Origin: Leptolyngbya sp. BL0902
GTDB lineage: Bacteria; Cyanobacteriota; Cyanobacteriia; Phormidesmidales; Phormidesmidaceae
Length of the DNA stretch: 64,000 bases
NCBI RefSeq assembly: GCF_016403105.1
Contig: NZ_CP046155.1
Span: 2,447,906 to 2,511,905 of the forward strand
Direction: 5' to 3'
Shown: one piece after another, positions 1 through 64,000 of the stretch
How positions within the stretch are numbered: position 1 is the stretch's first letter
Layout: each line of letters starts with the position of its first letter
Position numbers and translations under genes: made by a program
Notes under the pieces: generated by a model
What the model was told of the DNA's origin: nothing
The model's input: only the letters and a program-made list of their open reading frames with translations
The model's database searches: none

Positions 1-140
1 TCATGGCCCTCAGCCCCGAGCTACAGCCCAACCTGACGCTGCGCCACTTTCAGGGTGGCCATATGTTCTACACCTGGGAGGCCTCTCGACAACAGTGGCA
101 GCGCTCCATGCAGGCGTTCTACCAAACCGCCCTGGCCTAG
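1..140 (+). CDS. 3' end of a gene, possibly an S10 carboxypeptidase-like peptidase (partial)
   Basis: The frame is open from base 3 to the TAG at 138-140, giving 45 residues; the rest lies before the window. The tail contains G-G-H-M-F-Y followed by T-W-E-A-S-R. In serine carboxypeptidases of family S10 the catalytic histidine sits in a G-H-M context close to the C-terminus, which this resembles. No Ser or Asp of the triad can be seen because the gene is cut, so the family name is a guess from one short motif. Codon use is like the neighbouring genes. Confidence 0.45.
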   Translation, partial: MALSPELQPNLTLRHFQGGHMFYTWEASRQQWQRSMQAFYQTALA

Positions 141-250
141 AAATATGAGTTGCTTTGTTAACTTTTGTATCTAGATCGCCCTTGACCTGATGCGAGAGCG
201 TAACGGAACTTGATAATTAACTCAGAAAAGCAGGTTAGAAGGACAGACCT

Positions 251-625
251 ATGGGCTTTATCAAATCAATCTTTGGCATCATTGGCGGCGTATTCAAGGC
301 CATCCTAGGCGTGTTTGGCGTCGGCAAAAAATCCGAGTTCTTTATGGAACTCGATGAGGGTGATGTGGCCCCCGCTGCGGCTCCTGCTGCGGCTCCTGCC
401 CCTGCGGCAGCTACAGCCGTTGCAGAGCCCGTAGCTGCCCCTGCCGCCCCTGCTGCCCCTGCGCCTAAGCCTGCACCAGCAGCTCCCCAATCTGCTCCAT
501 CAGCCCCGGCGGTTCCCAGCTTTGCGGCTAACTATTTGGTGGGTTCCACCCTGCCCAGCCGTCGCCGCCCTGGCCCCAGCATGTCTCCCTTCCGGGATAT
601 GGCCAAGCAAGTTCAACCTCGCTAG
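251..625 (+). CDS. Small conserved cyanobacterial protein with hydrophobic N-terminus and Ala/Pro linker
   Basis: The protein has 124 residues in three parts. Residues 1-30 are hydrophobic and glycine/phenylalanine-rich with spaced lysines, like an amphipathic membrane-associating helix. Residues about 40-90 are an almost pure alanine/proline linker. Residues about 95-124 are basic and end in S-R-R-R-P-G-P and D-M-A-K-Q-V. I recognise this layout from uncharacterised cyanobacterial proteins but know no function. The start is supported by AGAAGGA about 8 bases upstream. A good terminator follows at 666-701, so the gene is probably monocistronic. The flexible linker suggests that the membrane-facing end and the basic end are meant to act apart; that is inference. 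Confidence 0.7.
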   Translation: MGFIKSIFGIIGGVFKAILGVFGVGKKSEFFMELDEGDVAPAAAPAAAPAPAAATAVAEPVAAPAAPAAPAPKPAPAAPQSAPSAPAVPSFAANYLVGSTLPSRRRPGPSMSPFRDMAKQVQPR

Positions 626-665
626 GTTAATCAGGCCATTACGACTCAGGCCATTACTACAAGGA

Positions 666-701
666 AGGGTTCGGGATATAGAATCTCGAACCTTCTTTTT
701 T
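666..701 (+). terminator. Rho-independent terminator of the gene at 251-625
   Basis: A stem with arms 666-677 and 683-694 (core GGTTCGGGAT against ATCTCGAACC, with G-T wobbles) closes a 5-base loop and is followed by six Ts at 696-701. It lies 40 bases after the stop codon and before the convergent tex gene. Confidence 0.8.
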
Positions 702-737
702 GGGGGCTTGCTAGTTCTTTGGGCCTGTTTTTCCGCC

Positions 738-2900
738 CTAGCCTTGTTTAATAGATAGGCCAATGCGTTTCAGTTTGGTATCCACATCCATCACGCGAAC
801 TTTGACCACTTGGCCCACTTTAACGATGTCGTTGGGGTCACTGACGAAACGGTTAGCCAGTTGGGAAATGTGAACGAGCCCATCTTGGTGAACGCCCACA
901 TCCACAAAAGCCCCGAAGTTGGTGACGTTGGTAACTGTGCCTTCAAGCACCATACCCGGCTTAAGGTCGGTGATGGTGTTGATGTCGTCCTGAAAACGGG
1001 CGTAGGTAAACTGATCACGAGGGTCACGACCCGGTTTTTCCAGTTCCTTCAAAATATCCTGGAGGGTGAGTTCTCCGGCGGTTTCTGTGGTGTACTGACT
1101 AATCTGAAGGCGTTTGAGGCGATCCGTAGCCTGGGAAATTTGGGTGAGAGGAATCCCTAAATCCGCCGCAATTTTATCCACAATGACATAACTTTCGGGG
1201 TGAACCGCCGTATTATCTAGGGGATTTTTGCCATCGCGAATGCGCAAGAAACCCGCCGCCTGTTCAAAGGCTTTGGGGCCAAGCTTTTTGACTTTTAGCA
1301 GATCCTTGCGAGACAGAAACGCGCCGTTGGTGTTGCGATAGTCCACAATATTATTCGCCACCGCCGGAGTAATGCCCGACACGTAGGTGAGCAACTCGCG
1401 GGAGGCCATATTCAGGTCTACGCCCACATAATTCACGCAGCTTTCGATGGTTTCATCCAGCTTTTGCTTCAGCCGTTTTTGATCAACATCATGTTGATAT
1501 TGCCCCACGCCGATGGATTTGGGGTCAATTTTCACCAGTTCCGCCAGGGGATCTTGCAGCCGTCGGGCAATGCTGATCGCCCCCCGCACGGTGACATCTA
1601 AATCAGGAAATTCTGCGGCGGCTACTTCACTGGCGGAGTAGATGGACGCCCCGGATTCATTGACAAAAACCTTCACGGGCGGCTGGCTCAGGGTCTTCAA
1701 GACTTCTCCCACAAAGGCATCGGTTTCGCGGCTGGCGGTGCCGTTGCCAATGGCGATCAGTTCGATGCGGTGCTTGCGAATCATTCCGGCCAAGGTTTCC
1801 ACCGCCCGCTGCCGTTGCTGGGCCGACTGGTGCGGAAAAATTGCCTGGTACTCTAAAAACTTGCCCGTGCTGTCTACCGCTGCCACCTTGCAGCCCGTGC
1901 GAAACCCCGGATCTACGCCCAGGGTTGGCTTCATCCCCGCCGGAGGCGATAGCAGCAGATTTTTCAAATTGGCCTCAAAGGTTTGGATCGACACCTCATC
2001 GGCCCAGGCTTTTTTCTCTGCCATCACTTCGCTGGTCAGCGAGGGTTTCATCAGTCGGCTGTACGCATCTTGAATTAGGGTTTGGTAGAACTGACGCAGC
2101 TCCGGCACTGAAGTTTTTACCGTGCCTTTGGCCAGGGTACTGAGGATGGGTTCAGCCTCAAGCTCAAGGCTCACCTTCAGCACTCCCTCCCGTTCTCCCC
2201 GCAGCAGGGCCAGCAAATTGTGGGAGGCTATTGACCGCACCGGATTGTGATAGGCCCGGTACATTTCGTACTTGGTGCTGCCTTCGGGATGATCTTTTTT
2301 GATGCTGGCGGTAATTTGGCCCTGCTTTAATAATTGATCCCGCACATAACGACGCAGGTCGGCCCGTTCCGCCACCTGTTCTGCCAAAATGTCTGCCGCC
2401 CCTTGCAGCGCGTCCTCCACCGTGACCACGCCCTTTTCGGTATCCACAAATCCCTGGGCAACCTGGCTGAGCTGGAGGCGTTGCCCCGATTGGTTGCTGG
2501 CCTCAATCTGCTGGGCCAAGGGCTCCAAACCCTTCTCCTTGGCCATGGTGGCGCGGGTGCGACGCTTGGGCCGATAGGGTAGGTAGAGGTCTTCTAGTTC
2601 CGTTTTTTGCTGACAGGCAAGAATCGCGGCCTTCAGGTCGGGGGTGAGCTTGCCTTGAGATTCAATTTCCGTTAGAACCGTTTGGCGACGGTCTTCTAGC
2701 TCGGTTAAATACTGGTGTCGCTCCGCAATTTGCCGCAGTTGCACCTCATCCAGATTTCCGGTGCGCTCCTTGCGGTAGCGGGCCACAAAGGGCACCGTCG
2801 CCCCTTCCGCAAACAGGGTCAGGGCGGCGTGAACTTGGGGATCGTGCAGATTGAGTTCGGCAGCAATCACCGAAACTAAAGACGGTGCCGAAGGGGGCAT
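738..2900 (-). CDS. tex: Tex-family RNA-binding transcription accessory protein
   Basis: About 720 residues with the complete Tex order. There is an N-terminal helical Tex region, then an YqgF/RNase H-like domain at about 320-440 (starts T-L-G-V-D-P-G-F-R-T-G). A helix-hairpin-helix region follows at about 490-570 (Y-V-S-G-I-T at its start). The C-terminal S1 RNA-binding domain at about 645-718 reads G-T-V-T-N-V-T-N-F-G-A-F. Tex proteins bind nucleic acid and the transcription machinery in the cytoplasm; the exact role is unsettled. The frame also opens at a TTG eight codons upstream, but I chose the ATG because an AGGG lies before it and the TTG has no ribosome site. It converges on the terminator at 666-701. 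Confidence 0.92.
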   Translation of the reverse strand: MPPSAPSLVSVIAAELNLHDPQVHAALTLFAEGATVPFVARYRKERTGNLDEVQLRQIAERHQYLTELEDRRQTVLTEIESQGKLTPDLKAAILACQQKTELEDLYLPYRPKRRTRATMAKEKGLEPLAQQIEASNQSGQRLQLSQVAQGFVDTEKGVVTVEDALQGAADILAEQVAERADLRRYVRDQLLKQGQITASIKKDHPEGSTKYEMYRAYHNPVRSIASHNLLALLRGEREGVLKVSLELEAEPILSTLAKGTVKTSVPELRQFYQTLIQDAYSRLMKPSLTSEVMAEKKAWADEVSIQTFEANLKNLLLSPPAGMKPTLGVDPGFRTGCKVAAVDSTGKFLEYQAIFPHQSAQQRQRAVETLAGMIRKHRIELIAIGNGTASRETDAFVGEVLKTLSQPPVKVFVNESGASIYSASEVAAAEFPDLDVTVRGAISIARRLQDPLAELVKIDPKSIGVGQYQHDVDQKRLKQKLDETIESCVNYVGVDLNMASRELLTYVSGITPAVANNIVDYRNTNGAFLSRKDLLKVKKLGPKAFEQAAGFLRIRDGKNPLDNTAVHPESYVIVDKIAADLGIPLTQISQATDRLKRLQISQYTTETAGELTLQDILKELEKPGRDPRDQFTYARFQDDINTITDLKPGMVLEGTVTNVTNFGAFVDVGVHQDGLVHISQLANRFVSDPNDIVKVGQVVKVRVMDVDTKLKRIGLSIKQG

Positions 2901-2983
2901 AACGGTAGCCCTAGGTAGTTGCAATGAGGAGAGGCAACCAAGGTGTACAGACCCATCAGTTGCCCCCTAGCTAAGTTAGCCGC

Positions 2984-4990
2984 CTAGCCCAGCAGAGCCT
3001 TGGCGCGGCTGACCACGTTTTCTACGGTAAAGCCAAACTTCTCCATCACCAGGCCACCGGGGGCGGAGGCTCCGAAGCGATCCACACCGATGACGTCGCC
3101 TTCGGCCCCCACGTAGCGGCACCAGCCCATGGTGATTCCGGCTTCCACGGCAAGGCGCTTGGTGACGGCCTTGGGCAGCACGGATTCTTGGTAGGCGGCA
3201 TCCTGGGCGTCGAACAGTTCCCAGCAGGGCATGGAAACCACGCGCACCTTGGTGCCAGCGGCCCGCAGTTCCTTGGCGGCATCTACACAGAGGCTGACTT
3301 CGCTACCCGTGCCGATCAGGATCAGGTCAGGGGTGCCCTCGCAGTCATCAACCACGTACGCGCCCTTGGCTACGCCCTCGATGGAGGCACCGGGCAGGTT
3401 GGGCAGGTTTTGACGGCTGAAGGCCATCAGAGTCGGGGTCTTGCGGTGTTCCACGGCCACTTTGTAAGCGCCGGAGGTTTCGGTGCCGTCGGCGGGGCGA
3501 ATCACCAGCAGGTTGGGGATGGCCCGCAGGGAGGCGATGGTTTCCACGGGTTGGTGGGTGGGGCCATCTTCGCCAAGGCCGATGGAGTCGTGGGTCATCA
3601 CATAGATCACCCCGGCTTGGGACAGGGCCGAGAGGCGAATCGCCGCCCGCATGTAGTCGGCAAACACCAGGAAGGTGGCGCAGTAGGGAATTAGGCCAGA
3701 GTTGTGCAGGGCAATGCCGTTACAGATCGCGCCCATGCCGTGCTCCCGAACGCCGAAGCGCAGGTTGCGGTTTTCGTAGCTACCCTTCTGGAAATTGCCG
3801 GAAATCTTCAGTTCCGTCAGGTTGGAGTGGGTGAGGTCGGCGGAACCGCCAATCAGTTCAGGCAGGGCCGGAGCCAGGGCATTCAGGGTGACTTCGGAGT
3901 TCTTCCGGGTGGCCAGAGCCTTGTCTGCGGGGGTGTAGGTGGGCAGGCTGTCGGCCCAACCTTCGGGCAGTTTGCCGGAGAGCATCCGCTCAAATTCGGC
4001 GGCTTCGGCGGCGTACTGGGTGCGGTAGGTGGCAAGGGTAGCTTCCCACTCGGCTTGCAGGCTGGCCCCGCGTTCGACGGCCTTACGCATGTGGTTGAGG
4101 GCGTCTTCGGGAATTTCAAAGTCGCCGTAGCTCCAGCCCAGGTTTTCGCGGGTGAGCTTGATTTCGTCGGCACCCAGGGCGGCACCGTGGACACCGGGGG
4201 TGTCCTGCTTGTTGGGAGACCCGTAGCCGATGGTGGTGGTGACTTTGATCATGGAAGGGCGATCCGTCACAGCCTTGGCAGCTTCGATGGCTTTGGCGAT
4301 GGCGTCCAGGTCGGTGTTGCCGTTTTCGACGTGCTGAACGTGCCAGCCGTAGGCTTCAAACCGCTTGGACACGTCTTCGGTGAAGGCAATGTCGGTGGAG
4401 CCGTCGATGGAGATGTGGTTGTCGTCGTAGAGGGCGATCAGCTTGCCCAGGCCCAGGTGGCCCGCCAGAGAGCAGGCTTCCCCAGACACGCCTTCCATGT
4501 TGCAGCCGTCGCCCAGGATAACGTAGGTGTAGTGGTCTACCAGGGTGGCGTCGGGCTTGTTGAACTTGGCGGCCAGGTGCGCTTCGGCCATGGCCAGACC
4601 CACGGCGTTGGCAATGCCCTGACCGAGGGGGCCAGTGGTGACTTCCACACCGGGGGTTTCAAAGTTTTCGGGGTGGCCGGGGGTGCGAGCGCCCCACTGA
4701 CGGAATTCTTTGATGTCGTCTAGGGTCACGCTGTCGTAGCCCGTTAGGTACAGCAGGGCGTATTGCAACATACAGCCGTGGCCCGCCGACAGCACAAAGC
4801 GGTCGCGGTTGAACCACTGGGGGTTCTTGGGGTTGAACCGCATGAACTTGTCCCACAGCACGTAGGCCATCGGTGCGGCACCCATGGGCAGACCGGGGTG
4901 GCCAGACTTCGCTTTTTCTACGGCATCAATGGCCAAAAAGCGAATGGAATTAATACAGAGTTCTTCCAGGGATTGGGTTGCAACAGCCAT
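2984..4990 (-). CDS. tkt: Transketolase
   Basis: 668 residues, the usual length. Transketolase moves two-carbon ketol units between sugar phosphates with thiamine diphosphate and Mg, and in cyanobacteria it serves the Calvin cycle and the pentose phosphate pathway. The N-terminal domain has S-G-H-P-G-L-P-M-G and the thiamine-binding G-D-G-C-N-M near residue 158. The middle domain has R-F-G-V-R-E-H-G-M. The C-terminal domain ends V-V-S-R-A-K-A-L. It lies downstream of fabF on the same strand, separated by 243 bases that include a perfect TATAAT, so it probably has its own promoter besides any read-through. acpP-fabF-tkt is a conserved order in cyanobacteria. Confidence 0.97.
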
Positions 4991-5210
4991 AGTTTCAACA
5001 GCTTAACGACGGGTTATTCGGAGCAGCGGACGGTGAACCAGAGAATCAGCGAAACAAAACCAAAACCAACAAACACGACAACAAACCTTGACCGCTCAAG
5101 ATTTCTACAATTGCCCCCGCCTTCAGCAGACCGTTCAACCGGGCAATTGTCAACACCTTCACTCGGCAGGGCCGACCTCACATCGGCCCCTAACGCCAAA
5201 TCTTTAGGTC

Positions 5211-5216
5211 ATTATA
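5211..5216 (-). promoter_or_regulatory. Candidate -10 element for tkt
   Basis: On the minus strand the sequence reads TATAAT, preceded by AGG, about 220 bases before the tkt start. No convincing -35 hexamer sits 16-18 bases upstream, where the end of fabF begins, so this rests on the -10 box alone. It implies a long 5' untranslated leader. Confidence 0.35.
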
Positions 5217-5233
5217 CCTATGCTTTTGTAACT

Positions 5234-6487
5234 CTAGCTACGGTACTTTCGGAAAGCTAGGGTAACATTGTGCCCCCCAAAGCCAAAGGAGTTGGACAGC
5301 GCCACTTCGATGGGCATGGGCCGACTCTGATTCGGCACGTAGTCCAAATCGCAATCGGGGTCGGGGTTATCCAGGTTGATGGTGGGCGGAGCCACATCGT
5401 TCGCCATGGCCAAACAGGTCGCGACCGCTTCAATGCCACCGGAACCGCCCAGCAGGTGCCCGGTCATGGACTTAGTGGAACTCACCGCCGCTTTGTAGGC
5501 CGCTTCGCCCAACGCAGTTTTGATCGCCTGGGTTTCGGTGGGGTCGTTGGCTCCGGTGCTGGTGCCGTGGGCGTTGATGTAGCTCACCTGATCCGGCGTA
5601 ATCCCCGCATCCTTTAGGGCTAGGCGAATGCAGCGGGCGGCCCCTTCGCCACCGGGAACGGGGGCGGTCATGTGGTAGGCATCGCAGGTCATGCCGTAGC
5701 CCACCATTTCGGCGTAGATGGTGGCTCCTCGGCTGAGGGCGTGCTCCAGTTCTTCGAGGATCAAAATGCCGCAGCCTTCCCCAATCACAAAGCCGTCGCG
5801 ATCCTTATCAAAGGGACGGCTGGCGCGGGTGGGGTCATCATTGCGGGTAGACAACGCACGGGCGGATGCGAATCCGGCGACCCCCAGAGGCGTCACAGCG
5901 GCCTCGGTGCCGCCGCAGATCATCGCCTGCACTTGGCCCATTTGAATCAGCCGAAAAGCGTCGCCGATGGCGTTAGAACCAGCGGCGCAAGCCGTCACCG
6001 TACAGGTACTTGGCCCCTTGGCTCCGGTGTGGATGGCCGTTAGCCCAGCGGCCATGTTGGCAATCATCATCGGAATCATGAAGGGGCTACAGCGGCTGGG
6101 GCCACGGGTGAGGTAGATTTCCTGCTGATCCTCCAGCACCTTGAGGCCACCGATGCCGGAACCAATGCAGGTGCCCACCTGTTCGGCGTTGAGGTCGGTA
6201 ATTTGCAGACCCGAATGCTGAACCGCGCGCTGGCTGGCGATCACCGCAAACTGGGAGAAGCGATCCATGCGCTTGGCGTCTTTCTTATCCAGAAATTCCG
6301 TGGGGTCAAACCCTTTGACTTCCGCCGCAATTTGAGAGGCATGGTGAGAGGGATCAAAATGGGTGATCCGAGCAACGCCGCTCCGTCCTGCCTTTAGCCC
6401 CTCCCAATAGTCCGCCAGACTATTGCCGATGGGGGTGATGGCATCCATGCCAGTGACAACAACACGCTTTAATTCAGAGTGGGCCAT
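5234..6487 (-). CDS. fabF: Beta-ketoacyl-ACP synthase II
   Basis: 417 residues. It condenses malonyl-ACP with acyl-ACP in type II fatty acid elongation. The thiolase-fold catalytic residues are visible: Cys in T-A-C-A-A-G-S near residue 166, His in N-A-H-G-T-S-T-G near 306, and His in M-T-G-H-L-L-G near 342. A TTG two codons upstream is also in frame; I used the ATG giving M-A-H-S-E-L, which matches how the family starts. It is 147 bases downstream of acpP, the carrier protein it works with, and the two are very likely co-transcribed. Confidence 0.96.
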   Translation of the reverse strand: MAHSELKRVVVTGMDAITPIGNSLADYWEGLKAGRSGVARITHFDPSHHASQIAAEVKGFDPTEFLDKKDAKRMDRFSQFAVIASQRAVQHSGLQITDLNAEQVGTCIGSGIGGLKVLEDQQEIYLTRGPSRCSPFMIPMMIANMAAGLTAIHTGAKGPSTCTVTACAAGSNAIGDAFRLIQMGQVQAMICGGTEAAVTPLGVAGFASARALSTRNDDPTRASRPFDKDRDGFVIGEGCGILILEELEHALSRGATIYAEMVGYGMTCDAYHMTAPVPGGEGAARCIRLALKDAGITPDQVSYINAHGTSTGANDPTETQAIKTALGEAAYKAAVSSTKSMTGHLLGGSGGIEAVATCLAMANDVAPPTINLDNPDPDCDLDYVPNQSRPMPIEVALSNSFGFGGHNVTLAFRKYRS

Positions 6488-6634
6488 AACCAAGGTCTAT
6501 TAAAAATAGAATCAAGCCCCACGCAGAGACAGCGCCCAACGGAGGCTAGATTCGGTACGGTCTGAAGGGTGAATACTAGGGATGGGGCTCCATCGCTGGG
6601 GTGAAGCTGGCCCTAGATAACTAGGACAATGGGC

Positions 6635-6874
6635 CTAGGCGGCTTTTTCGACGATGAAATTCACCGCGTCTTGAACCGTGGCAATGCCTTCAGCGGCTTC
6701 ATCGGGGATTTCGATGTTGAATTCTTCTTCCAGAGCCATCACCAGCTCAACGGTATCCAGAGAATCCGCGCCCAGATCGTTGGCAAAGCTGGCTTCGGGC
6801 TTCACTTCCGCCTCATCTACCCCAAGCTGTTCGCTGACGATCTTCTGAACCTTATCAAAAACCTCTGCGCTCAT
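6635..6874 (-). CDS. acpP: Acyl carrier protein
   Basis: 79 residues, acidic. The 4'-phosphopantetheine attachment serine is Ser38 in G-A-D-S-L-D-T-V-E. The protein carries growing acyl chains in type II fatty acid synthesis. The frame is open further upstream, but the ATG at 6874 has AAGGAG six bases before it and gives the standard N-terminus. First gene of the acpP-fabF-tkt run. Confidence 0.98.
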
Positions 6875-7059
6875 AGGACTCCTTCGCCTCTCCTGGAAAA
6901 TGTACAGACAACAGAAAACCTTATCACCTAGCGATCCGAATTCAACCAAAAGGATGGCTAGCCCCGGCACTAAGGCTACTTAAATTTGGGCATTGTTCCA
7001 TACTACTCGTAAAGCGTCCCCCTTAAAATCAGTGATAGTGGGACGGGAGGACAGGCGCG

Positions 7060-7866
7060 ATGCCATTGGTCACGTTGACCCAGGGACAGCTCAAACTACT
7101 GGAACTCTGCCCCCGACGGTTGCAGTACACCCACCTTGACCAACTGGCCGCACCGGAGGATCCCGCCATGCTGGAACGGCAACGCTGGGGCACCCGCTTC
7201 CACCTAGCCATGCAGCAGCGGGAAATGGGCCTGCCCCTGGAACCCCTGCTAGATCAGGATCCTGAACTGGCGGCGGCTATCCAAGCCCTAGAGGAACAAT
7301 CCCCCGATTGGTTTGGCCCTGAAAGCAACCCTACGGAACCGGAAATTCTGCGCCAGAGCGAACACCGCCGCAGTTTGGCCTGGGGTGCCTATGAGCTAAC
7401 TGTGGTGTATGACCTGCTGCGCCTAACGCCCCACAGTGGCCACATTATCGACTGGAAAACCTACCGCCAACGGCCCAAGAAAACCCAGCTATCCCAAGAC
7501 TGGCAAACCCGCCTCTACCTCTATGTGCTGGCGGAAACCACCGACCTTGACCCCGCCCACCTATCCATGACCTACTGGTTTGTGCCACCTCCCTCAGCGG
7601 GCAAGCCCAAGGCAGCGGATCGCCCTGGAGCCGTCACCATTACCTATTCGTCCCATAAACATCGCACCACCGCCCGCGACCTCCGCCGTTTGAGCCACTA
7701 CTTGGACGACCTGCTCGTCGCCAAGGAATTTCCCAAGGTCGATGCCGCCCTAGGCCACTGCCTGCGTTGCCCCTTTGCCCTGCGCTGCCAGCGGGCCGAT
7801 GCCCCCGCCGATCCGCTGTTGTCCCCCATCCCCGCCATCGAGACCATCGACGAAATTCCGGTTTGA
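7060..7866 (+). CDS. PD-(D/E)XK nuclease with probable iron-sulfur cluster (RecB/Cas4-like)
   Basis: 268 residues. The nuclease core shows an aspartate near 118, the D-W-K triplet at 131-133, and a Q...Y motif after it (Q-T-R-L-Y-L-Y). Cys17 together with Cys234, Cys237 and Cys243 makes the split one-plus-three cysteine arrangement that holds a 4Fe-4S cluster in AddB and Cas4 nucleases. The family cuts DNA ends or single strands. No helicase, recombinase, cas gene or repeat array lies nearby, so its partner is unknown and it may act in general DNA repair. GGGAGG lies about 10 bases before the ATG. It is divergent from acpP. Confidence 0.75.
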   Translation: MPLVTLTQGQLKLLELCPRRLQYTHLDQLAAPEDPAMLERQRWGTRFHLAMQQREMGLPLEPLLDQDPELAAAIQALEEQSPDWFGPESNPTEPEILRQSEHRRSLAWGAYELTVVYDLLRLTPHSGHIIDWKTYRQRPKKTQLSQDWQTRLYLYVLAETTDLDPAHLSMTYWFVPPPSAGKPKAADRPGAVTITYSSHKHRTTARDLRRLSHYLDDLLVAKEFPKVDAALGHCLRCPFALRCQRADAPADPLLSPIPAIETIDEIPV

Positions 7867-8026
7867 GTCGCCATCCAGCAGACTATAGCTCCAGCATTAG
7901 GTCTAGATTGGCTCAGAGTGGGCTGTTTCGCACCGGGGCTTAGGCTAAGGTAGGGATAGCCTACCGTCGGGGAAATTCCTGATCTGTTCAGCCCGTCGCT
8001 TGTTTCGGCCCATCGATTCCAGTGCT

Positions 8027-8812
8027 ATGACCCTCAAACGTTCACCGCTGCCAATTTTGACCCTGGTGCATCAGGCCACCTCAAACCCTGGACTGGTGGG
8101 GGCAATTTTGACTGAGATGGGCTATCGCCTGGATATTCGCTGCTTGGCCGTGGGGGATGCGTTGCCGCCTAGCCTCGATCACCACAGTGCGGCCATTGTC
8201 TTTGGTGGCCCCATGAGTGCCAACGATGACCACTTGCCCTTCATCCGCCAAGAATTGGACTGGATTCCGACGGTATTAGCTGCCCAAAAGCCCTATTTGG
8301 GGATTTGCCTGGGGGCGCAGTTGTTGGCCCGCACCCTGGGGGCGAAGGTGGCTCCTCACCCCGATGGCCTGCGGGAGATTGGCTACTACCCGATTGTGCC
8401 CACTCAAATCGGGCGATCCTTTTTGCCCCAGCCGATGATCGTTTACCAGTGGCACCAGGAGGGCTTTGAGATTCCCCACGGGGCTCACCTCCTCGCCAAA
8501 GGACATACCTTTAGCCATCAAGCCTTTGGCTACCAGCGGGCCTTTGGGCTGCAATTTCATCCCGAAATTACCACCACCATGGTCAACCACTGGACAACGG
8601 AAGGGGCCGATCAACTCGCCTACCCCGGTGCCCAAGGCCGTGCCCACCACATCAGCCACCATCGCCTCTATCGGCAATCGGTGGAGGGCTGGCTGCGGCG
8701 ATTCTTAGTCCAGTGGATAGCCGCCCCCACCCAGGCGGAACAGGTCTGGAACCATTACCACCACCCCAGCCATGCCCAGCCCTTGGCCCAGCGGGGAATC
8801 TCCCTGGCCTAG
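8027..8812 (+). CDS. Class I glutamine amidotransferase (GMP synthase-like domain)
   Basis: 261 residues from the ATG. A TTG nine codons upstream is in frame but would add a stretch unlike the family. The triad is Cys94 in G-I-C-L-G-A-Q and His178/Glu180 in Q-F-H-P-E. The oxyanion-type G-G-P-M-S-A loop is also present. Such stand-alone domains hydrolyse glutamine to ammonia or act as gamma-glutamyl peptidases. No synthetase domain is fused or adjacent, so the acceptor substrate cannot be told. It follows the nuclease gene after 160 bases with no shared operon signal. Confidence 0.8.
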   Translation: MTLKRSPLPILTLVHQATSNPGLVGAILTEMGYRLDIRCLAVGDALPPSLDHHSAAIVFGGPMSANDDHLPFIRQELDWIPTVLAAQKPYLGICLGAQLLARTLGAKVAPHPDGLREIGYYPIVPTQIGRSFLPQPMIVYQWHQEGFEIPHGAHLLAKGHTFSHQAFGYQRAFGLQFHPEITTTMVNHWTTEGADQLAYPGAQGRAHHISHHRLYRQSVEGWLRRFLVQWIAAPTQAEQVWNHYHHPSHAQPLAQRGISLA

Positions 8813-9029
8813 CGTTGCAGAATACCGTTATCTGAAGCCACGGTTATAGACATTTCGACTCACTTTGAGACCCCCATGGGTTGGCTTTACAAGGGGCATA
8901 GCCGATTCAGATGTCTTATGACTTATCGAAATTAACGATACGATTCCCTCCCTAAGCGCACTTTTTTGGCGAGGATGGGATTTATAAGGTTAATCGCATC
9001 AATGCCAATGGCTTCTGGGGGTATTCAGC

Positions 9030-12000
9030 ATGGCAAGCATTGACGTTAGGGCATCAATGGATACCCATGGTTCCCGTCGTCCTACGCGGCCTTTCCACAT
9101 CAATCATGCGATTGGGGCGCACAGAATCGCAGATATTGCCCTGCAAATTCGCCAGTCGCTGGATCTGTCCACCATTTGGCAAACTACCGTGGATGCGGTG
9201 CAACAGGTCTTGGACTGTGATCGCGCCCTGCTTTACCAGTTTGCCGCTGACAAGAGCGGCCAAGTCGTGGTTGAGGCGGTGGCAGATCCGCAATGGTCGA
9301 TTTTGGGGCAAACCGTCCACGATGTTTGCTTTGAGGCTAGCTGGCTAGAACCCTACGACGAGCGGCAGGTGCGGGTCATCGTCGATGTCGCCACTGCTAA
9401 CCTCACTCCCTGCCATGCCGAGTTTTTGGCGGGGTTTCAGGTCAGGGCCAACCTGGTGGTTCCGGTGCTGTGCGAGTCGCGGTTGTGGGGTCTGCTGATG
9501 GCCCATCATTGCGCTGCGCCCCGCAACTGGTCGTCTGAGGAAATAGCGAGTGTGCAACAGCTTGCGGTTCAGGTGGGTATTGCCATTCAGCAGGCTAATC
9601 TGGTGGCCCAACTGCAAGCCGCCAAGGCTGACCTAGAGGCTCAGGTCGCAACCCGCACCGCCGCCCTAGAGCAGGCCAACCAGCAACTCGCCGCCGAGAT
9701 TGCCGACCGCAAGGCGATCACTGCCGACCTCCAGCAGCGGGAGGGATTTTTGCGCCAGGTGCTCGATAGCCTGTTTACCTTTGTCGGTGTGTTGACCCCC
9801 GATGGCACGTTGGTGGAAGCCAACCAGGCTCCTCTAGATCTAGCGGGACTTACCCGCGAGGATGTGGTGGGAAAGCCCTTTGCCGAGGCTTACTGGTGGG
9901 CCTACTCGACCGTGGCTCAGGATCGAATTCGAGCGGCGATTGCCCAAGCCAACCAAGGCCAAGCGGTGCGGCTTGATATTGAGGCCCAGGTGCGAGGGGG
10001 CCATTTTCTGACCATCGACTTCTCGCTTAACCCCCTCCGCGATGTCACGGGGCGCATTACCCATCTGATTCCTTCCGGGGTTGATATTACCCAGCGCAAA
10101 CAGGCCGAAGCCAACCTGCGGGCCAGCGAAGCCCGGTGGCAATTTGCCCTAGAGGGCTCCGGCGATGGCGTTTGGGACTGGAATACCCAGACCAACACCG
10201 TATTTTTCTCGCGCCAGTGGAAGGCCATGCTGGGCTATGGCGAAGATGAGGTTAGCAATAGTTTAGATGAGTGGAGTAGCCGAGTTCACCCCGATGATTT
10301 AGAGCAATGCTATGCCGATTTGCAGCGCCATTTCAGTGGCGAAACTCCCCTTTATCAAAATGAACACCGGGTGCGTTGCAAAGATGGTAGCTATAAGTGG
10401 ATTCTTGACCGGGGTAAGGTGATCGAATGGGCTGAATCTGGTGAGCCATTGCGCGTGATTGGTACCCATAGCGATGTCAGCAATCGCAAACAGATAGAAC
10501 TTGATCTGAAAGCCACAAACGAAGAACTGGATCAATTCTTCTCGGTTGCCCTTGATCTACTCTGCATCGCCGATGCCGATGGGTGTTTTCGTCGCCTCAA
10601 CCAACAATGGCAACAGACGTTAGGGTATTCCCTCGCTGAGCTAGAAGGAGCCCGATTCTTAGACTACGTTCATCCAGAGGATTTGTCGGCCACCCTGGAG
10701 GGGTTAGGTCACTTGGCCAACCAGCAAGCGGTCAATCAGTTTACCAATCGCTATCGGTGCCAAGATGGCTCCTACCGTTGGATCGAGTGGCACTCCGTAC
10801 CCGTTGGCAACCTCATCTATGCCGCCGCCCGCGATATTACGAATCGCCGACAGGCCGAACTCGACTTAAAACAAGCCAAGGAACAGCTTGACTTGGTGCT
10901 TCAAGCTTCATCGGAAGGGTTCTCTGACTGGAATGTACTCACTAACGAAATCTACTTTTCTCCCCAGTTCAAGCAAATGCTGGGCTACGCAGAGCATGAA
11001 TTTGAAAATTCCTTAGCCATGTGGAATTCCGTTATCTTTGAGGAAGATAAAGAAGCCGCCTGGAAATTAGTAGAGGACTACAATAACGGCATTGTTGATA
11101 ATTTTTCAATGGTTCAACGATATCATCATAAGGATGGCTCTATTGTTCATTTTCTAACCAATGCCATCCACTTAAAAGATGCTGAGGGGCAAGTGGTGAG
11201 AATGGTGGGTAGCTATCTAGACATTACCCCGATAATCACCCTGCAAGAGGCCCTAAAAACCTCGGAAATGCAGCTCGAAAGCGTCTTAGATAGCTCCCTC
11301 GATGGCATTATGGCGTTTCGCTCGGTGCGCGATGACGAGGGCACCATCGTTGACTTTGAGTGGCTCTTGAGTAACCCAACGGCCTGCGAACTAGTGGGGC
11401 GCACCGAGGCCTATCTCGTAGGTCAGCGGCTGCTCGAAGAAATGCCGGGTAATCGCGAAGAAGGGCTTTTTGATGGCTATGTCCATACGGTCGAAACTGG
11501 CGAACCCTACCATCGAGAATTTCACTATAGCCATGATGGTATCGAGTCTTGGTTTGAAACTATTGCCGTCAAGCTCGGCGATGGTTTTGCAGTTACCTTC
11601 CGCAATGTCACCACCCTGAAGCAGTCGGAGCAAAAGCTACAACAGGTTAACCAGCAGCTCGAAGACCGGGTCGCCGATCTGGATCAACGCCATGCTGAAA
11701 TGCTGATCCTGAGCGAAATCAGCGACTTTCTCCAAGCCTGCTCCACGGTGGAAGAAGCCTGCCACACCATTACCAACCTGGTCGCCGCCCTCTTCCCTGA
11801 CTGTGCCGGGGGGATTTTTATCACCCGCGCATCACACAATCGCTTGGAAATGGTGAGCGGTTGGGGTGACGCCCTCCCCTCGAAGACCGATTTTGAACCC
11901 CATCACTGTTGGGGGCTACGCCGGGGGCGGATGCACTACGTGGGCCAAGATCGCCTGAGCCTGCGCTGCCACCACATTCCAGCCGATGCCGCCCTAGAGA

Positions 12001-12668
12001 CGACCCTCTGCATCCCGATGATGGCCCAGGGCGAGACCCTGGGGCTGTTGCACCTCAGCACGGCAACACCGGGAAGCTTGCCCGAACCCAAGCAGCAGCT
12101 CGCCCGCACCCTGGCGGAGCAGGTGGGCATGGCGATTGCCAACCTCAAACTGCAAGAAACCCTCCGCCACCAGAGCATCCGCGACCCGCTGACCGGGCTC
12201 TACAACCGCCGCTACCTGGAAGAAATGCTCACCCAAGAGATCGTGCGCGCCCAGCGCAAACAGCACGCCCTTGGGGTGATCCTGCTCGACATCGACCATT
12301 TCAAGCAGTTTAACGATACCTTTGGCCACGATGCTGGCGATTGTGTGCTGCAACAGGTCGGAACTCTCCTGAGAGAGAATGTACGCAATTCTGACATTGC
12401 CTGCCGCTATGGGGGCGAAGAAATGATCCTGATCCTGCCGGAGGCCAACTTAGCGGAAACCTCCGACCGGGCCGAAATGCTACGAGTCGCGATTAGCCAA
12501 CTGTGCCCCCACCATCACGGGCAGAGCCTAGGCACCATCACCGCATCCTTGGGCGTTGCGGCCTTTCCCCACCATGGCCACACCGTCGAAGCCCTGATCA
12601 AAATCGCCGACGAGGCACTCTACCAGGCTAAAACGGCGGGTCGCAATCAAGTTTTTAGCCCTGCGTAG
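9030..12668 (+). CDS. Multi-sensor diguanylate cyclase: CBCR-like GAF, five PAS, GAF, GGDEF
   Basis: 1212 residues, no membrane segment. The N-terminal GAF (about 38-185) has D98-V-C100-F and C128-H129, the two cysteines of DXCF cyanobacteriochromes, exactly 28 residues apart. It also has V-R-A-N-L-V-V-P and L-W-G-L-L. A coiled coil (about 190-240) leads to five PAS-type domains (about 245-355, 365-490, 500-620, 620-745, 750-870), a second GAF (about 895-1040) and a GGDEF domain (about 1045-1210). The cyclase signature is G-G-E-E-M at 1128-1132. The inhibitory RxxD site (R-N-S-D) lies five residues before it. It should make cyclic di-GMP from GTP, probably under blue/green light; light sensing is inferred from the cysteines. 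The gene stands alone. Confidence 0.88.
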   Translation: MASIDVRASMDTHGSRRPTRPFHINHAIGAHRIADIALQIRQSLDLSTIWQTTVDAVQQVLDCDRALLYQFAADKSGQVVVEAVADPQWSILGQTVHDVCFEASWLEPYDERQVRVIVDVATANLTPCHAEFLAGFQVRANLVVPVLCESRLWGLLMAHHCAAPRNWSSEEIASVQQLAVQVGIAIQQANLVAQLQAAKADLEAQVATRTAALEQANQQLAAEIADRKAITADLQQREGFLRQVLDSLFTFVGVLTPDGTLVEANQAPLDLAGLTREDVVGKPFAEAYWWAYSTVAQDRIRAAIAQANQGQAVRLDIEAQVRGGHFLTIDFSLNPLRDVTGRITHLIPSGVDITQRKQAEANLRASEARWQFALEGSGDGVWDWNTQTNTVFFSRQWKAMLGYGEDEVSNSLDEWSSRVHPDDLEQCYADLQRHFSGETPLYQNEHRVRCKDGSYKWILDRGKVIEWAESGEPLRVIGTHSDVSNRKQIELDLKATNEELDQFFSVALDLLCIADADGCFRRLNQQWQQTLGYSLAELEGARFLDYVHPEDLSATLEGLGHLANQQAVNQFTNRYRCQDGSYRWIEWHSVPVGNLIYAAARDITNRRQAELDLKQAKEQLDLVLQASSEGFSDWNVLTNEIYFSPQFKQMLGYAEHEFENSLAMWNSVIFEEDKEAAWKLVEDYNNGIVDNFSMVQRYHHKDGSIVHFLTNAIHLKDAEGQVVRMVGSYLDITPIITLQEALKTSEMQLESVLDSSLDGIMAFRSVRDDEGTIVDFEWLLSNPTACELVGRTEAYLVGQRLLEEMPGNREEGLFDGYVHTVETGEPYHREFHYSHDGIESWFETIAVKLGDGFAVTFRNVTTLKQSEQKLQQVNQQLEDRVADLDQRHAEMLILSEISDFLQACSTVEEACHTITNLVAALFPDCAGGIFITRASHNRLEMVSGWGDALPSKTDFEPHHCWGLRRGRMHYVGQDRLSLRCHHIPADAALETTLCIPMMAQGETLGLLHLSTATPGSLPEPKQQLARTLAEQVGMAIANLKLQETLRHQSIRDPLTGLYNRRYLEEMLTQEIVRAQRKQHALGVILLDIDHFKQFNDTFGHDAGDCVLQQVGTLLRENVRNSDIACRYGGEEMILILPEANLAETSDRAEMLRVAISQLCPHHHGQSLGTITASLGVAAFPHHGHTVEALIKIADEALYQAKTAGRNQVFSPA

Positions 12669-12675
12669 CGGATGG

Positions 12676-13065
12676 ATGCAGGTGTACCAGCGCCCGAACC
12701 AGGCGGGACAGGTGATGCCCTCGGAGGACACCGTGCTCTATCCCGATGACCGCCTAGTGGTGCTGGCCTCCATCAGCGGGTTGCGCCGTATTGAACAACA
12801 CCAACTGGCGACCAAAACCTGGGGTATTGAAGTGCAAGCCGCGCTGACGGCTGATGCCCGCTTCGACGGAGCCTCCGAAATTGCCCGCATTACTGGGCTC
12901 AACTTGGGCCTAGCCCGTCAGTTCATGGCCCAAATTCCAGGACAACTGCCCCAGCCCCTCTACCACCACCAAGCCCTGCGGTTGGTGCGACACCTGCACC
13001 GTGTCCAAGTCAAGGCGCAGATGATTGCCACCCCAGCCTCCCCTAGTAGCGAATTTGTAGGGTGA
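12676..13065 (+). pseudogene. 5'-truncated remnant of a TrkA-C/RCK-type potassium channel gene
   Basis: The 129-residue frame begins eight bases after the diguanylate cyclase stop and has no ribosome site. Its first part (P-S-E-D-T-V-L-Y-P-D-D-R-L-V-V-L-A) looks like a TrkA-C ligand-binding domain, and the rest like the C-terminal tail of cyanobacterial NAD-binding potassium channels. Membrane and NAD-binding parts are missing. The same frame continues a few codons back into the end of the cyclase gene (F-L-A-L-R-S-G), also TrkA-C-like, so the break point probably lies inside that gene. There are no internal stops, so truncation may be recent. The 3' end overlaps the SIMPL gene by 23 bases. 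Confidence 0.6.
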
Positions 13066-13789
13066 CGCTGGCCTGTACCGTTTGTTCGCCGCCGATGATG
13101 GGGGTGGAGTAGTCCGCCGAGGCGCTGGCCATTTCTGCCCGCCGCAGCATGGGTACGGGGATCGGGGCATTGGCCCCATTAATTTGGATATTGACAATTT
13201 CCTGTGGCCCCAGGTTGAGGGCGCGGAGCACGGTGTTGGCCTGGGTTTGGGCATCGTTGACGGCCTCCCGCAGGGCATTCTGACGAGCTGTCTCTAGGAC
13301 GGCGTCATCGGCCACAAAGCTAATTCCTCGGATTTGGTTGGCCCCTACATTGACGGCGTCATCGAGGATGGAACCCATGGCCTCGGTGGGCACCTGAAAG
13401 CTCACGGTGTTGCTGCCCGTATAGCCAATCATCTCGGTTCGTCCGTTTTCGTAGTTATAGCGGGGATTGAGCTGCACCCCCGTCGTTTCCAGCTTTTCCA
13501 CATTGCGCGACCGCAGCAGTTCCACCACCGCTGTGGATCGTCGCGCCACCTCCCGCTGCACCGTGGCGGCATCGGTGCCCTCCACATCCACCCCCAGGGA
13601 AACTTGGGCCTTGGTGGTTTGCACAGACACTTGCCCCTGCCCGGTGACGGTAAGGGTACGCAGGACAGTTTCTTGGGCCATGGCGGTGGGGGTGAAGAAG
13701 GGGGTAAACACAAAACCGGAGGCAAGGGCCGCTGAGGTGAGCAGGGCGGCGGTCAATTGTTTGGGGGCTAAGCGAGCTAAGGGCTTCAC
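13043..13789 (-). CDS. Exported SIMPL-domain (DUF541) protein
   Basis: 248 residues. A signal peptide of about 38 residues ends A-M-A before Q-E-T, so it is exported. The remainder is one SIMPL domain: it begins T-L-T-V-T-G-Q-G, has S-L-G-V-D-V-E-G, and ends with beta-rich V-Q-A-S-V-T-L-Q-I. Family members are periplasmic or outer-membrane proteins linked to oxidative stress, but their activity is not defined. It converges on the channel remnant. Confidence 0.85.
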   Translation of the reverse strand: MKPLARLAPKQLTAALLTSAALASGFVFTPFFTPTAMAQETVLRTLTVTGQGQVSVQTTKAQVSLGVDVEGTDAATVQREVARRSTAVVELLRSRNVEKLETTGVQLNPRYNYENGRTEMIGYTGSNTVSFQVPTEAMGSILDDAVNVGANQIRGISFVADDAVLETARQNALREAVNDAQTQANTVLRALNLGPQEIVNIQINGANAPIPVPMLRRAEMASASADYSTPIIGGEQTVQASVTLQIRY

Positions 13790-13911
13790 AATCTCAAAAC
13801 CTCACAGGGATATTAGGAGCTTCGAGTCCTAATCTGCCACGGGCCAGGGCCGTCCCCATCGTTGTTACCGAATTCGATACATCCCTAGGGAATCTTGTGA
13901 AAAGCGTCTGG

Positions 13912-13948
13912 CTCCCCTCTCCTGGGAGGAGAGGGGCTGGGGGTGAGG
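13912..13948. repeat. Dispersed palindromic repeat, copy 1
   Basis: A 9-base palindrome (CCCCTCTCC against GGAGAGGGG) followed by CTGGGGGTGAGG. A near-identical copy is at 20043-20078. Both are intergenic. Elements of this type recur in many cyanobacterial genomes. Confidence 0.75.
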
Positions 13949-14037
13949 TCTTCCGGGACGGACTGGAGTGAGGTCTGCCGCGAAGGATCGGTTATTGCGA
14001 CTTACCCTCGACACTCTCCAACGGTAGGCTAGGCGGG

Positions 14038-15760
<1,723 letters not shown>

Positions 15761-15807
15761 TCTGCCCGACATGGCCGTCGCCATTCCTTAAATAACCCCT
15801 AGCCTCT

Positions 15808-15833
15808 AAGGGCGCAGTTTCGGCTGTGCCCTT
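15808..15833 (+). terminator. Hairpin terminator after groEL
   Basis: A ten-base stem (AAGGGCGCAG against CTGTGCCCTT, one G-T) encloses TTTCGG, 48 bases after the groEL stop. The tract after it is only weakly T-rich (ATGCTTTG). Confidence 0.6.
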
Positions 15834-15879
15834 ATGCTTTGTATGGCCAGCATTATCCGTGGGTTGAGGAGAGGTGGAA

Positions 15880-17172
15880 ATGACTCGTAAACGCAAGATT
15901 CCCAGCAAAAACTCTAAACGGCCTCATCCGTCTACCGCCAACCCTCGGTCAACGGATCGGATACCGGGACGATCTGCCCTCACCCTAGACGCCAATCAGT
16001 TTTTGATGGAGTCTCCCACCGATTCAGAGCTCTCCGACCTCGATGAAGATCGCGACGACGAGGACGACCTGGACGAGATCGTCGAGTTTAACTACAGCGC
16101 CCCCGGCACCCTCCCCGGCACCCTAAATATTCCAGAAGACGCCCTGCCCACGGAACTGGTGCTGATGGCCTATGGCCCTAACGGCTCCCTCAGCAAAGCC
16201 ATCGAGCGCATCGAAGACTGCCGCACCATTGTGAGGCAACAGCCCGTGAGCTGGATGGATGCCCGTGGGTTGGGCAGCGAAGGCATTCTGAAGCAAATCA
16301 GCCAAGTCTTTTACCTGCACCCGCTGATGTTGGAAGACGTGGTGAACGTGCCCCACCGCCCCAAAATTGACTTTTACGACGACCAAATCCTGGTGATTAT
16401 GCAAATGGTGCGCTCCAAGGAAACGGGCACCCGCGTCACCAGTGAGCAGGTCAGCTTTGTGCTGGGCCAAAACTTTCTCGTCACCTTCCAAGAAGAACCC
16501 GAATGGGACTCCTTTGAGCCCGTGCGCGACCGCATCCGCCGAGGCACCGGAGCTATCCGCAACCAAGGGGCCGACTACCTCGCCTATGCCCTGCTCGATA
16601 CCATCGTAGACAGCTTTTTTCCGGTTCTAGAATCTATTGGCGAAGAACTAGAAGCCCTAGAAGAAGAAGTCGTCGATAACCCCAGCCGCGAAACCATCGA
16701 AAGCATCCACCGAATGCGCCGTGCCCTGATGAAATTGCGCCGCTACATTTGGCCCCAGCGCAGTGTGATTAACAGCCTGATTCGCGATAGCGAAGACCTA
16801 GTCAGCCAGGAGGTCAAACTTTACTTACAGGATGTCTACGACCACATCGTACAGGTGGTTGATATTATCGAAAACTACCGAGAGATTGCCTCTAGCTTGA
16901 TGGATGTGTATCTGTCAGCCATCAACAACCGCATGAATGAAGTAATGAAGCTTCTCACGGTGATTTCCTCTATTTTTATCCCCCTTACCTTCATTGCTGG
17001 GGTCTACGGCATGAACTTTAACCCCGCATCTTCCCCCTTCAACATGCCCGAACTGGAATGGTTTTGGGGCTATGCACTTTGCCTAGGAATAATGGCCCTT
17101 ATTGCAGGATTGCAAATCTATTTCTTTTGGAAACGCGGCTGGTTTGATAACTTTTCCACCACGCGCCGCTAG
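15880..17172 (+). CDS. corA: CorA-family magnesium/cobalt transporter
   Basis: 430 residues. The N-terminal region is basic and then strongly acidic (about 50-68, Asp/Glu run) and looks disordered. A soluble funnel domain follows, then two C-terminal membrane helices. The selectivity motif Y-G-M-N-F follows the first helix, as in all CorA channels. CorA pentamers import Mg by its electrochemical gradient. The frame opens at a GTG two codons earlier; I prefer the ATG with AGGAG nine bases before it. Its stop codon shares the bases CTAG with the stop of the convergent ABC gene. Confidence 0.92.
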   Translation: MTRKRKIPSKNSKRPHPSTANPRSTDRIPGRSALTLDANQFLMESPTDSELSDLDEDRDDEDDLDEIVEFNYSAPGTLPGTLNIPEDALPTELVLMAYGPNGSLSKAIERIEDCRTIVRQQPVSWMDARGLGSEGILKQISQVFYLHPLMLEDVVNVPHRPKIDFYDDQILVIMQMVRSKETGTRVTSEQVSFVLGQNFLVTFQEEPEWDSFEPVRDRIRRGTGAIRNQGADYLAYALLDTIVDSFFPVLESIGEELEALEEEVVDNPSRETIESIHRMRRALMKLRRYIWPQRSVINSLIRDSEDLVSQEVKLYLQDVYDHIVQVVDIIENYREIASSLMDVYLSAINNRMNEVMKLLTVISSIFIPLTFIAGVYGMNFNPASSPFNMPELEWFWGYALCLGIMALIAGLQIYFFWKRGWFDNFSTTRR

Positions 17173-18149
17173 TGGCCACCACTGGCAAATACTCGGCCAA
17201 TCACCTCCTCTACCGGAGGATCGCTGACGGTCAAATCCTGCACCTTGAGGTCGGTGAGCAGGCGGCTGACGGTTTGGGTGAGGGCTTCGCGGCGCACAAT
17301 GAAGCTGGCGGTGCAGCCCTCCAAGGATTCCAGTTCTCCATAAGCGGCCAGTTGGGTGGCGTTGCAGTGGTCGGCCAGTTCTACGGTCACTTCGCGGTAG
17401 GGGGCAAAGCGGTTGAGCAGTCCGTCGAGGTCGCCATCGTAGATTAACTGACCCTGGTGAATCAGCAGCACCCGCTTGCACAGGGCGGTGATGTCGGCCA
17501 TGTAGTGGCTGGTGAGCAGGATGGTGGCCTGGTAGCGCTGGTTATAGTCGCGCAGAAAATCGCGCACCGCCACCTGGGCGTTCACATCCAGGCCCAGGGT
17601 GGGCTCATCTAAAAACAACACCTGGGGCCGATGGAGCAGCGCCGCCAGCATTTCCGCCTTCATCCGCTCTCCTAGGGAGAGTTTGCGGACGGGCTGGGTG
17701 AGTTTGCCGCCCAGATCCAGCATTTCGCTGAGCTCGTTCACCCGTTCCCGAAACACCGCATCCGATAGCCCATAGATGGCGGCGTTGATGCGGAGGGAAT
17801 CGAGGGCAGGCAAATCCCACAAGAGCTGCTGCTTTTGGCCCATCACCAGGGTAATGGTCTTCAAAAAATCCGTTTTGCGCTGAAAGGGTTCATGACCGCC
17901 CACCGTCACCTGGCCGCTAGAGGGATGGATCAGCCCCGTCAGCATTTTCAGGGTCGTGGTTTTTCCGGCTCCGTTTGGGCCCAAAAAGCCCACCACTTCC
18001 CCCGGTTCGATGGAGAACGAGACCCCCTTAACCGCATCCACAGTGCGATACTGCCGACGGAAAAAATGCCGCAGGGTTCCCCCCAGACCCGCCTCCTTCG
18101 CCGCCACCTGATACCGCTTGCTCAGCCCATCAACCTGAATGAAACCCAT
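17169..18149 (-). CDS. ABC transporter ATP-binding protein (ABC-2/NatA type)
   Basis: 326 residues. Walker A G-P-N-G-A-G-K-T-T-T lies near residue 57, the signature L-S-L-G-E-R near 153, and Walker B L-F-L-D-E-P near 176, with the switch His in L-T-S-H-Y. Sequence and length fit the ATPases that drive ABC-2 exporters. An ABC-2 permease would be expected next door but neither neighbour is one, so the substrate is unknown. The frame opens 32 codons earlier; I chose the ATG that gives M-G-F-I-Q-V-D, where ABC homology starts. Confidence 0.88.
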   Translation of the reverse strand: MGFIQVDGLSKRYQVAAKEAGLGGTLRHFFRRQYRTVDAVKGVSFSIEPGEVVGFLGPNGAGKTTTLKMLTGLIHPSSGQVTVGGHEPFQRKTDFLKTITLVMGQKQQLLWDLPALDSLRINAAIYGLSDAVFRERVNELSEMLDLGGKLTQPVRKLSLGERMKAEMLAALLHRPQVLFLDEPTLGLDVNAQVAVRDFLRDYNQRYQATILLTSHYMADITALCKRVLLIHQGQLIYDGDLDGLLNRFAPYREVTVELADHCNATQLAAYGELESLEGCTASFIVRREALTQTVSRLLTDLKVQDLTVSDPPVEEVIGRVFASGGH

Positions 18150-18245
18150 AGCCGTTAAGGATGCCCTAGCTGCGAATCCGGCTTTCACTGTAGCGCCTAG
18201 GGTGCCCTCCTCACCATCGGGGCAAGGTATTCCACGAAAATCCAT

Positions 18246-18374
18246 AGGAATCAGTCAGCCAGTTGGTTGGATTCGTCCAGGAATCGGTAGATCAGTTTGC
18301 GGATTCGTCTGGGAATTAGTCGGCTAGTTTGCGGATGCGTCCAGGAATCAGTAGGTCAGTTCTTCGGATTCGTA
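18246..18374. repeat. Degenerate tandem repeat, four units of 32-33 bp
   Basis: Units begin at 18246, 18279, 18311 and 18343. Each starts AGGAATC or a one-base variant, has a variable middle around CAGTTTG, and ends GGATTCGTCC or similar. The fourth unit runs into the last codons of the cation-efflux gene, which ends at 18348, so the array appears to have grown from the gene's 3' end. Confidence 0.85.
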
Positions 18375-19256
18375 GCTGTGGGGCTCTAGGTGAATGGTGA
18401 TGCGGGCAGGGCCATAGAGCTTTTCTAGGTGGGTTTCCACGGTTTCAGTGATGGCGTGGGCGGCGTCTACGGTGGTGGGCTTAACCACTAGGTGCATATC
18501 AATAAACACCTGACGGCCCAGCAGCCCCCGTGAGGCGATGCTGTGGCAGTTCATCACCCCCGGCACCTGCATCACCTGGGCGTGGATAGCCTCCGGGGCA
18601 ATGGCCATTTCATCCACTAGCCAGGGCAGATTTTCCCGCAGCACCGTCCAGCCACTTTTGAACACCAGCAGCGCCACCGGAAAAGCCAGGGCCACATCCA
18701 GCCATTGAAACCCTTGCCAAATGCCGATGAGCCCCGCCAGCACCACAATCGTCACCCAAATATCGCTCATGGTGTGACGAGCATCGGCAATCAAAATCTT
18801 GCTGTTGAGGGCGAGGCCCACCCGCCGCTCATAGAAGGCCACCCCAATGTTGATGCCTAGCACCACCAGCATCACCCACAGCGCCGTTGGCCCCATCGTT
18901 ACCGGATCGCTTCCGGTTAACAAACGCTCGATGGCGCTGGTGAGAATTTCAAAGCAGGCAATCCCCAAAAAGGCGGCAATGCCCAGGGCTCCAATGGCCT
19001 CAAACTTGTGGTGGCCGTAGGGATGATCCCGGTCGGGGACGGGGTTGGCCAAGCGGTTGGTGGCTAACCCCAGCACGTTGTTGGCGCTGTCGGTTACGCT
19101 GTGGAGGGCGTCCGCCATGAGGCTGAGGGAACCCGTCAGGCTGGCAACCGTGGCCTTGAGCACGACCACCGTTAGGTTCAAACCCAAGGTAATCAACAAC
19201 ACCCGCTGAACGGTGCGACGGTGATCGGGGCCTCCGTGAGCAAAAGACTGCGCCAT
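18348..19256 (-). CDS. Cation diffusion facilitator transporter
   Basis: 302 residues with about six membrane helices and a C-terminal cytosolic domain. The metal-site pairs are H-S-V-T-D in the second helix region (A-D-A-L-H-S-V-T-D-S) and H-T-M-S-D in the fifth (A-D-A-R-H-T-M-S-D). The family exports Zn, Fe, Co or Mn by proton antiport; the D/H pattern does not settle which. The last eight residues fall inside the tandem repeat at 18246-18374. A second, different member of the family lies at 22776-23927. Confidence 0.9.
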   Translation of the reverse strand: MAQSFAHGGPDHRRTVQRVLLITLGLNLTVVVLKATVASLTGSLSLMADALHSVTDSANNVLGLATNRLANPVPDRDHPYGHHKFEAIGALGIAAFLGIACFEILTSAIERLLTGSDPVTMGPTALWVMLVVLGINIGVAFYERRVGLALNSKILIADARHTMSDIWVTIVVLAGLIGIWQGFQWLDVALAFPVALLVFKSGWTVLRENLPWLVDEMAIAPEAIHAQVMQVPGVMNCHSIASRGLLGRQVFIDMHLVVKPTTVDAAHAITETVETHLEKLYGPARITIHLEPHSYESEELTY

Positions 19257-19313
19257 CCTTCCCTTCCTTGGTTTCCTTTCCTCAAGACTCTATCTTGCCC
19301 TGGCAATAACGAC

Positions 19314-19345
19314 AAAAACGCCAGTCCGGCGAGGCAGAACTGGCG
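19314..19345 (-). terminator. Rho-independent terminator (minus strand)
   Basis: Arms CGCCAGT (19319-19325) and ACTGGCG (19339-19345); on the minus strand the stem is followed by TTTTTG. It lies about 130 bases after the stop of the gene at 19475-20002 and separates it from the cation facilitator. Confidence 0.7.
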
Positions 19346-19474
19346 CTATAAGCTCACAGATATGGCTGTTCTTAGGATGCCCAATCTGGTCTGTAAAGCG
19401 CCACAGCTAAGCCGCAAGATAGCGAAGCTTTGGATTTTCTTTAGATTTCTATGACGGCCTTGATCAGGCTTCGA

Positions 19475-20002
19475 TCAGGCTTCCGGGGGCGCATCCTCGA
19501 CGGTTTCCAGCCGTTGTAGGCAGGCCATGAGGGCGGCACGAACGGACTCGTGGGTATATTCGTCGTCGGGGTGCGGGGTTTGGCCCGGTTTCTGGAAATG
19601 GGGCCGCTCATCGTACAACCGCCCCCACAGCACGTCGGTTTGGTGCACCAGGTTGTACAGGGTTTCGGGGGAGGCCAGCACCGCTCTCAACAGATCCTTA
19701 ACGGCCTCAATGGGCTCATCTACATGGCGGCTGAGGCGAATGGTGTCATCCTCCAGCCAGCGGATCAACACCTGCTGAAGGGCTCCCTCCAAGTCCTCCA
19801 GATTGGCCTTGAGGATTTGGATCGCCTCACCCTGGGCCTGCACCAGCTTGGGCACCGGAGACTCGCCCTTCATAAACCCGCCTGCCTCCTGGCCAATGGC
19901 CTCCGCTAGGGAAAAGGGCCGCCCCCGGCGAATGTCCTGCTGAATCTCGGCGTCGGACAGGTCGGTCGGCGAAGGGTCGTCAGCGTTCAGAGGGTCGGGC
20001 AT
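19475..20002 (-). CDS. Uncharacterised cyanobacterial protein
   Basis: 175 residues, acidic and mostly helical, with no signal peptide or membrane segment. The N-terminus is Pro/Asp/Ser-rich (disordered), the middle (about 55-115) is a run of amphipathic helices, and a conserved-looking block L-W-G-R-L-Y-D-E-R-P-H-F follows. I do not recognise the family. I used the ATG at 20002 over a GTG three codons earlier. It has its own terminator at 19314-19345. Confidence 0.7.
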   Translation of the reverse strand: MPDPLNADDPSPTDLSDAEIQQDIRRGRPFSLAEAIGQEAGGFMKGESPVPKLVQAQGEAIQILKANLEDLEGALQQVLIRWLEDDTIRLSRHVDEPIEAVKDLLRAVLASPETLYNLVHQTDVLWGRLYDERPHFQKPGQTPHPDDEYTHESVRAALMACLQRLETVEDAPPEA

Positions 20003-20042
20003 GGTCAACACCGTGGAAAAGGGACGTTACAGTTCCTCCGGT

Positions 20043-20078
20043 TCCCCTCTCCCTGGGGGAGAGGGGCTAGGGGTGAGG
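20043..20078. repeat. Dispersed palindromic repeat, copy 2
   Basis: CCCCTCTCC then GGGGGAGAGGGGCT and AGGGGTGAGG, matching copy 1 at 13912-13948 at nearly every position. It lies between ndk and the gene at 19475-20002. Confidence 0.75.
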
Positions 20079-20111
20079 GGCAACAGAGACGCGGCGTTCC
20101 GCTGAACTCGC

Positions 20112-20561
20112 CTATTCGTAGAGCCAGGAATGGGCGCTGGTCTTCCAAGACACCAGTTCCGCCGCCGTGAACCACAGGGCAATTTCGGCCTCGGCGGTGT
20201 CGGGAGCGTCAGAGCCGTGGATGATGTTCCGGCCTACGGTGAGGCCCAAATCACCCCGGATGGTGCCGGGATCGGCTTCCTGGGGTTTGGTGGCTCCGAT
20301 GATTTTGCGGGCGGAGGCAATCACATCTTCGCCTTCCCACACCATGGCCACCACGGGGCTAGAGGTGATGAAGTCCACCAATCCGGCAAAGAAGGGCCGT
20401 TCCCGGTGAACGCCGTAGTGCTTTTCCGCCAGTTCGCGGGGCACGGCCATGAACTTCATCCCCACCAGGGTAAAGCCCTTTTTCTCAAACCGACCAATAA
20501 TCTCGCTGACCAGACCGCGCTGTACGCCGTCGGGCTTAATCATCAAAAAGGTGCGTTCCAC
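20112..20561 (-). CDS. ndk: Nucleoside diphosphate kinase
   Basis: 149 residues, the standard length. It passes the gamma-phosphate between nucleoside triphosphates and diphosphates through a phosphohistidine, His near 115 in N-I-I-H-G-S-D. The N-terminus [11 protein letters not shown] is typical. The start is GTG at 20561, with GGAG about 11 bases upstream. Confidence 0.97.
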
Positions 20562-20715
20562 AGATACGGGCTCCTAACATGAAAACGGTAAGACCTCTTC
20601 TATGCTCAGAAACGGCGGTCACTTTGTAAAGGATTTTTTCAGAGTTTTTGCTTCCGCCCTCCAGCGGTCGCGCCTAGGATCCCGATTAGACCCTGGCCCA
20701 CCCCAGGCCAAATCG

Positions 20716-22236
20716 TTATCCCTGGGGCGTTGGAGTACGAATCACCTTGAGGGTGTGGAGGGTGGGGTCGCTAGCTCCGGTCACGTATCCTCCCTGCTGG
20801 GCCACGGTAGCGAGATGGGCCAAGGCGGCGGCGGTGATTTCCTCCCCGGCCATCACGGTCGGAATACCGGGGGGATAGGCGGACAGGGTTTCGGCACTGA
20901 GGTGGCCCAGGGCTTCGGCGGCAGGCAGGGTGACGGTGGGGGCAAAAAACGCCTCCCGTGGCGATAGGGGCGGCAGGGTAAAGGGCGGGGAGGGGAAGGT
21001 TGGGCCGGACGAGGGCAGGATATCGGGGGATGAGGCGGCAATGGTCGGAGAAGCAAGCGAGGCAGAACCACACCGGGCGACCAGTTGGCGAAACCCTTCG
21101 ATGCAGTGATCCCCGTCGGCAGTGGTGTTGCCCAGGCTGACCACTAGGGTAAGGTGGCGCAGTTCTGGCAGTTCCACGGTGACGCCCAGGGTATCGTTGA
21201 GAATTTCGTCGGCCTCCAGCCCTGTGATTCCCAAAGCCGCCACATCCACGGTAGTGCGGGTCAAGTCTAGATCCCGAACGCTGGCATAGGCCGCCACATC
21301 CTGGGGAGCAATCACCCGCAGCCCCGGCAGCATTGCCAACTGCTCCCGCAGGGTTTGGGCCAGGGCTAGGGTGTTCGAGAGCAGCGCCTTGCCCTCGGTG
21401 GCCATCTGGTAGCGGGCGGCATCCAAGGACGCCAGCAGCAGCGAATTGGGGCTGGTGGACTGGGTGAGTTGTAGCGCCGCCTGTAGCCGATCCCGATCAA
21501 TGCGGTTGCCCTGAACATGGAGCATGGAAGCTTGGCTGAGGGCGGACAGCACCTTGTGGGTAGACTGCACCACCAGATCGGCCCCCTGATGCAGGGCGGG
21601 GGCAGGCAGATCGGGATGGAAGGCGAAATGGGGGCCGTGGGCTTCGTCTACCAGTAGGGGAATGCTGTGGCGGTGGGCGATGGCGGCGATGGCCTCTAGG
21701 TCAGAGGTCATGCCGTGGTAGGTGGGCGACACCACCAGCACCGCCCTAGCGTCTGGGTGATGGGCTAGGGCCTCGGCAACGGTTCCTGCTGGGAGGCCCA
21801 GGGCCAGACCTAAATCTGGGGCATACTCTGGCTCCACAAACACAGGCCGTGCCCCCGCCAGCACCAGCCCCGCCACGACAGATCGGTGGGCATTGCGCGG
21901 CACCAAAATCTTGTCCCCCGGATTGCAGACCGCCAAAATTGCCGCCTCCAGGCCACAGGTGGATCCATTGGCCAGAAAGTAGGTTTGCTCTGCCCCAAAA
22001 GCCGCTGCCGCCAGGGCTTGGGCCTGTAAGATCGCGCCTTCTGGTGCGAACAGGTTATCTAGCTCCGTCAGTTCTGGCAAATCGGCCCGTAGAGCGGCTT
22101 CCCCTAACAGGTCACGTAATCGGGCTGGTGCGCCTTGCCCCCGCTTGTGTCCAGGGGTATAGAACGCCGCCTGGGGCCGCTGGGCACAGATCTGTAACGC
22201 ACTCAAAAAGGGAGTCTGGGTTTGGTCAAGCATCAT
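20716..22236 (-). CDS. PLP-dependent Orn/Lys/Arg decarboxylase family protein
   Basis: 506 residues. The fold-type I domain has Y-T-P-G-H-K-R-G near the start, G-S-T-C-G in the PLP region, V-D-E-A-H-G-P, and the PLP lysine near 228 in S-T-H-K-V-L-S-A. These mark the group that includes bacterial lysine, ornithine and arginine decarboxylases; in cyanobacteria relatives are usually assigned to arginine decarboxylation in polyamine synthesis. A proline-rich linker precedes the C-terminal domain. Substrate cannot be told from sequence. I chose the ATG at 22236 because GGAG lies nine bases before it; a GTG five codons earlier is also in frame. Confidence 0.85.
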   Translation of the reverse strand: MMLDQTQTPFLSALQICAQRPQAAFYTPGHKRGQGAPARLRDLLGEAALRADLPELTELDNLFAPEGAILQAQALAAAAFGAEQTYFLANGSTCGLEAAILAVCNPGDKILVPRNAHRSVVAGLVLAGARPVFVEPEYAPDLGLALGLPAGTVAEALAHHPDARAVLVVSPTYHGMTSDLEAIAAIAHRHSIPLLVDEAHGPHFAFHPDLPAPALHQGADLVVQSTHKVLSALSQASMLHVQGNRIDRDRLQAALQLTQSTSPNSLLLASLDAARYQMATEGKALLSNTLALAQTLREQLAMLPGLRVIAPQDVAAYASVRDLDLTRTTVDVAALGITGLEADEILNDTLGVTVELPELRHLTLVVSLGNTTADGDHCIEGFRQLVARCGSASLASPTIAASSPDILPSSGPTFPSPPFTLPPLSPREAFFAPTVTLPAAEALGHLSAETLSAYPPGIPTVMAGEEITAAALAHLATVAQQGGYVTGASDPTLHTLKVIRTPTPQG

Positions 22237-22284
22237 CGCCACGGGCTCCACACTCGCCCCCTAGGAAAGCCGTCCCCATCGGGG

Positions 22285-22764
22285 CTAGGCCACCGGAGAC
22301 GTTGGATTTTCAGCGGCGGGCTTGGCTAGGCGCTGCCAGATGGCGGTCGTAACCAGGTGAGATAACAACCCCATCGGCCCCGCAAATAGGGCCAGCGCCA
22401 GGGAATGGCGGGTGAACACTCCGGTTTCCTGGCCTTGCAGGTAGATCCAACGGCCCACAAACAGGTCGAAAGCAAGGAAATGTACCCAGCCCGTGGCGGT
22501 GATGAAGGGAGTGGCGAAGAGGTTGGCTAAGTCCGCCAGTTTCAGGTTGGGGTCAGAAAAGGCTTCGATGCCCTCCACATTACCGAAGCTGGCCACAAAC
22601 AGGAACAGGTATAGGCTGGCCAGGGCGGCGATGGGCCATAGGGAGGCCATAATCGTGCGGGTGAGCTTGGCGTTGGGCACCAGCACCATCAGCGTCCAGA
22701 AGGGCAGCACAAACAGGTTGGCACCGCTAAAAATTAGCTCTAGCAGGGAATCGTCGATGGCCAT
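22285..22764 (-). CDS. DUF4281 / ABA4-like membrane protein
   Basis: 159 residues with four hydrophobic helices. Conserved-looking blocks are A-N-L-F-V-L-P-F-W near the start, F-A-T-P-F-I-T-A-T-G-W-V-H-F-L-A-F-D-L-F in the middle, and G-P-M-G-L-L-S-H near the end. The plant homologue ABA4 is needed for neoxanthin formation; cyanobacterial relatives have no settled role. It is 11 bases downstream of the His-rich cation facilitator and may share its transcript. Confidence 0.8.
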   Translation of the reverse strand: MAIDDSLLELIFSGANLFVLPFWTLMVLVPNAKLTRTIMASLWPIAALASLYLFLFVASFGNVEGIEAFSDPNLKLADLANLFATPFITATGWVHFLAFDLFVGRWIYLQGQETGVFTRHSLALALFAGPMGLLSHLVTTAIWQRLAKPAAENPTSPVA

Positions 22765-22775
22765 TACAGATCCTT

Positions 22776-23927
22776 CTAAACAGGGGCGTCGGTTTCTAGT
22801 GTGCCACTGTCCAACCGATTCGGGGAGGATTGATTGGGGGTGGCCGGAACGCCGCGCACCCTCACCCAGCCCAGGTAAGGAAGCTGCTGCTTCAGGGCGG
22901 TTTCAACCTCAGTGACAACGGTTTGGCTAGCGGCAAGGGAGAGTTCGGGGTCTAGGGCCACATCCAGTTCCACGTACAGCCGATGGCCCAACCAACGGGC
23001 TTTGAGGGTTTCCGATCCCTGCACCGCCGGGACGTGATCCAGGGCGTGATCCACCGCCTCCAAAAATTCCGGCTCTACGCCATCCAGCAAACGGCTAAAA
23101 ACAGTTTGGCCCGATTCCCAGACAATTTTCAGCAGCACGGCGGTAATCACCAGGCCAATCACCGGGTCGGCCCAGGGATAGCCCAGGCTCACCCCGATGG
23201 CGCTTAGCAACACTGCCAAACTTACCAGCCCGTCGGCCATGGCGTGTTGACCATCGGCGATCAGGGCGGCACTGTTGATCCGTCGGCCCACCCGCATCCG
23301 AAACAGGGCCACCAGTTCGTTGCCCACAAAACCGACTAAGGCCGCCGCCGCCAAGGCTCCTAGATGGCTGAGGGGTTCGGGATGGTAAAAGCGCTCGATG
23401 GATTCGTAGGCGGTGATGATGGCGCTAATCAGCACGACGCCGACAATAGCCAGTCCCGCCAAATCCTCCAGTCGCCCAAAGCCGTAGGCAAAGCGCTGGG
23501 TGGGTTGACGGCGGGAAATTAAAAACGCCACCCCCAAGGGCAGGGCCGTCAGGGCATCGCCGATGTTGTGGATCAGATCCGCCAGTAGGGCCACGCTGCC
23601 GGAGAGCCAGAAGACTCCCGCTTGCAGGACGGCTGTAATCACCAGACCCACCAGCGACCATTTCACCGCCCAAAGCCCCTGCTCCGAGGCGGCAATTTCG
23701 GGGTCAATGGCTCCGTGGACGTGGCTATGGCCACCTTCGCCATGATGATGCCCGTGGTGGTGTCCGTGGGAATGCCCGTGACGATGGCGATGGTCTTCAT
23801 GCCCGTGATCGTGAGGCCCGTGATCGTGGGGATGAACGGCTTGGGTCAGATCAGGAGGGGATGGCACGGCAACGGGTACCTCAGAGGATGAGACCGCTGG
23901 GGTCGGATAGGAGGGGGATGGGGTCAT
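22776..23927 (-). CDS. Cation diffusion facilitator with long His-rich N-terminus (ZitB/CzcD-like)
   Basis: 383 residues. Residues about 33-72 hold some twenty histidines interspersed with Asp, Gly and Glu, a metal-gathering segment seen in Zn-type facilitators. Six membrane helices follow. The metal sites are H-N-I-G-D in the second helix and H-A-M-A-D in the fifth, differing from the paralogue at 18348-19256. The C-terminal domain ends in a Pro/Asn-rich tail. Zn export is the best guess. It lies 20 bases downstream of nblS and 11 before the DUF4281 gene, so the three may form one transcript. Confidence 0.9.
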   Translation of the reverse strand: MTPSPSYPTPAVSSSEVPVAVPSPPDLTQAVHPHDHGPHDHGHEDHRHRHGHSHGHHHGHHHGEGGHSHVHGAIDPEIAASEQGLWAVKWSLVGLVITAVLQAGVFWLSGSVALLADLIHNIGDALTALPLGVAFLISRRQPTQRFAYGFGRLEDLAGLAIVGVVLISAIITAYESIERFYHPEPLSHLGALAAAALVGFVGNELVALFRMRVGRRINSAALIADGQHAMADGLVSLAVLLSAIGVSLGYPWADPVIGLVITAVLLKIVWESGQTVFSRLLDGVEPEFLEAVDHALDHVPAVQGSETLKARWLGHRLYVELDVALDPELSLAASQTVVTEVETALKQQLPYLGWVRVRGVPATPNQSSPNRLDSGTLETDAPV

Positions 23928-23947
23928 AACTAGGCCGAAACAGGGAA

Positions 23948-25933
23948 TTAATTGGCGCTGAGGACGGTTTGGGCTGAGGGATCGGCTTCGGCGGCATCAG
24001 CGGCCTGGGCTAGATTGGATGGCTCGTCTGCCGTGGGTTGGATGGCGAGGTCAAACCAGAAGGTGGTGCCAACGCCGACTTCGCTGTCGAGGTGAACCTG
24101 GCTGTTGTGTTTTTCGATGATGTTTTTGACGATGGATAGCCCCAGTCCGGTTCCCTCCAGGGTGTGGACGCGGTTTTCCACCCGGAAGAATCGGTCAAAA
24201 ATCGCCTGCTGATCTTCCGGGGCAATGCCGATTCCGGTGTCGGCCACCTCCACACGGATGCAGTCGGCTTGGGTCTCGTCGGCGCTACCGTCCTGGGTTT
24301 GGCAGGGCACACGGTGGGCGCGGAGGGTAACTTGGCCACCGGGTTCGGTGAATTTCAGGGCATTGCCCACCAGGTTAGTGAACACTTGCAGCAGTAGGTC
24401 GTAGTTGCCCAGCACCGGGGGCAGGTTGGGTTCCACCTCTTGTCGCAGCTCAATTTGCTTGTCTCTGGCGTGGAGGCGGTGGGTGCGGAGGGTTTGCTCG
24501 ATGGGCTGCACAATGTCCACCGCGTCGATGACGTACTGACGGCTGGATTCCAGGCGCGACAGATCCAGCACGTCGTTGACCAGGCGGGTGAGGCGGTCGG
24601 TTTCGTGGTTGGCGGTTTCGAGGAATTCCTTGCGCTCGGTGTCGCTCAGGTCTTCGCCGTATTCGTGCAGAGTTTCGATAAAGGACTTGATGTTAAACAG
24701 CGGCGTCCGCAATTCGTGGGAGACGTTGCTAATAAATTGTGCCTTGGCCTCGTTGAGGGCGGCTTCGCGGGTGATGTCTTGGATGGTAATCGCCAGCCCT
24801 TTGACGTTTTCCTTGGCCTGATCCAGCACCGTATTCAGCAAAATTCGCAGGGTGCGGTGGCTGGGTTCCGTCAGGGGAATGCGAAACTCCATCGCCTCGG
24901 CCTCGCCCTGGACGGCCTGGAATAGGGGCCGTGTCAGTTGCACCCGCACCGGGCTGGGCAGGTGTTCCAAAATATTCGCCCCATCCAGAGTTTGGTTGTC
25001 CCAGCCAAATAGGCGGCGGGCGGTGGGGTTCACCAGCACCGCGTGCATGTCGCTATCCAGCAAAATCGCGCCATCGGCAATGGTAGAAACCAGAGTTTCC
25101 AGCTTGGCCTTTTCGGCAGTGAGTTCTTCAATATTCTGCTCTTCGTAGCGCTCTAGGCGCTCGGCCATGTCGTTGAAGCTGTAGATCAACTCGCCCAGTT
25201 CCCCACCCAAGGGCAGGTCGATGCGCTGCTTAAAGTTTCCGGCGGCGATGTTTTTTACGCCCAATAGCAGTTCTTTGATGGGCTGGGTAATGGTGAGGGC
25301 ATTGAACACCGCGCCTAAAATCACCATCACCCAAATGGAGACAAACACCGCAATGGTGACATCCCGCGTCAGATGAGAGGAAGCCACGACGGTCGGGTTG
25401 GGGTTGATGCCCAGGGCCAACACGCCCAGGTGCTTGCCGTTGTAGTTCATGGGCACAAACACATCGGTCACTTCCCCGGCGGGCGTGAGATGCTGGCGCA
25501 CCAGGGGACGGTCGGTGGTTTCGGCGTAGCCCTCTGGCAACTGCATCCGCCGCCGCAGGGTGAGGGAATTTTGCACCGCCGCTTCGGAGAAGGGAATGCC
25601 AAAGAAAATGTCGCCGTTCTCGTCGGCGTAGAGCATGTACCGCACGCTGGAGGTGCTTTGGTAGAAGCTGTAGGAGAACCGGGCCAACTCCGTGCGGTCG
25701 GTTTCGTTGACCAGGGGGGCCACGTTCGCCGCCAGCAAAAGGCCCAAGTCGCGGGCAAAGCGGGTGTCGTTCAGCCGCGCATCGTACTGAATCGTGTTCA
25801 CTGCCCAAAAGGTGAGGCCGCTGGTAATCAGCGACACCACCAACGTCGCCCCCGCCATCAGCCGGGTTTGTAGGGTGAAGTCGCCCCACCAGCGAAGGAA
25901 CAGTTCTTGGATCTTAAGAAGTAGCCTGATCAA
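23948..25933 (-). CDS. nblS: NblS/Hik33 (DspA)-type membrane sensor histidine kinase
   Basis: 661 residues, nearly the length of Hik33. Order: a first membrane helix at about 25-47, an extracytoplasmic sensor region to about 190, a second helix at about 195-215, HAMP at about 218-270, PAS at about 280-390, HisKA with the phospho-His near 406 ([12 protein letters not shown]), and an ATPase domain (N-A-L-K-F-T, D-T-G-I-G-I, G-T-G-L-G-L). This kinase is near-universal in cyanobacteria and controls high-light, nutrient, cold and osmotic responses through RpaB. The start is TTG at 25933; homologues also have the residues before the first ATG, so I kept it. Confidence 0.92.
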   Translation of the reverse strand: MIRLLLKIQELFLRWWGDFTLQTRLMAGATLVVSLITSGLTFWAVNTIQYDARLNDTRFARDLGLLLAANVAPLVNETDRTELARFSYSFYQSTSSVRYMLYADENGDIFFGIPFSEAAVQNSLTLRRRMQLPEGYAETTDRPLVRQHLTPAGEVTDVFVPMNYNGKHLGVLALGINPNPTVVASSHLTRDVTIAVFVSIWVMVILGAVFNALTITQPIKELLLGVKNIAAGNFKQRIDLPLGGELGELIYSFNDMAERLERYEEQNIEELTAEKAKLETLVSTIADGAILLDSDMHAVLVNPTARRLFGWDNQTLDGANILEHLPSPVRVQLTRPLFQAVQGEAEAMEFRIPLTEPSHRTLRILLNTVLDQAKENVKGLAITIQDITREAALNEAKAQFISNVSHELRTPLFNIKSFIETLHEYGEDLSDTERKEFLETANHETDRLTRLVNDVLDLSRLESSRQYVIDAVDIVQPIEQTLRTHRLHARDKQIELRQEVEPNLPPVLGNYDLLLQVFTNLVGNALKFTEPGGQVTLRAHRVPCQTQDGSADETQADCIRVEVADTGIGIAPEDQQAIFDRFFRVENRVHTLEGTGLGLSIVKNIIEKHNSQVHLDSEVGVGTTFWFDLAIQPTADEPSNLAQAADAAEADPSAQTVLSAN

Positions 25934-26003
25934 GGGTGCCCTGGAAGACTAGACGCGCAAGTTAGCCTATATTTTGGCACGATCTCGCCCAGTTCGCCGC
26001 CCG

Positions 26004-26348
26004 CTAGCCATCAAACAGCCCCTCAAACTCCTGGCGCAGGCGGCTGTAGTTCACCACTCGGCCCACCAGCAGCTTGTCTTGGCCTTGGGCGGTGTCAAAC
26101 TGCTGCTTCCAGTGGCGCACGTCCTCTTCCTGGTGCAGCCAAAATTCCACAATTTTGCTGACAATCTCGTCCCAATCCCAGTCGGGCTTGCGGTGGACGA
26201 CCTCCGTGGCGCTGATGAAGGCATCCAAGGTGCAAACCGTACTGCCCAAAAAGGCTTGACTGCGCTGGGGTGTGGTTTCCATCCGCTGCTGGTGGGTGAA
26301 AAAATCAAGCACCGGAGCAACGCCGACGATATCAAAGCTGTAGGACAT
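26004..26348 (-). CDS. Uncharacterised cyanobacterial protein
   Basis: 114 residues, rich in aromatic and acidic residues, with no signal peptide or membrane helix. It begins M-S-Y-S-F-D-I-V-G-V and contains F-F-T-H-Q-Q-R-M and W-D-W-D-E-I. I believe it belongs to a conserved cyanobacterial family without assigned function. It lies upstream of nblS on the same strand, 70 bases away. Confidence 0.7.
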   Translation of the reverse strand: MSYSFDIVGVAPVLDFFTHQQRMETTPQRSQAFLGSTVCTLDAFISATEVVHRKPDWDWDEIVSKIVEFWLHQEEDVRHWKQQFDTAQGQDKLLVGRVVNYSRLRQEFEGLFDG

Positions 26349-26789
26349 GGCGAAATCTTGAACTCAAAGGGGTTTGTGATGGGGAGTGGGAAGTAGGGAT
26401 TAGGGCAGAGGGCTGATTGCACGATGCCCTAACTAGGCCCAACCGGACGGCTGCACCCCTGGGTAATAACGGGTCGTAAAAAGGTTTCAAAAAATGATTG
26501 AAGCCATGCTAAACGCTGGCACCGGAAGCAGCAAGTCCAAGGTGAACATCTTGCACAAAATCCTACCTGGCTAACTCTGATTCCCCTGGGATGCCTTGCG
26601 GCGAACCAAAGCGGTCAGAGTATTTCCAGACAGGGCTAGCACCCCGACTACCCTACAATCCTACTCTTTGGCAATCGGGGTTATGAGATTCGGATTTGGG
26701 ATTCGGATTTGGTATTGGGAGGGTGCTGGCCCCGTGGGGTTGGTGGTACGCCAAGCCCGACTACCATTGGCGGCATTAACCGCCCATCG
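26349..26789. other. 441-bp intergenic region with short repeats and one small open frame
   Basis: It is less GC-rich than its surroundings in parts. At about 26685-26712 the word GATTCGGATTTGG occurs twice in tandem. A 26-codon frame with a fair ribosome site is at 26494-26574. I found no tRNA or recognisable non-coding RNA. Confidence 0.6.
26494..26574 (+). CDS. Possible 26-residue small protein
   Basis: ATG to TAA with AAAAAGG about nine bases before the ATG. The peptide begins M-I-E-A-M-L-N-A-G-T and ends H-K-I-L-P-G; it is basic, soluble-looking and has no membrane helix. I recognise no homologue. A frame this short could arise by chance; the ribosome site is the only support. Confidence 0.25.
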   Translation: MIEAMLNAGTGSSKSKVNILHKILPG

Positions 26790-27896
26790 CTAGCGTTTGA
26801 GGCCCAGAGAGACTTTTCTACGAATGTTGCTCACTGGATCTCTGGTAGCTGGGCTCTGTTCTAGTGGAAAGCTCGTCTGCCAAACAACGGCGTTGTCCCG
26901 TGTGAGGCTAGAGACCGTTAGGGACTGAATGCCTGACTGGCTGAGCTTATCGGGGCCTTGGCTACGCAAAAAGAAGTGCAGTTGCTCGGCCACCTCTTCA
27001 GAATTCACCACCCGCACAGCTAGCCAAGAAACTCGGAGTTCCCCCTCTTGCAGGGCCACCTGGGCTGAAATTCTTTGCTGGCGAAGCAGCGTTTCCAGTT
27101 GGTTTACCACACTCTCGTCCTCTGGGGCTTCTGTAGCCGCCTGCTCCGACGCCTCTGGGGCTGAGGGAGTTGCCGTTGTAGCAGCAGCGGGCTTAGGGCT
27201 GTGCTCCCAGTAGTCTTTAAGGGCGTAGAATGCTTTTTTCAGCTCTTCGACCCTGGTGCGGTCGCCGTATTTGAGGGCCAAGGCCTTGAGCTTAAAGTAT
27301 TGGTCTGATGCGGCTTTAAGCGGAGTTCCTGATGCGAGTTCCAGAAAGGCATATTGGGCAGCCATGGGATGATCGTCCTGGGAAGCGGCGATGGCCTCAG
27401 TCCCGTCAGTGATGGCCTCAGCCTCGGCAGGTAGCGTAGGATCGGGGACGGTAGTGGCTGCTTCGGGTGGAACGGTCGGCGACACCGCTTCGGCTTCGAT
27501 GATTGGTACAGCTGGATCGGTGGCAGCCTGTGGGGCGTCCTCCCCCAAATCATGGTCTGATGCAGTAGGAGCCATGATGGGAAACGTTTGTACCTCACCG
27601 TCCTCCTCAGCTAAGGAAACCTCGGTACCCCAGCCCGGAATGGACGGATCCGGGGTGTAGGCATAGACCTGAAGACTATGGATATCTCTGACCTGGAGCC
27701 GTTTTAGCCCGCGCCGCAGGTAGTTGATGGTGGGAGTAGGCGCAGGAACCGATGGACTGGTTAGCCAGATCTGCAAGCAACTATCCTGGCGCTCGCAGTA
27801 GACAGTCATCCCTTTTACCTGAAACGCTTCATTCATGAGGTGGGCGATAGCTGCCGCGTCGCCCTGCCTAGCCTGCTGGACTATGGAGGAGTTCAT
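26790..27896 (-). CDS. Uncharacterised protein with duplicated terminal domains and acidic linker
   Basis: 368 residues. The N-terminal region (about 1-95) and C-terminal region (about 265-345) look like copies of one fold: a helix, then a strand with an aromatic or charged edge (L-Q-I-W-L / L-R-V-S-W-L), then a helix and a strand ending S-L-Q-V-Y / S-L-T-V-S. Between them are a Pro/Ala/Glu-rich linker (about 110-180) and a helical block (about 180-235, Y-F-K-L-K-A-L-A-L-K-Y-G). I do not know a function. The start is supported by AGGTG five bases before the ATG. Confidence 0.7.
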   Translation of the reverse strand: MNSSIVQQARQGDAAAIAHLMNEAFQVKGMTVYCERQDSCLQIWLTSPSVPAPTPTINYLRRGLKRLQVRDIHSLQVYAYTPDPSIPGWGTEVSLAEEDGEVQTFPIMAPTASDHDLGEDAPQAATDPAVPIIEAEAVSPTVPPEAATTVPDPTLPAEAEAITDGTEAIAASQDDHPMAAQYAFLELASGTPLKAASDQYFKLKALALKYGDRTRVEELKKAFYALKDYWEHSPKPAAATTATPSAPEASEQAATEAPEDESVVNQLETLLRQQRISAQVALQEGELRVSWLAVRVVNSEEVAEQLHFFLRSQGPDKLSQSGIQSLTVSSLTRDNAVVWQTSFPLEQSPATRDPVSNIRRKVSLGLKR

Positions 27897-28058
27897 GGTT
27901 CACCTCGTAGAGGGTTGGGAGTGATCGTCACACTTCTTTGAGCATACCCATCCCTTCGGTAAACAATATCGCCACGATCAGAATTTCTTCCTCAGCCAGA
28001 TCCAGCCCAGATGGCTACCGCCCTCGCCCAGCAAGCAACTGCTTTCCGTAAAGCCCTA

Positions 28059-28676
28059 GGGTGTGTCATCAAATAAGCCAGAGGACGCAAGCAGCCATGT
28101 AAATAGCGCAGAGAAAGGTCTCGGCCAGTTTGTCATAGCGGGTGGCAATGGCTCGGTACTGTTGGAGTTTGGCCAAGAAATTCTCAATCAGGTGACGAGC
28201 CTTGTACAAGTCTCGGTCATCCTTCCGGGGTGTCTTGCGGTTGCGTTTGGGTGGAATCACCACCGTGTTGCCTTGGGCTTCGAGCGGTTCAATCACCCGT
28301 TTGTCGGCGTCATAGCCCTTATCGGCAAACACGGTGTCGGTGGGAAATCGGCCAACAGAACATCCGCCCCATCGAGGTCCCAGGCTTGTCCGGGGGGCAG
28401 ATGAAACCCCGTCGGATTGCCCAAGGCATCGCAGGTGGCATGGATTTTGATGCTTAATTCCCCTTTGCTGCGCCCGATGCACTGGGCCTTGGCATCTCCC
28501 CTTTTGCCCCAGCACTATGCTGGTGGGCGCGGACGATAGTGCTGTCAATCATACCGGGCAAGAGATCCTGGATACATTCCCACTGGTCGTCACGTAGGGC
28601 ATAGCGTCGGGTTGGCATGAGTACGAAGCAAATAAACTGTCACCTCCTCACTGTTACCTAAATCGATGACACGCCC
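28059..28676 (-). mobile_element. Decayed IS5-family insertion sequence (618 bp)
   Basis: The ends are imperfect inverted repeats: GGGTGTGTCATCAAAT at 28059 on the plus strand and GGGCGTGTCATCGATT reading inward from 28676. Both flanks are TA (28057-28058 and 28677-28678), as expected for a TA target duplication in the IS427 group of IS5. The transposase inside is broken and partly deleted; intact relatives are about 850 bp. Confidence 0.8.
28069..28618 (-). pseudogene. IS5-family transposase, deleted and frameshifted
   Basis: Reading from the ATG at 28618, the frame starts M-P-T-R-R-Y-A-L-R-D-D-Q-W and runs to L-L-P-G, then jumps straight to M-I-D-S-T-I-V-R-A-H-Q, so about 70 residues including the first catalytic part are missing. 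A two-base insertion after A-G-A-K-G and a one-base loss before F-P-T-D-T then shift the frame twice. The end F-A-D-K-G-Y-D to the stop is well kept and contains the later DDE-domain residues. It cannot make a working transposase. Confidence 0.85.
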
Positions 28677-28845
28677 TAAAGGCGCAGCCGATGATCCACA
28701 ATAAACGGTGTTCCGACAACGATGGTCAACGCCAAGCTGCCCTAGGGCCAACCCGCCAGGAGGAACGCCCCCTGGGTGGATCTTGGATTTGATCCCTCAA
28801 GATCGGCTGACTGTCACTGCTTACTACTTTGGACTGGGGAGAACT

Positions 28846-30525
28846 ATGGTTGATTTGGCCTCTCGATGGCGCGGTTTATCACGATGGACGATGGGACGAC
28901 GGCGGTTTGGGCGACGTACCCTTCAGTTTGTGGCGCTGTTTAGCCTATGTTTAGGCGTTGCCCTAGGCTGTGCCGGGAACAACCAACCCGCCGCCAATGC
29001 CCCCACCTCAGGATCGAGTAACGGGCGTATTGCCCTGGGTACAACCCTCACTGCCCGCACCCTCGACCCCGCTGACGCCTACGAAACCTTCCCCGGCATT
29101 TTGCTGTTTAACCTAGGGGATCGGCTTTACACCTACACCCCCGGCACCACCGACTTGGTACCCCAACTGGCCACGGATATGCCCGCCATCAGCGAGGATG
29201 GCCTCACCTATACCATCCCCCTGCGCCAGGATGTCACCCTCCACGATGGCACCCCCTTCACCGCCGAGGTGATGGTCTTTTCCATCCGGCGGTTTATGGA
29301 AAATGGTGGCCGTCCGGCCTACCTGCTGTCGGACAAAATTCAGTCTGTGGAGGCAACCGGGGACTATGAACTCACCATTACCCTCAGTTCGCCCTTTGCG
29401 GCCTTTCCAGCCCTGCTGAGTTTTTCAGGCATTACCCCCGTTTCCCCCGCCAGCTACGAAATTGGATCGGGCCAGTTTAACCCCAATACCTTTGTGGGTA
29501 GCGGCCCCTACAAACTTGCCAGCTTTGCCAGCGATGCCATCAAGCTAGACGTCAACGAAGACTACTGGGGCGAGGTTCCGGCCAACCAGGGCATCGACAT
29601 CCAAATTTTCACCAGCCCTGCCAACCTCTACAACACCTTTCGCACCGGTGGCCTAGATGTGGCCTACCAAACCCTCGACCCCGAACAAATTGCTACTCTG
29701 CAACGGGAGGCTGACGCTGGCGGTTGGCAGGTGATTGAGGGCGGCACTAACGTGATCAACTACATGTCCCTCAATCGGCGCATTGAGCCCCTCGATGATG
29801 TGCGGGTGCGGCAGGCCATCGCCGCCATGGTCGATCGGCCCCTGCTGAACAACCGCGTCTTCCAAGGGCAGGCAGAGCCGCTGTATAGCCTGATTCCCCC
29901 CAGCTTTGCGGTGTCTCAGCCCGTGTTTCAAGACGCCCTAGGCGACGGCAACTTTGACAAAGCTCGCGAACTGCTGACCGAGGCCGGGTTTTCGGAAGCT
30001 AACCCCCTCACCGTGGAGATCTGGTATCCCTCCGCTTCCACTATCCGCAGCATTGTGGCCAATACCCTCAAAGAATCCATCGAAACGGCCCTGCCGGGGC
30101 TGGTGACAGTGGATATTCAAAACACGGAGGGGGCAACCCTGTGGCAAAACGTGGGCCAGGGCATTTATCCAATCATCCTCTCCAACTGGTACCCCGACTT
30201 CTACGACCCGGATACGTTCATCCAGCCCTTCCTAGGGTGCGAGACGGGCAGCGTGGAGGCAGGCTGTGAGGAGGGGGCGTCCCAGGCGAATGGCTCCTTT
30301 TTCTACAGCGCCGAGGCCAACGCCCTGATTGCCCAACAGCGGGCTGAGCAAGACCCCGCCGCCCGTCAAGCCATCATTGACGACCTGCAAACCATGATGG
30401 TGGAAGAAGTGCCCTACGTGCCCCTCTGGCAAAATAAAGACTTTGTCTTCGCCCAGGATGGCGTGGGCGGTGTGGGCATTGAACCCAGCCAGCAGTTCCT
30501 CCTCTGGCGCATCACTCGCTCCTAA
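28846..30525 (+). CDS. Peptide/nickel-type ABC transporter substrate-binding lipoprotein (family 5)
   Basis: 559 residues. An Arg-rich start and hydrophobic stretch end in A-L-G-C, which could be a lipoprotein cleavage site. The mature part is a family 5 binding protein: L-D-P-A-D-A-Y-E-T near its start, L-R-Q-D-V-T-L-H-D-G-T-P-F-T-A-E as the SBP_bac_5 signature, and V-R-Q-A-I-A-A-M-V-D-R. Such proteins bind oligopeptides, nickel or opines outside the membrane. No permease or ATPase gene is adjacent, so it may use a transporter encoded elsewhere. The ATG at 28846 is preceded by GGGGAG; the longer frame upstream lacks homology. Confidence 0.88.
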   Translation: MVDLASRWRGLSRWTMGRRRFGRRTLQFVALFSLCLGVALGCAGNNQPAANAPTSGSSNGRIALGTTLTARTLDPADAYETFPGILLFNLGDRLYTYTPGTTDLVPQLATDMPAISEDGLTYTIPLRQDVTLHDGTPFTAEVMVFSIRRFMENGGRPAYLLSDKIQSVEATGDYELTITLSSPFAAFPALLSFSGITPVSPASYEIGSGQFNPNTFVGSGPYKLASFASDAIKLDVNEDYWGEVPANQGIDIQIFTSPANLYNTFRTGGLDVAYQTLDPEQIATLQREADAGGWQVIEGGTNVINYMSLNRRIEPLDDVRVRQAIAAMVDRPLLNNRVFQGQAEPLYSLIPPSFAVSQPVFQDALGDGNFDKARELLTEAGFSEANPLTVEIWYPSASTIRSIVANTLKESIETALPGLVTVDIQNTEGATLWQNVGQGIYPIILSNWYPDFYDPDTFIQPFLGCETGSVEAGCEEGASQANGSFFYSAEANALIAQQRAEQDPAARQAIIDDLQTMMVEEVPYVPLWQNKDFVFAQDGVGGVGIEPSQQFLLWRITRS

Positions 30526-30855
30526 AGTTAGACTCGCCGCTTCGGCACCCTAGGCTCCCTTGGCCACGGTGTTTCAGCCTACACCGGGGGCAACAGCCCA
30601 GGGTGTTGGCCTATGGGGGCTGGGGCTGCAATGTTGGAAATGCAGCCTGGTCAGACGGCTAGCGGGCGGCATCGGGGCTGGCATGGCCCGATACCCCGCC
30701 ATAGTCTCCGCACAGATCGCCATCTCCCTAGCTTTACGCTAGGCTGACACAGTCCTCCTGCCGGAGGAGTTCTCCCCGCAACCAGGGGCAGCCGCACTGA
30801 CCCCATCACGAACCCTTGCCCCGCCTGCACCACCACCGCTAAGGATATTGACACC
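30526..30855. other. 330-bp intergenic region
   Basis: It contains one perfect seven-base hairpin (GGCTGCA and TGCAGCC, 30625-30648) without a T-run. No gene, tRNA or clear promoter is visible. The DUF4168 gene starts at its end. Confidence 0.5.
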
Positions 30856-31353
30856 ATGGTTAGACTGTTTCTTGCGCTAGTCTTGGGCGTTGCCCTCAGT
30901 CTGGGCGGCTATCCCAGTTCGGCCCAGGCTATCGGCTGGCCTAGCCTCCCTGCGGCCCTCACGCCTCCGTTGCCCTCCGTTGCCGCCGCCGTCCCCACCG
31001 GGGAAGTGAAAGCCTTTGCCAAAGCCTACCAGTCGATCCAAGCCATTCGGGACGAAGCAGAGACTAAAATGGCCGAGGCCGTTGAGGGCGCTGGATTCAC
31101 CGTAGAAGCCTTTAACGACCTTGCTGACAAAGCCCTCGCCGATAACGAGCCCCCCGCCGATGCCGCCACAGCAGCCACCTTTGATGGCGTGATTGAGCGC
31201 ATCACCATCCTCCGCCAGGAGGCCGAAGAGACTATGGTTAAGGCCATTGAAAAGGCGGGCATTTCGGTTGATCGGTTCAACGAAATCCTCGACCTCTCTG
31301 ACCAAGATCCCGATCTCTACCAGCGCATCGGCGACCAAATTAACGGTCGCTAG
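30856..31353 (+). CDS. Exported DUF4168-domain protein
   Basis: 165 residues. A signal peptide ends A-Q-A before I-G-W, so the protein is exported. The mature helical part shows DUF4168 features: F-A-K-A-Y-Q-S-I near its start and A-G-I-S-V-D-R-F-N-E-I with D-P-D-L near its end. An internal echo (G-A-G-F-T-V-E-A-F-N-D-L against K-A-G-I-S-V-D-R-F-N-E-I) suggests a duplicated helical hairpin. Function is not known. Confidence 0.85.
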   Translation: MVRLFLALVLGVALSLGGYPSSAQAIGWPSLPAALTPPLPSVAAAVPTGEVKAFAKAYQSIQAIRDEAETKMAEAVEGAGFTVEAFNDLADKALADNEPPADAATAATFDGVIERITILRQEAEETMVKAIEKAGISVDRFNEILDLSDQDPDLYQRIGDQINGR

Positions 31354-31623
31354 GCGCTCGGTTCATCCCGTCAGCGCCCATGATGACTCCTTAACCCAAC
31401 GGGTTGCCAGGGTGCCCATGGGCGTTGCGCTAACAGCAGCGGTCAGCCTGGCCCCATGCCCCCGCTAAAATGCGGCCTTAAGGTATAGCCCTGCTGAAAG
31501 GTGGCCCCATTAAAACCCAATGGCGGCGTGGGCTACCATCGCGCACAAATACCGTACTCAATCCCTGAAATCCTGACTACCATTGAAGTAGCGGTTCATG
31601 GAACCCCGCCCACAAGAGTCACC

Positions 31624-32451
31624 ATGCTTACCACAGCTTGGGTGCCCAACCTCGCTTCAGGCTATCGCACCCGTTTTTCGCTTTTTCCCAGACTTCCTTC
31701 GCCAGAATCTGTGACTGTACCCCCTGCGGCCCCAGGGCTTGCAAGCGCTGGGCCGCGCCCTCTGGAGGTCGGCCCCCAGGCAGGATTGGCGGCCTTGACC
31801 CAGCCGCTCCCCGACCCAGCGCCGCCGCGCCCCCGGCGATCCCCAGAACCTACGGCGGCAACCATCAGCCATGGGGGGGCCGAGCTGCATGATCGAGAAA
31901 CAGATTCCCTAGACGTGCAGCTGACGTTGCCTGTGGATGAGCCAGAGCCCAAACTGCCGGAGATTTCTCCGATGACCCTGGGCTTAGCCACCCAAGATGT
32001 CCGAATGGTACTGCGAGAGCAAACCGAACAAAGTCAGCTACTGACCACAAAACTCAATATTTTATTTGTGGCAAATAGTGCTCTGCTCACTAGTTTGAGT
32101 ATCTCGCGTCTTCTAGTGAGTGGAAATCTGTTTAGCCTAGCGGAAATATTAGGATTTTTAATTAGTTTCTCCCTGCTGATGCGAGCATTTTTGCCTCGCC
32201 AAGTCGCCGTTACGCCCAACTTAGAAGACAGCACATTTTTAGAGCGCTACCTAGCCCTGAGTTCCCAAGATTATCAACTGCAAATGCTGGTCAATTTAGC
32301 GGAAACCTATAATGCCAATAAACAGCGCCTAGAGGATGTCTCCCAAGGGCTAAAATACGCTGCCTACACCATCTGGGCGACAACTGCTATTATGCTGATC
32401 AACATCGTTGCGGTTTATGTTACCAAGAATTTACAAGCCCCGATGCTCTAG
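31624..32451 (+). CDS. Unknown protein with Pro-rich N-terminus and membrane C-terminal half
   Basis: 275 residues from the ATG; a GTG at 31501 is in frame and would add 41. The first half is Pro/Arg-rich and GC-rich. The second half is AT-richer. It has two close membrane helices (around I-L-F-V-A-N-S-A-L-L and E-I-L-G-F-L-I-S-F-S-L-L), a long amphipathic helix (Y-L-A-L-S-S-Q-D-Y), and a final membrane helix near the end. Two helices, a long soluble helix and a last helix recall small membrane effector domains such as SLATT or Pycsar TM proteins, but I cannot show homology. A 145-residue unknown follows after 33 bases. Confidence 0.65.
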   Translation: MLTTAWVPNLASGYRTRFSLFPRLPSPESVTVPPAAPGLASAGPRPLEVGPQAGLAALTQPLPDPAPPRPRRSPEPTAATISHGGAELHDRETDSLDVQLTLPVDEPEPKLPEISPMTLGLATQDVRMVLREQTEQSQLLTTKLNILFVANSALLTSLSISRLLVSGNLFSLAEILGFLISFSLLMRAFLPRQVAVTPNLEDSTFLERYLALSSQDYQLQMLVNLAETYNANKQRLEDVSQGLKYAAYTIWATTAIMLINIVAVYVTKNLQAPML

Positions 32452-32484
32452 AACGTTATCGTTCGTTGATTTAGGGTCTCGCCT

Positions 32485-32922
32485 ATGGTCTCCTCTGATC
32501 TAACCGACAGCCACCCAGCCTTTGAGGTTACGCCCAAGCGGGCTGACGCCTATGCAGTGGAGTCCACGGAATCTAATACGGGAAGTCATGATCCGGGAGA
32601 TCCGGTAGCGGAAAAGCGGGTCGCTTTGCCCAAACCCGACACCAACAACATCACGGTGCTCACCGAAAGCTTACCCAACGACCCCATTTTGCCCTGGCAC
32701 CACTTCGATTCTCCCTGGCTAGAGAAGGAGGAATCCGCCGCCACTGCTCCGAGAGAAGACGCTGCGCCATCCGCCGATGACGATAGTAGTGAACAGCTTT
32801 CCCTGGCGCTTGATGGGGTTACTTCTGCAGAAATGAGGCCCAATTCTGAACTATCGACAGGCCATTCCCTGAAGGCCCACTCCACCGAAACCCCGCCAAA
32901 AATTTTGGAGACAGGGGCCTAA
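32485..32922 (+). CDS. Unknown acidic, probably disordered protein
   Basis: 145 residues rich in Ser, Asp, Glu, Pro and Thr, without hydrophobic segments. The only ordered-looking patch is P-N-D-P-I-L-P-W-H-H-F-D-S-P-W near residue 65-80. It starts 33 bases after the membrane protein gene and is probably co-transcribed with it. I recognise no family. The patch could be a short binding motif; that is inference. Confidence 0.55.
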   Translation: MVSSDLTDSHPAFEVTPKRADAYAVESTESNTGSHDPGDPVAEKRVALPKPDTNNITVLTESLPNDPILPWHHFDSPWLEKEESAATAPREDAAPSADDDSSEQLSLALDGVTSAEMRPNSELSTGHSLKAHSTETPPKILETGA

Positions 32923-33140
32923 GAGGCAGCGGTAAAGGTGGTGAGTCTCACTTTGTAGAAAACGTATTTGAAAACATATTTATAGGCAAGGTTTATAGGC
33001 AAAACGCCTAGGATGGGTCTAGGCGTAACTCCCTTCGAGCCAGATCGCGCGGGCGATGCCTCTGGCCTAAGTTTGTTCTCCGATGAGGGATAGCCCTAGG
33101 CTTGTGGTAACGTCTAGGCATCGACATCCTGAGGTGCCCC

Positions 33141-34010
33141 GTGTTTGCCGTTGCCCTAAAAGCTGGCCCAACTTCCACGTATCTGCTGTCGGATTTAGAG
33201 ACGTCGTCTCAGCTCGAACTGGTGCCTCAGCGAGGGGGCCTTGTCACCCGTTGGCGGGTGGAGGGCCAGGAGATTTTGTACTTTGATGAGGCCCGCTTTG
33301 CCGATCCGGCGCTGTCGGTTCGGGGCGGCATCCCTATCCTGTTTCCCATTTGCGGCAATCTGCCCGATAACCAGTACAGCCTTGATAGCCAGACCTACCA
33401 TCTCAAGCAGCACGGCTTTGCCCGCGATCTGCCCTGGCAGGCCACTGGGCAAGCCACCACTAACGCGGCTAGCCTCACCCTGGAACTGAGCAGTTCTGCC
33501 GACACCCTAGCCCAGTATCCCTTTGCCTTCAAGCTGTCGTTTACCTTTATCCTGCGGGGCCATCGGCTAGAACTCCAGCAGCAGTTCACCAACCTATCCG
33601 ACCGCGCTATGCCCTTCTCTACTGGGCTGCACCCCTATTTCCAGGTCAGCGATAAGCACCAGCTTGAGTTTGAAGTTCCTGCCACTGAGTTCCAAAACCA
33701 TCTGACGGGCCAGGTAGAGTCCTTTGGGGGCCAGTTTGATTTTAGCCAGCCCGAAATTGACCTCGCCTTCCAGAACCTCACGGCAAAGGCTGCCACCGTG
33801 ACCGACCGCCACCTGCGCCGACGGCTCACCCTGTCCTGGAGTGAAGCCTATACTCGCCTTGTTTTCTGGACGGTGCAGGGCAAAGACTACTACTGTCTAG
33901 AACCCTGGACAGCTCCCCGCAATGCCCTCAATAGCGGCGATAGCCTCCTGCTGGTTGCCCCCCAGCAAACCGTGGAGACCTCGGTGCATCTGGCCGTTGC
34001 CTTTTGGTAG
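33141..34010 (+). CDS. Aldose-1-epimerase-like protein
   Basis: 289 residues with a GTG start; GAGG lies a few bases upstream. Galactose-mutarotase fold signs are R-G-G-I-P-I-L-F-P-I-C-G-N near 61-75, the His in L-K-Q-H-G-F-A-R, the second His in S-T-G-L-H-P-Y-F, and the glutamate in C-L-E-P-W. The family interconverts alpha and beta anomers of sugars or sugar phosphates in the cytoplasm. This shorter form resembles the glucose-6-phosphate epimerase branch more than galM; the substrate is uncertain. Confidence 0.85.
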   Translation: MFAVALKAGPTSTYLLSDLETSSQLELVPQRGGLVTRWRVEGQEILYFDEARFADPALSVRGGIPILFPICGNLPDNQYSLDSQTYHLKQHGFARDLPWQATGQATTNAASLTLELSSSADTLAQYPFAFKLSFTFILRGHRLELQQQFTNLSDRAMPFSTGLHPYFQVSDKHQLEFEVPATEFQNHLTGQVESFGGQFDFSQPEIDLAFQNLTAKAATVTDRHLRRRLTLSWSEAYTRLVFWTVQGKDYYCLEPWTAPRNALNSGDSLLLVAPQQTVETSVHLAVAFW

Positions 34011-34030
34011 GGGAAGGCCCAGGGGGTGGT

Positions 34031-34759
34031 TCACAGGGAAATTTCAGTGGGGGAGGCAAGCTTGGTTTCGTAGTAGCGGCAGGCCCAGTAGCCTACGGTA
34101 TAAATGAGCGCGGTGTCTGTGGCCACATCCACCGCCGCCCCCACCAGGGGAACCGGATTGAGCAGGCCCAACCCCGATTTCACCAGGCCCGACGCCGAGG
34201 CCGAGATCATCCAAATCGTCAGCACTTCGCCCCGCCGCGTCCTGTCCTCCGGAGAATAGCCGTAGAGGGCGGCAATGCGGTAGATCATCTGGGCCTGCAA
34301 GGCGGCGACAGCACCCACATCCATCAGCGACAACAGTAGGGTGAGCGGGGGCGCAACGTTAGAGACCAGGCTGACCCCGGCGGCCTTGAGAGCGGTGTCG
34401 GCCATGACCTGCTGGGCCAGGGTGCGGGGGCTGGCCTGGGGATCGGCGTGACGCAGGTAGTCAATGCTCTGGCGCACTTGGTTGACGTTCACTTGGCCCA
34501 GGGCGGCCAACAGCCAGCTCAGCCCCGGCAGAGATGTCATCCCCTCAACCAGGGGATGGGTGGCCACAGGGGCGATTACCTGCCCCACGCTGTCGGTGAA
34601 GGGTTCTAGCCAGGGCTGCAACGGCATCATCACCCCGTTGCCTGCCTGGGCCACGGCGTCATCTACCGCTTGCAGGCCTCCTTGGGCCAAGGCCGCAAGG
34701 GCCTTCAGGGTCTCCTGGGTGAGGTCGGTTGGCGGTGGGGCCGGGTGAGAATGCGCCAT
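34031..34759 (-). CDS. Uncharacterised membrane-associated protein (EcsC/DUF697-like)
   Basis: 242 residues. The C-terminal half (about 120-235) is hydrophobic and Gly/Ala-rich with two or three probable membrane helices, and has a pattern A-L-Q-A-Q-M-I-Y-R-I-A-A-L-Y-G followed by N-P-V-P-L-V-G-A-A-V-D-V. That resembles EcsC-type and DUF697 proteins, whose role is unclear. The N-terminal half is helical and Pro-rich at the start. It lies 12 bases downstream of the sensor kinase gene on the same strand, so the two are probably co-transcribed. Confidence 0.6.
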   Translation of the reverse strand: MAHSHPAPPPTDLTQETLKALAALAQGGLQAVDDAVAQAGNGVMMPLQPWLEPFTDSVGQVIAPVATHPLVEGMTSLPGLSWLLAALGQVNVNQVRQSIDYLRHADPQASPRTLAQQVMADTALKAAGVSLVSNVAPPLTLLLSLMDVGAVAALQAQMIYRIAALYGYSPEDRTRRGEVLTIWMISASASGLVKSGLGLLNPVPLVGAAVDVATDTALIYTVGYWACRYYETKLASPTEISL

Positions 34760-34771
34760 GGGAAGCAGCCC

Positions 34772-36637
34772 TTAACTGGTGGGATAGACCGGGTCTTTAT
34801 CAATCATCACGGGGGCTTGGTAGAGCAGGGCTGTGAAGGCCACGGTAGAACCCAGCCCCTCTCCCATACTAATAAAATGAACCGTGCCGCCCATGGCTTC
34901 GACTAGGCGCTGGGAAATGGCGAGCCCCAGCCCGGTGCCCCCGTACTGCCGAGTGCGTTCACCATCCACCTGACTAAAGGACTGGAATAGGCGATCCTGC
35001 TTTTCGAGGGAGACGCCAATGCCAGTATCCATCACGCTAATTTTTACCGTCCCCGGCCAGGTGGTGCCGTCATAGTCTACTTTATGGGGTTTGACCTCGG
35101 ACTGGATGGTAATACTGCCTTCATGGGTAAATTTTACGGCGTTGCCCACCAGGTTTAGCAGCACCTGCAACAGCCGTTGATAGTTGCCGTTGAGGGTAAT
35201 TTCGTCGCGGGTAGCGGGGAGGAGAATATTAAATTCTAGGCCCTTGTGTTCGGCCATGGGGCGGGCAAAGTTTTCTACATTGGCCAGCAGTTCCTTGAGG
35301 TTGACAGGCCGCATTTCGATCTGCATTTTGCCCGCTTCAATTTTGGCAATATCTAGCACATCGTTAATCAGCTCTAGCAGGTGAATGGCAGACTTGTGGG
35401 CCTCCTGCAAAAATTCCTGCTGTTCTTCGGGGTCGTCGGCCATGCCGTCTAGCACGAGCTTCAGAAAGCCAATGATGCCGTTGAGGGGAGTTCTGAGTTC
35501 GTGGGAGGTATTGGCCAAAAATTCGCTTTTCAGCCGCGAGGCTTCCTCCGCCTGCTGACGAGCCTCCTCCGCCTGCCGCTGGGCCTCCTGAAATTCCTGC
35601 TGCTTTTCTAATAAACTCGCGTTGGCCTGTTGCAGTTTAATCGCTAGGGCATGGCTTTCGGCAAAGCGCTGGGCATGGGCTACGGCGGTACCCACCTGGT
35701 CGGCGAGGTCGGTAATGAGGCCAAGTTCTACCCCTGTCCACTGGCGGCCACCCCAGTCGTAGAGCAGAATAAACCCGTTGATTTGGCTTTGGTAGCGGGT
35801 GGCGACCACCACCGCCGAGGGCTGGCCAGGGGAATGAACGGGGCTGGCGACAGGCACCTGGCTGGGGTCAACGGGAGACAGCACCGCTCCGGCATACTGG
35901 GCCGCCCGTTCCAGGTGCCCCCGTTCGCTCTTGGGCAGGGGTTGCCCCAACCACCGAGGCCCATCGGGCGACTGGATATATTCGGCCACCACCTGGGCCA
36001 AGGAAGAGGCTGGGTCGAGGGCACAAATCAAGCAGCGATCTGCCCGGAACAGTGCCCCCAGTCCCTCCACGGTCTGCTGCTGAATGGTCTCTAAATTGAG
36101 CGTCCAGCGCACATTGCGGGTAATTTGGTTCAGCCGAGGGGCATAGGCTTGGAACTGAGCCAGGGAATTGGCATGGATGGCCTCTGCTGGATCGGGGGGA
36201 GGGCAGGGGGCCAAAATCTCTGACCACAGCGGGGATACCGTCCAGTAGGCCGTAGCGGCAACCCGTCGGGGCTGGCCAGCGGGGGCCAGCAGAGGCTGAA
36301 ACACCCAGGTAGCCTCTAGGCTGTGGGCTCCTAGCGGGCAGCGCCCCGCCCATGGCCCTACCCAGGGCAGCGGGGCACCTTGGCTTTGCAGGGTGGCCAG
36401 CGCCGCCGCAAAGGCATCTACTCGGTCAAAGGCGACCATCTCAATCAGGGGACGACCAACCCAGCTTGCGGCTAGCGTGGTCGGTATCTCGCCCCCAGCC
36501 AAGGCTTGTATGGAGATGACGGCCCCCATGGGGCTGAGCACCAATAACCACACTGGCCCCACAGCAGCACTCTCCACCGGGGGAGAAACCGATGGATCGG
36601 CAGGAGGAAAAACCGGGGGTTGGGGATCAACGCTCAT
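34772..36637 (-). CDS. Soluble sensor histidine kinase (PAS-like, GAF, HisKA, HATPase)
   Basis: 621 residues, no clear membrane helix. A divergent PAS-like part (about 25-140) is followed by a GAF domain (about 175-320) without chromophore cysteines. A coiled coil rich in Glu, Gln and Ala (about 325-365) leads to HisKA with the phospho-His near 379 ([12 protein letters not shown]). The ATPase domain has N-A-V-K-F-T, D-T-G-I-G-V and G-T-G-L-G-L. There is no receiver domain or adjacent response regulator, so its partner is unknown. The signal may be a small ligand or a protein. Confidence 0.9.
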
Positions 36638-36743
36638 CGCGGTTCAGGGCAGGGCCACCACAACATCAAGCTTAGCCACATCCAGCGGAGTTGGGATCGG
36701 GGTTTGTGGGGATTGGGAGCTGGGCTTTTGGAGCAAGGAAAGG

Positions 36744-36989
36744 CTAGTCGTTCCACTCGCCTTTGGGGGGCACCGTGGGGTTGCGGGGCAGGGTGCGTAC
36801 CAGGTCATCTTCTGAGCGCCGATCTCCTCGCAGCCATTGCCGCAGAGCCACTTCAATCACCTTGGCCGGGTCGGGGGTCAGGTGCTTCACTTGGTCGAGC
36901 AATTCTCGGTCGATCTGCACCGACAGCTCGACTTTCCCATCGGGGCCTGGGGTAACGGGGGTTGCAACATCTTCCATAGTTTCGTTCAT
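36744..36989 (-). CDS. Small ribbon-helix-helix-like (CcdA/CopG type) protein
   Basis: 81 residues. The centre reads [16 protein letters not shown] followed by a turn and [10 protein letters not shown], the strand-helix-helix pattern of RHH DNA-binding dimers. The tail ends P-P-K-G-E-W-N-D. Relatives are often antitoxins, but no toxin-sized gene overlaps or adjoins it, so it may be a lone regulator. It is divergent from lepA. Confidence 0.65.
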
Positions 36990-37118
36990 CCGTGGGCTGC
37001 CATAGAACGTTCATGCACCCTTCAAGATTACCCCACTCAGCCCAGCAGCGAAGGACGGGAAGATACCATTACAATAGGTAAAGCCTACAGAATCCCTCAT
37101 TCCCCTGGTACGCCTTTT

Positions 37119-38924
37119 ATGACAGAGGTTCCCGTCTCTCAGATTCGTAACTTTTCGATTATTGCCCACATCGACCACGGCAAATCGACCCTCGCGGATC
37201 GGCTTTTACATCGCACTGGCACCGTCAGCGACCGCGAAATGAAAGAGCAGTTCCTCGACAACATGGATCTGGAGCGGGAACGGGGTATCACCATCAAGCT
37301 CCAGGCCGCCCGCATGAACTACAAGGCCCAGGACGGCAAAGATTACATCCTGAACCTGATCGACACCCCCGGCCACGTCGATTTTTCCTACGAAGTCTCT
37401 CGCTCGCTGATTGCCTGCGAAGGGGCGCTGCTGGTGGTGGATGCCTCCCAGGGGGTCGAGGCGCAAACCCTGGCCAACGTGTATCTGGCCCTAGAAAACA
37501 ACCTGGAAATTATCCCGGTTCTCAATAAAATTGACCTGCCCGGAGCCGACCCAGAGCGGATCAAAGCTGAAATTGAAGAAATCATCGGCCTCGATTGCAG
37601 CAACGCCATCCTGGCCTCGGCTAAGGAAGGGGTGGGCATCGACGAAATCCTGGAGTCCATCGTTTACCTGGTGCCGCCGCCGCCGGATACCGTCGAACAA
37701 CCCCTCCGCGCCCTGATTTTCGACAGCTACTACGACCCCTATCGCGGTGTTATCGTCTACTTCCGGGTGATGGACGGCAGCATTCGCCACAAGGATAAAG
37801 TGCGGCTGATGGCCTCCGGCAAAGAGTACGAAATCGACGAACTGGGCGTGCTGGCCCCCACCCAAACCCGCGTCGATGAACTCCATGCCGGGGAAGTGGG
37901 CTACTTTGCGGCCTCCATCAAAGCCGTGGAAGATGCCCGCGTGGGCGACACCATTACCCTGGTGCAAAACCCCGCCACCGAGCCGCTTCCTGGCTATGCC
38001 GAAGCCAAGCCCATGGTGTTCTGCGGCCTCTTCCCCACCGCCTCCGACCAGTTTGAAGAACTGCGGGAAGCCCTGGAAAAACTGCGCCTCAGCGATGCGG
38101 CCCTGCAATACGAACCGGAAACCTCTAGCGCCATGGGGTTTGGCTTCCGCTGCGGATTTTTGGGCCTGTTGCACATGGAAATTGTGCAGGAACGCCTAGA
38201 GCGGGAATACAACCTAGATCTGATTACCACCGCCCCGTCGGTAATCTATCGGGTGACGACCATCCAGGGTGAAGTGCTGGAAATCGACAACCCCAGCACC
38301 CTGCCCGACCCCCAGGCCCGCGAGAAAATCGAAGAACCCTACGTCCAGCTCGACATGATCACCCCCGAAGAATACGTGGGGACGCTGATGGAACTGTGCC
38401 AGGGGCGGAGGGGTGAATTTAAAGACATGAAATACCTGGCCCAGGGTCGCACGACGCTGATCTACGAAGTGCCCCTGGCCGAGGTGGTGACGGACTTCTT
38501 CGACCAGATGAAATCCCGCACCAAGGGCTACGCCAGCATGGAATACCACCTAATTGGCTACCGCGAAAATCATCTCTCCCGGCTGGATATCCTGATCAAC
38601 GGCGACCGGGTCGATTCCCTGGCCTCCATCGTCCACCGCGACAAAGCCTACTACGTGGGCAAAGCCCTAGTGGAAAAACTCAAAGAACTGATCCCCCGTC
38701 ACCAGTTCAAAATCCCCATCCAAGCCGCCATCGGTAGCCGCATCATTGCCAGCGAAAGCATCCCCGCCCTGCGGAAGGACGTCTTGGCCAAGTGCTATGG
38801 GGGCGACATTTCTCGGAAGAAGAAACTGCTACAAAAGCAGGCAAAGGGTAAAAAACGCCTGAAGGCCATCGGTACCGTGGACGTGCCCCAGGAAGCTTTC
38901 ATGGCTGTCCTCAAGCTGTCCTAG
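37119..38924 (+). CDS. lepA: Elongation factor 4 (LepA GTPase)
   Basis: 601 residues, normal length. GTPase motifs are [10 protein letters not shown] (G1), the D-T-P-G-H G3 and N-K-I-D (G4). The C-terminal part carries the LepA-specific domain and basic tail (Q-K-Q-A-K-G-K-K-R). LepA acts on ribosomes under ionic or cold stress. The frame is open about 94 codons upstream, overlapping the RHH gene on the other strand, but homology begins at [11 protein letters not shown], so I start there. Confidence 0.97.
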
Positions 38925-39012
38925 GCCGCGCCTGCCCATACCGTCTGCCTAGATGGCGAAAAAGGGGATATCCTAAAGCATCGTCGGGCTACGCTCCCGT
39001 GGGGGGTTGGGT

Positions 39013-41085
39013 ATGGAGTATTGGGAATTTCTGCTGCAACAGGAGGGGGATCACCATTGGTTGCCCCTAGATACGGCGCAGATGGAAATTTTGGAGGGCC
39101 GCTACCGCATCATGGCCCACACCAGCGCGGCCCACACTCCGGTGCGGGTGCAGGTCAGCCAGCGGCTACTCGACCAAGATCCTCCCAAACGTCGCCATTT
39201 TAAGCGCCAGGGCCAAACCAATGCCGATGGGCTGATGGTGGTCATTCCCTTTACTCGGCTTCAGGCGGGCACCTGGGATATTCACTGCTCCAGCGTGCTC
39301 GAAGACGCTGCCAGCTCAGCCACCGAGGAAGCCCCTTGGGCCTACCGGGTTCAGCTTCAGGTGCTGCCGCCCGGAGGAGACGATGACGAGGTTTGGCTGC
39401 TGCCCTCCGATGAAGCGGATCTTGCCTCCGCCCCCGTGGCCCCTGTTCGTCGTGCGGTTCAGCCCGCTCTAGACTTGGAACAGGCCGCTGCCGCCCTCGA
39501 TGAAGCCCAGGCCGATCTCGCCACGGGCGACGCCCTCCAGGGCGGGGCACACCGTCTGCACCTCACCCAAACGGCTCTGCTAGGCCAGGAGGGCTCCGAG
39601 GTTGATCTCACAGGCCATGTGGTCGGAGCCCAGGCGGGAGAACCCTGTGCGGCCCTAGCCTGGGTGGTGCGGTTGGTCGATCCCCAAACGGCCACGGCGG
39701 TAGCCCTCACCCCCTTTGCCCTAGAAGCCGCCACCCTGCCAGCGGATTTTCATCTGTCCCTCTCCATTCCCCCCTACCTAGAGACGCGCCTGCTGTTGGG
39801 GGAACTGGCCCTAGTGCATACCCCAACCATTGCGGTGCTGGCCCTGCAACGGTTTACCCTCACGGTTGATTTGGCTTCTGTGTTTGACACCATCGCCAAC
39901 CAGGCCGAAGCAGAAACCGACTACATCCTCGATTTTGCTGGGGGTGGCCCCGGCCAAACCCTCACCGGAGAAGCCAAGGAGGAAACGCCCCCCAGTCGGC
40001 CTCTAGATTTGCCCCAGGGGCCACCTCGGTCGGTGCCCGTGTTCACCTTGCCCCGCGATGGGCTCAGCCTCCCCCCCAAGCTCTACGAGCCTTCCCCCCA
40101 CGAGGCCAGTGCTCGACGGCCTACGCTGCCACCCTTTGGGGCTCAACGGCCCAATACGCTGTCGCCCCAGCCCGCCCCGGCAGAGCCAGACACCCAGCCG
40201 GATGTCCTCGCTGACCTTAGCCCGGAAGCCCCTACCTCCCCTGTTGACCCGGTGCTGCCAGCGCTATCTACCGAGCCTGCCCCATCGGCCCAGACCACCA
40301 AGGAACCCCCAGCCCCCTCCAGCCCAGAACCGCCGCCGTCGGCCTCAGAGGGGACTCGTTCGGCCCTCCGCCTACCGCCCCTGCCCCACCCTCCATCTCC
40401 ATCCGCCCCGCCCCCCACTCCCAGCGTCCCCCTGCTGATGTCCCACGAAGTGGCGGGCTTCCGTGATCTGAACCTGCAAGAGCGGTTTTGGTCCCGCCTC
40501 AATGAGATGGCCGTGTCGATTCAGCAGGAGGCCCAAGACCGTCGCCCTGAGCCCGATACCGAATCACCCAGACCCACAGAAGACGCCGCCGCTATCCCAG
40601 CGCCCCCCGAACCCTTTGCGGGAGAAGTGGTCATCTACGAAGATGAGGACGAAACCCTCGGCCCACTCACTACCCCAGCGGCACAGGTCATCTCCCCCGT
40701 GCCCCCCACCTCCGATGAACCCCTCGCGCCACCCCAGCCAGATCTGGGCTTGCCCAGCGGCGACCTGATTGCGGGCGACCCCATCCTGGTAACGTTGCGC
40801 GTCCCCTTCCACCCCAACCGTCTGTACCTGAAGGTCTGGATCTCCGATCCACAGACCCGCAGCCTAGTGGACGAACCTCGCCAGGTGATGAACCTCCGCC
40901 CCAACGGCCACAACCAACTGGAAGGCAGTCTTCAAATGACGGTACCCCTGGGCTGTCTGGAAGCCGAATTTGAGGCCATCGCTGTCGATATGATGACCCA
41001 GCAGGAAAGCTACAAAACCACGGTGAGCCGAGCCATTATCCCCGCTGGCCTAGCGCCGCCCATCCAAGATGACTTTGACGTGTAG
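39013..41085 (+). CDS. Large uncharacterised cyanobacterial protein with Pro-rich middle
   Basis: 690 residues. An N-terminal domain (about 1-125) starts M-E-Y-W-E-F-L-L-Q-Q and has beta-rich patterning. A second beta-rich domain (about 180-300) follows. Residues about 315-590 are Pro/Ser/Glu-rich and probably disordered. A C-terminal beta domain (about 590-670, Y-L-K-V-W-I-S-D-P-Q-T-R and G-C-L-E-A-E-F-E-A) closes it. No signal peptide. I recognise it only as a conserved cyanobacterial type. I used the ATG instead of the TTG two codons earlier. It follows lepA after 88 bases. Confidence 0.75.
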   Translation: MEYWEFLLQQEGDHHWLPLDTAQMEILEGRYRIMAHTSAAHTPVRVQVSQRLLDQDPPKRRHFKRQGQTNADGLMVVIPFTRLQAGTWDIHCSSVLEDAASSATEEAPWAYRVQLQVLPPGGDDDEVWLLPSDEADLASAPVAPVRRAVQPALDLEQAAAALDEAQADLATGDALQGGAHRLHLTQTALLGQEGSEVDLTGHVVGAQAGEPCAALAWVVRLVDPQTATAVALTPFALEAATLPADFHLSLSIPPYLETRLLLGELALVHTPTIAVLALQRFTLTVDLASVFDTIANQAEAETDYILDFAGGGPGQTLTGEAKEETPPSRPLDLPQGPPRSVPVFTLPRDGLSLPPKLYEPSPHEASARRPTLPPFGAQRPNTLSPQPAPAEPDTQPDVLADLSPEAPTSPVDPVLPALSTEPAPSAQTTKEPPAPSSPEPPPSASEGTRSALRLPPLPHPPSPSAPPPTPSVPLLMSHEVAGFRDLNLQERFWSRLNEMAVSIQQEAQDRRPEPDTESPRPTEDAAAIPAPPEPFAGEVVIYEDEDETLGPLTTPAAQVISPVPPTSDEPLAPPQPDLGLPSGDLIAGDPILVTLRVPFHPNRLYLKVWISDPQTRSLVDEPRQVMNLRPNGHNQLEGSLQMTVPLGCLEAEFEAIAVDMMTQQESYKTTVSRAIIPAGLAPPIQDDFDV

Positions 41086-41283
41086 CGTCACCCTGATTGG
41101 CTGACAAAAATTACTAGACTCATCTCTATCGAACGATCAGGAGACCTGACCCCTACATGAAACCAATGCTGTAGGGGCGCGGTTTTCGCGACCAACGCAG
41201 AATAATTTATTAGTCAGGTTGGGTTCTGCTATGGTGCCACCTAACCTACAAAGCTAGTATCAATTTCAACCGATCTCATTACT

Positions 41284-41526
41284 TCAATTAATGACATCGC
41301 CCAATGAAATGCTCACTGTCACCTCGGCGATACGCACATCTCGATCTGTATAATTACCCTGTATCTCTGCTTTCTTGGCACGCATATCCTCAATTTCTAT
41401 ATTTTCTTTAAGGGTAAAAAGGGTCGCATATTCGATTTTCTCGATCTCGATCCAGTCTTCATCACTCCAACACTGAGAAACTGGCGAAGCTTCATTTTCG
41501 GCGGCAACAATAATCCACGCATTCAT
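41284..41526 (-). CDS. Small hypothetical protein in an AT-rich stretch
   Basis: 80 residues, acidic, beginning M-N-A-W-I-I-V-A-A-E-N-E and ending in a beta-like V-R-I-A-E-V-T-V-S-I. AGAGG lies about 8 bases before the ATG. The gene and its flanks (41090-41700) are clearly richer in A and T than the rest of the window, which suggests acquired DNA. I do not recognise it. Confidence 0.5.
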   Translation of the reverse strand: MNAWIIVAAENEASPVSQCWSDEDWIEIEKIEYATLFTLKENIEIEDMRAKKAEIQGNYTDRDVRIAEVTVSISLGDVIN

Positions 41527-41700
41527 AAAAAACCTCTGTCAAAAGTTAACGGTTTAATTTTAGTTGATAGATATATGGAATGGGTATGAAAGAAAGATAA
41601 ATTCGGCAGGTAATTTGATTCTGTAGACAGACATTTTTTGATAATTCTCCGCAAAAATACACTTGATTTATCAGCGCAGGCTTACGGTTCTTGACAATGC

Positions 41701-43968
41701 TTAACTTTCTGAAACCGATGATTGTTCTCGCTGCCAATCGGCCCGCACTAGGCGAATTTCATCGAAGGAGTAACTGTCTCCCAGTCGTTCGCGGAGGTCG
41801 CTGAGGGCAAAGGTCTCTTTGGTGTCTAGAACTTGGCGGATAGTGGATTGTCGGGCGGGGGGAACTAGGGCGTCTAAGTTAATGGATTCACCGTTGAGAA
41901 TCAGCAGTTCTAGATGGGTAGCAATGGTGACGGGTTTTAGGCCGCGTTCTTGGGCAATGGCTTCAATACTGTGGCCCTGCTGGAACAGTTGTAGGGTCAG
42001 CCGATGGGTGTTGCCAACGGGTTGAGGACGGCTGCTGAAAGTCTGGGGCTGGTTGGTATTGGATGGGAGAGTGATTGGGGGCGCGGCAGAGGTAGAAATC
42101 GGTTGAGTTGGGAGGCCATTATCAGCACAGAATTGATGGATAACGTCCAAAAAAGCGTCACCATATTGATTAAGTTTGCGGCTGCCGACACCGGAAAGCT
42201 GGCCAAACTCTGCTAAGGTTTTGGGCCGTTTTTGGGCCATTTGTTTGAGGGTCGATTCGTGAAAAACGACGTAGGGCGGCACACTTTGTTGGTCGGCCAA
42301 TCGTTTGCGGAGAGCTTTGAGTTCGGTCAGTAGGGCGACGGTTTCAGGGGCATTATCAAACTTGACTGATTCCGTCGTTGATCGGGTTTCAACGGGTTTG
42401 ATATCCTTGGGTACAGCGACCTCAACGGTGAGTTGTTTGCGGAGAATTTGCCAGCTTGCGGCATTCAGTTTGAGTACCGGAAATCCGTCGGTGGTTTCGT
42501 CTACAAAACGCTGATGCAAGAGGGAACGGCCTAGTAATTTCCACTCTTCGACGGAGCGATCTTTACCGATACCGTGGGTGGAAAGTTTGTCGTGGCCGAG
42601 GTTCACCACCTTTTGATTTTTGGAGCCGCGCAGGACGTCGATGATGTGCATCATGCCGAAGCGTTCTTGGCAGCGGGCCACGCAGGAGAGGAACTTTTGG
42701 GCCTCAATCGTCCAGTCTTCGATGGGGGGCGGGTTGGTGCAGTTGTCGCACTGGTGGCACAGCCCCGCCAGGGTTTCGCCAAAGTAGCTGAGCTGAATTT
42801 GGCGGCGACATACCGTACTTTCGGCATAGTCCACCATTTGCCGCAGTTGTTGGCGGGCGATGCGCTGCTCGGTTTCGTCGGGCTTTTGGCCAATCAAATA
42901 TTCCGCTGTGGCTACATCGCCATAGGCCAAAAATAGCGTGCAGTGGGCGGGTTCGCCATCTCGTCCGGCCCGTCCGCTTTCTTGGTAGTAGCCCTCGATG
43001 TTGCGGGGAATGTCGTAGTGGATGACAAACCGCACATCGGGCTTGTTGATGCCCATGCCAAAGGCCACCGTGGCTACCATCAGCCGAACATCGTCGCGAA
43101 TGAAGCGGGTTTGGTTGTCGCGCCGCACCTCGTCCGCCAGTCCGGCATGGTAGGGCAGTACCGATTCTCCGTCTTGGGTCAGCTTTAGGGCCAGTTCATC
43201 CACCCGCTTGCGGCTGAGGCAGTAGATAATCCCCGATCCCGTTTGCGATCTGACCTGTTGCAGCAACTGCTGATAGCCGTCTCGCCCCTTGGGTCGCACT
43301 TCGTAGAACAAATTAGGCCGATTAAAGCTGGAAACCTGCACCAGCGGATCTCGCAGCCGCAGTTGTTGGGCAATGTCTTGGCGCACTCGTTCCGTGGCGG
43401 TGGCCGTCAACGCTAGCAAACTAATCTGGGGGAAGCGCTCCCGCAGTTCGTGCAGCCGCCGATATTCGGGCCGAAAATCGTGGCCCCACTCGCTCACACA
43501 GTGGGCTTCGTCAATGGCAAAACCGCTAATGCCCACCGTCTGGCTCAGGTTGTTGAGAAACTGGATAAACCCCAGATTCTGCAACCGTTCCGGCGATACG
43601 TAGAGCAGTTTAATGTCTCCCCGCAGCAGGGCCGCTTCCCGCTGGCGCAGGGCCTCACCATCCAGGGAACTATTCAAAAACGTGGCGGCAATGCCGTTAT
43701 CTTGCAGGCCCGCTACCTGATCCTGCATCAGGGCAATCAGCGGCGACACCACCACCATGACGCCAATCTTCAACAACGCGGGCAACTGGTAACACAGCGA
43801 CTTGCCACCCCCTGTGGGCATAATCACCAGGGTGTCTTGATTCTTCAGCGCTGCCTCAATCACCCGCCGCTGCCCAGGCCGAAACTCGTCGTAGCCAAAG
43901 TGGTGCTTCAGCGCTTTTTCGAGGGAGGGGAAGTCCGCCACGGGAGTTGCCGCCTGAGCCATAGTCAT
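41701..43968 (-). CDS. recQ: ATP-dependent DNA helicase RecQ
   Basis: 755 residues. The helicase core has Walker A M-P-T-G-G-G-K-S near 50-57, the D-E-A-H box, and motif VI with Q-E-S-G-R-A-G-R-D. The RQC part has the four zinc cysteines (C-R-R-Q and C-H-Q-C-D-N-C). An HRDC domain follows at about 515-590 and a C-terminal helix-turn-helix extension (H-S-I-E-A-I-A-Q-E-R-G) at about 650-740. RecQ unwinds 3'-5' at forks and recombination intermediates. Two ATGs lie two codons apart; the first is used without a clear ribosome site. Confidence 0.95.
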   Translation of the reverse strand: MTMAQAATPVADFPSLEKALKHHFGYDEFRPGQRRVIEAALKNQDTLVIMPTGGGKSLCYQLPALLKIGVMVVVSPLIALMQDQVAGLQDNGIAATFLNSSLDGEALRQREAALLRGDIKLLYVSPERLQNLGFIQFLNNLSQTVGISGFAIDEAHCVSEWGHDFRPEYRRLHELRERFPQISLLALTATATERVRQDIAQQLRLRDPLVQVSSFNRPNLFYEVRPKGRDGYQQLLQQVRSQTGSGIIYCLSRKRVDELALKLTQDGESVLPYHAGLADEVRRDNQTRFIRDDVRLMVATVAFGMGINKPDVRFVIHYDIPRNIEGYYQESGRAGRDGEPAHCTLFLAYGDVATAEYLIGQKPDETEQRIARQQLRQMVDYAESTVCRRQIQLSYFGETLAGLCHQCDNCTNPPPIEDWTIEAQKFLSCVARCQERFGMMHIIDVLRGSKNQKVVNLGHDKLSTHGIGKDRSVEEWKLLGRSLLHQRFVDETTDGFPVLKLNAASWQILRKQLTVEVAVPKDIKPVETRSTTESVKFDNAPETVALLTELKALRKRLADQQSVPPYVVFHESTLKQMAQKRPKTLAEFGQLSGVGSRKLNQYGDAFLDVIHQFCADNGLPTQPISTSAAPPITLPSNTNQPQTFSSRPQPVGNTHRLTLQLFQQGHSIEAIAQERGLKPVTIATHLELLILNGESINLDALVPPARQSTIRQVLDTKETFALSDLRERLGDSYSFDEIRLVRADWQREQSSVSES

Positions 43969-44079
43969 GTGTTGTTACCGATAAACCCTGGGCTACCTAG
44001 GATACCCGTACTAGATTCTACGCGGACGACCTTGGTTTGTCATTCCGCCAAATCACCTGACAACATTGCGCCTATCAAC

Positions 44080-46116
44080 TTAGGCGGAGGCTGCCAGACT
44101 AGAATCGGCCTCCTCGGTCGCCACTTCTTCAAAGCGGATGATGTCTTGGCGAGGGTTGGCATGGCTAACCCGCACCTGGAACTGTTCCCCTAGGGCGACG
44201 GAACGGTTAAAACGCATGGCCAGTTCTAGGCCCAAGTCTTCTACCATAATCAGCCCCAGGCCGTCATCCTCCCGCAGCCAGCGCAGCAGCATCACATCCC
44301 ACACCTCGCTTTGGTTACGGCGCAGGTATTCCAAAGCCCAGTAGCGCTTGGTTTGGCGTTCTACCAGGGTGGCTTCGTAGGCGGCGGTGCTGGCCCCTTG
44401 GGCAAGTTCCGTCACTTCGTGGGAGGAAAAAGGCGGTGGATCGCCGCGCAGGTGGGCCTTGAGCTGGAAGTGAACGATCAAATCCAGGTAGCGACGGATG
44501 GGGGAGGTGACTTGGCTGTAGCTGTTGAGGCCCAGGGTAGCGTGGCGGCTGGGGGTCACGCCCACCTCACTGCGGGTCATGCAGCGGCGAATGGCGGAAT
44601 CGCGCACCCAACCCGTTGGCAGTTGGATCAGTTCTTCGTCGGAGGGCAATTCTGGCTGGGGCTGGCTGCGGAAAGGAATCGCGAGGTCGTGGGTTTGGCC
44701 ATAGTGGGCGGCCACCTCTCCGGCTAGGATCATCATCTCCGCCACCATCTGACGGGCCGAAGAATCCTCCAGCACCTCGATCACAATGTCGTCTTCGGCC
44801 TCCCGCACCTTAATGACGGATTCGGGCATGTTGATGTTAATCGCGCCCTGAGTCACCCGCCACTGCCCTCTCACCTGAGCCCATCGGGCTAGGTCATGCA
44901 GTTCTGGCTCGGCGGTAATGCCCAGTTCCAGCAGTTCGTCCACGTCTTCGTAGGTGAGACGGTAGGTGGGCTTGATTAGGCTGGTGGCGATGGTGTAATC
45001 CTGCACGTCCCCAGCCTCGCCGAGGACAATGCCAAAGCTGAGGGCGCAGCAAATCTGCCCCTGCACCAGGCTCATCGGCCCGGTGGCCAGCTCGGCGGGG
45101 AACATGGGAATGATGCCCGTGGGTAGGTAGACCGTGGTGCAGCGGCGGCGGGCTTCCAAGTCCAAATCATCGCCGGGGATCACCCAGCGGGTGGGGTCGG
45201 CGATGTGAATCCAAATCCGCTGGCGACCATCCTCTAGGGTTTCGAGGCTGAGGCCGTCGTCAATTTCTTGGGTGCTGGCATCGTCAACGGTGTAGACCTT
45301 GAGGGGGGTCAGGTCTAGGCGCTGGGGATCATCGAGATCGGGCGGCGGAGACTGGAGCCGCTGCTGCACCATAGTTAGGGTGTCCTCGGAGAATTGGCTG
45401 GGGATCTGGCTGCGGCGCAGGGCCAGATTTTCGTGGGGCTGCCACAATCCCCATGCCACTAGGGTATCAAATGCGCCCGCCGCCGTTGAGGCACAGCCCA
45501 TCGCATTCAGCAATTCCACGGCCTGGTTGCGCTGGCTAGATTCCTCCCCCAGCAGGGCAAAGCGTTCTAGGACTTCGATGCGAGGGCGATCCGTTTTGTC
45601 CCAGGCCACGGCTTCTCCCGCCAAGCCCTGACGCGCCTTGGCCATGAAGGATTCCCATTCCTGCTGACGCTGGGTTTCCCGCTCCATCTGGTGCTTAATT
45701 TCGTTGACCTGACTCGCAGGGCGAGGTTCGTAGCGGTCGCCCTTTTGCTTGAAATAAATCTTATCTTCGCTCAGCAACCGATGGGCCGCGTAGCACAGGG
45801 GCGGGCTTTGGTCGGAAAACAACAGCGCCGCCAGGGAAGCCGGATCGGCGGATTCCTCCGATTCCGTCAAAAATTCCCAGGCCACCTCCAGGCTAGAGGG
45901 GTCGATATAGCCCTCCGCCTCGTTTAAAAATGCTGAAATGTCGGCGGGAGTATACCTCTCGCCGACCACTTCATAGCTCATCTCTCTGGGATGTAGGGTA
46001 TGGGATTGGCCACGATCATCCATGACCACCCAGTTTTTCTTGCCCTCAGGCCGATCAACGACCCCCAGGCGGGGCTGACCCTGGTGTTTGAATTCGACTA
46101 ATGTTCCCTTTTCCAC
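44080..46116 (-). CDS. rnr: Ribonuclease R/II family exoribonuclease
   Basis: 678 residues, GTG start. The RNB catalytic domain (about 265-590) has V-D-D-A-S-T-Q-E-I-D-D-G with the metal-binding aspartates, and S-Q-V-T-S-P-I-R-R-Y-L-D-L near its end. A short S1-like C-terminal region follows and the Ser/Ala tail ends the protein. The N-terminal domain is the cyanobacterial form. It degrades RNA 3'-5'. It lies 38 bases downstream of rpsR in the conserved rpmG-rpsR-rnr order, linking RNA decay with ribosomal protein expression. Confidence 0.92.
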   Translation of the reverse strand: MEKGTLVEFKHQGQPRLGVVDRPEGKKNWVVMDDRGQSHTLHPREMSYEVVGERYTPADISAFLNEAEGYIDPSSLEVAWEFLTESEESADPASLAALLFSDQSPPLCYAAHRLLSEDKIYFKQKGDRYEPRPASQVNEIKHQMERETQRQQEWESFMAKARQGLAGEAVAWDKTDRPRIEVLERFALLGEESSQRNQAVELLNAMGCASTAAGAFDTLVAWGLWQPHENLALRRSQIPSQFSEDTLTMVQQRLQSPPPDLDDPQRLDLTPLKVYTVDDASTQEIDDGLSLETLEDGRQRIWIHIADPTRWVIPGDDLDLEARRRCTTVYLPTGIIPMFPAELATGPMSLVQGQICCALSFGIVLGEAGDVQDYTIATSLIKPTYRLTYEDVDELLELGITAEPELHDLARWAQVRGQWRVTQGAININMPESVIKVREAEDDIVIEVLEDSSARQMVAEMMILAGEVAAHYGQTHDLAIPFRSQPQPELPSDEELIQLPTGWVRDSAIRRCMTRSEVGVTPSRHATLGLNSYSQVTSPIRRYLDLIVHFQLKAHLRGDPPPFSSHEVTELAQGASTAAYEATLVERQTKRYWALEYLRRNQSEVWDVMLLRWLREDDGLGLIMVEDLGLELAMRFNRSVALGEQFQVRVSHANPRQDIIRFEEVATEEADSSLAASA

Positions 46117-46154
46117 CAGAACCCTACCCTACAATCGCCATCTCTAAGCCTAGC

Positions 46155-46370
46155 CTAGCCTTCCCCGTTCACATAGGGGAGTAGGGCCAGAATGCGGGCG
46201 CGTTTGATGGCGACGGTGAGATCCCGCTGCTGCTGAGCGGTCAAGCCAGTAATCCGGCGGGGCAGAATTTTGCCGCGCTCGGTGACGAACTTGCGGAGCA
46301 AGTCTACGTCTTTGTAGTCAATTTTTTCTTCGGGCTTGATTGGAGATACTCGACGACGAAAATAGGCCAT
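46155..46370 (-). CDS. rpsR: 30S ribosomal protein S18
   Basis: 71 residues. The core [12 protein letters not shown] and [12 protein letters not shown] is standard for bS18. It sits on the small-subunit platform. It starts nine bases after rpmG ends and is certainly in the same operon. Confidence 0.98.
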
Positions 46371-46379
46371 GGGAGTTGC

Positions 46380-46568
46380 TTACTTGATTTCTTTGTGGAC
46401 GGTGTGCTTGTTGCAGTGGGTGCAGAACTTCTTCAGTTCGATGCGGCCCGTCGTGTTGCGACGGTTCTTTTGGGTGGTGTAGCGAGATACACCGTTAGAG
46501 CGCTTGTCCGGGTTAGTCCGGCATTCAGTGCACTCAAGGGTAATGACGAGGCGGACGCCTTTAGCCAT
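46380..46568 (-). CDS. rpmG: 50S ribosomal protein L33
   Basis: 62 residues with two C-x-x-C pairs (C-T-E-C and C-T-H-C), the zinc-binding form of bL33. First gene of rpmG-rpsR-rnr. Confidence 0.98.
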
Positions 46569-46617
46569 GACAGTTCACCTAGAGTAGTGCGGATATGAAG
46601 TTAAGACACAGTCTTTC

Positions 46618-46647
46618 AGTATCCCACGGCAAGTCGATAAATGCCAA
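46618..46647 (-). promoter_or_regulatory. Promoter of the rpmG-rpsR-rnr operon
   Basis: On the minus strand TTGGCA (46642-46647), an 18-base spacer and GATACT (46618-46623), about 50 bases before the rpmG ATG. This fits a housekeeping sigma factor. Confidence 0.5.
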
Positions 46648-46680
46648 TAGTTGATCCGGTTTGCTAGGCCAGAGAGCCCC

Positions 46681-46708
46681 TTGTTCACCCTACATTTCCT
46701 GATATTCT
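46681..46708 (+). promoter_or_regulatory. Candidate promoter of serS
   Basis: TTGTTC (46681-46686), a 16-base spacer, TATTCT (46703-46708). It lies 54 bases before the serS start and is divergent from the rpmG promoter. Confidence 0.4.
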
Positions 46709-46752
46709 GGACTATTGGCTAGGCCCAGCGGGCACTAGTGGGCGAATTCTAA

Positions 46753-48039
<1,287 letters not shown>

Positions 48040-48156
48040 GCCCATCCTATAGCCCCCATAACGAATCGGCGCTGTAACGGAACGGGTACTGGCGATTGAG
48101 CGGTATACAATCGAGAGAAATTTGCCTCGAACACCACCGTTTAGAGCGTCCTTCCC

Positions 48157-50262
48157 ATGCAACAGCTTTTTCGTGCCCTCACCACGCCATTCCTAGCCGC
48201 TGTGGTGGCTGCCGGATCGTTTCCGTTACCCATTGGGCAGGCCCAGGCCCAGCCATCGGCAAATCCTAGCCCTTTTGGCCCCAATACGCCCACGCCGGAT
48301 CAGGTGGTAGAGTGCGAACTACTTATCGTGGGCGGCGGTTTGGCGGGCACAGCCACGGCCTACGAAAGCCTGCTGATGGGCCACACCGTCTGCATGACGG
48401 AGCTGACCGACTGGGTGGGGGGGCAAATTTCCTCCCAGGGCACCACGGCGCTGGATGAATCGCGGGAACAGCGGCGGCGGCTGTTTTACTCGCGGGGCTA
48501 CAACGACCTGCGGCGGCGGGTGGAGGAAAAGTATGGCGAGCTCAACCCCGGCCAGTGCTGGGTGAGTGTGTCTTGCTTTATGCCCGCCGATGCCAACGCC
48601 ATTTTGATGGAGATGCTGGCGGAGGCCGAACGCCAGGGCGGCGGCGAACTGAAGTGGTTCCCCAACACGGTGATCAAAGAGGTGGGCTTCAATGCCGACC
48701 GCAGCCACATTGATACCATGATGGCTATTCGCCACAGCCCCGCACCGGGAACGGCTCCCCTGAATACCGATTTTCTGTCGGAAATTATCGAAGACGCCTA
48801 CACCTACGAAGATTCGGCCCGCCTGTCGAAGGAAATTATTCAGTTTGTGCCCGCTGGCATTGACACCAACCGCTTCCCCAATGCCGATCCAGATCGGGTG
48901 GATTGGTTTGTGGTCGAAGCCACGGAAACCGGGGAAATCATCGCCCTGGCTGATGTACCCTACGAGTTGGGCCTCGATCCCCGTTCGCCCCTCAACCCCT
49001 CATCTCCGGTAGCCGAGCGGGACGCCTACTGCACCCAGGGCTTCACCTACACCTTTGCGATGGAGCGCACCGCCGAAGCCCAAACCTTCGACGTGCCAGA
49101 GTTCTACTCCATCTACGAGCCCTACTACAGTTGGGAAAAAGAGCGTCCCCAACTGCAAACGCCCCAGGATCACTTTGACTTTGTCTTCACCTATCGCCGC
49201 CTGTGGAGTGCGGCCCCCCGGCGACTGAACGAGCGCATCTTTGGCTCTCCCCGTCCGGTACCGGGGGATATCTCCATGCAGAACTGGACGTGGGGCAACG
49301 ACTATCGCCCCGGCACCTCCCGCGATAACCTCATCCTCACCCACGACCAACTGCGTTCCAGCGGCCAACTGGCACCAGGGGGCTGGCTGGGTGGTCTGCG
49401 GACGGAGACCCTGCGCCGAGGGGAAGAAAATGCCATCGGCTTCTTCTACTGGCTCACCACGGGCACCACCGATTCCCAACTGGATGATTCCTGGAAGGAA
49501 CCCGACCCCTACAACCGCTACCTCAGCGGGCTCGACTCTCCCATGAACACGGCCCATGGGTTGTCGAAATATCCCTACATTCGCGAAGCCCGCCGCATCA
49601 TTGGCCGTCCCTCTCCGGGCTACGACAGCGGCTTCATGATCAGCGAGATTGACTTCTCCTGGAACGATTTCACCTCCGAGTTCTACCAGCAAAATCTGGA
49701 TCGCAGCACGTTCACCTCCATGCGGCGGCTCTTGGCTGGCCTAGACACGATTGACACCTTCATGCCCGGAGCCAACCCCGATGAGTTCCATGTGCGGGGG
49801 CGGTCTCGCATGTACCCCGACTCGGTGGGTATCGCCCAGTACGCCATCGACTTCCACCCCTGTATGCGCGACTACCCGCCCGAAGCGCCTGGGAACATTG
49901 AGCGGCCTGGGGTGCGCCAAGCCCACGGCCAAGCCTTCCCGGCCCAAATCCCCCTGCGGGCACTGATTCCCCAGCGGGTAGACAATATGCTCGTCGCCAG
50001 CAAGAGCATCGCCGCCAGCAACATCGCTGCCGCTGCCTACCGGGTGCATTCCTTCGAGTGGTCGGTGGGAGCTGGCGCGGCCCATACCATCGACTTCTCC
50101 CTGCGGAACGGCGTGCTGCCCTACGAACTGGTGGAAAACCTGCCCCGCCACAACCCGCTCCTCCACGCCCTGCGCCAGGAGCTTGAGGCCAGCGGCAACC
50201 CCACCCAGTTCCCCGACACCTCCATCTTCAACGAAGAATGGACGGAGTGGAAACCCTGGTAA
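48157..50262 (+). CDS. Exported FAD-dependent oxidoreductase
   Basis: 701 residues. A signal peptide of about 31 residues ends Q-A-Q-A before Q-P-S. The nucleotide-binding motif L-I-V-G-G-G-L-A-G-T follows at about 56-65. The C-terminal V-A-S-K-S-I-A-A-S-N and Y-R-V-H-S-F-E-W complete an FAD-binding family like PF12831. Substrate is unknown. The signal lacks an obvious twin-arginine, which is odd for a flavoprotein that normally folds with cofactor before export. A strong terminator follows at 50309. Confidence 0.8.
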   Translation: MQQLFRALTTPFLAAVVAAGSFPLPIGQAQAQPSANPSPFGPNTPTPDQVVECELLIVGGGLAGTATAYESLLMGHTVCMTELTDWVGGQISSQGTTALDESREQRRRLFYSRGYNDLRRRVEEKYGELNPGQCWVSVSCFMPADANAILMEMLAEAERQGGGELKWFPNTVIKEVGFNADRSHIDTMMAIRHSPAPGTAPLNTDFLSEIIEDAYTYEDSARLSKEIIQFVPAGIDTNRFPNADPDRVDWFVVEATETGEIIALADVPYELGLDPRSPLNPSSPVAERDAYCTQGFTYTFAMERTAEAQTFDVPEFYSIYEPYYSWEKERPQLQTPQDHFDFVFTYRRLWSAAPRRLNERIFGSPRPVPGDISMQNWTWGNDYRPGTSRDNLILTHDQLRSSGQLAPGGWLGGLRTETLRRGEENAIGFFYWLTTGTTDSQLDDSWKEPDPYNRYLSGLDSPMNTAHGLSKYPYIREARRIIGRPSPGYDSGFMISEIDFSWNDFTSEFYQQNLDRSTFTSMRRLLAGLDTIDTFMPGANPDEFHVRGRSRMYPDSVGIAQYAIDFHPCMRDYPPEAPGNIERPGVRQAHGQAFPAQIPLRALIPQRVDNMLVASKSIAASNIAAAAYRVHSFEWSVGAGAAHTIDFSLRNGVLPYELVENLPRHNPLLHALRQELEASGNPTQFPDTSIFNEEWTEWKPW

Positions 50263-50308
50263 GTCAAGCGCCCTAGGGGGATGAGCCCGCCTTTTCTCCA
50301 TCGGTATT

Positions 50309-50333
50309 GCCCTGCCTTCGGCGGGGCTTTTTT
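50309..50333 (+). terminator. Rho-independent terminator after the flavoprotein gene
   Basis: GCCCTGCC, loop TTC, GGCGGGGC (one T-G pair), then six Ts. It lies 47 bases after the stop codon. Confidence 0.9.
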
Positions 50334-50400
50334 GTGGCACTGGACGGTGGCAGCGGACGCGGTGCCTTAAGCTAATAAGGAATGACTAGCATTAAGCTCC

Positions 50401-52059
50401 ATGGATCGTTTTATGTTTGCGTCTAAGTTGCCGTTGCGCTGGCCCGATGGCTGGACGGTGATGGTGTCGGTGATTGCGCTGGTAATGGTGTCTCCAGTGC
50501 TAATCATTCTCGCCAGCGTGCTCACGGGCACCAGCGATGCCTGGGAACACCTGGCCTCCACCGTGCTGCCGCAGTATATCCGCAACTCCCTGGTGATGAT
50601 GGCGGGGGTAAGTCTGGGGGTGCTGGTCATCGGGGTGAGTACGGCGTGGCTGGTCAGTGCCTGCCAATTTCCGGGGCGACGCAGCTTGGAATGGCTGTTG
50701 CTGCTGCCCTTGGCTGCTCCCGCCTATATCCTGGCCTACGTGTATACCGACACCCTGGAATACTTTGGCCCGGTTCAGACCTTTCTGCGGGGCCTCTTTG
50801 GCTGGGAACAGGCGAATCAGTACTGGTTTCCCAACATCCGATCTATCCAGGGGGCGATTCTGCTGTTCAGCCTCACCCTCTATCCCTACGTATACCTTTT
50901 GGCCAAGGTGGCCTTTGCCGAGCAGTCTACCGCCACCCTAGAAGCCAGCCGTTCTCTGGGCTGTGGCCCCTGGCGCAGCTTTTGGCGGGTGGCGCTGCCC
51001 CTGGCCCGTCCGGCCATTGCGGCGGGGGTGGCCCTGGCACTGATGGAAACCCTCAATGACTTTGGTACCGTCGCCTATTTCAGTGTGCCCACCTTCACGA
51101 CTGGAATTTATCGCACCTGGTTTGGCATGGGCGACCGTCCGGCGGCGGTGCAGCTTTCGGCGGTGTTGCTGCTGTTTATCTTTGCCCTGGTGTGGCTAGA
51201 GCAACGGTCGCGGCGACGGTCGCGCTACTACCAAAGTCTGGCGGCGGCGGCCCCCTCTCGCTATGGGCTGAGCGGCTGGCGCACCCTGGGAGCTTGGCTC
51301 GCCTGTGGCCTGCCAGTGCTGCTGGGGTTGGTCATCCCCATCGGATTGCTGATCGCCATGACCCTCCGCAACGCCAGCGCCACCCTCAACCAGAGCTTCG
51401 TCACTCTCAGCATCAATAGCTTGACGTTGGCCACCCTGACGGCCCTGATAGCCATGGGGCTGGCCCTGGTGATGGCCTACGGACTGCGGCTAAACCACAC
51501 CCCCTGGCTACGACTGGCGGTGCAGGGGGCCAACCTGGGCTATGCGGTACCCGGCGCGGTGATTGCCGTGGGTACCCTGATTCCCATGGCCCGATTCGAC
51601 AACGCCATTGACGCCTGGATGCGCCAGAGCTTCGGCTTTTCCACGGGACTGCTGCTGAGTGGCACCATCGTTGCCCTGATTTTTGCGTACCTGGTGCGAT
51701 TTCTGGCGGTGGCCTTTGGGTCGGTGGAGGCGGGGCTCACAAAAATCAAGCCGTCCCTAGACGATGCTGCCCGCAGCCTAGGCCAGAGCCCGAGCCAAAC
51801 CCTCGCCCAAATCCATTTGCCCCTGCTTGGCAACAGCCTGCTGACAGCGGTGATGCTGGTGTTTGTGGACGTGATGAAGGAGTTGCCCGCCACCCTGATC
51901 ATTCGCCCCTTCAACTTTGATACCCTGGCGGTGCGCGTCTACCAGTATGCCGCCGACGAACGCCTCGTGGAAGCCGCCGCCCCGGCCCTAGCCATTATCC
52001 TGGTGGGGCTGCTGCCCGTATTTTGGCTCAGCCGCCGCATTGCCCAGACGGGGCGCTAA
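50401..52059 (+). CDS. futB: Iron(III) ABC transporter permease, fused two-domain (FutB/FbpB type)
   Basis: 552 residues with about twelve membrane helices in two homologous halves. Each half ends in an ABC permease coupling loop: E-A-S-R-S-L-G-C-G-P near 183 and D-D-A-A-R-S-L-G-Q-S-P near 455. This duplicated permease is typical of Fe(III) uptake (Fut/Fbp). No futA binding protein or futC ATPase gene is adjacent; in cyanobacteria these are often scattered. It stands alone, between a terminator and the convergent SulP gene. Confidence 0.88.
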   Translation: MDRFMFASKLPLRWPDGWTVMVSVIALVMVSPVLIILASVLTGTSDAWEHLASTVLPQYIRNSLVMMAGVSLGVLVIGVSTAWLVSACQFPGRRSLEWLLLLPLAAPAYILAYVYTDTLEYFGPVQTFLRGLFGWEQANQYWFPNIRSIQGAILLFSLTLYPYVYLLAKVAFAEQSTATLEASRSLGCGPWRSFWRVALPLARPAIAAGVALALMETLNDFGTVAYFSVPTFTTGIYRTWFGMGDRPAAVQLSAVLLLFIFALVWLEQRSRRRSRYYQSLAAAAPSRYGLSGWRTLGAWLACGLPVLLGLVIPIGLLIAMTLRNASATLNQSFVTLSINSLTLATLTALIAMGLALVMAYGLRLNHTPWLRLAVQGANLGYAVPGAVIAVGTLIPMARFDNAIDAWMRQSFGFSTGLLLSGTIVALIFAYLVRFLAVAFGSVEAGLTKIKPSLDDAARSLGQSPSQTLAQIHLPLLGNSLLTAVMLVFVDVMKELPATLIIRPFNFDTLAVRVYQYAADERLVEAAAPALAIILVGLLPVFWLSRRIAQTGR

Positions 52060-52110
52060 CCGAGGGTCGGCCCTAGGGATTCGGGCCTGGGTCAGGCCGC
52101 TATCCCTAGA

Positions 52111-53907
52111 TCAGTGATCGGCATCCTGCGGTATGGATAATCCTAGGGTTTGCATGGCTTGGTGGGTACTGAGGAAGACCCGCTCTGCCCCGCCTAAGTG
52201 GTCAATGAAGCCCGCCTGGATGAGTTGATCCATCACCGGGCCTTTGACCTCACTGAGGTACACCGTTACTCCAGCTTCGCGCAATCCTTCAATGAGGTTT
52301 TCGAGGGTGTCGAGGGCGCTGCCGTCGATGTGGTTGATGGCGCTGCAAATCAGCAGCAGGGCGTCGGCGCTGGGGTGATCGGCCACGGCCCGCATGAGAT
52401 AGTCTTCCAAATATTTTGTGTTGGCAAAATAGAGGCTTTCATCCACCCGAATGGCGAGGACGTTGGTGTAGGTCTGTACGTCGTGGCGCTTGATGTTGCG
52501 GAAATGCTCCGTTTCGCCCACGCGCCCAACCTCAGCAATGTGGGGCCGACTGGTGCGCCAGAGGTAAAACACCACCGAGGTCACAAAGCCAACGACGATC
52601 CCGGCCTCAATTCCCACAATCAGCACCGCCATGAAGGTAATCATCAGCACCCAGGCATCGGCCCGATCTGCCCGCCAGAGGTGCTTGATGCTGTCGAAAT
52701 CGAGCAAATTGAGCACCGCCACCAAAATTACCGCCGCCAACGCCGCCTGGGGCAAGGAGTAGAACAGGGGCGTAAAAAACAGCACCACTAGGGCAATCAG
52801 CAGGGCGGTGATCATCGACGCTAGCCCGGTATTGGCCCCGGCTGTAAAGTTCACAAAGGAACGGCTAAACCCCCCCGTGACAGGATAGCCCCCGGTGAAA
52901 GCCGCCCCCAGGTTTGCCGCCCCGAGGCCGATCAGCTCTTGGTTGGCGTCAATGCGCTGCCGTCGCTTGCTGGCCAGAGACTTGGCTACGGCAATGCTTT
53001 CCATAAACCCCACAAAGCTAATGGTGAGGGCCATGGGCAGCAGTTGTTGCCATAGGGAGGCATCTAGCGGAGGCTGCGTTAGGGGCGGCAACCCCCTAGG
53101 AATCTCTCCCACAATGGAGACGCCCGCGCGGCTATCTAACCCCAGTAGCGCCACCAGCCCAATGCTGACCACCACCACAAACAGCGGCCCACCCCGGCTA
53201 ATCGGCGTAGACCATAGGGCAGGCACTCCCCAATCTTTTAGGAATTGGGGCAAGCGTTGGCCAAAAAACAGCAGCACCGCCATGCTGCCCAGCCCTAACC
53301 CCAGGGTGACAACGTTGGTCTCCGGCACGGCCCGCACCAGATGAGACAGGGTCTCAAAAAAGCTCTCCGAGGAGGGAATCTTGACCCCCATTAGGTGTTT
53401 AAGTTGACTGGCCCCAATCACCAAGGCGGCGGCGTTGGTAAAGCCCACAATCACCGCATGGCTGAGGAAGTTGACCAAAAACCCCAGCCGCACCACCCCC
53501 ATCAATATCTGAATGAGGCCAATCATCAGGGCTAGGGCCAGGGCGGCTGCAATGTAGTCGGCACTGCCTGCTTCGGCTACCTGCCCCACACTGGTAGCCA
53601 CCAGCAGCGACACCATCGCCACAGGCCCCACCGCCAAGGCCCGACTGGTGCCTAGGGCGGCATAAAGTATCAGCGGCACAATGCTGGCATACAACCCCAC
53701 CTGGGGCGGCAACCCGGCCAGCATGGCATAGGCCATCCCCTGGGGAATCAGCATCACCGCCACAATGGCCCCAGCCATCACATCCCCCACTAAGTCGGCG
53801 GACTGATAGTTTAGGCCCCAATCCAAAATCGGCAGGTAGCGGCGCAGCAGCACCAGCCAGGATGACGACGAATTAGCGGGCACCGCCGAGAAGGGAGACT
53901 TTGCCAT
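52111..53907 (-). CDS. SulP-family anion permease with STAS domain
   Basis: 598 residues. About ten to twelve membrane helices begin with the SulP signature P-Q-G-M-A-Y-A-M-L-A-G, and a cytosolic STAS domain (about 470-575, L-L-L-I-C-S-A-I-N-H-I-D-G-S-A) ends it. Cyanobacterial members carry sulfate or, as BicA, bicarbonate with Na. The sequence alone does not distinguish them for me. The start ATG is at 53907. The gene is convergent with futB, 51 bases apart. Confidence 0.9.
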   Translation of the reverse strand: MAKSPFSAVPANSSSSWLVLLRRYLPILDWGLNYQSADLVGDVMAGAIVAVMLIPQGMAYAMLAGLPPQVGLYASIVPLILYAALGTSRALAVGPVAMVSLLVATSVGQVAEAGSADYIAAALALALMIGLIQILMGVVRLGFLVNFLSHAVIVGFTNAAALVIGASQLKHLMGVKIPSSESFFETLSHLVRAVPETNVVTLGLGLGSMAVLLFFGQRLPQFLKDWGVPALWSTPISRGGPLFVVVVSIGLVALLGLDSRAGVSIVGEIPRGLPPLTQPPLDASLWQQLLPMALTISFVGFMESIAVAKSLASKRRQRIDANQELIGLGAANLGAAFTGGYPVTGGFSRSFVNFTAGANTGLASMITALLIALVVLFFTPLFYSLPQAALAAVILVAVLNLLDFDSIKHLWRADRADAWVLMITFMAVLIVGIEAGIVVGFVTSVVFYLWRTSRPHIAEVGRVGETEHFRNIKRHDVQTYTNVLAIRVDESLYFANTKYLEDYLMRAVADHPSADALLLICSAINHIDGSALDTLENLIEGLREAGVTVYLSEVKGPVMDQLIQAGFIDHLGGAERVFLSTHQAMQTLGLSIPQDADH

Positions 53908-54081
53908 AGGTCGGGGGAGTTAGACAGGTTGCAAGGTGGACATGGTTCTAGGATAGGTGATCCTGAGATTAATTAACCATCTAACCAAGTAGGAATACTT
54001 TGAAAAAACTCTGCACCCTCGCAGTGTGGGATCCGGCAGCGGTGTCCCATCCCTAGATCCGCCCTGGAGTAGGATCTCAGC

Positions 54082-54747
54082 CTACTGGGGGGTTGGCTTG
54101 CCCTCCGCTGCTCCCTGGGATTCAGCCCCTTGGCCCTCAGTGTGGCGATCTACCACCCGCTTCAGCACGCCATTGATGAACCGAAAGCCCTCTTCGCCGC
54201 TGTAGCGCTTAGCAATTTCCACTGCTTCATTGATGGCTACCCGGTCGGGGGTGCCGAGGTAGTCCATCTCCACCACGGCAATGCGAAGGATATCGCGATC
54301 AATACGGGCCAGGCGCTTGAGTTGCCAGGCCACCATGGCCGACTCCAGCACGCTATCCACCTCCGCCCGATGCTTGGTGGTGTTGGTCAACAGTTCCATG
54401 GCAAAGGCCCGCACCTCTTTTTGGTTGGTCATTTGTAGGAATTCGGGCATTTCCACCGCGTGGGCCAAGCGATTGATGGCCGTCTGGGTCAGATCAATGG
54501 CTTCATCGACCATGGCACGGCTGCTTTCTAGGTCGGTGGCAACCAGGTCGGTATCCACCAAGCGCTGACTCCCCCGCTTGAGTTCGTCGGAAGCGGTTTC
54601 AAGCGCATCCTTAGCTTCGGCAGCGAGGGTTTTGACAGCGGCCTGCAACAGGTCGTCTAGGTCAAGCTCCTGGAGCTTTTTGGGTTTTTCCGGCAACTGG
54701 CTGAGGCCCAATAGAGCCAATTCGCGAGCCATACGACGAGCCTGCAT
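54082..54747 (-). CDS. nusB: Transcription antitermination factor NusB
   Basis: 221 residues. The cyanobacterial form has a helical insertion (about 25-100) between the N-terminal M-A-R-E-L-A-L-L-G-L and the usual core. The core has the I-A-V-V-E-M and A-I-N-E-A-V-E-I-A-K-R-Y motifs followed by F-I-N-G-V-L. NusB with NusE supports antitermination at rRNA operons. The start ATG at 54747 has GGAGG eight bases before it; the longer frame is not supported. It is 102 bases downstream of the DUF502 gene. Confidence 0.95.
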   Translation of the reverse strand: MQARRMARELALLGLSQLPEKPKKLQELDLDDLLQAAVKTLAAEAKDALETASDELKRGSQRLVDTDLVATDLESSRAMVDEAIDLTQTAINRLAHAVEMPEFLQMTNQKEVRAFAMELLTNTTKHRAEVDSVLESAMVAWQLKRLARIDRDILRIAVVEMDYLGTPDRVAINEAVEIAKRYSGEEGFRFINGVLKRVVDRHTEGQGAESQGAAEGKPTPQ

Positions 54748-54849
54748 AGCAGGTACCTCCGAGATCAAAAAAATAGCCCAGCCTAGGAATGAGCGTGACC
54801 AGAGGCCCAACGCCAGCTATCCCCTAGGACTGAGTGAAGCTTTGCTATC

Positions 54850-55728
54850 TTAGCAATCTTCGTCTAGGGGCACGCTAGAGAGTTGCGGTTCGGCCAGGGG
54901 GAAAACGGAAAGCTGCTGGTCGGTATCGGCCACTGCTGACCCGACCTGGCCTAGGGAAAGGGGCGCTGGGGCTAAGTCGTCTGGGGCTAGGGTGGGCATC
55001 GCCAGGGTGGCAATGCGCTCTGGGGGCACCGCCGCCGCCAGGTTAGGGCCAACAATGCCCCCCGACAGCAACACCTTGAAGGCATCTTCGATGGAAATGG
55101 CAAGGTTGATCACATCGGTTTCGGGTACCACCGCGTACCAGCCGCTGGTGGGGTTGGGGGTAGTGGGCACAAACACGCTCAGCATTTTGGGGGTGGTGGC
55201 TGTGGCCGCACTCATGGCCCCCGTCACAAAGGCGATGGCCCAAATGCCCTTGCGGGGGTATTCCACCAGCACCACCCGCCGAAACCGGGTTTTAGAATCC
55301 TGAAACACCGTCTGCAAAAGCTGTTGCAGGGTTTTGTAGACCGACCCCGCCAGCGGGATAGACTGCACCGTCCGCTCACCCAAATCTAGCAGCCAGCGTC
55401 CGGCAATGTTGCGGGCCATCAGGCCAATCAGCAAAATGGCCGACAGGGGCACCGCTAACCCAATACTGAGATTAATGAGGTCAACCAGGAGAGGGTGAAG
55501 CCCGTCAAAGGGTGCTAACTGCTTGGGAAAACGGGTCAGGAGCCGAATGACCCAGTTGGCAATGGTGATGGTGAGCCAGATGGTGGTGGCCAGGGGAATG
55601 ATCACCAGCAGCCCCGCAATCAGGTCATTTTTGAGGTCTTGTTTGAGCTTTTGCAGCACAGGCAACTCGTGGCGTTCGGAACCGGAATGGGCAGCGGCGC
55701 TGAGGGTTGGAGAACTCTCAAGATCCAT
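54850..55728 (-). CDS. DUF502-family membrane protein
   Basis: 292 residues with two membrane helices (about 36-60 and 85-105) and a conserved cytosolic part that includes I-P-L-A-G-S-V-Y and G-I-W-A-I-A-F-V-T-G. The C-terminal 60 residues are Pro/Ala-rich. DUF502 has no assigned activity. Its place beside nusB is common in cyanobacteria and suggests shared regulation. Confidence 0.85.
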   Translation of the reverse strand: MDLESSPTLSAAAHSGSERHELPVLQKLKQDLKNDLIAGLLVIIPLATTIWLTITIANWVIRLLTRFPKQLAPFDGLHPLLVDLINLSIGLAVPLSAILLIGLMARNIAGRWLLDLGERTVQSIPLAGSVYKTLQQLLQTVFQDSKTRFRRVVLVEYPRKGIWAIAFVTGAMSAATATTPKMLSVFVPTTPNPTSGWYAVVPETDVINLAISIEDAFKVLLSGGIVGPNLAAAVPPERIATLAMPTLAPDDLAPAPLSLGQVGSAVADTDQQLSVFPLAEPQLSSVPLDEDC

Positions 55729-55975
55729 AGTCTCACAGAAGACGATCTAGGGTGGTTGGGTATGGCTGAGACGAAACGGCCCCAGGTAGACCCGTCTAGG
55801 GATAACTGTTCGTATTGTAAGCAGTGGTGTCCCAGGCGCGCAAAGCCAGCGGTTGAACCCAACCCAGCGACCGATCTGAAATCCCCCTATCCTGATTGGA
55901 AGCCGTGCGGTTACGCATTCCAGACGGTGACTCCCCAGATCCCCGCCCGTGGGCCGGGGCTTGCGCAAAAATAGC

Positions 55976-56005
55976 TTGACAAAAAGGATGAACGATCTGG
56001 ATAAT
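55976..56005 (+). promoter_or_regulatory. Promoter of rplU-rpmA
   Basis: Perfect -35 TTGACA (55976-55981), an 18-base spacer and GATAAT (56000-56005), about 100 bases before the rplU start. The leader contains a small GCTAC/GTAGC hairpin. The whole 375-bp gap from 55729 to 56103 shows no other gene. Confidence 0.7.
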
Positions 56006-56103
56006 GAAAGACTGTGTTTATTCGCCCGGATCAGGTTCCCAAGCCCGACAGCTACTCCGTGTAGCGCACGATTGGCACCTGTACGGCGGTTATGAGGATA
56101 GCT

Positions 56104-56451
56104 ATGACATACGCAATTGTGGCAACGGGTGGCAAGCAGCTTCGGGTAGAGCCCGGTCGCTTCTACGATATTGAGCGTTTGCCCGTGGAAGCCGAAGGAG
56201 AAGTCACCCTGGATCAAGTGCTGTTCGTTGATAACGACGGCGAATCCCTGGTGGGGCAACCTCTCGTGGCAGGTGCAACGGTGACGGGAACGGTGGTGAG
56301 CCACCTGCGCGGTCGCAAGGTCATCGTTTACAAAATGAAGCCCAAAAAGAAAACCCGCAAAAAGCAAGGCCACCGTCAGGAACTCACCCGCCTGATGATC
56401 AACTCCATCCAAGTGAACGGTAAAACCATTGCCAGCAGCGCCGCTGAGTAA
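56104..56451 (+). CDS. rplU: 50S ribosomal protein L21
   Basis: 115 residues. It begins M-T-Y-A-I-V-A-T-G-G-K-Q, the usual bL21 start; GAGGA six bases upstream decides for this ATG over one four codons earlier. The basic K-M-K-P-K-K-K-T-R segment binds 23S rRNA. First gene of rplU-rpmA. Confidence 0.97.
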   Translation: MTYAIVATGGKQLRVEPGRFYDIERLPVEAEGEVTLDQVLFVDNDGESLVGQPLVAGATVTGTVVSHLRGRKVIVYKMKPKKKTRKKQGHRQELTRLMINSIQVNGKTIASSAAE

Positions 56452-56545
56452 TCGCTAGGATCAGTCCACTAAAGCCAAGCGGCCCTCGGCCACGATGCCC
56501 AGCCGCAGTGAGCTAAAGTAACATTACGTAGGGTTAGGGAAAACC

Positions 56546-56812
56546 ATGGCAAGTAAGAAAGGTACAGGTAGTACAAGAAACGGGCGCGACTCAAACGCCA
56601 AACGCCTTGGCGTCAAGCGCTACGGCGGCGAAACCGTGCGGGCAGGCAACATCCTGATTCGTCAGCGCGGCACCAAAGTTCACCCCGGCGAAAACGTGGG
56701 ACGCGGCAGAGACGATACCCTGTTCGCCCTCGTTGATGGCGTTGTCACCTTCGAGCGTCGCGGCAAAGCGGGTAAAAAAGTCAGCGTCTACCCCGTTGCT
56801 GCTTCAGCTTAG
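56546..56812 (+). CDS. rpmA: 50S ribosomal protein L27
   Basis: 88 residues. N-terminal [16 protein letters not shown] reaches the peptidyl transferase centre in bL27; G-G-E-T-V and G-R-G-R-D-D-T-L-F follow. It is 94 bases downstream of rplU and followed by a strong terminator. Confidence 0.98.
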
Positions 56813-56836
56813 GCTCGGCGTCAACTCAGTCTAGTC

Positions 56837-56869
56837 AAAAGCCCCCCTGACAATGTTAGGGGGGCTTTT
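56837..56869 (+). terminator. Strong terminator after rpmA
   Basis: A perfect 12-base stem (AAAAGCCCCCCT against AGGGGGGCTTTT) with a nine-base loop. The A and T ends make it work on both strands. Confidence 0.95.
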
Positions 56870-56897
56870 ACTGTGGGTTCATCCCTCATACTAAGGA

Positions 56898-56926
56898 CGT
56901 TCAGGGTTCCTAGAGAGCCCTGAACG
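56898..56926. repeat. Isolated perfect palindrome
   Basis: CGTTCAGGG and CCCTGAACG separated by eleven bases, between the rpmA terminator and the end of sir. No T-run on either side, so not an ordinary terminator. Confidence 0.6.
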
Positions 56927-57076
56927 ATTGGAGTCTGATACTCAATCCCCATAGCCCTCCCCCTATATCAGTTAAGGTTTTCCCCATTGAGGAGGCGATG
57001 CTAACAACAAGCCCAGCCTGAGCGGGGTCAGCTTTTAGATCGAGGGTACGCCACCGGGATTGAGCACTACCGGAGA

Positions 57077-59017
57077 TTATTCCGCCGTTTGCTGAAGGTA
57101 GAGCGCTAGGGCATCGGCAACCACTTGGCCCATGGATCGGCCCTCCTTATCCGCCGTGGCCTGGAGGGTGAGGAAGAAGTCGTGGGACACGCTCAGGCGG
57201 TGGCGACCTTCCTTGGTGTGGCTGGGGGTATAGCGCAGGGGATCGTAGGCGTCGGCGAACTGGCGCAGGGCTTCAAACCCCACCCGGTCGCAGAAATCCC
57301 CAAAGCTTTCGCCCTTTTTGCGGCCATCGCGGAAGAACACAAACAGCGGCTCTAGGGTGGTCTCTAGGTCATTATCGTGCAGCCGTTCCATGTAGGGACG
57401 GGCCAGCCGAGTTTGGTCAGGCGATCCGCCCAGCCAGAGCTGGTAGGATTCTGGCGCACTGCCCACAAAACCCAGTTCCGCCATGTAGGGACGGGCACAG
57501 CCGTTGGGGCATCCGGTCATCCGCACCACAAAGTGCTCGTCGGGGAGGCCCACCTTGGTCAACAGGGCGCGAATCCGGCCCAGGTTCGTGGGCATAATCC
57601 GCTCGGATTCCGTAATCGCCAAACCGCAGAGGGGCAGGGCGGGGCAGGCCATGGCGTAGCGCACCAGGGGATCCAGATCGGTTTCTTTTTGAATGCCGCA
57701 GCGGGTGAGGATGGCCTGGACGGCGTCCTTATCTTCGGGTTTGATGTCGTAGAACAGAACGCTTTGGTTGGGCGTTACCAACATGGGCAGGTTGAATTTC
57801 TGCACAATCTCCCGCAGGGCGGTTTTGAGCTGAAGGCCGTCACGGTCGAGGATGCGGCCATTTTCGATGGGCACGCCCACAAACCAGTTACCGTCGCCCT
57901 GTTCGTACCAGCCCAGGTAATCGTAGAACGTCCACTTGGGCAGCTTTTTGAAGGGCTTGAGGGGCTTACCCAGGTAGGTTTCCACCTGCTGCCGGAAGCG
58001 CTCCACCCCCCAATCGTGGATCAGGTACTTCATGCGGGAATGGCGACGGTTGACGCGGTCGCCGTAATCCCGCTGGGTGGCCACGATGGCCTTCATCAGG
58101 TCGAACACGTCGTCCTTATCCACATAGCCAATTTCGTCGGCCACCCGGGCAAAGGTTTCTTCCTTATTGTGGGTGCGGCCCAGACCACCGCCAGCCAGGA
58201 CGTTAAAGCCCTTCAGCTTGCCCGCCTTGTCGGTGATTACCACCAGGGTGACATCGTGGGTGTAGGCATCGATGGAGTTGTCCCCCGGCACCGTCACCGC
58301 GCACTTAAACTTGCGGGGCATGTAGTGGGTGCCGTAGATCGGCTCTGGGCTGTCGGGGAAGAGGGTGTTGTTGACGTTGCGCTGGCGGGCTTCCACCACC
58401 TCCGGGTGCTCCTCGGAACTGAGGAACTTCTCCCCATCCAGCCAAATTTCGTAGTAGGCCTCGGTTTGGGGCCGCAGCAGGTCGGCGATGTGGTTGGCGT
58501 AGTCTTGGGCAATCTGGTACTCAGGCCGATTCTTGAAAGGGGCCGGAGGAGCCATCACGTTCCGGTTCAGGTCGCCGCAGGCCCCTAGGGTCGAGCCAAG
58601 GTTTTTCACAATCGCCGCGATGGTGGCCTTCAGATTCTTTTTCAGCACCCCATGGAGCTGAATGCCCTGGCGCGTGGTGGCCCGCAGGGTGTGGTTCCCA
58701 TACTCGTCGGAGAGTCGATCCAGCGTCAGGTATAGCTCCGGCGCAATATACCCCCCCGGATTGCGGGTGCGGAGCATCATCTGATAATCCTTCTCCTGGC
58801 CCTTGGTGCGGGTGTCGCGGTTGTCCTGCTGGTAGGAACCGTGGAATTTCAGGATCTGGATCGCTGATTCCGAGAAAAAGCTGGTATCCGTCAACAGTTC
58901 GCTGGCCAGGGGCTCGCGCAGGAAGTTGCTGTTTTCCTTGATGTCTTCAACCTTGGAGCGCTTGGCCGAAGCGGGGTTGGGGCCGGATTGGGCGGGTTTG
59001 AGAGGAGTCTGAACCAT
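57077..59017 (-). CDS. sir: Ferredoxin-sulfite reductase with C-terminal RHH-like extension
   Basis: 646 residues. It reduces sulfite to sulfide with six electrons from ferredoxin, using siroheme and a 4Fe-4S cluster. The cluster cysteines are in C-P-A-L-P-L-C and G-C-P-N-G-C, and R-T-R-N-P-G-G-Y and R-A-T-T-R-Q-G-I line the active site. Residues about 606-646 (R-L-S-V-S-H-D-F-F, then [12 protein letters not shown]) have the strand-helix-helix pattern of ribbon-helix-helix DNA-binding proteins, beyond the usual end of the enzyme. I use the ATG giving M-V-Q-T-P; 19 more codons are open upstream but unsupported. Confidence 0.93.
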
Positions 59018-59244
59018 GGCAGCAGCAGGTGAACCGTTAAAGAGAAGGCGTCGGGGTAAGGAGCATCCACCCATGGACAGGCCCGTTGACCAAGAAACCT
59101 ATACCCCGGTAAGTCGGTCGGGATTGGGGTGAATTCTTTCGTATGGTAACACTGGATCCACCCAATCCGATCCCTGTCCCACATAAATTCACGGTACACC
59201 GTTCAGGACAGGGCCGGGGATGGGGTGGGGCGGCAGGTTCTCGG

Positions 59245-61452
59245 TTAGGGGGCGGTGGGCAACTGGTTCAGGCGGTGGGTGATGGCTTCGGCGGGGAGAG
59301 GACGGGCAAAGTAGTATCCCTGACCAACAGGGCAGCCCATGTGAAGGAGCTGCTGGCGCTGGTAGTCGGTTTCTACGCCTTCGGCTACGACCTGCATTCC
59401 CATGCCCTGGGCCAGGTTGAGGATGGCGCGAATGATGCCTAGGGCTTCGGGTTGGGGCGCATCGGGCTGCATTTTGCCGACAAAGGACTGATCAATTTTC
59501 AGAACATCTACCGGAAAGCGGTGCAGGTAGCTGAGGGAGGAGTAGCCTGTGCCAAAGTCGTCGAGGCTGATTTGGATTTGCCGTTGGCGGAGGCTGGCTA
59601 GCACTTGGGCGGTGTGGGCGGTGTCGTCGATGAGGGCGCGTTCGGTAATTTCGAGGTGTAGGAGGGCAGGGTCGAGGGAGGTTCCGGCCAGCACTTGGTC
59701 GAGGGTGTCGAGAAAGTCGGCCCGCTGGAGCTGCTGGCTGGCCACGTTCACGCTAGCGTAGAGGGCGCGGTCGGGAAACTGGCGATGCCAGCGCTGCAAC
59801 TGGTGACAGGTGGCCCACAGCATCCATTCGCCCACGGCCTGGATGAGTCCAGCCTCCTCGGCGATGGGGATAAATATCTGGGGGCTAATCATGCCTCGTT
59901 CGGGGTGGGGCCAGCGGGCTAGGGCTTCTACCCCCAGCCATCGTCCGGTAGCTAAGTCTACCTGGGGCTGGTAATACACCTGAAGCTGATCGGTTTCAAT
60001 GGCCTGCCGCAGGTCATGCTCTAGGGTGAGGCGATGCAGCATTTCCTGGTGCATTTCTGGGTCAAAGACCTCGTAGCAGGCACGACCTCGGCTTTTGGCC
60101 CGGTACATGGCGGTGTCGGCATCGCGCAAAATTTCGCTGCCGCTGCGGTAATAGCCTGCTGACCAAACAATGCCAATGCTGGCACTGATGACCACCGACT
60201 GATCTTCGAGGGAGATGGGATGGGCTAAGCCAGTTTGGATGGCGGTGGCCATATCAATAGCGCTAGTGATGTCGTCGAGGTCGGGCAGCAGCAGGGCAAA
60301 TTCATCGCCGCCCCAGCGGGCTAGGGTGTCAAAGGGGCGCAGGTATTGGCTCAGGGTGTTTACCACAGAGCGCAGGAGGTGATCTCCGGCACCGTGGCCC
60401 AGGCTATCGTTGATGAGCTTGAAGCGATCAATGTCGATAAACAGCACCGCAAAGGATCGGGGCGCTTTGCCCTGGTGCAGGGCGTAGTCTACCCGCTCCA
60501 TAAACAGGGTGCGATTCGGCAGTTGGGTGAGGTCATCGTAGAGGGCTTGGTGCCGCAGTTGGGCCTCCACCCGCACTCGCTCCGTCACGTCCCGCGAGAC
60601 CGTTTGTACCTGCACCAGGCGACCCCGTTCGTTGAGGATGGGCTTGGCCAGGGTTTCGAGCCAGAGGTCGTCGCCGGAGGCCCGCACGGCCCGGTAGACG
60701 ATCTGGGCCATGGTTTGGGGGGGGCGCAACGCCTCAATCTGCAACCGCACCCGCTCCCGGTCGTCGGGATGGACTAGGTCATAGAACACTTGGCCCAGCA
60801 GTTGGTCGGCGGTATGACCCAACAGCCCCAAACAGGAAGGACTAACGTAGATAAAGCGCCCCTGACGGTCGTGGAGACCCACCAAATCGCTGATGTTGTC
60901 CGCCACTAGGCGATAGCGCAGCTCCGAGTCTCGCAGGTCTTTCTCAATGCGCTTGCGTTCCTCCACCTCCTGGCTGAGGATGCGGTTAGCCTCCGCTAAT
61001 TCGGCGGTACGTGCCTGCACCTGCTGCTCTAGGGTTTGATTCATCTGCCGAATGGTGCGCTGGGCCGATTGAAGCGCCAACTGATTTTTGACCCGCACCA
61101 GCACCTCATCTAGCTGGAAGGGCTTGGTAATGTAGTCTACGCCCCCGACCCCAAAGGCTTGTACCTTGTCGATGGAATCTCCTAGGGCGCTGAGGAAAAT
61201 CACAGGCACCTCCTGGGTAGTGGGGTGGGCCTTCAGTTGCCGACAGACCTCGTAGCCATCCAGCCCCGGCATCCGAATATCCAGCAATACCAGGTCTGGG
61301 GGCTCGGCCTGGGCTGCCCGCAGGGCCATCGCACCATTTACCACCCCGCGCACGTCATAGCCTTGGTTGGCCAGCGCCGCAGACAGCACTCGCAAGTTCT
61401 CTGTGGTGTCATCCACAATCAGGATGATCGGATTCTCTTCCGGCTGCGTCAC
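59245..61452 (-). CDS. Response regulator with PAS, GGDEF and EAL domains
   Basis: 735 residues, GTG start. Receiver domain (about 9-125) with phospho-acceptor Asp58 in L-L-D-I-R-M-P and T-K-P. A coiled coil and PAS domain (about 175-295) follow. GGDEF (about 305-465) has intact G-G-D-E-F at 381-385 and the inhibitory R-P-F-D at 372-375. EAL (about 475-728) has E509-A-L, N-V-A-S-Q, E-I-T-E, D-D-F-G-T-G and V-A-E-G-V-E-T, all catalytic groups. It could both make and break cyclic di-GMP. Its first 44 bases lie inside the end of the upstream kinase gene, so it is almost surely that kinase's output. Confidence 0.93.
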
Positions 61453-63745
61453 GCCCTTGCTCTACCCATTCGACAATTTTGTCACAACGAAAATCTTCTA
61501 CCCAGCGGCGTAGGGTCAGAGCCAAGGGCTGACGGTCGTGGGGCAACGCCTCCAGCAAGGCATAGAGGGCTTGGCTATTGGCTACCATTGCGGCTTTGTA
61601 CAACTCCGCTACCCAGTCGGCGGGCAGACCCGTGCAGTCTAGGTTGGGGGATCCTGGAAGCAGCGAAGCTGAAGGGCCGGGATCCGTAGAGGGCGTTGGA
61701 TCGGCATAGAGATAGCGTACCCCAAGATGTTGTTGGATAGCCTCCAGCAGGTCGTTCTCCCGCAGGGGCTTGCGGAGGAAGCGGTCGCAGCCGCTGGCCA
61801 AGGCCACGGATTCCTCTTCGTCAAAGGCACTGGCACTGAGGGCGAAGATCACAGGCTGGGCCTCCCCTGCCATGGATCGAATGGTCTGGCTGGCTTGGTA
61901 GCCGTCCATGCGGGGCATTCGCAGATCCATCACAACCAGGTCGGGCCGCCATTGCTGCCACTGGGCCACGGCCTCCTGGCCATCCCCTGCCCCCTTCACC
62001 ACAAAGCCGAGGCTGCCCAGCAGCACCATCATCAATCGCTGGTTGGTTTCATTGTCATCGGCAATCAGCACACGCGGCACGGGTTGATCGGGGGCGAGGG
62101 CCACCACCTGATCCACCAGGGTACGGGGCTTGAGTTCCACTTGGTTGACCGCGACCACGGGCAGATCGAGGTAGAAGGTGCTGCCCTGGGGGCCAGATTC
62201 GGCCAGGGTAAGATCGCCCCCTAACAGGTGGGCAAAGCGACGACTGAGGGCCAGCCCCAGCCCTGTACCATCCTGGCGGGTGCGGCCTGTATCGGTTTGG
62301 GAGAAAGGCTGAAACAGGCCTGGAATCTGATCGGCGGCAATACCGGGGCCGCTATCGGTGACGCAAAAGCGCAGCAGTGGCGGACAGGCCGTGGCATCGG
62401 CCCAGGTGACGACGAGGGAGACGGTGCCCGCCGGGGTAAATTTTAGGGCGTTATCCAGCAGATTCAGCAAAATTTGCTGGAGCTTGCCAGAATCACTGCG
62501 CAGGTAGGGGGGTAAGCCATCCTCGATCTGAAAGGTAAGCCTGATGCCCTGGGCGTTGGCGCGGGGCAGCAGCATGTCGATCAACTGCTGCACCAGGTCT
62601 GGCAGGCTGAAGGCGCTGGTAATCAGACTCATTTGGCCCGCCTCAATTTTGGCCAGACTGAGGATGTCGTTGATCAGGCTGAGGAGGTATTCGCCGCTGT
62701 GGGCAATGGTAGATAGGTGATCTTGGGTATCGTTGGGCAAGCGGCGGTCGCGGCGCAGGAGTTGGGCATAGCCCAGAATGGCGTTCAGCGGCGTCCGCAG
62801 TTCGTGGCTCATGTGGGCGAGGAAGTCGCTCTTGGCCCGGTTCGCCCGCTCCGCCGAGTCCTTCGCCTGCTGGGCCTGATCCAGCAGGGTAATTTGGTAG
62901 AGGGCCAACCCCAAATGGTGGGCCACCTGGGTCATGAGGGCGATGTCGTCAGGCAGCCAGCGACGCGGGCCAGCATTTTGGTAGACGCTCAGCAATCCCC
63001 ACAGCCGCTCCTGCTGAAAAATCGGCACAATGGCGTAGGCCCGCACCTGGAACTGTTCCAAAATGTCGATGTGGCAAGGGGTATGGCCACTCAGGTAAAT
63101 GTCGTCAACGGCGAAGGTTTCCCGGTTTTGGTAGCGTCCCCCCTGGTGTTCTTGCAGATAGGTATCGGCCCACACCGTGCGCCGTCCCTCTCCCACTAGC
63201 GACAGCCACCCCGCCGCCACCGACTCGGCCACGAAATGACCACTCCAGTCCTCCTCAAAGCGGTACACCGACGCCCGGTCGCAGTTCAATAGGTGCTGGA
63301 GTTCCTGGGTAGCAATGGTGAAGATATCTTGCAGGTCAAAGCTTTGGCGTAGCCGATCTACCAACCGCCCTAGGGCTTTCTCCCGTTCAATTTGGTGCTG
63401 AAGCCTCAGCTCTGCCCGTTTATAGCGGGTGATGTCGCGCCCCACCGCCTGGATTTCTGCCAGTTGGCCCTGATGGTCAAACTGGCCGTGGTTGTACCAC
63501 TGCTGCCAAAGCACATCGCCGCTGGGGGTTTGAATACGGGTTTCGTGGTTGAGGGAAGCATGATCCGCTGTAATCGTCATGACATTGAGGTCTGGCCAGC
63601 CGTCTAGGCTTTGGCTCAGATGGGGCGGATCGGCCAAGGACTCGGGGTTGGCGGGGTCGCAGCCAAAGTATTGACCATAGGCCGCGTTGACATAAACCAC
63701 CGTGCCATCCGCCCGAAACCGACAGACCAATTCGGACTGGCTCAT
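61409..63745 (-). CDS. Hybrid histidine kinase with CBCR-like GAF: PAS, GAF, HisKA, HATPase, REC
   Basis: 778 residues from the ATG; a TTG 23 codons earlier is in frame but GGAG lies before the ATG. PAS (about 3-105), then a GAF domain (about 125-285) with W192-A-D194-T, G-G-R-Y, C224-H225 and L-W-G-L-L. That signature matches red/green cyanobacteriochromes; the DXCF cysteine is absent. HisKA has His314 ([10 protein letters not shown]), then an ATPase domain, a receiver (V-V-M-D-L-R-M-P), and a C-terminal helical region that may be an Hpt-like remnant. Chromophore binding is inferred. It overlaps the GGDEF-EAL regulator gene by 44 bases. Confidence 0.9.
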
Positions 63746-63906
63746 CTGTCGTTGCTCTCCACCATGAGGATTAGGGTTCTGTATGTAATCTAGATTACCT
63801 AAGTTAGCCCCCAACCTAACGAGACTCTCCCCTGCATGACCACTAACCCCAGGCTGTCTTCATCACCCAGTTAATCTTGGCCCTGGGGTCAATTTTGACC
63901 ACCGTT

Positions 63907-64000
63907 TCACCGATCAAAATTGGCGATGGCGCGAGCCGCACCAATGCTTTGATCGCCAGGGCCAAAGGTCAGCTCCAGCGCCTGTTGATCGGCAAAAGCA
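63907..64000 (-). CDS. 3' end of an unknown gene (partial)
   Basis: A frame enters from the window end and stops at TGA (63907-63909), coding about 30 residues that include A-L-E-L-T-F-G-P-G-D-Q-S and end I-A-N-F-D-R. Codon choice matches the neighbours. Too short to assign. Confidence 0.45.
   Translation of the reverse strand, partial: AFADQQALELTFGPGDQSIGAARAIANFDR

Follow-up and report, generated by a model that had tools for sequence, protein, structure and literature searches.

The locus described here raises the question whether a single cyanobacterial protein may couple a bilin-binding sensor at its N terminus to a diguanylate cyclase at its C terminus, and how a light signal could be transmitted through the long series of domains in between. 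The window, i.e. the whole stretch of 64,000 nucleotides from Leptolyngbya sp. BL0902 that was analysed, contains an open reading frame (ORF) of 1212 residues at 9030-12668 on the forward strand, which begins with an ATG start codon. The following features were assigned to it.

9030-12668, + strand: ORF of 1212 aa, GAF1 (DXCF-type cyanobacteriochrome, CBCR)-PAS x5-GAF2-GGDEF (Pfam, NCBIfam, own PAS HMM)
9120-9605, + strand: GAF1, DXCF-type CBCR GAF domain, residues 31-192 (matches to PDB sequences, trees, AlphaFold2 model)
9321-9332, + strand: DXCF motif D98-V99-C100-F101 with the second cysteine C100 (alignment to DPCF of TePixJ)
9411-9416, + strand: C128-H129, canonical bilin-attachment cysteine position (aligned to CH of TePixJ)
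9606-9731, + strand: long helical linker from GAF1 to the first PAS domain (modelled portion is a helix; lengths in relatives)
9732-10103, + strand: PAS 1, residues 235-358 (PAS HMM built in this analysis)
10131-10493, + strand: PAS 2, residues 368-488 (Pfam and own PAS HMM)
10521-10853, + strand: PAS 3, residues 498-608 (own PAS HMM)
10881-11234, + strand: PAS 4, residues 618-735 (own PAS HMM)
11268-11624, + strand: PAS 5, residues 747-865; last PAS, constant across the family and assigned to class A (PAS HMM, module classes)
11700-12149, + strand: GAF2, residues 891-1040, with C960, H969, C980 and H982 (Pfam GAF_2 at 905-1037, conservation)
12156-12656, + strand: GGDEF domain, residues 1043-1209 (Pfam 1050-1207)
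12384-12425, + strand: I-site R1119-N-S-D1122 and active-site motif G1128-G-E-E-M1132 (motif reading; same pattern in relatives)

Domain organisation of the protein

The original prediction, made from the sequence alone, had placed five PAS domains and a second GAF domain between the sensor and the GGDEF domain. Indeed, Pfam (two GAF stretches), NCBIfam (five 'sensory_box' stretches) and the PAS HMM made in this analysis (five PAS domains) agree on this layout. The sensor had been drawn at 9030-9600; the domain itself covers about 9120-9605 and extends a few bases further. The GGDEF domain reaches 184.4 bits (Pfam cut-off 23.8), and its sequence combines the signature-type GG(D/E)E motif (GGEEM) with an RxxD I-site (RNSD), which suggests a diguanylate cyclase. 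The active-site motif reads GGEEM instead of GGDEF or GGEEF, the fifth letter M departing from the name-giving F.

In GAF2, C960-W and C980-x-H982 (residues 960-982, 11907-11976) are invariant (each C, C and H in 28/28 proteins) and H969 is kept in 23/28. This site could have a metal or redox role; a single weak match to a PDB sequence (E 0.007) was obtained for the domain. LOV-type flavin sensing in the PAS array was considered and rejected by a pattern test: [NG][CA]RF[LM]Q does not occur in the protein, and therefore no LOV-type photosensor is proposed. A scan of 8700-13900 for promoters and terminators gave no excess over shuffled sequences (2 vs 2.3; 7 vs 5.5).

The first GAF domain as a dual-cysteine cyanobacteriochrome

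D98-V-C100-F and C128-H129 are both present in GAF1 as predicted, and the DPCF and CH motifs of TePixJ align at the same places, with the two cysteines 28 residues apart. Some relatives have CY in place of CH. The flanking motif VRANLVVP is also common to both proteins; LWGLL, which had been expected to match as well, reads LFGLL in TePixJ. A phmmer search against PDB sequences returned 6oap (6.3e-38), miRFP670nano (2.5e-34) and TePixJ (3vv4, 1.4e-29), so the domain is matched far above chance. An AlphaFold2 model of GAF1 based on 28 aligned sequences (mean pLDDT 89.7, pTM 0.86) resembles 6oap (Z 24.1), TePixJ 3vv4 (Z 22.0; Foldseek E 2.9e-15) and other TePixJ entries (Z about 22). Bacteriophytochrome GAF folds match the model equally well (e.g. 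6ndo, Z 23.4); thus, the model supports a bilin-GAF fold rather than the CBCR class.

For the phylogenetic placement, GAF sequences were taken from the genome itself (22 matches at E <= 0.001), from 57 related genomes, of which 53 gave a match at E <= 1e-30, from the best 80 of 557 confirmed loci and from named references, and were included at E <= 1e-15 if they spanned about 140 query residues and contained no stop. Among the sources, genome G138 carries a GAF that is 100% identical to the TePixJ PDB sequence and therefore serves as the Thermosynechococcus reference; G142, the source of a Cph2-like protein (by eye), carries a GAF 93% identical to Slr1393g3. From 183 rows, 13 were dropped (5 named rows and 8 near-copies from L147 and L149). 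In the resulting 170-row tree, for which the four columns of the DXCF motif had been deleted, GAF1 falls within a 16-row set (SH-aLRT 95), in which DXCF is present in 14/16 and the canonical cysteine in 16/16 rows. A 60-row tree without the DXCF and CH columns places GAF1 in its own 15-row clade (99/92). Two GAFs from Xenococcaceae lie closest to this clade (17 rows together, 99/95), and their proteins look by eye like GAF-PAS-PAS-histidine kinases. Both trees group GAF1 with CBCR GAFs over other GAFs, so an alignment outside the CBCR clade, which had been named as the result that would speak against the prediction, was not obtained. In the 60-row tree, 4 of the 13 rows entered as outgroup landed among the CBCRs: L175 is a red/green CBCR and the other three, GAF2 included, lie on long branches. 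The original prediction of a dual-cysteine, DXCF-type CBCR GAF heading a GGDEF protein is supported.

Two narrower assignments of GAF1 were rejected. The proposed match to the TePixJ class holds for motif and fold; it does not hold for lineage, since TePixJ belongs to another supported clade (4 rows, 100/98). An XRG-type GAF with a re-gained cysteine was likewise discarded: GAF1 has V96-x-D98-x-x-F101 and no WXDXXL, V96 replacing the W, and the XRG rows form a separate clade (100 in the 170-row tree; 5 rows, 100/99 in the 60-row tree). None of the characterised domains placed in the trees falls into the GAF1 clade, and the colour of GAF1 is not readable from a characterised neighbour because the deep CBCR branches lack resolution.

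Predicted photochemistry and signal transmission

The genome has two matches to heme oxygenase and one to ferredoxin-bilin reductases, the latter being scored by NCBIfam as phycocyanobilin:ferredoxin oxidoreductase (PcyA; 361.7 bits, cut-off 206). Because heme oxygenase and PcyA are encoded, synthesis of phycocyanobilin is possible. As outlined in PMC11284453, typical DXCF GAF domains bind phycoviolobilin and convert between blue and green: the second cysteine adds to C10 of the bilin, phycocyanobilin is converted to phycoviolobilin, and a blue dark state and a green photoproduct result. The colours of GAF1 are assigned on the grounds that DXCF domains typically behave in this way, and blue/green-type light control of c-di-GMP, as originally predicted, is the likeliest function suggested by the sequence of the protein.

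We consider it probable, with room for doubt, that the protein is a homodimeric photoreceptor-enzyme, in which the bilin-bound dual-cysteine GAF1 gates the GGDEF domain via a coiled-coil spine of PAS and GAF2 domains. In such a homodimer, GAF1 would bind phycocyanobilin through C128 and probably turn it into phycoviolobilin. C100 would add reversibly to C10 of the bilin, and the adduct would give a short-wavelength (blue-type) dark state and the photoproduct a longer-wavelength (green- or teal-type) form. The signal might leave GAF1 by its exit helix, travel down the spine that the stacked PAS dimers build together with GAF2, and finally gate c-di-GMP synthesis in the paired GGDEF domains. The central part of this spine, adjustable in length, would consist of the PAS modules, which may bring further inputs. 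In this scheme, we infer bilin attachment, colours, dimerisation, the direction of the response and enzyme activity; observed are the sequence with its motifs, the clade, the fold of the model, the genes for bilin synthesis, the conserved ends, the order of the modules and the grid of linker lengths. SesA and the CBCR of Cph2 are given as blue-activated cyclases in Table 1 of PMC8846402, and by analogy with both we infer that blue light would switch the cyclase on and green light would switch it off. Moreover, the intact RxxD I-site would limit the output by product inhibition, by analogy with SesA, for which such inhibition and the R676A exchange are described in PMC5871770.

It is rather unlikely that GAF1 is a photoactive dual-cysteine CBCR of other colours, either because phycocyanobilin is kept or because residues around the D-ring retune the photoproduct. 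The position of GAF1 in a clade with none of the characterised domains placed in the trees would fit such a deviation, as would the statements in PMC11284453 that single pocket residues alter bilin isomerisation and colour and that DXCF domains are spread over several lineages; however, the same source describes the blue/green phycoviolobilin type as the typical one, and the replacement of the XRG tryptophan by V96 also speaks against it.

A family of predicted cyclases with an ordered set of PAS modules

Relatives were gathered both by GAF1 and by the C-terminal PAS-GAF2-GGDEF block, which was found in 22/386 sampled cyanobacterial genomes at E <= 1e-120, and their sequences were read completely wherever the available DNA permitted. 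All complete GAF1 proteins begin with GAF1 and end with the same block. Their lengths range from 969 to 2168 aa and the detected PAS domains from 3 (L055) to 12 (L053), where low counts may be one short because the HMM misses a few weak modules; with five PAS domains, the window protein is among the shorter versions. One relative (L054, genome G055) probably carries an insertion: from 4214 on, its GAF1 frame stops after the first PAS domain, and sequence that looks transposase-like by eye follows in other frames.

The PAS modules were classed by identity at 45, 48 or 52%. In 28 proteins (L216, L220, L229, L054 and L059 being left out), the order of class pairs co-occurring in at least two proteins is consistent in 64/64, 64/64 and 65/65 cases, respectively, and free of cycles. 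A first set comprised 13 of 14 classed proteins, without the incomplete L054; in L052, a unit wrongly called within GAF1 was also omitted. Here, 37/37 pairs agree and none of 2000 within-protein shuffles was acyclic, a test that ignores relatedness and is inflated by shared ancestry. The simplest reading of these sequences is one ancestral ordered deck of PAS modules, from which whole modules have been lost or into which they have been inserted.

From the D of the DIT motif in the constant PAS to CW in GAF2 there are 101 residues in 29/29 proteins, and from the GAF2 cysteine to GGEE there are 168 in 22, 167 in 4, 165 in 1 and 180 in 1 protein (none found in 1). The helix from GAF1 to the first PAS domain, measured in 20/23 GAF1 proteins (L218-L220 have no anchor), occurs in eight distinct lengths: 63, 66, 73, 76, 80, 84, 87 and 101. 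These lengths, which were tested instead of the 20 proteins because the proteins share ancestry, fit a period of 3.5 residues (R 0.864), a value that about 1 in 10,000 random sets of eight lengths reaches. Only this period stands out among the nine tried, and period 7 alone gives 0.46, no better than random. Among 38 non-redundant PAS-PAS linkers, 19 are 28, six are 35 and one is 42 residues long, i.e. 26/38 are multiples of 7; the others measure 24, 30, 31, 34 and 41. A clean heptad rule, expected at first for the PAS-PAS linkers, was abandoned since 3.5 fits best (R 0.713) and 6 as well as 7 (0.617 and 0.616). A coiled-coil repeat averages 3.5 residues, and hence the lengths fit a helical spine with kept phase. 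Both the conserved order and the steps in linker length point to a coiled-coil relay that depends on helical phase and whose middle part is modular.

Sensor exchange and decay

A GAF1-like start is present in 23 proteins, with DXCF in 18/23 and a cysteine in the canonical column in 21/23, one of which (L218) belongs to a degenerate GAF. Two relatives with the canonical CH have a tryptophan instead of the second cysteine (L052, DPWS, 3223-3699, + strand; L057, DSWF, 4339-4812, - strand). These are two separate changes on the tree of the C-terminal block, which was calculated without L051 because its GGDEF domain is cut short, and by sequence both proteins are natural second-cysteine mutants. 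Judging from the motif, tryptophan at this place is also found outside the family: a GAF encoded elsewhere in the genome (L005, 1501-1980, - strand) has DPWS at the DXCF position and is devoid of the canonical cysteine.

The family also bears on the idea that GAF1 is photoactive, with the main control over the cyclase lying in the PAS modules or in GAF2 and light only tuning it or being uncoupled from it. Indeed, the C-terminal block exists under other heads: CBS domains (L217; L224 of the same genome, with 4 CBS stretches), PAS domains alone (L225, L227, L228 and L226 of the same genome) and a phytochrome region with GAFs (L216, PHY by Pfam). The Leptolyngbya genome itself has at least three copies of the block, each behind a different head (the window protein, L224 and L226), and a protein with dCache and HAMP regions (L229) has only the GAF2-GGDEF part in common. 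Furthermore, between 3 and 12 PAS domains stand beneath the same sensor, and L218-L220 carry a relic GAF1 above the same block. However, 20 proteins have retained a GAF1 with the canonical cysteine, and a 3.5-residue grid of linker lengths would be pointless if sensor and enzyme were decoupled, so we regard such control as improbable. That GAF1 of the window protein is itself a relic without bilin binding is very improbable, since all motif residues are present, relatives at 79-83% identity retain DXCF and the genome encodes phycocyanobilin synthesis, even though L218, L219 and L220 lost DXCF and the latter two also the canonical cysteine.

Returning to the light-gated homodimer, the family as a whole suggests an extension, which we put forward tentatively and with less confidence than the scheme itself: a length-variable, phase-locked light relay, in which a DXCF sensor and a PAS-GAF-GGDEF block are fixed, the PAS deck between them (3-12 modules) is ordered and exchangeable, and the receptor is tuned or blinded by gain or loss of PAS modules or by Cys-to-Trp exchange. 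If so, the signal of a photon would cross one to two thousand residues via in-register coiled-coil steps.

Neighbouring loci in the window

Seven bases past the cyclase stop codon, an ORF of 129 aa (12676-13065, + strand) corresponds to the C terminus of proteins with matches in 22/28 genomes; in most related genomes, these lie in frames of about 690-750 aa, whereas the frame here has 155 aa. The ORF thus resembles the remaining 3' part of a TrkA-type transporter gene that has been truncated; TrkA_C scores 23.6, below the Pfam cut-off of 27. A search of the same genome, made without a control, gave no match to the N-terminal part of such a transporter.

The window contains a second CBCR at 61412-63814 (- strand), a hybrid histidine kinase with a C-terminal receiver, whose red/green-type GAF (WADTYL) matches 6bhn (1.6e-59) and AnPixJ 3w2z (2.2e-56). 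Directly downstream and with overlapping ORFs lies a gene for a receiver-PAS-GGDEF-EAL protein (59248-61452, - strand). Together, the two genes at 59248-63814 likely form a two-component system by which red/green light acts on c-di-GMP; they lie about 50 kb away from the gene for the DXCF cyclase.

Comparison with known light-regulated cyclases

DXCF-type CBCRs that drive GGDEF domains are already known. As far as the open-licence literature shows, the new aspects are a distinct GAF1 clade fixed at the N terminus of PAS-array cyclases, the ordered deck and the 3.5-residue grid; a search limited to open-licence papers found none on such a DXCF-GAF/PAS-array cyclase family. If the sensor controls the cyclase, the family would be a natural series with constant sensor and enzyme and a relay differing by whole PAS modules, by which mechanical transmission, register and the input of individual PAS domains in long arrays could be tested. 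The Cys-to-Trp members and the proteins in which another sensor heads this C-terminal block would then be ready-made controls. Moreover, a cyanobacterial genome of filamentous type, which has 37 matches to GGDEF, would gain a light input.

For comparison, three proteins of G138 (L163, L162 and L161) were used, which we take from their architecture to be SesA-, SesC- and SesB-like, respectively; L161 consists of GAF, GGDEF and EAL. SesA (Tlr0924), represented by L163, combines a DXCF-type CBCR GAF with a GGDEF domain as the window protein does, and both have SILGQxxHDxCF in common. However, L163 (777 aa) is arranged as CBS-PAS-GAF-GGDEF with a single PAS upstream of its GAF and the sensor directly before the cyclase, an order that does not apply to the GAF-PAS x5-GAF-GGDEF window protein. 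It also has a Tyr after the canonical cysteine where GAF1 has a His, and its GAF is found elsewhere in the tree, pairing with a Coleofasciculus GAF (94/82 in the 60-row tree). The relay had been predicted to be much longer than in known CBCR-GGDEF proteins. This is true when compared with SesA and its one PAS domain; it is not true for the SesC-like L162, which has a CBCR, five PAS domains (5 sensory_box stretches) and GGDEF, like the window protein. The relay is indeed long, yet other proteins have relays of this kind, and a relative of the window protein even has 12 detected PAS domains. L162 differs in having an additional EAL domain and a sensor that is not N-terminal: by eye, four of its PAS domains precede the CBCR and one follows.

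The C-terminal CBCR of Cph2, represented by the Synechocystis-like L168, is also a DXCF GAF that feeds a GGDEF domain; there, the GAF stands directly before GGDEF and behind an EAL domain, and it occupies another place in the tree than GAF1. TePixJ (3vv4, 4fof, 4glq) shares the fold and the cysteine spacing with GAF1, whereas its output is of the chemotaxis type. PadC, which stands for the phytochrome-activated diguanylate cyclases, presumably differs in its PAS-GAF-PHY sensor, in the use of biliverdin and in the lack of a PAS array linking sensor and cyclase. Like the protein proposed here, it is a bilin photosensor that drives a GGDEF domain via a coiled coil, as listed in Table 1 of PMC8846402.
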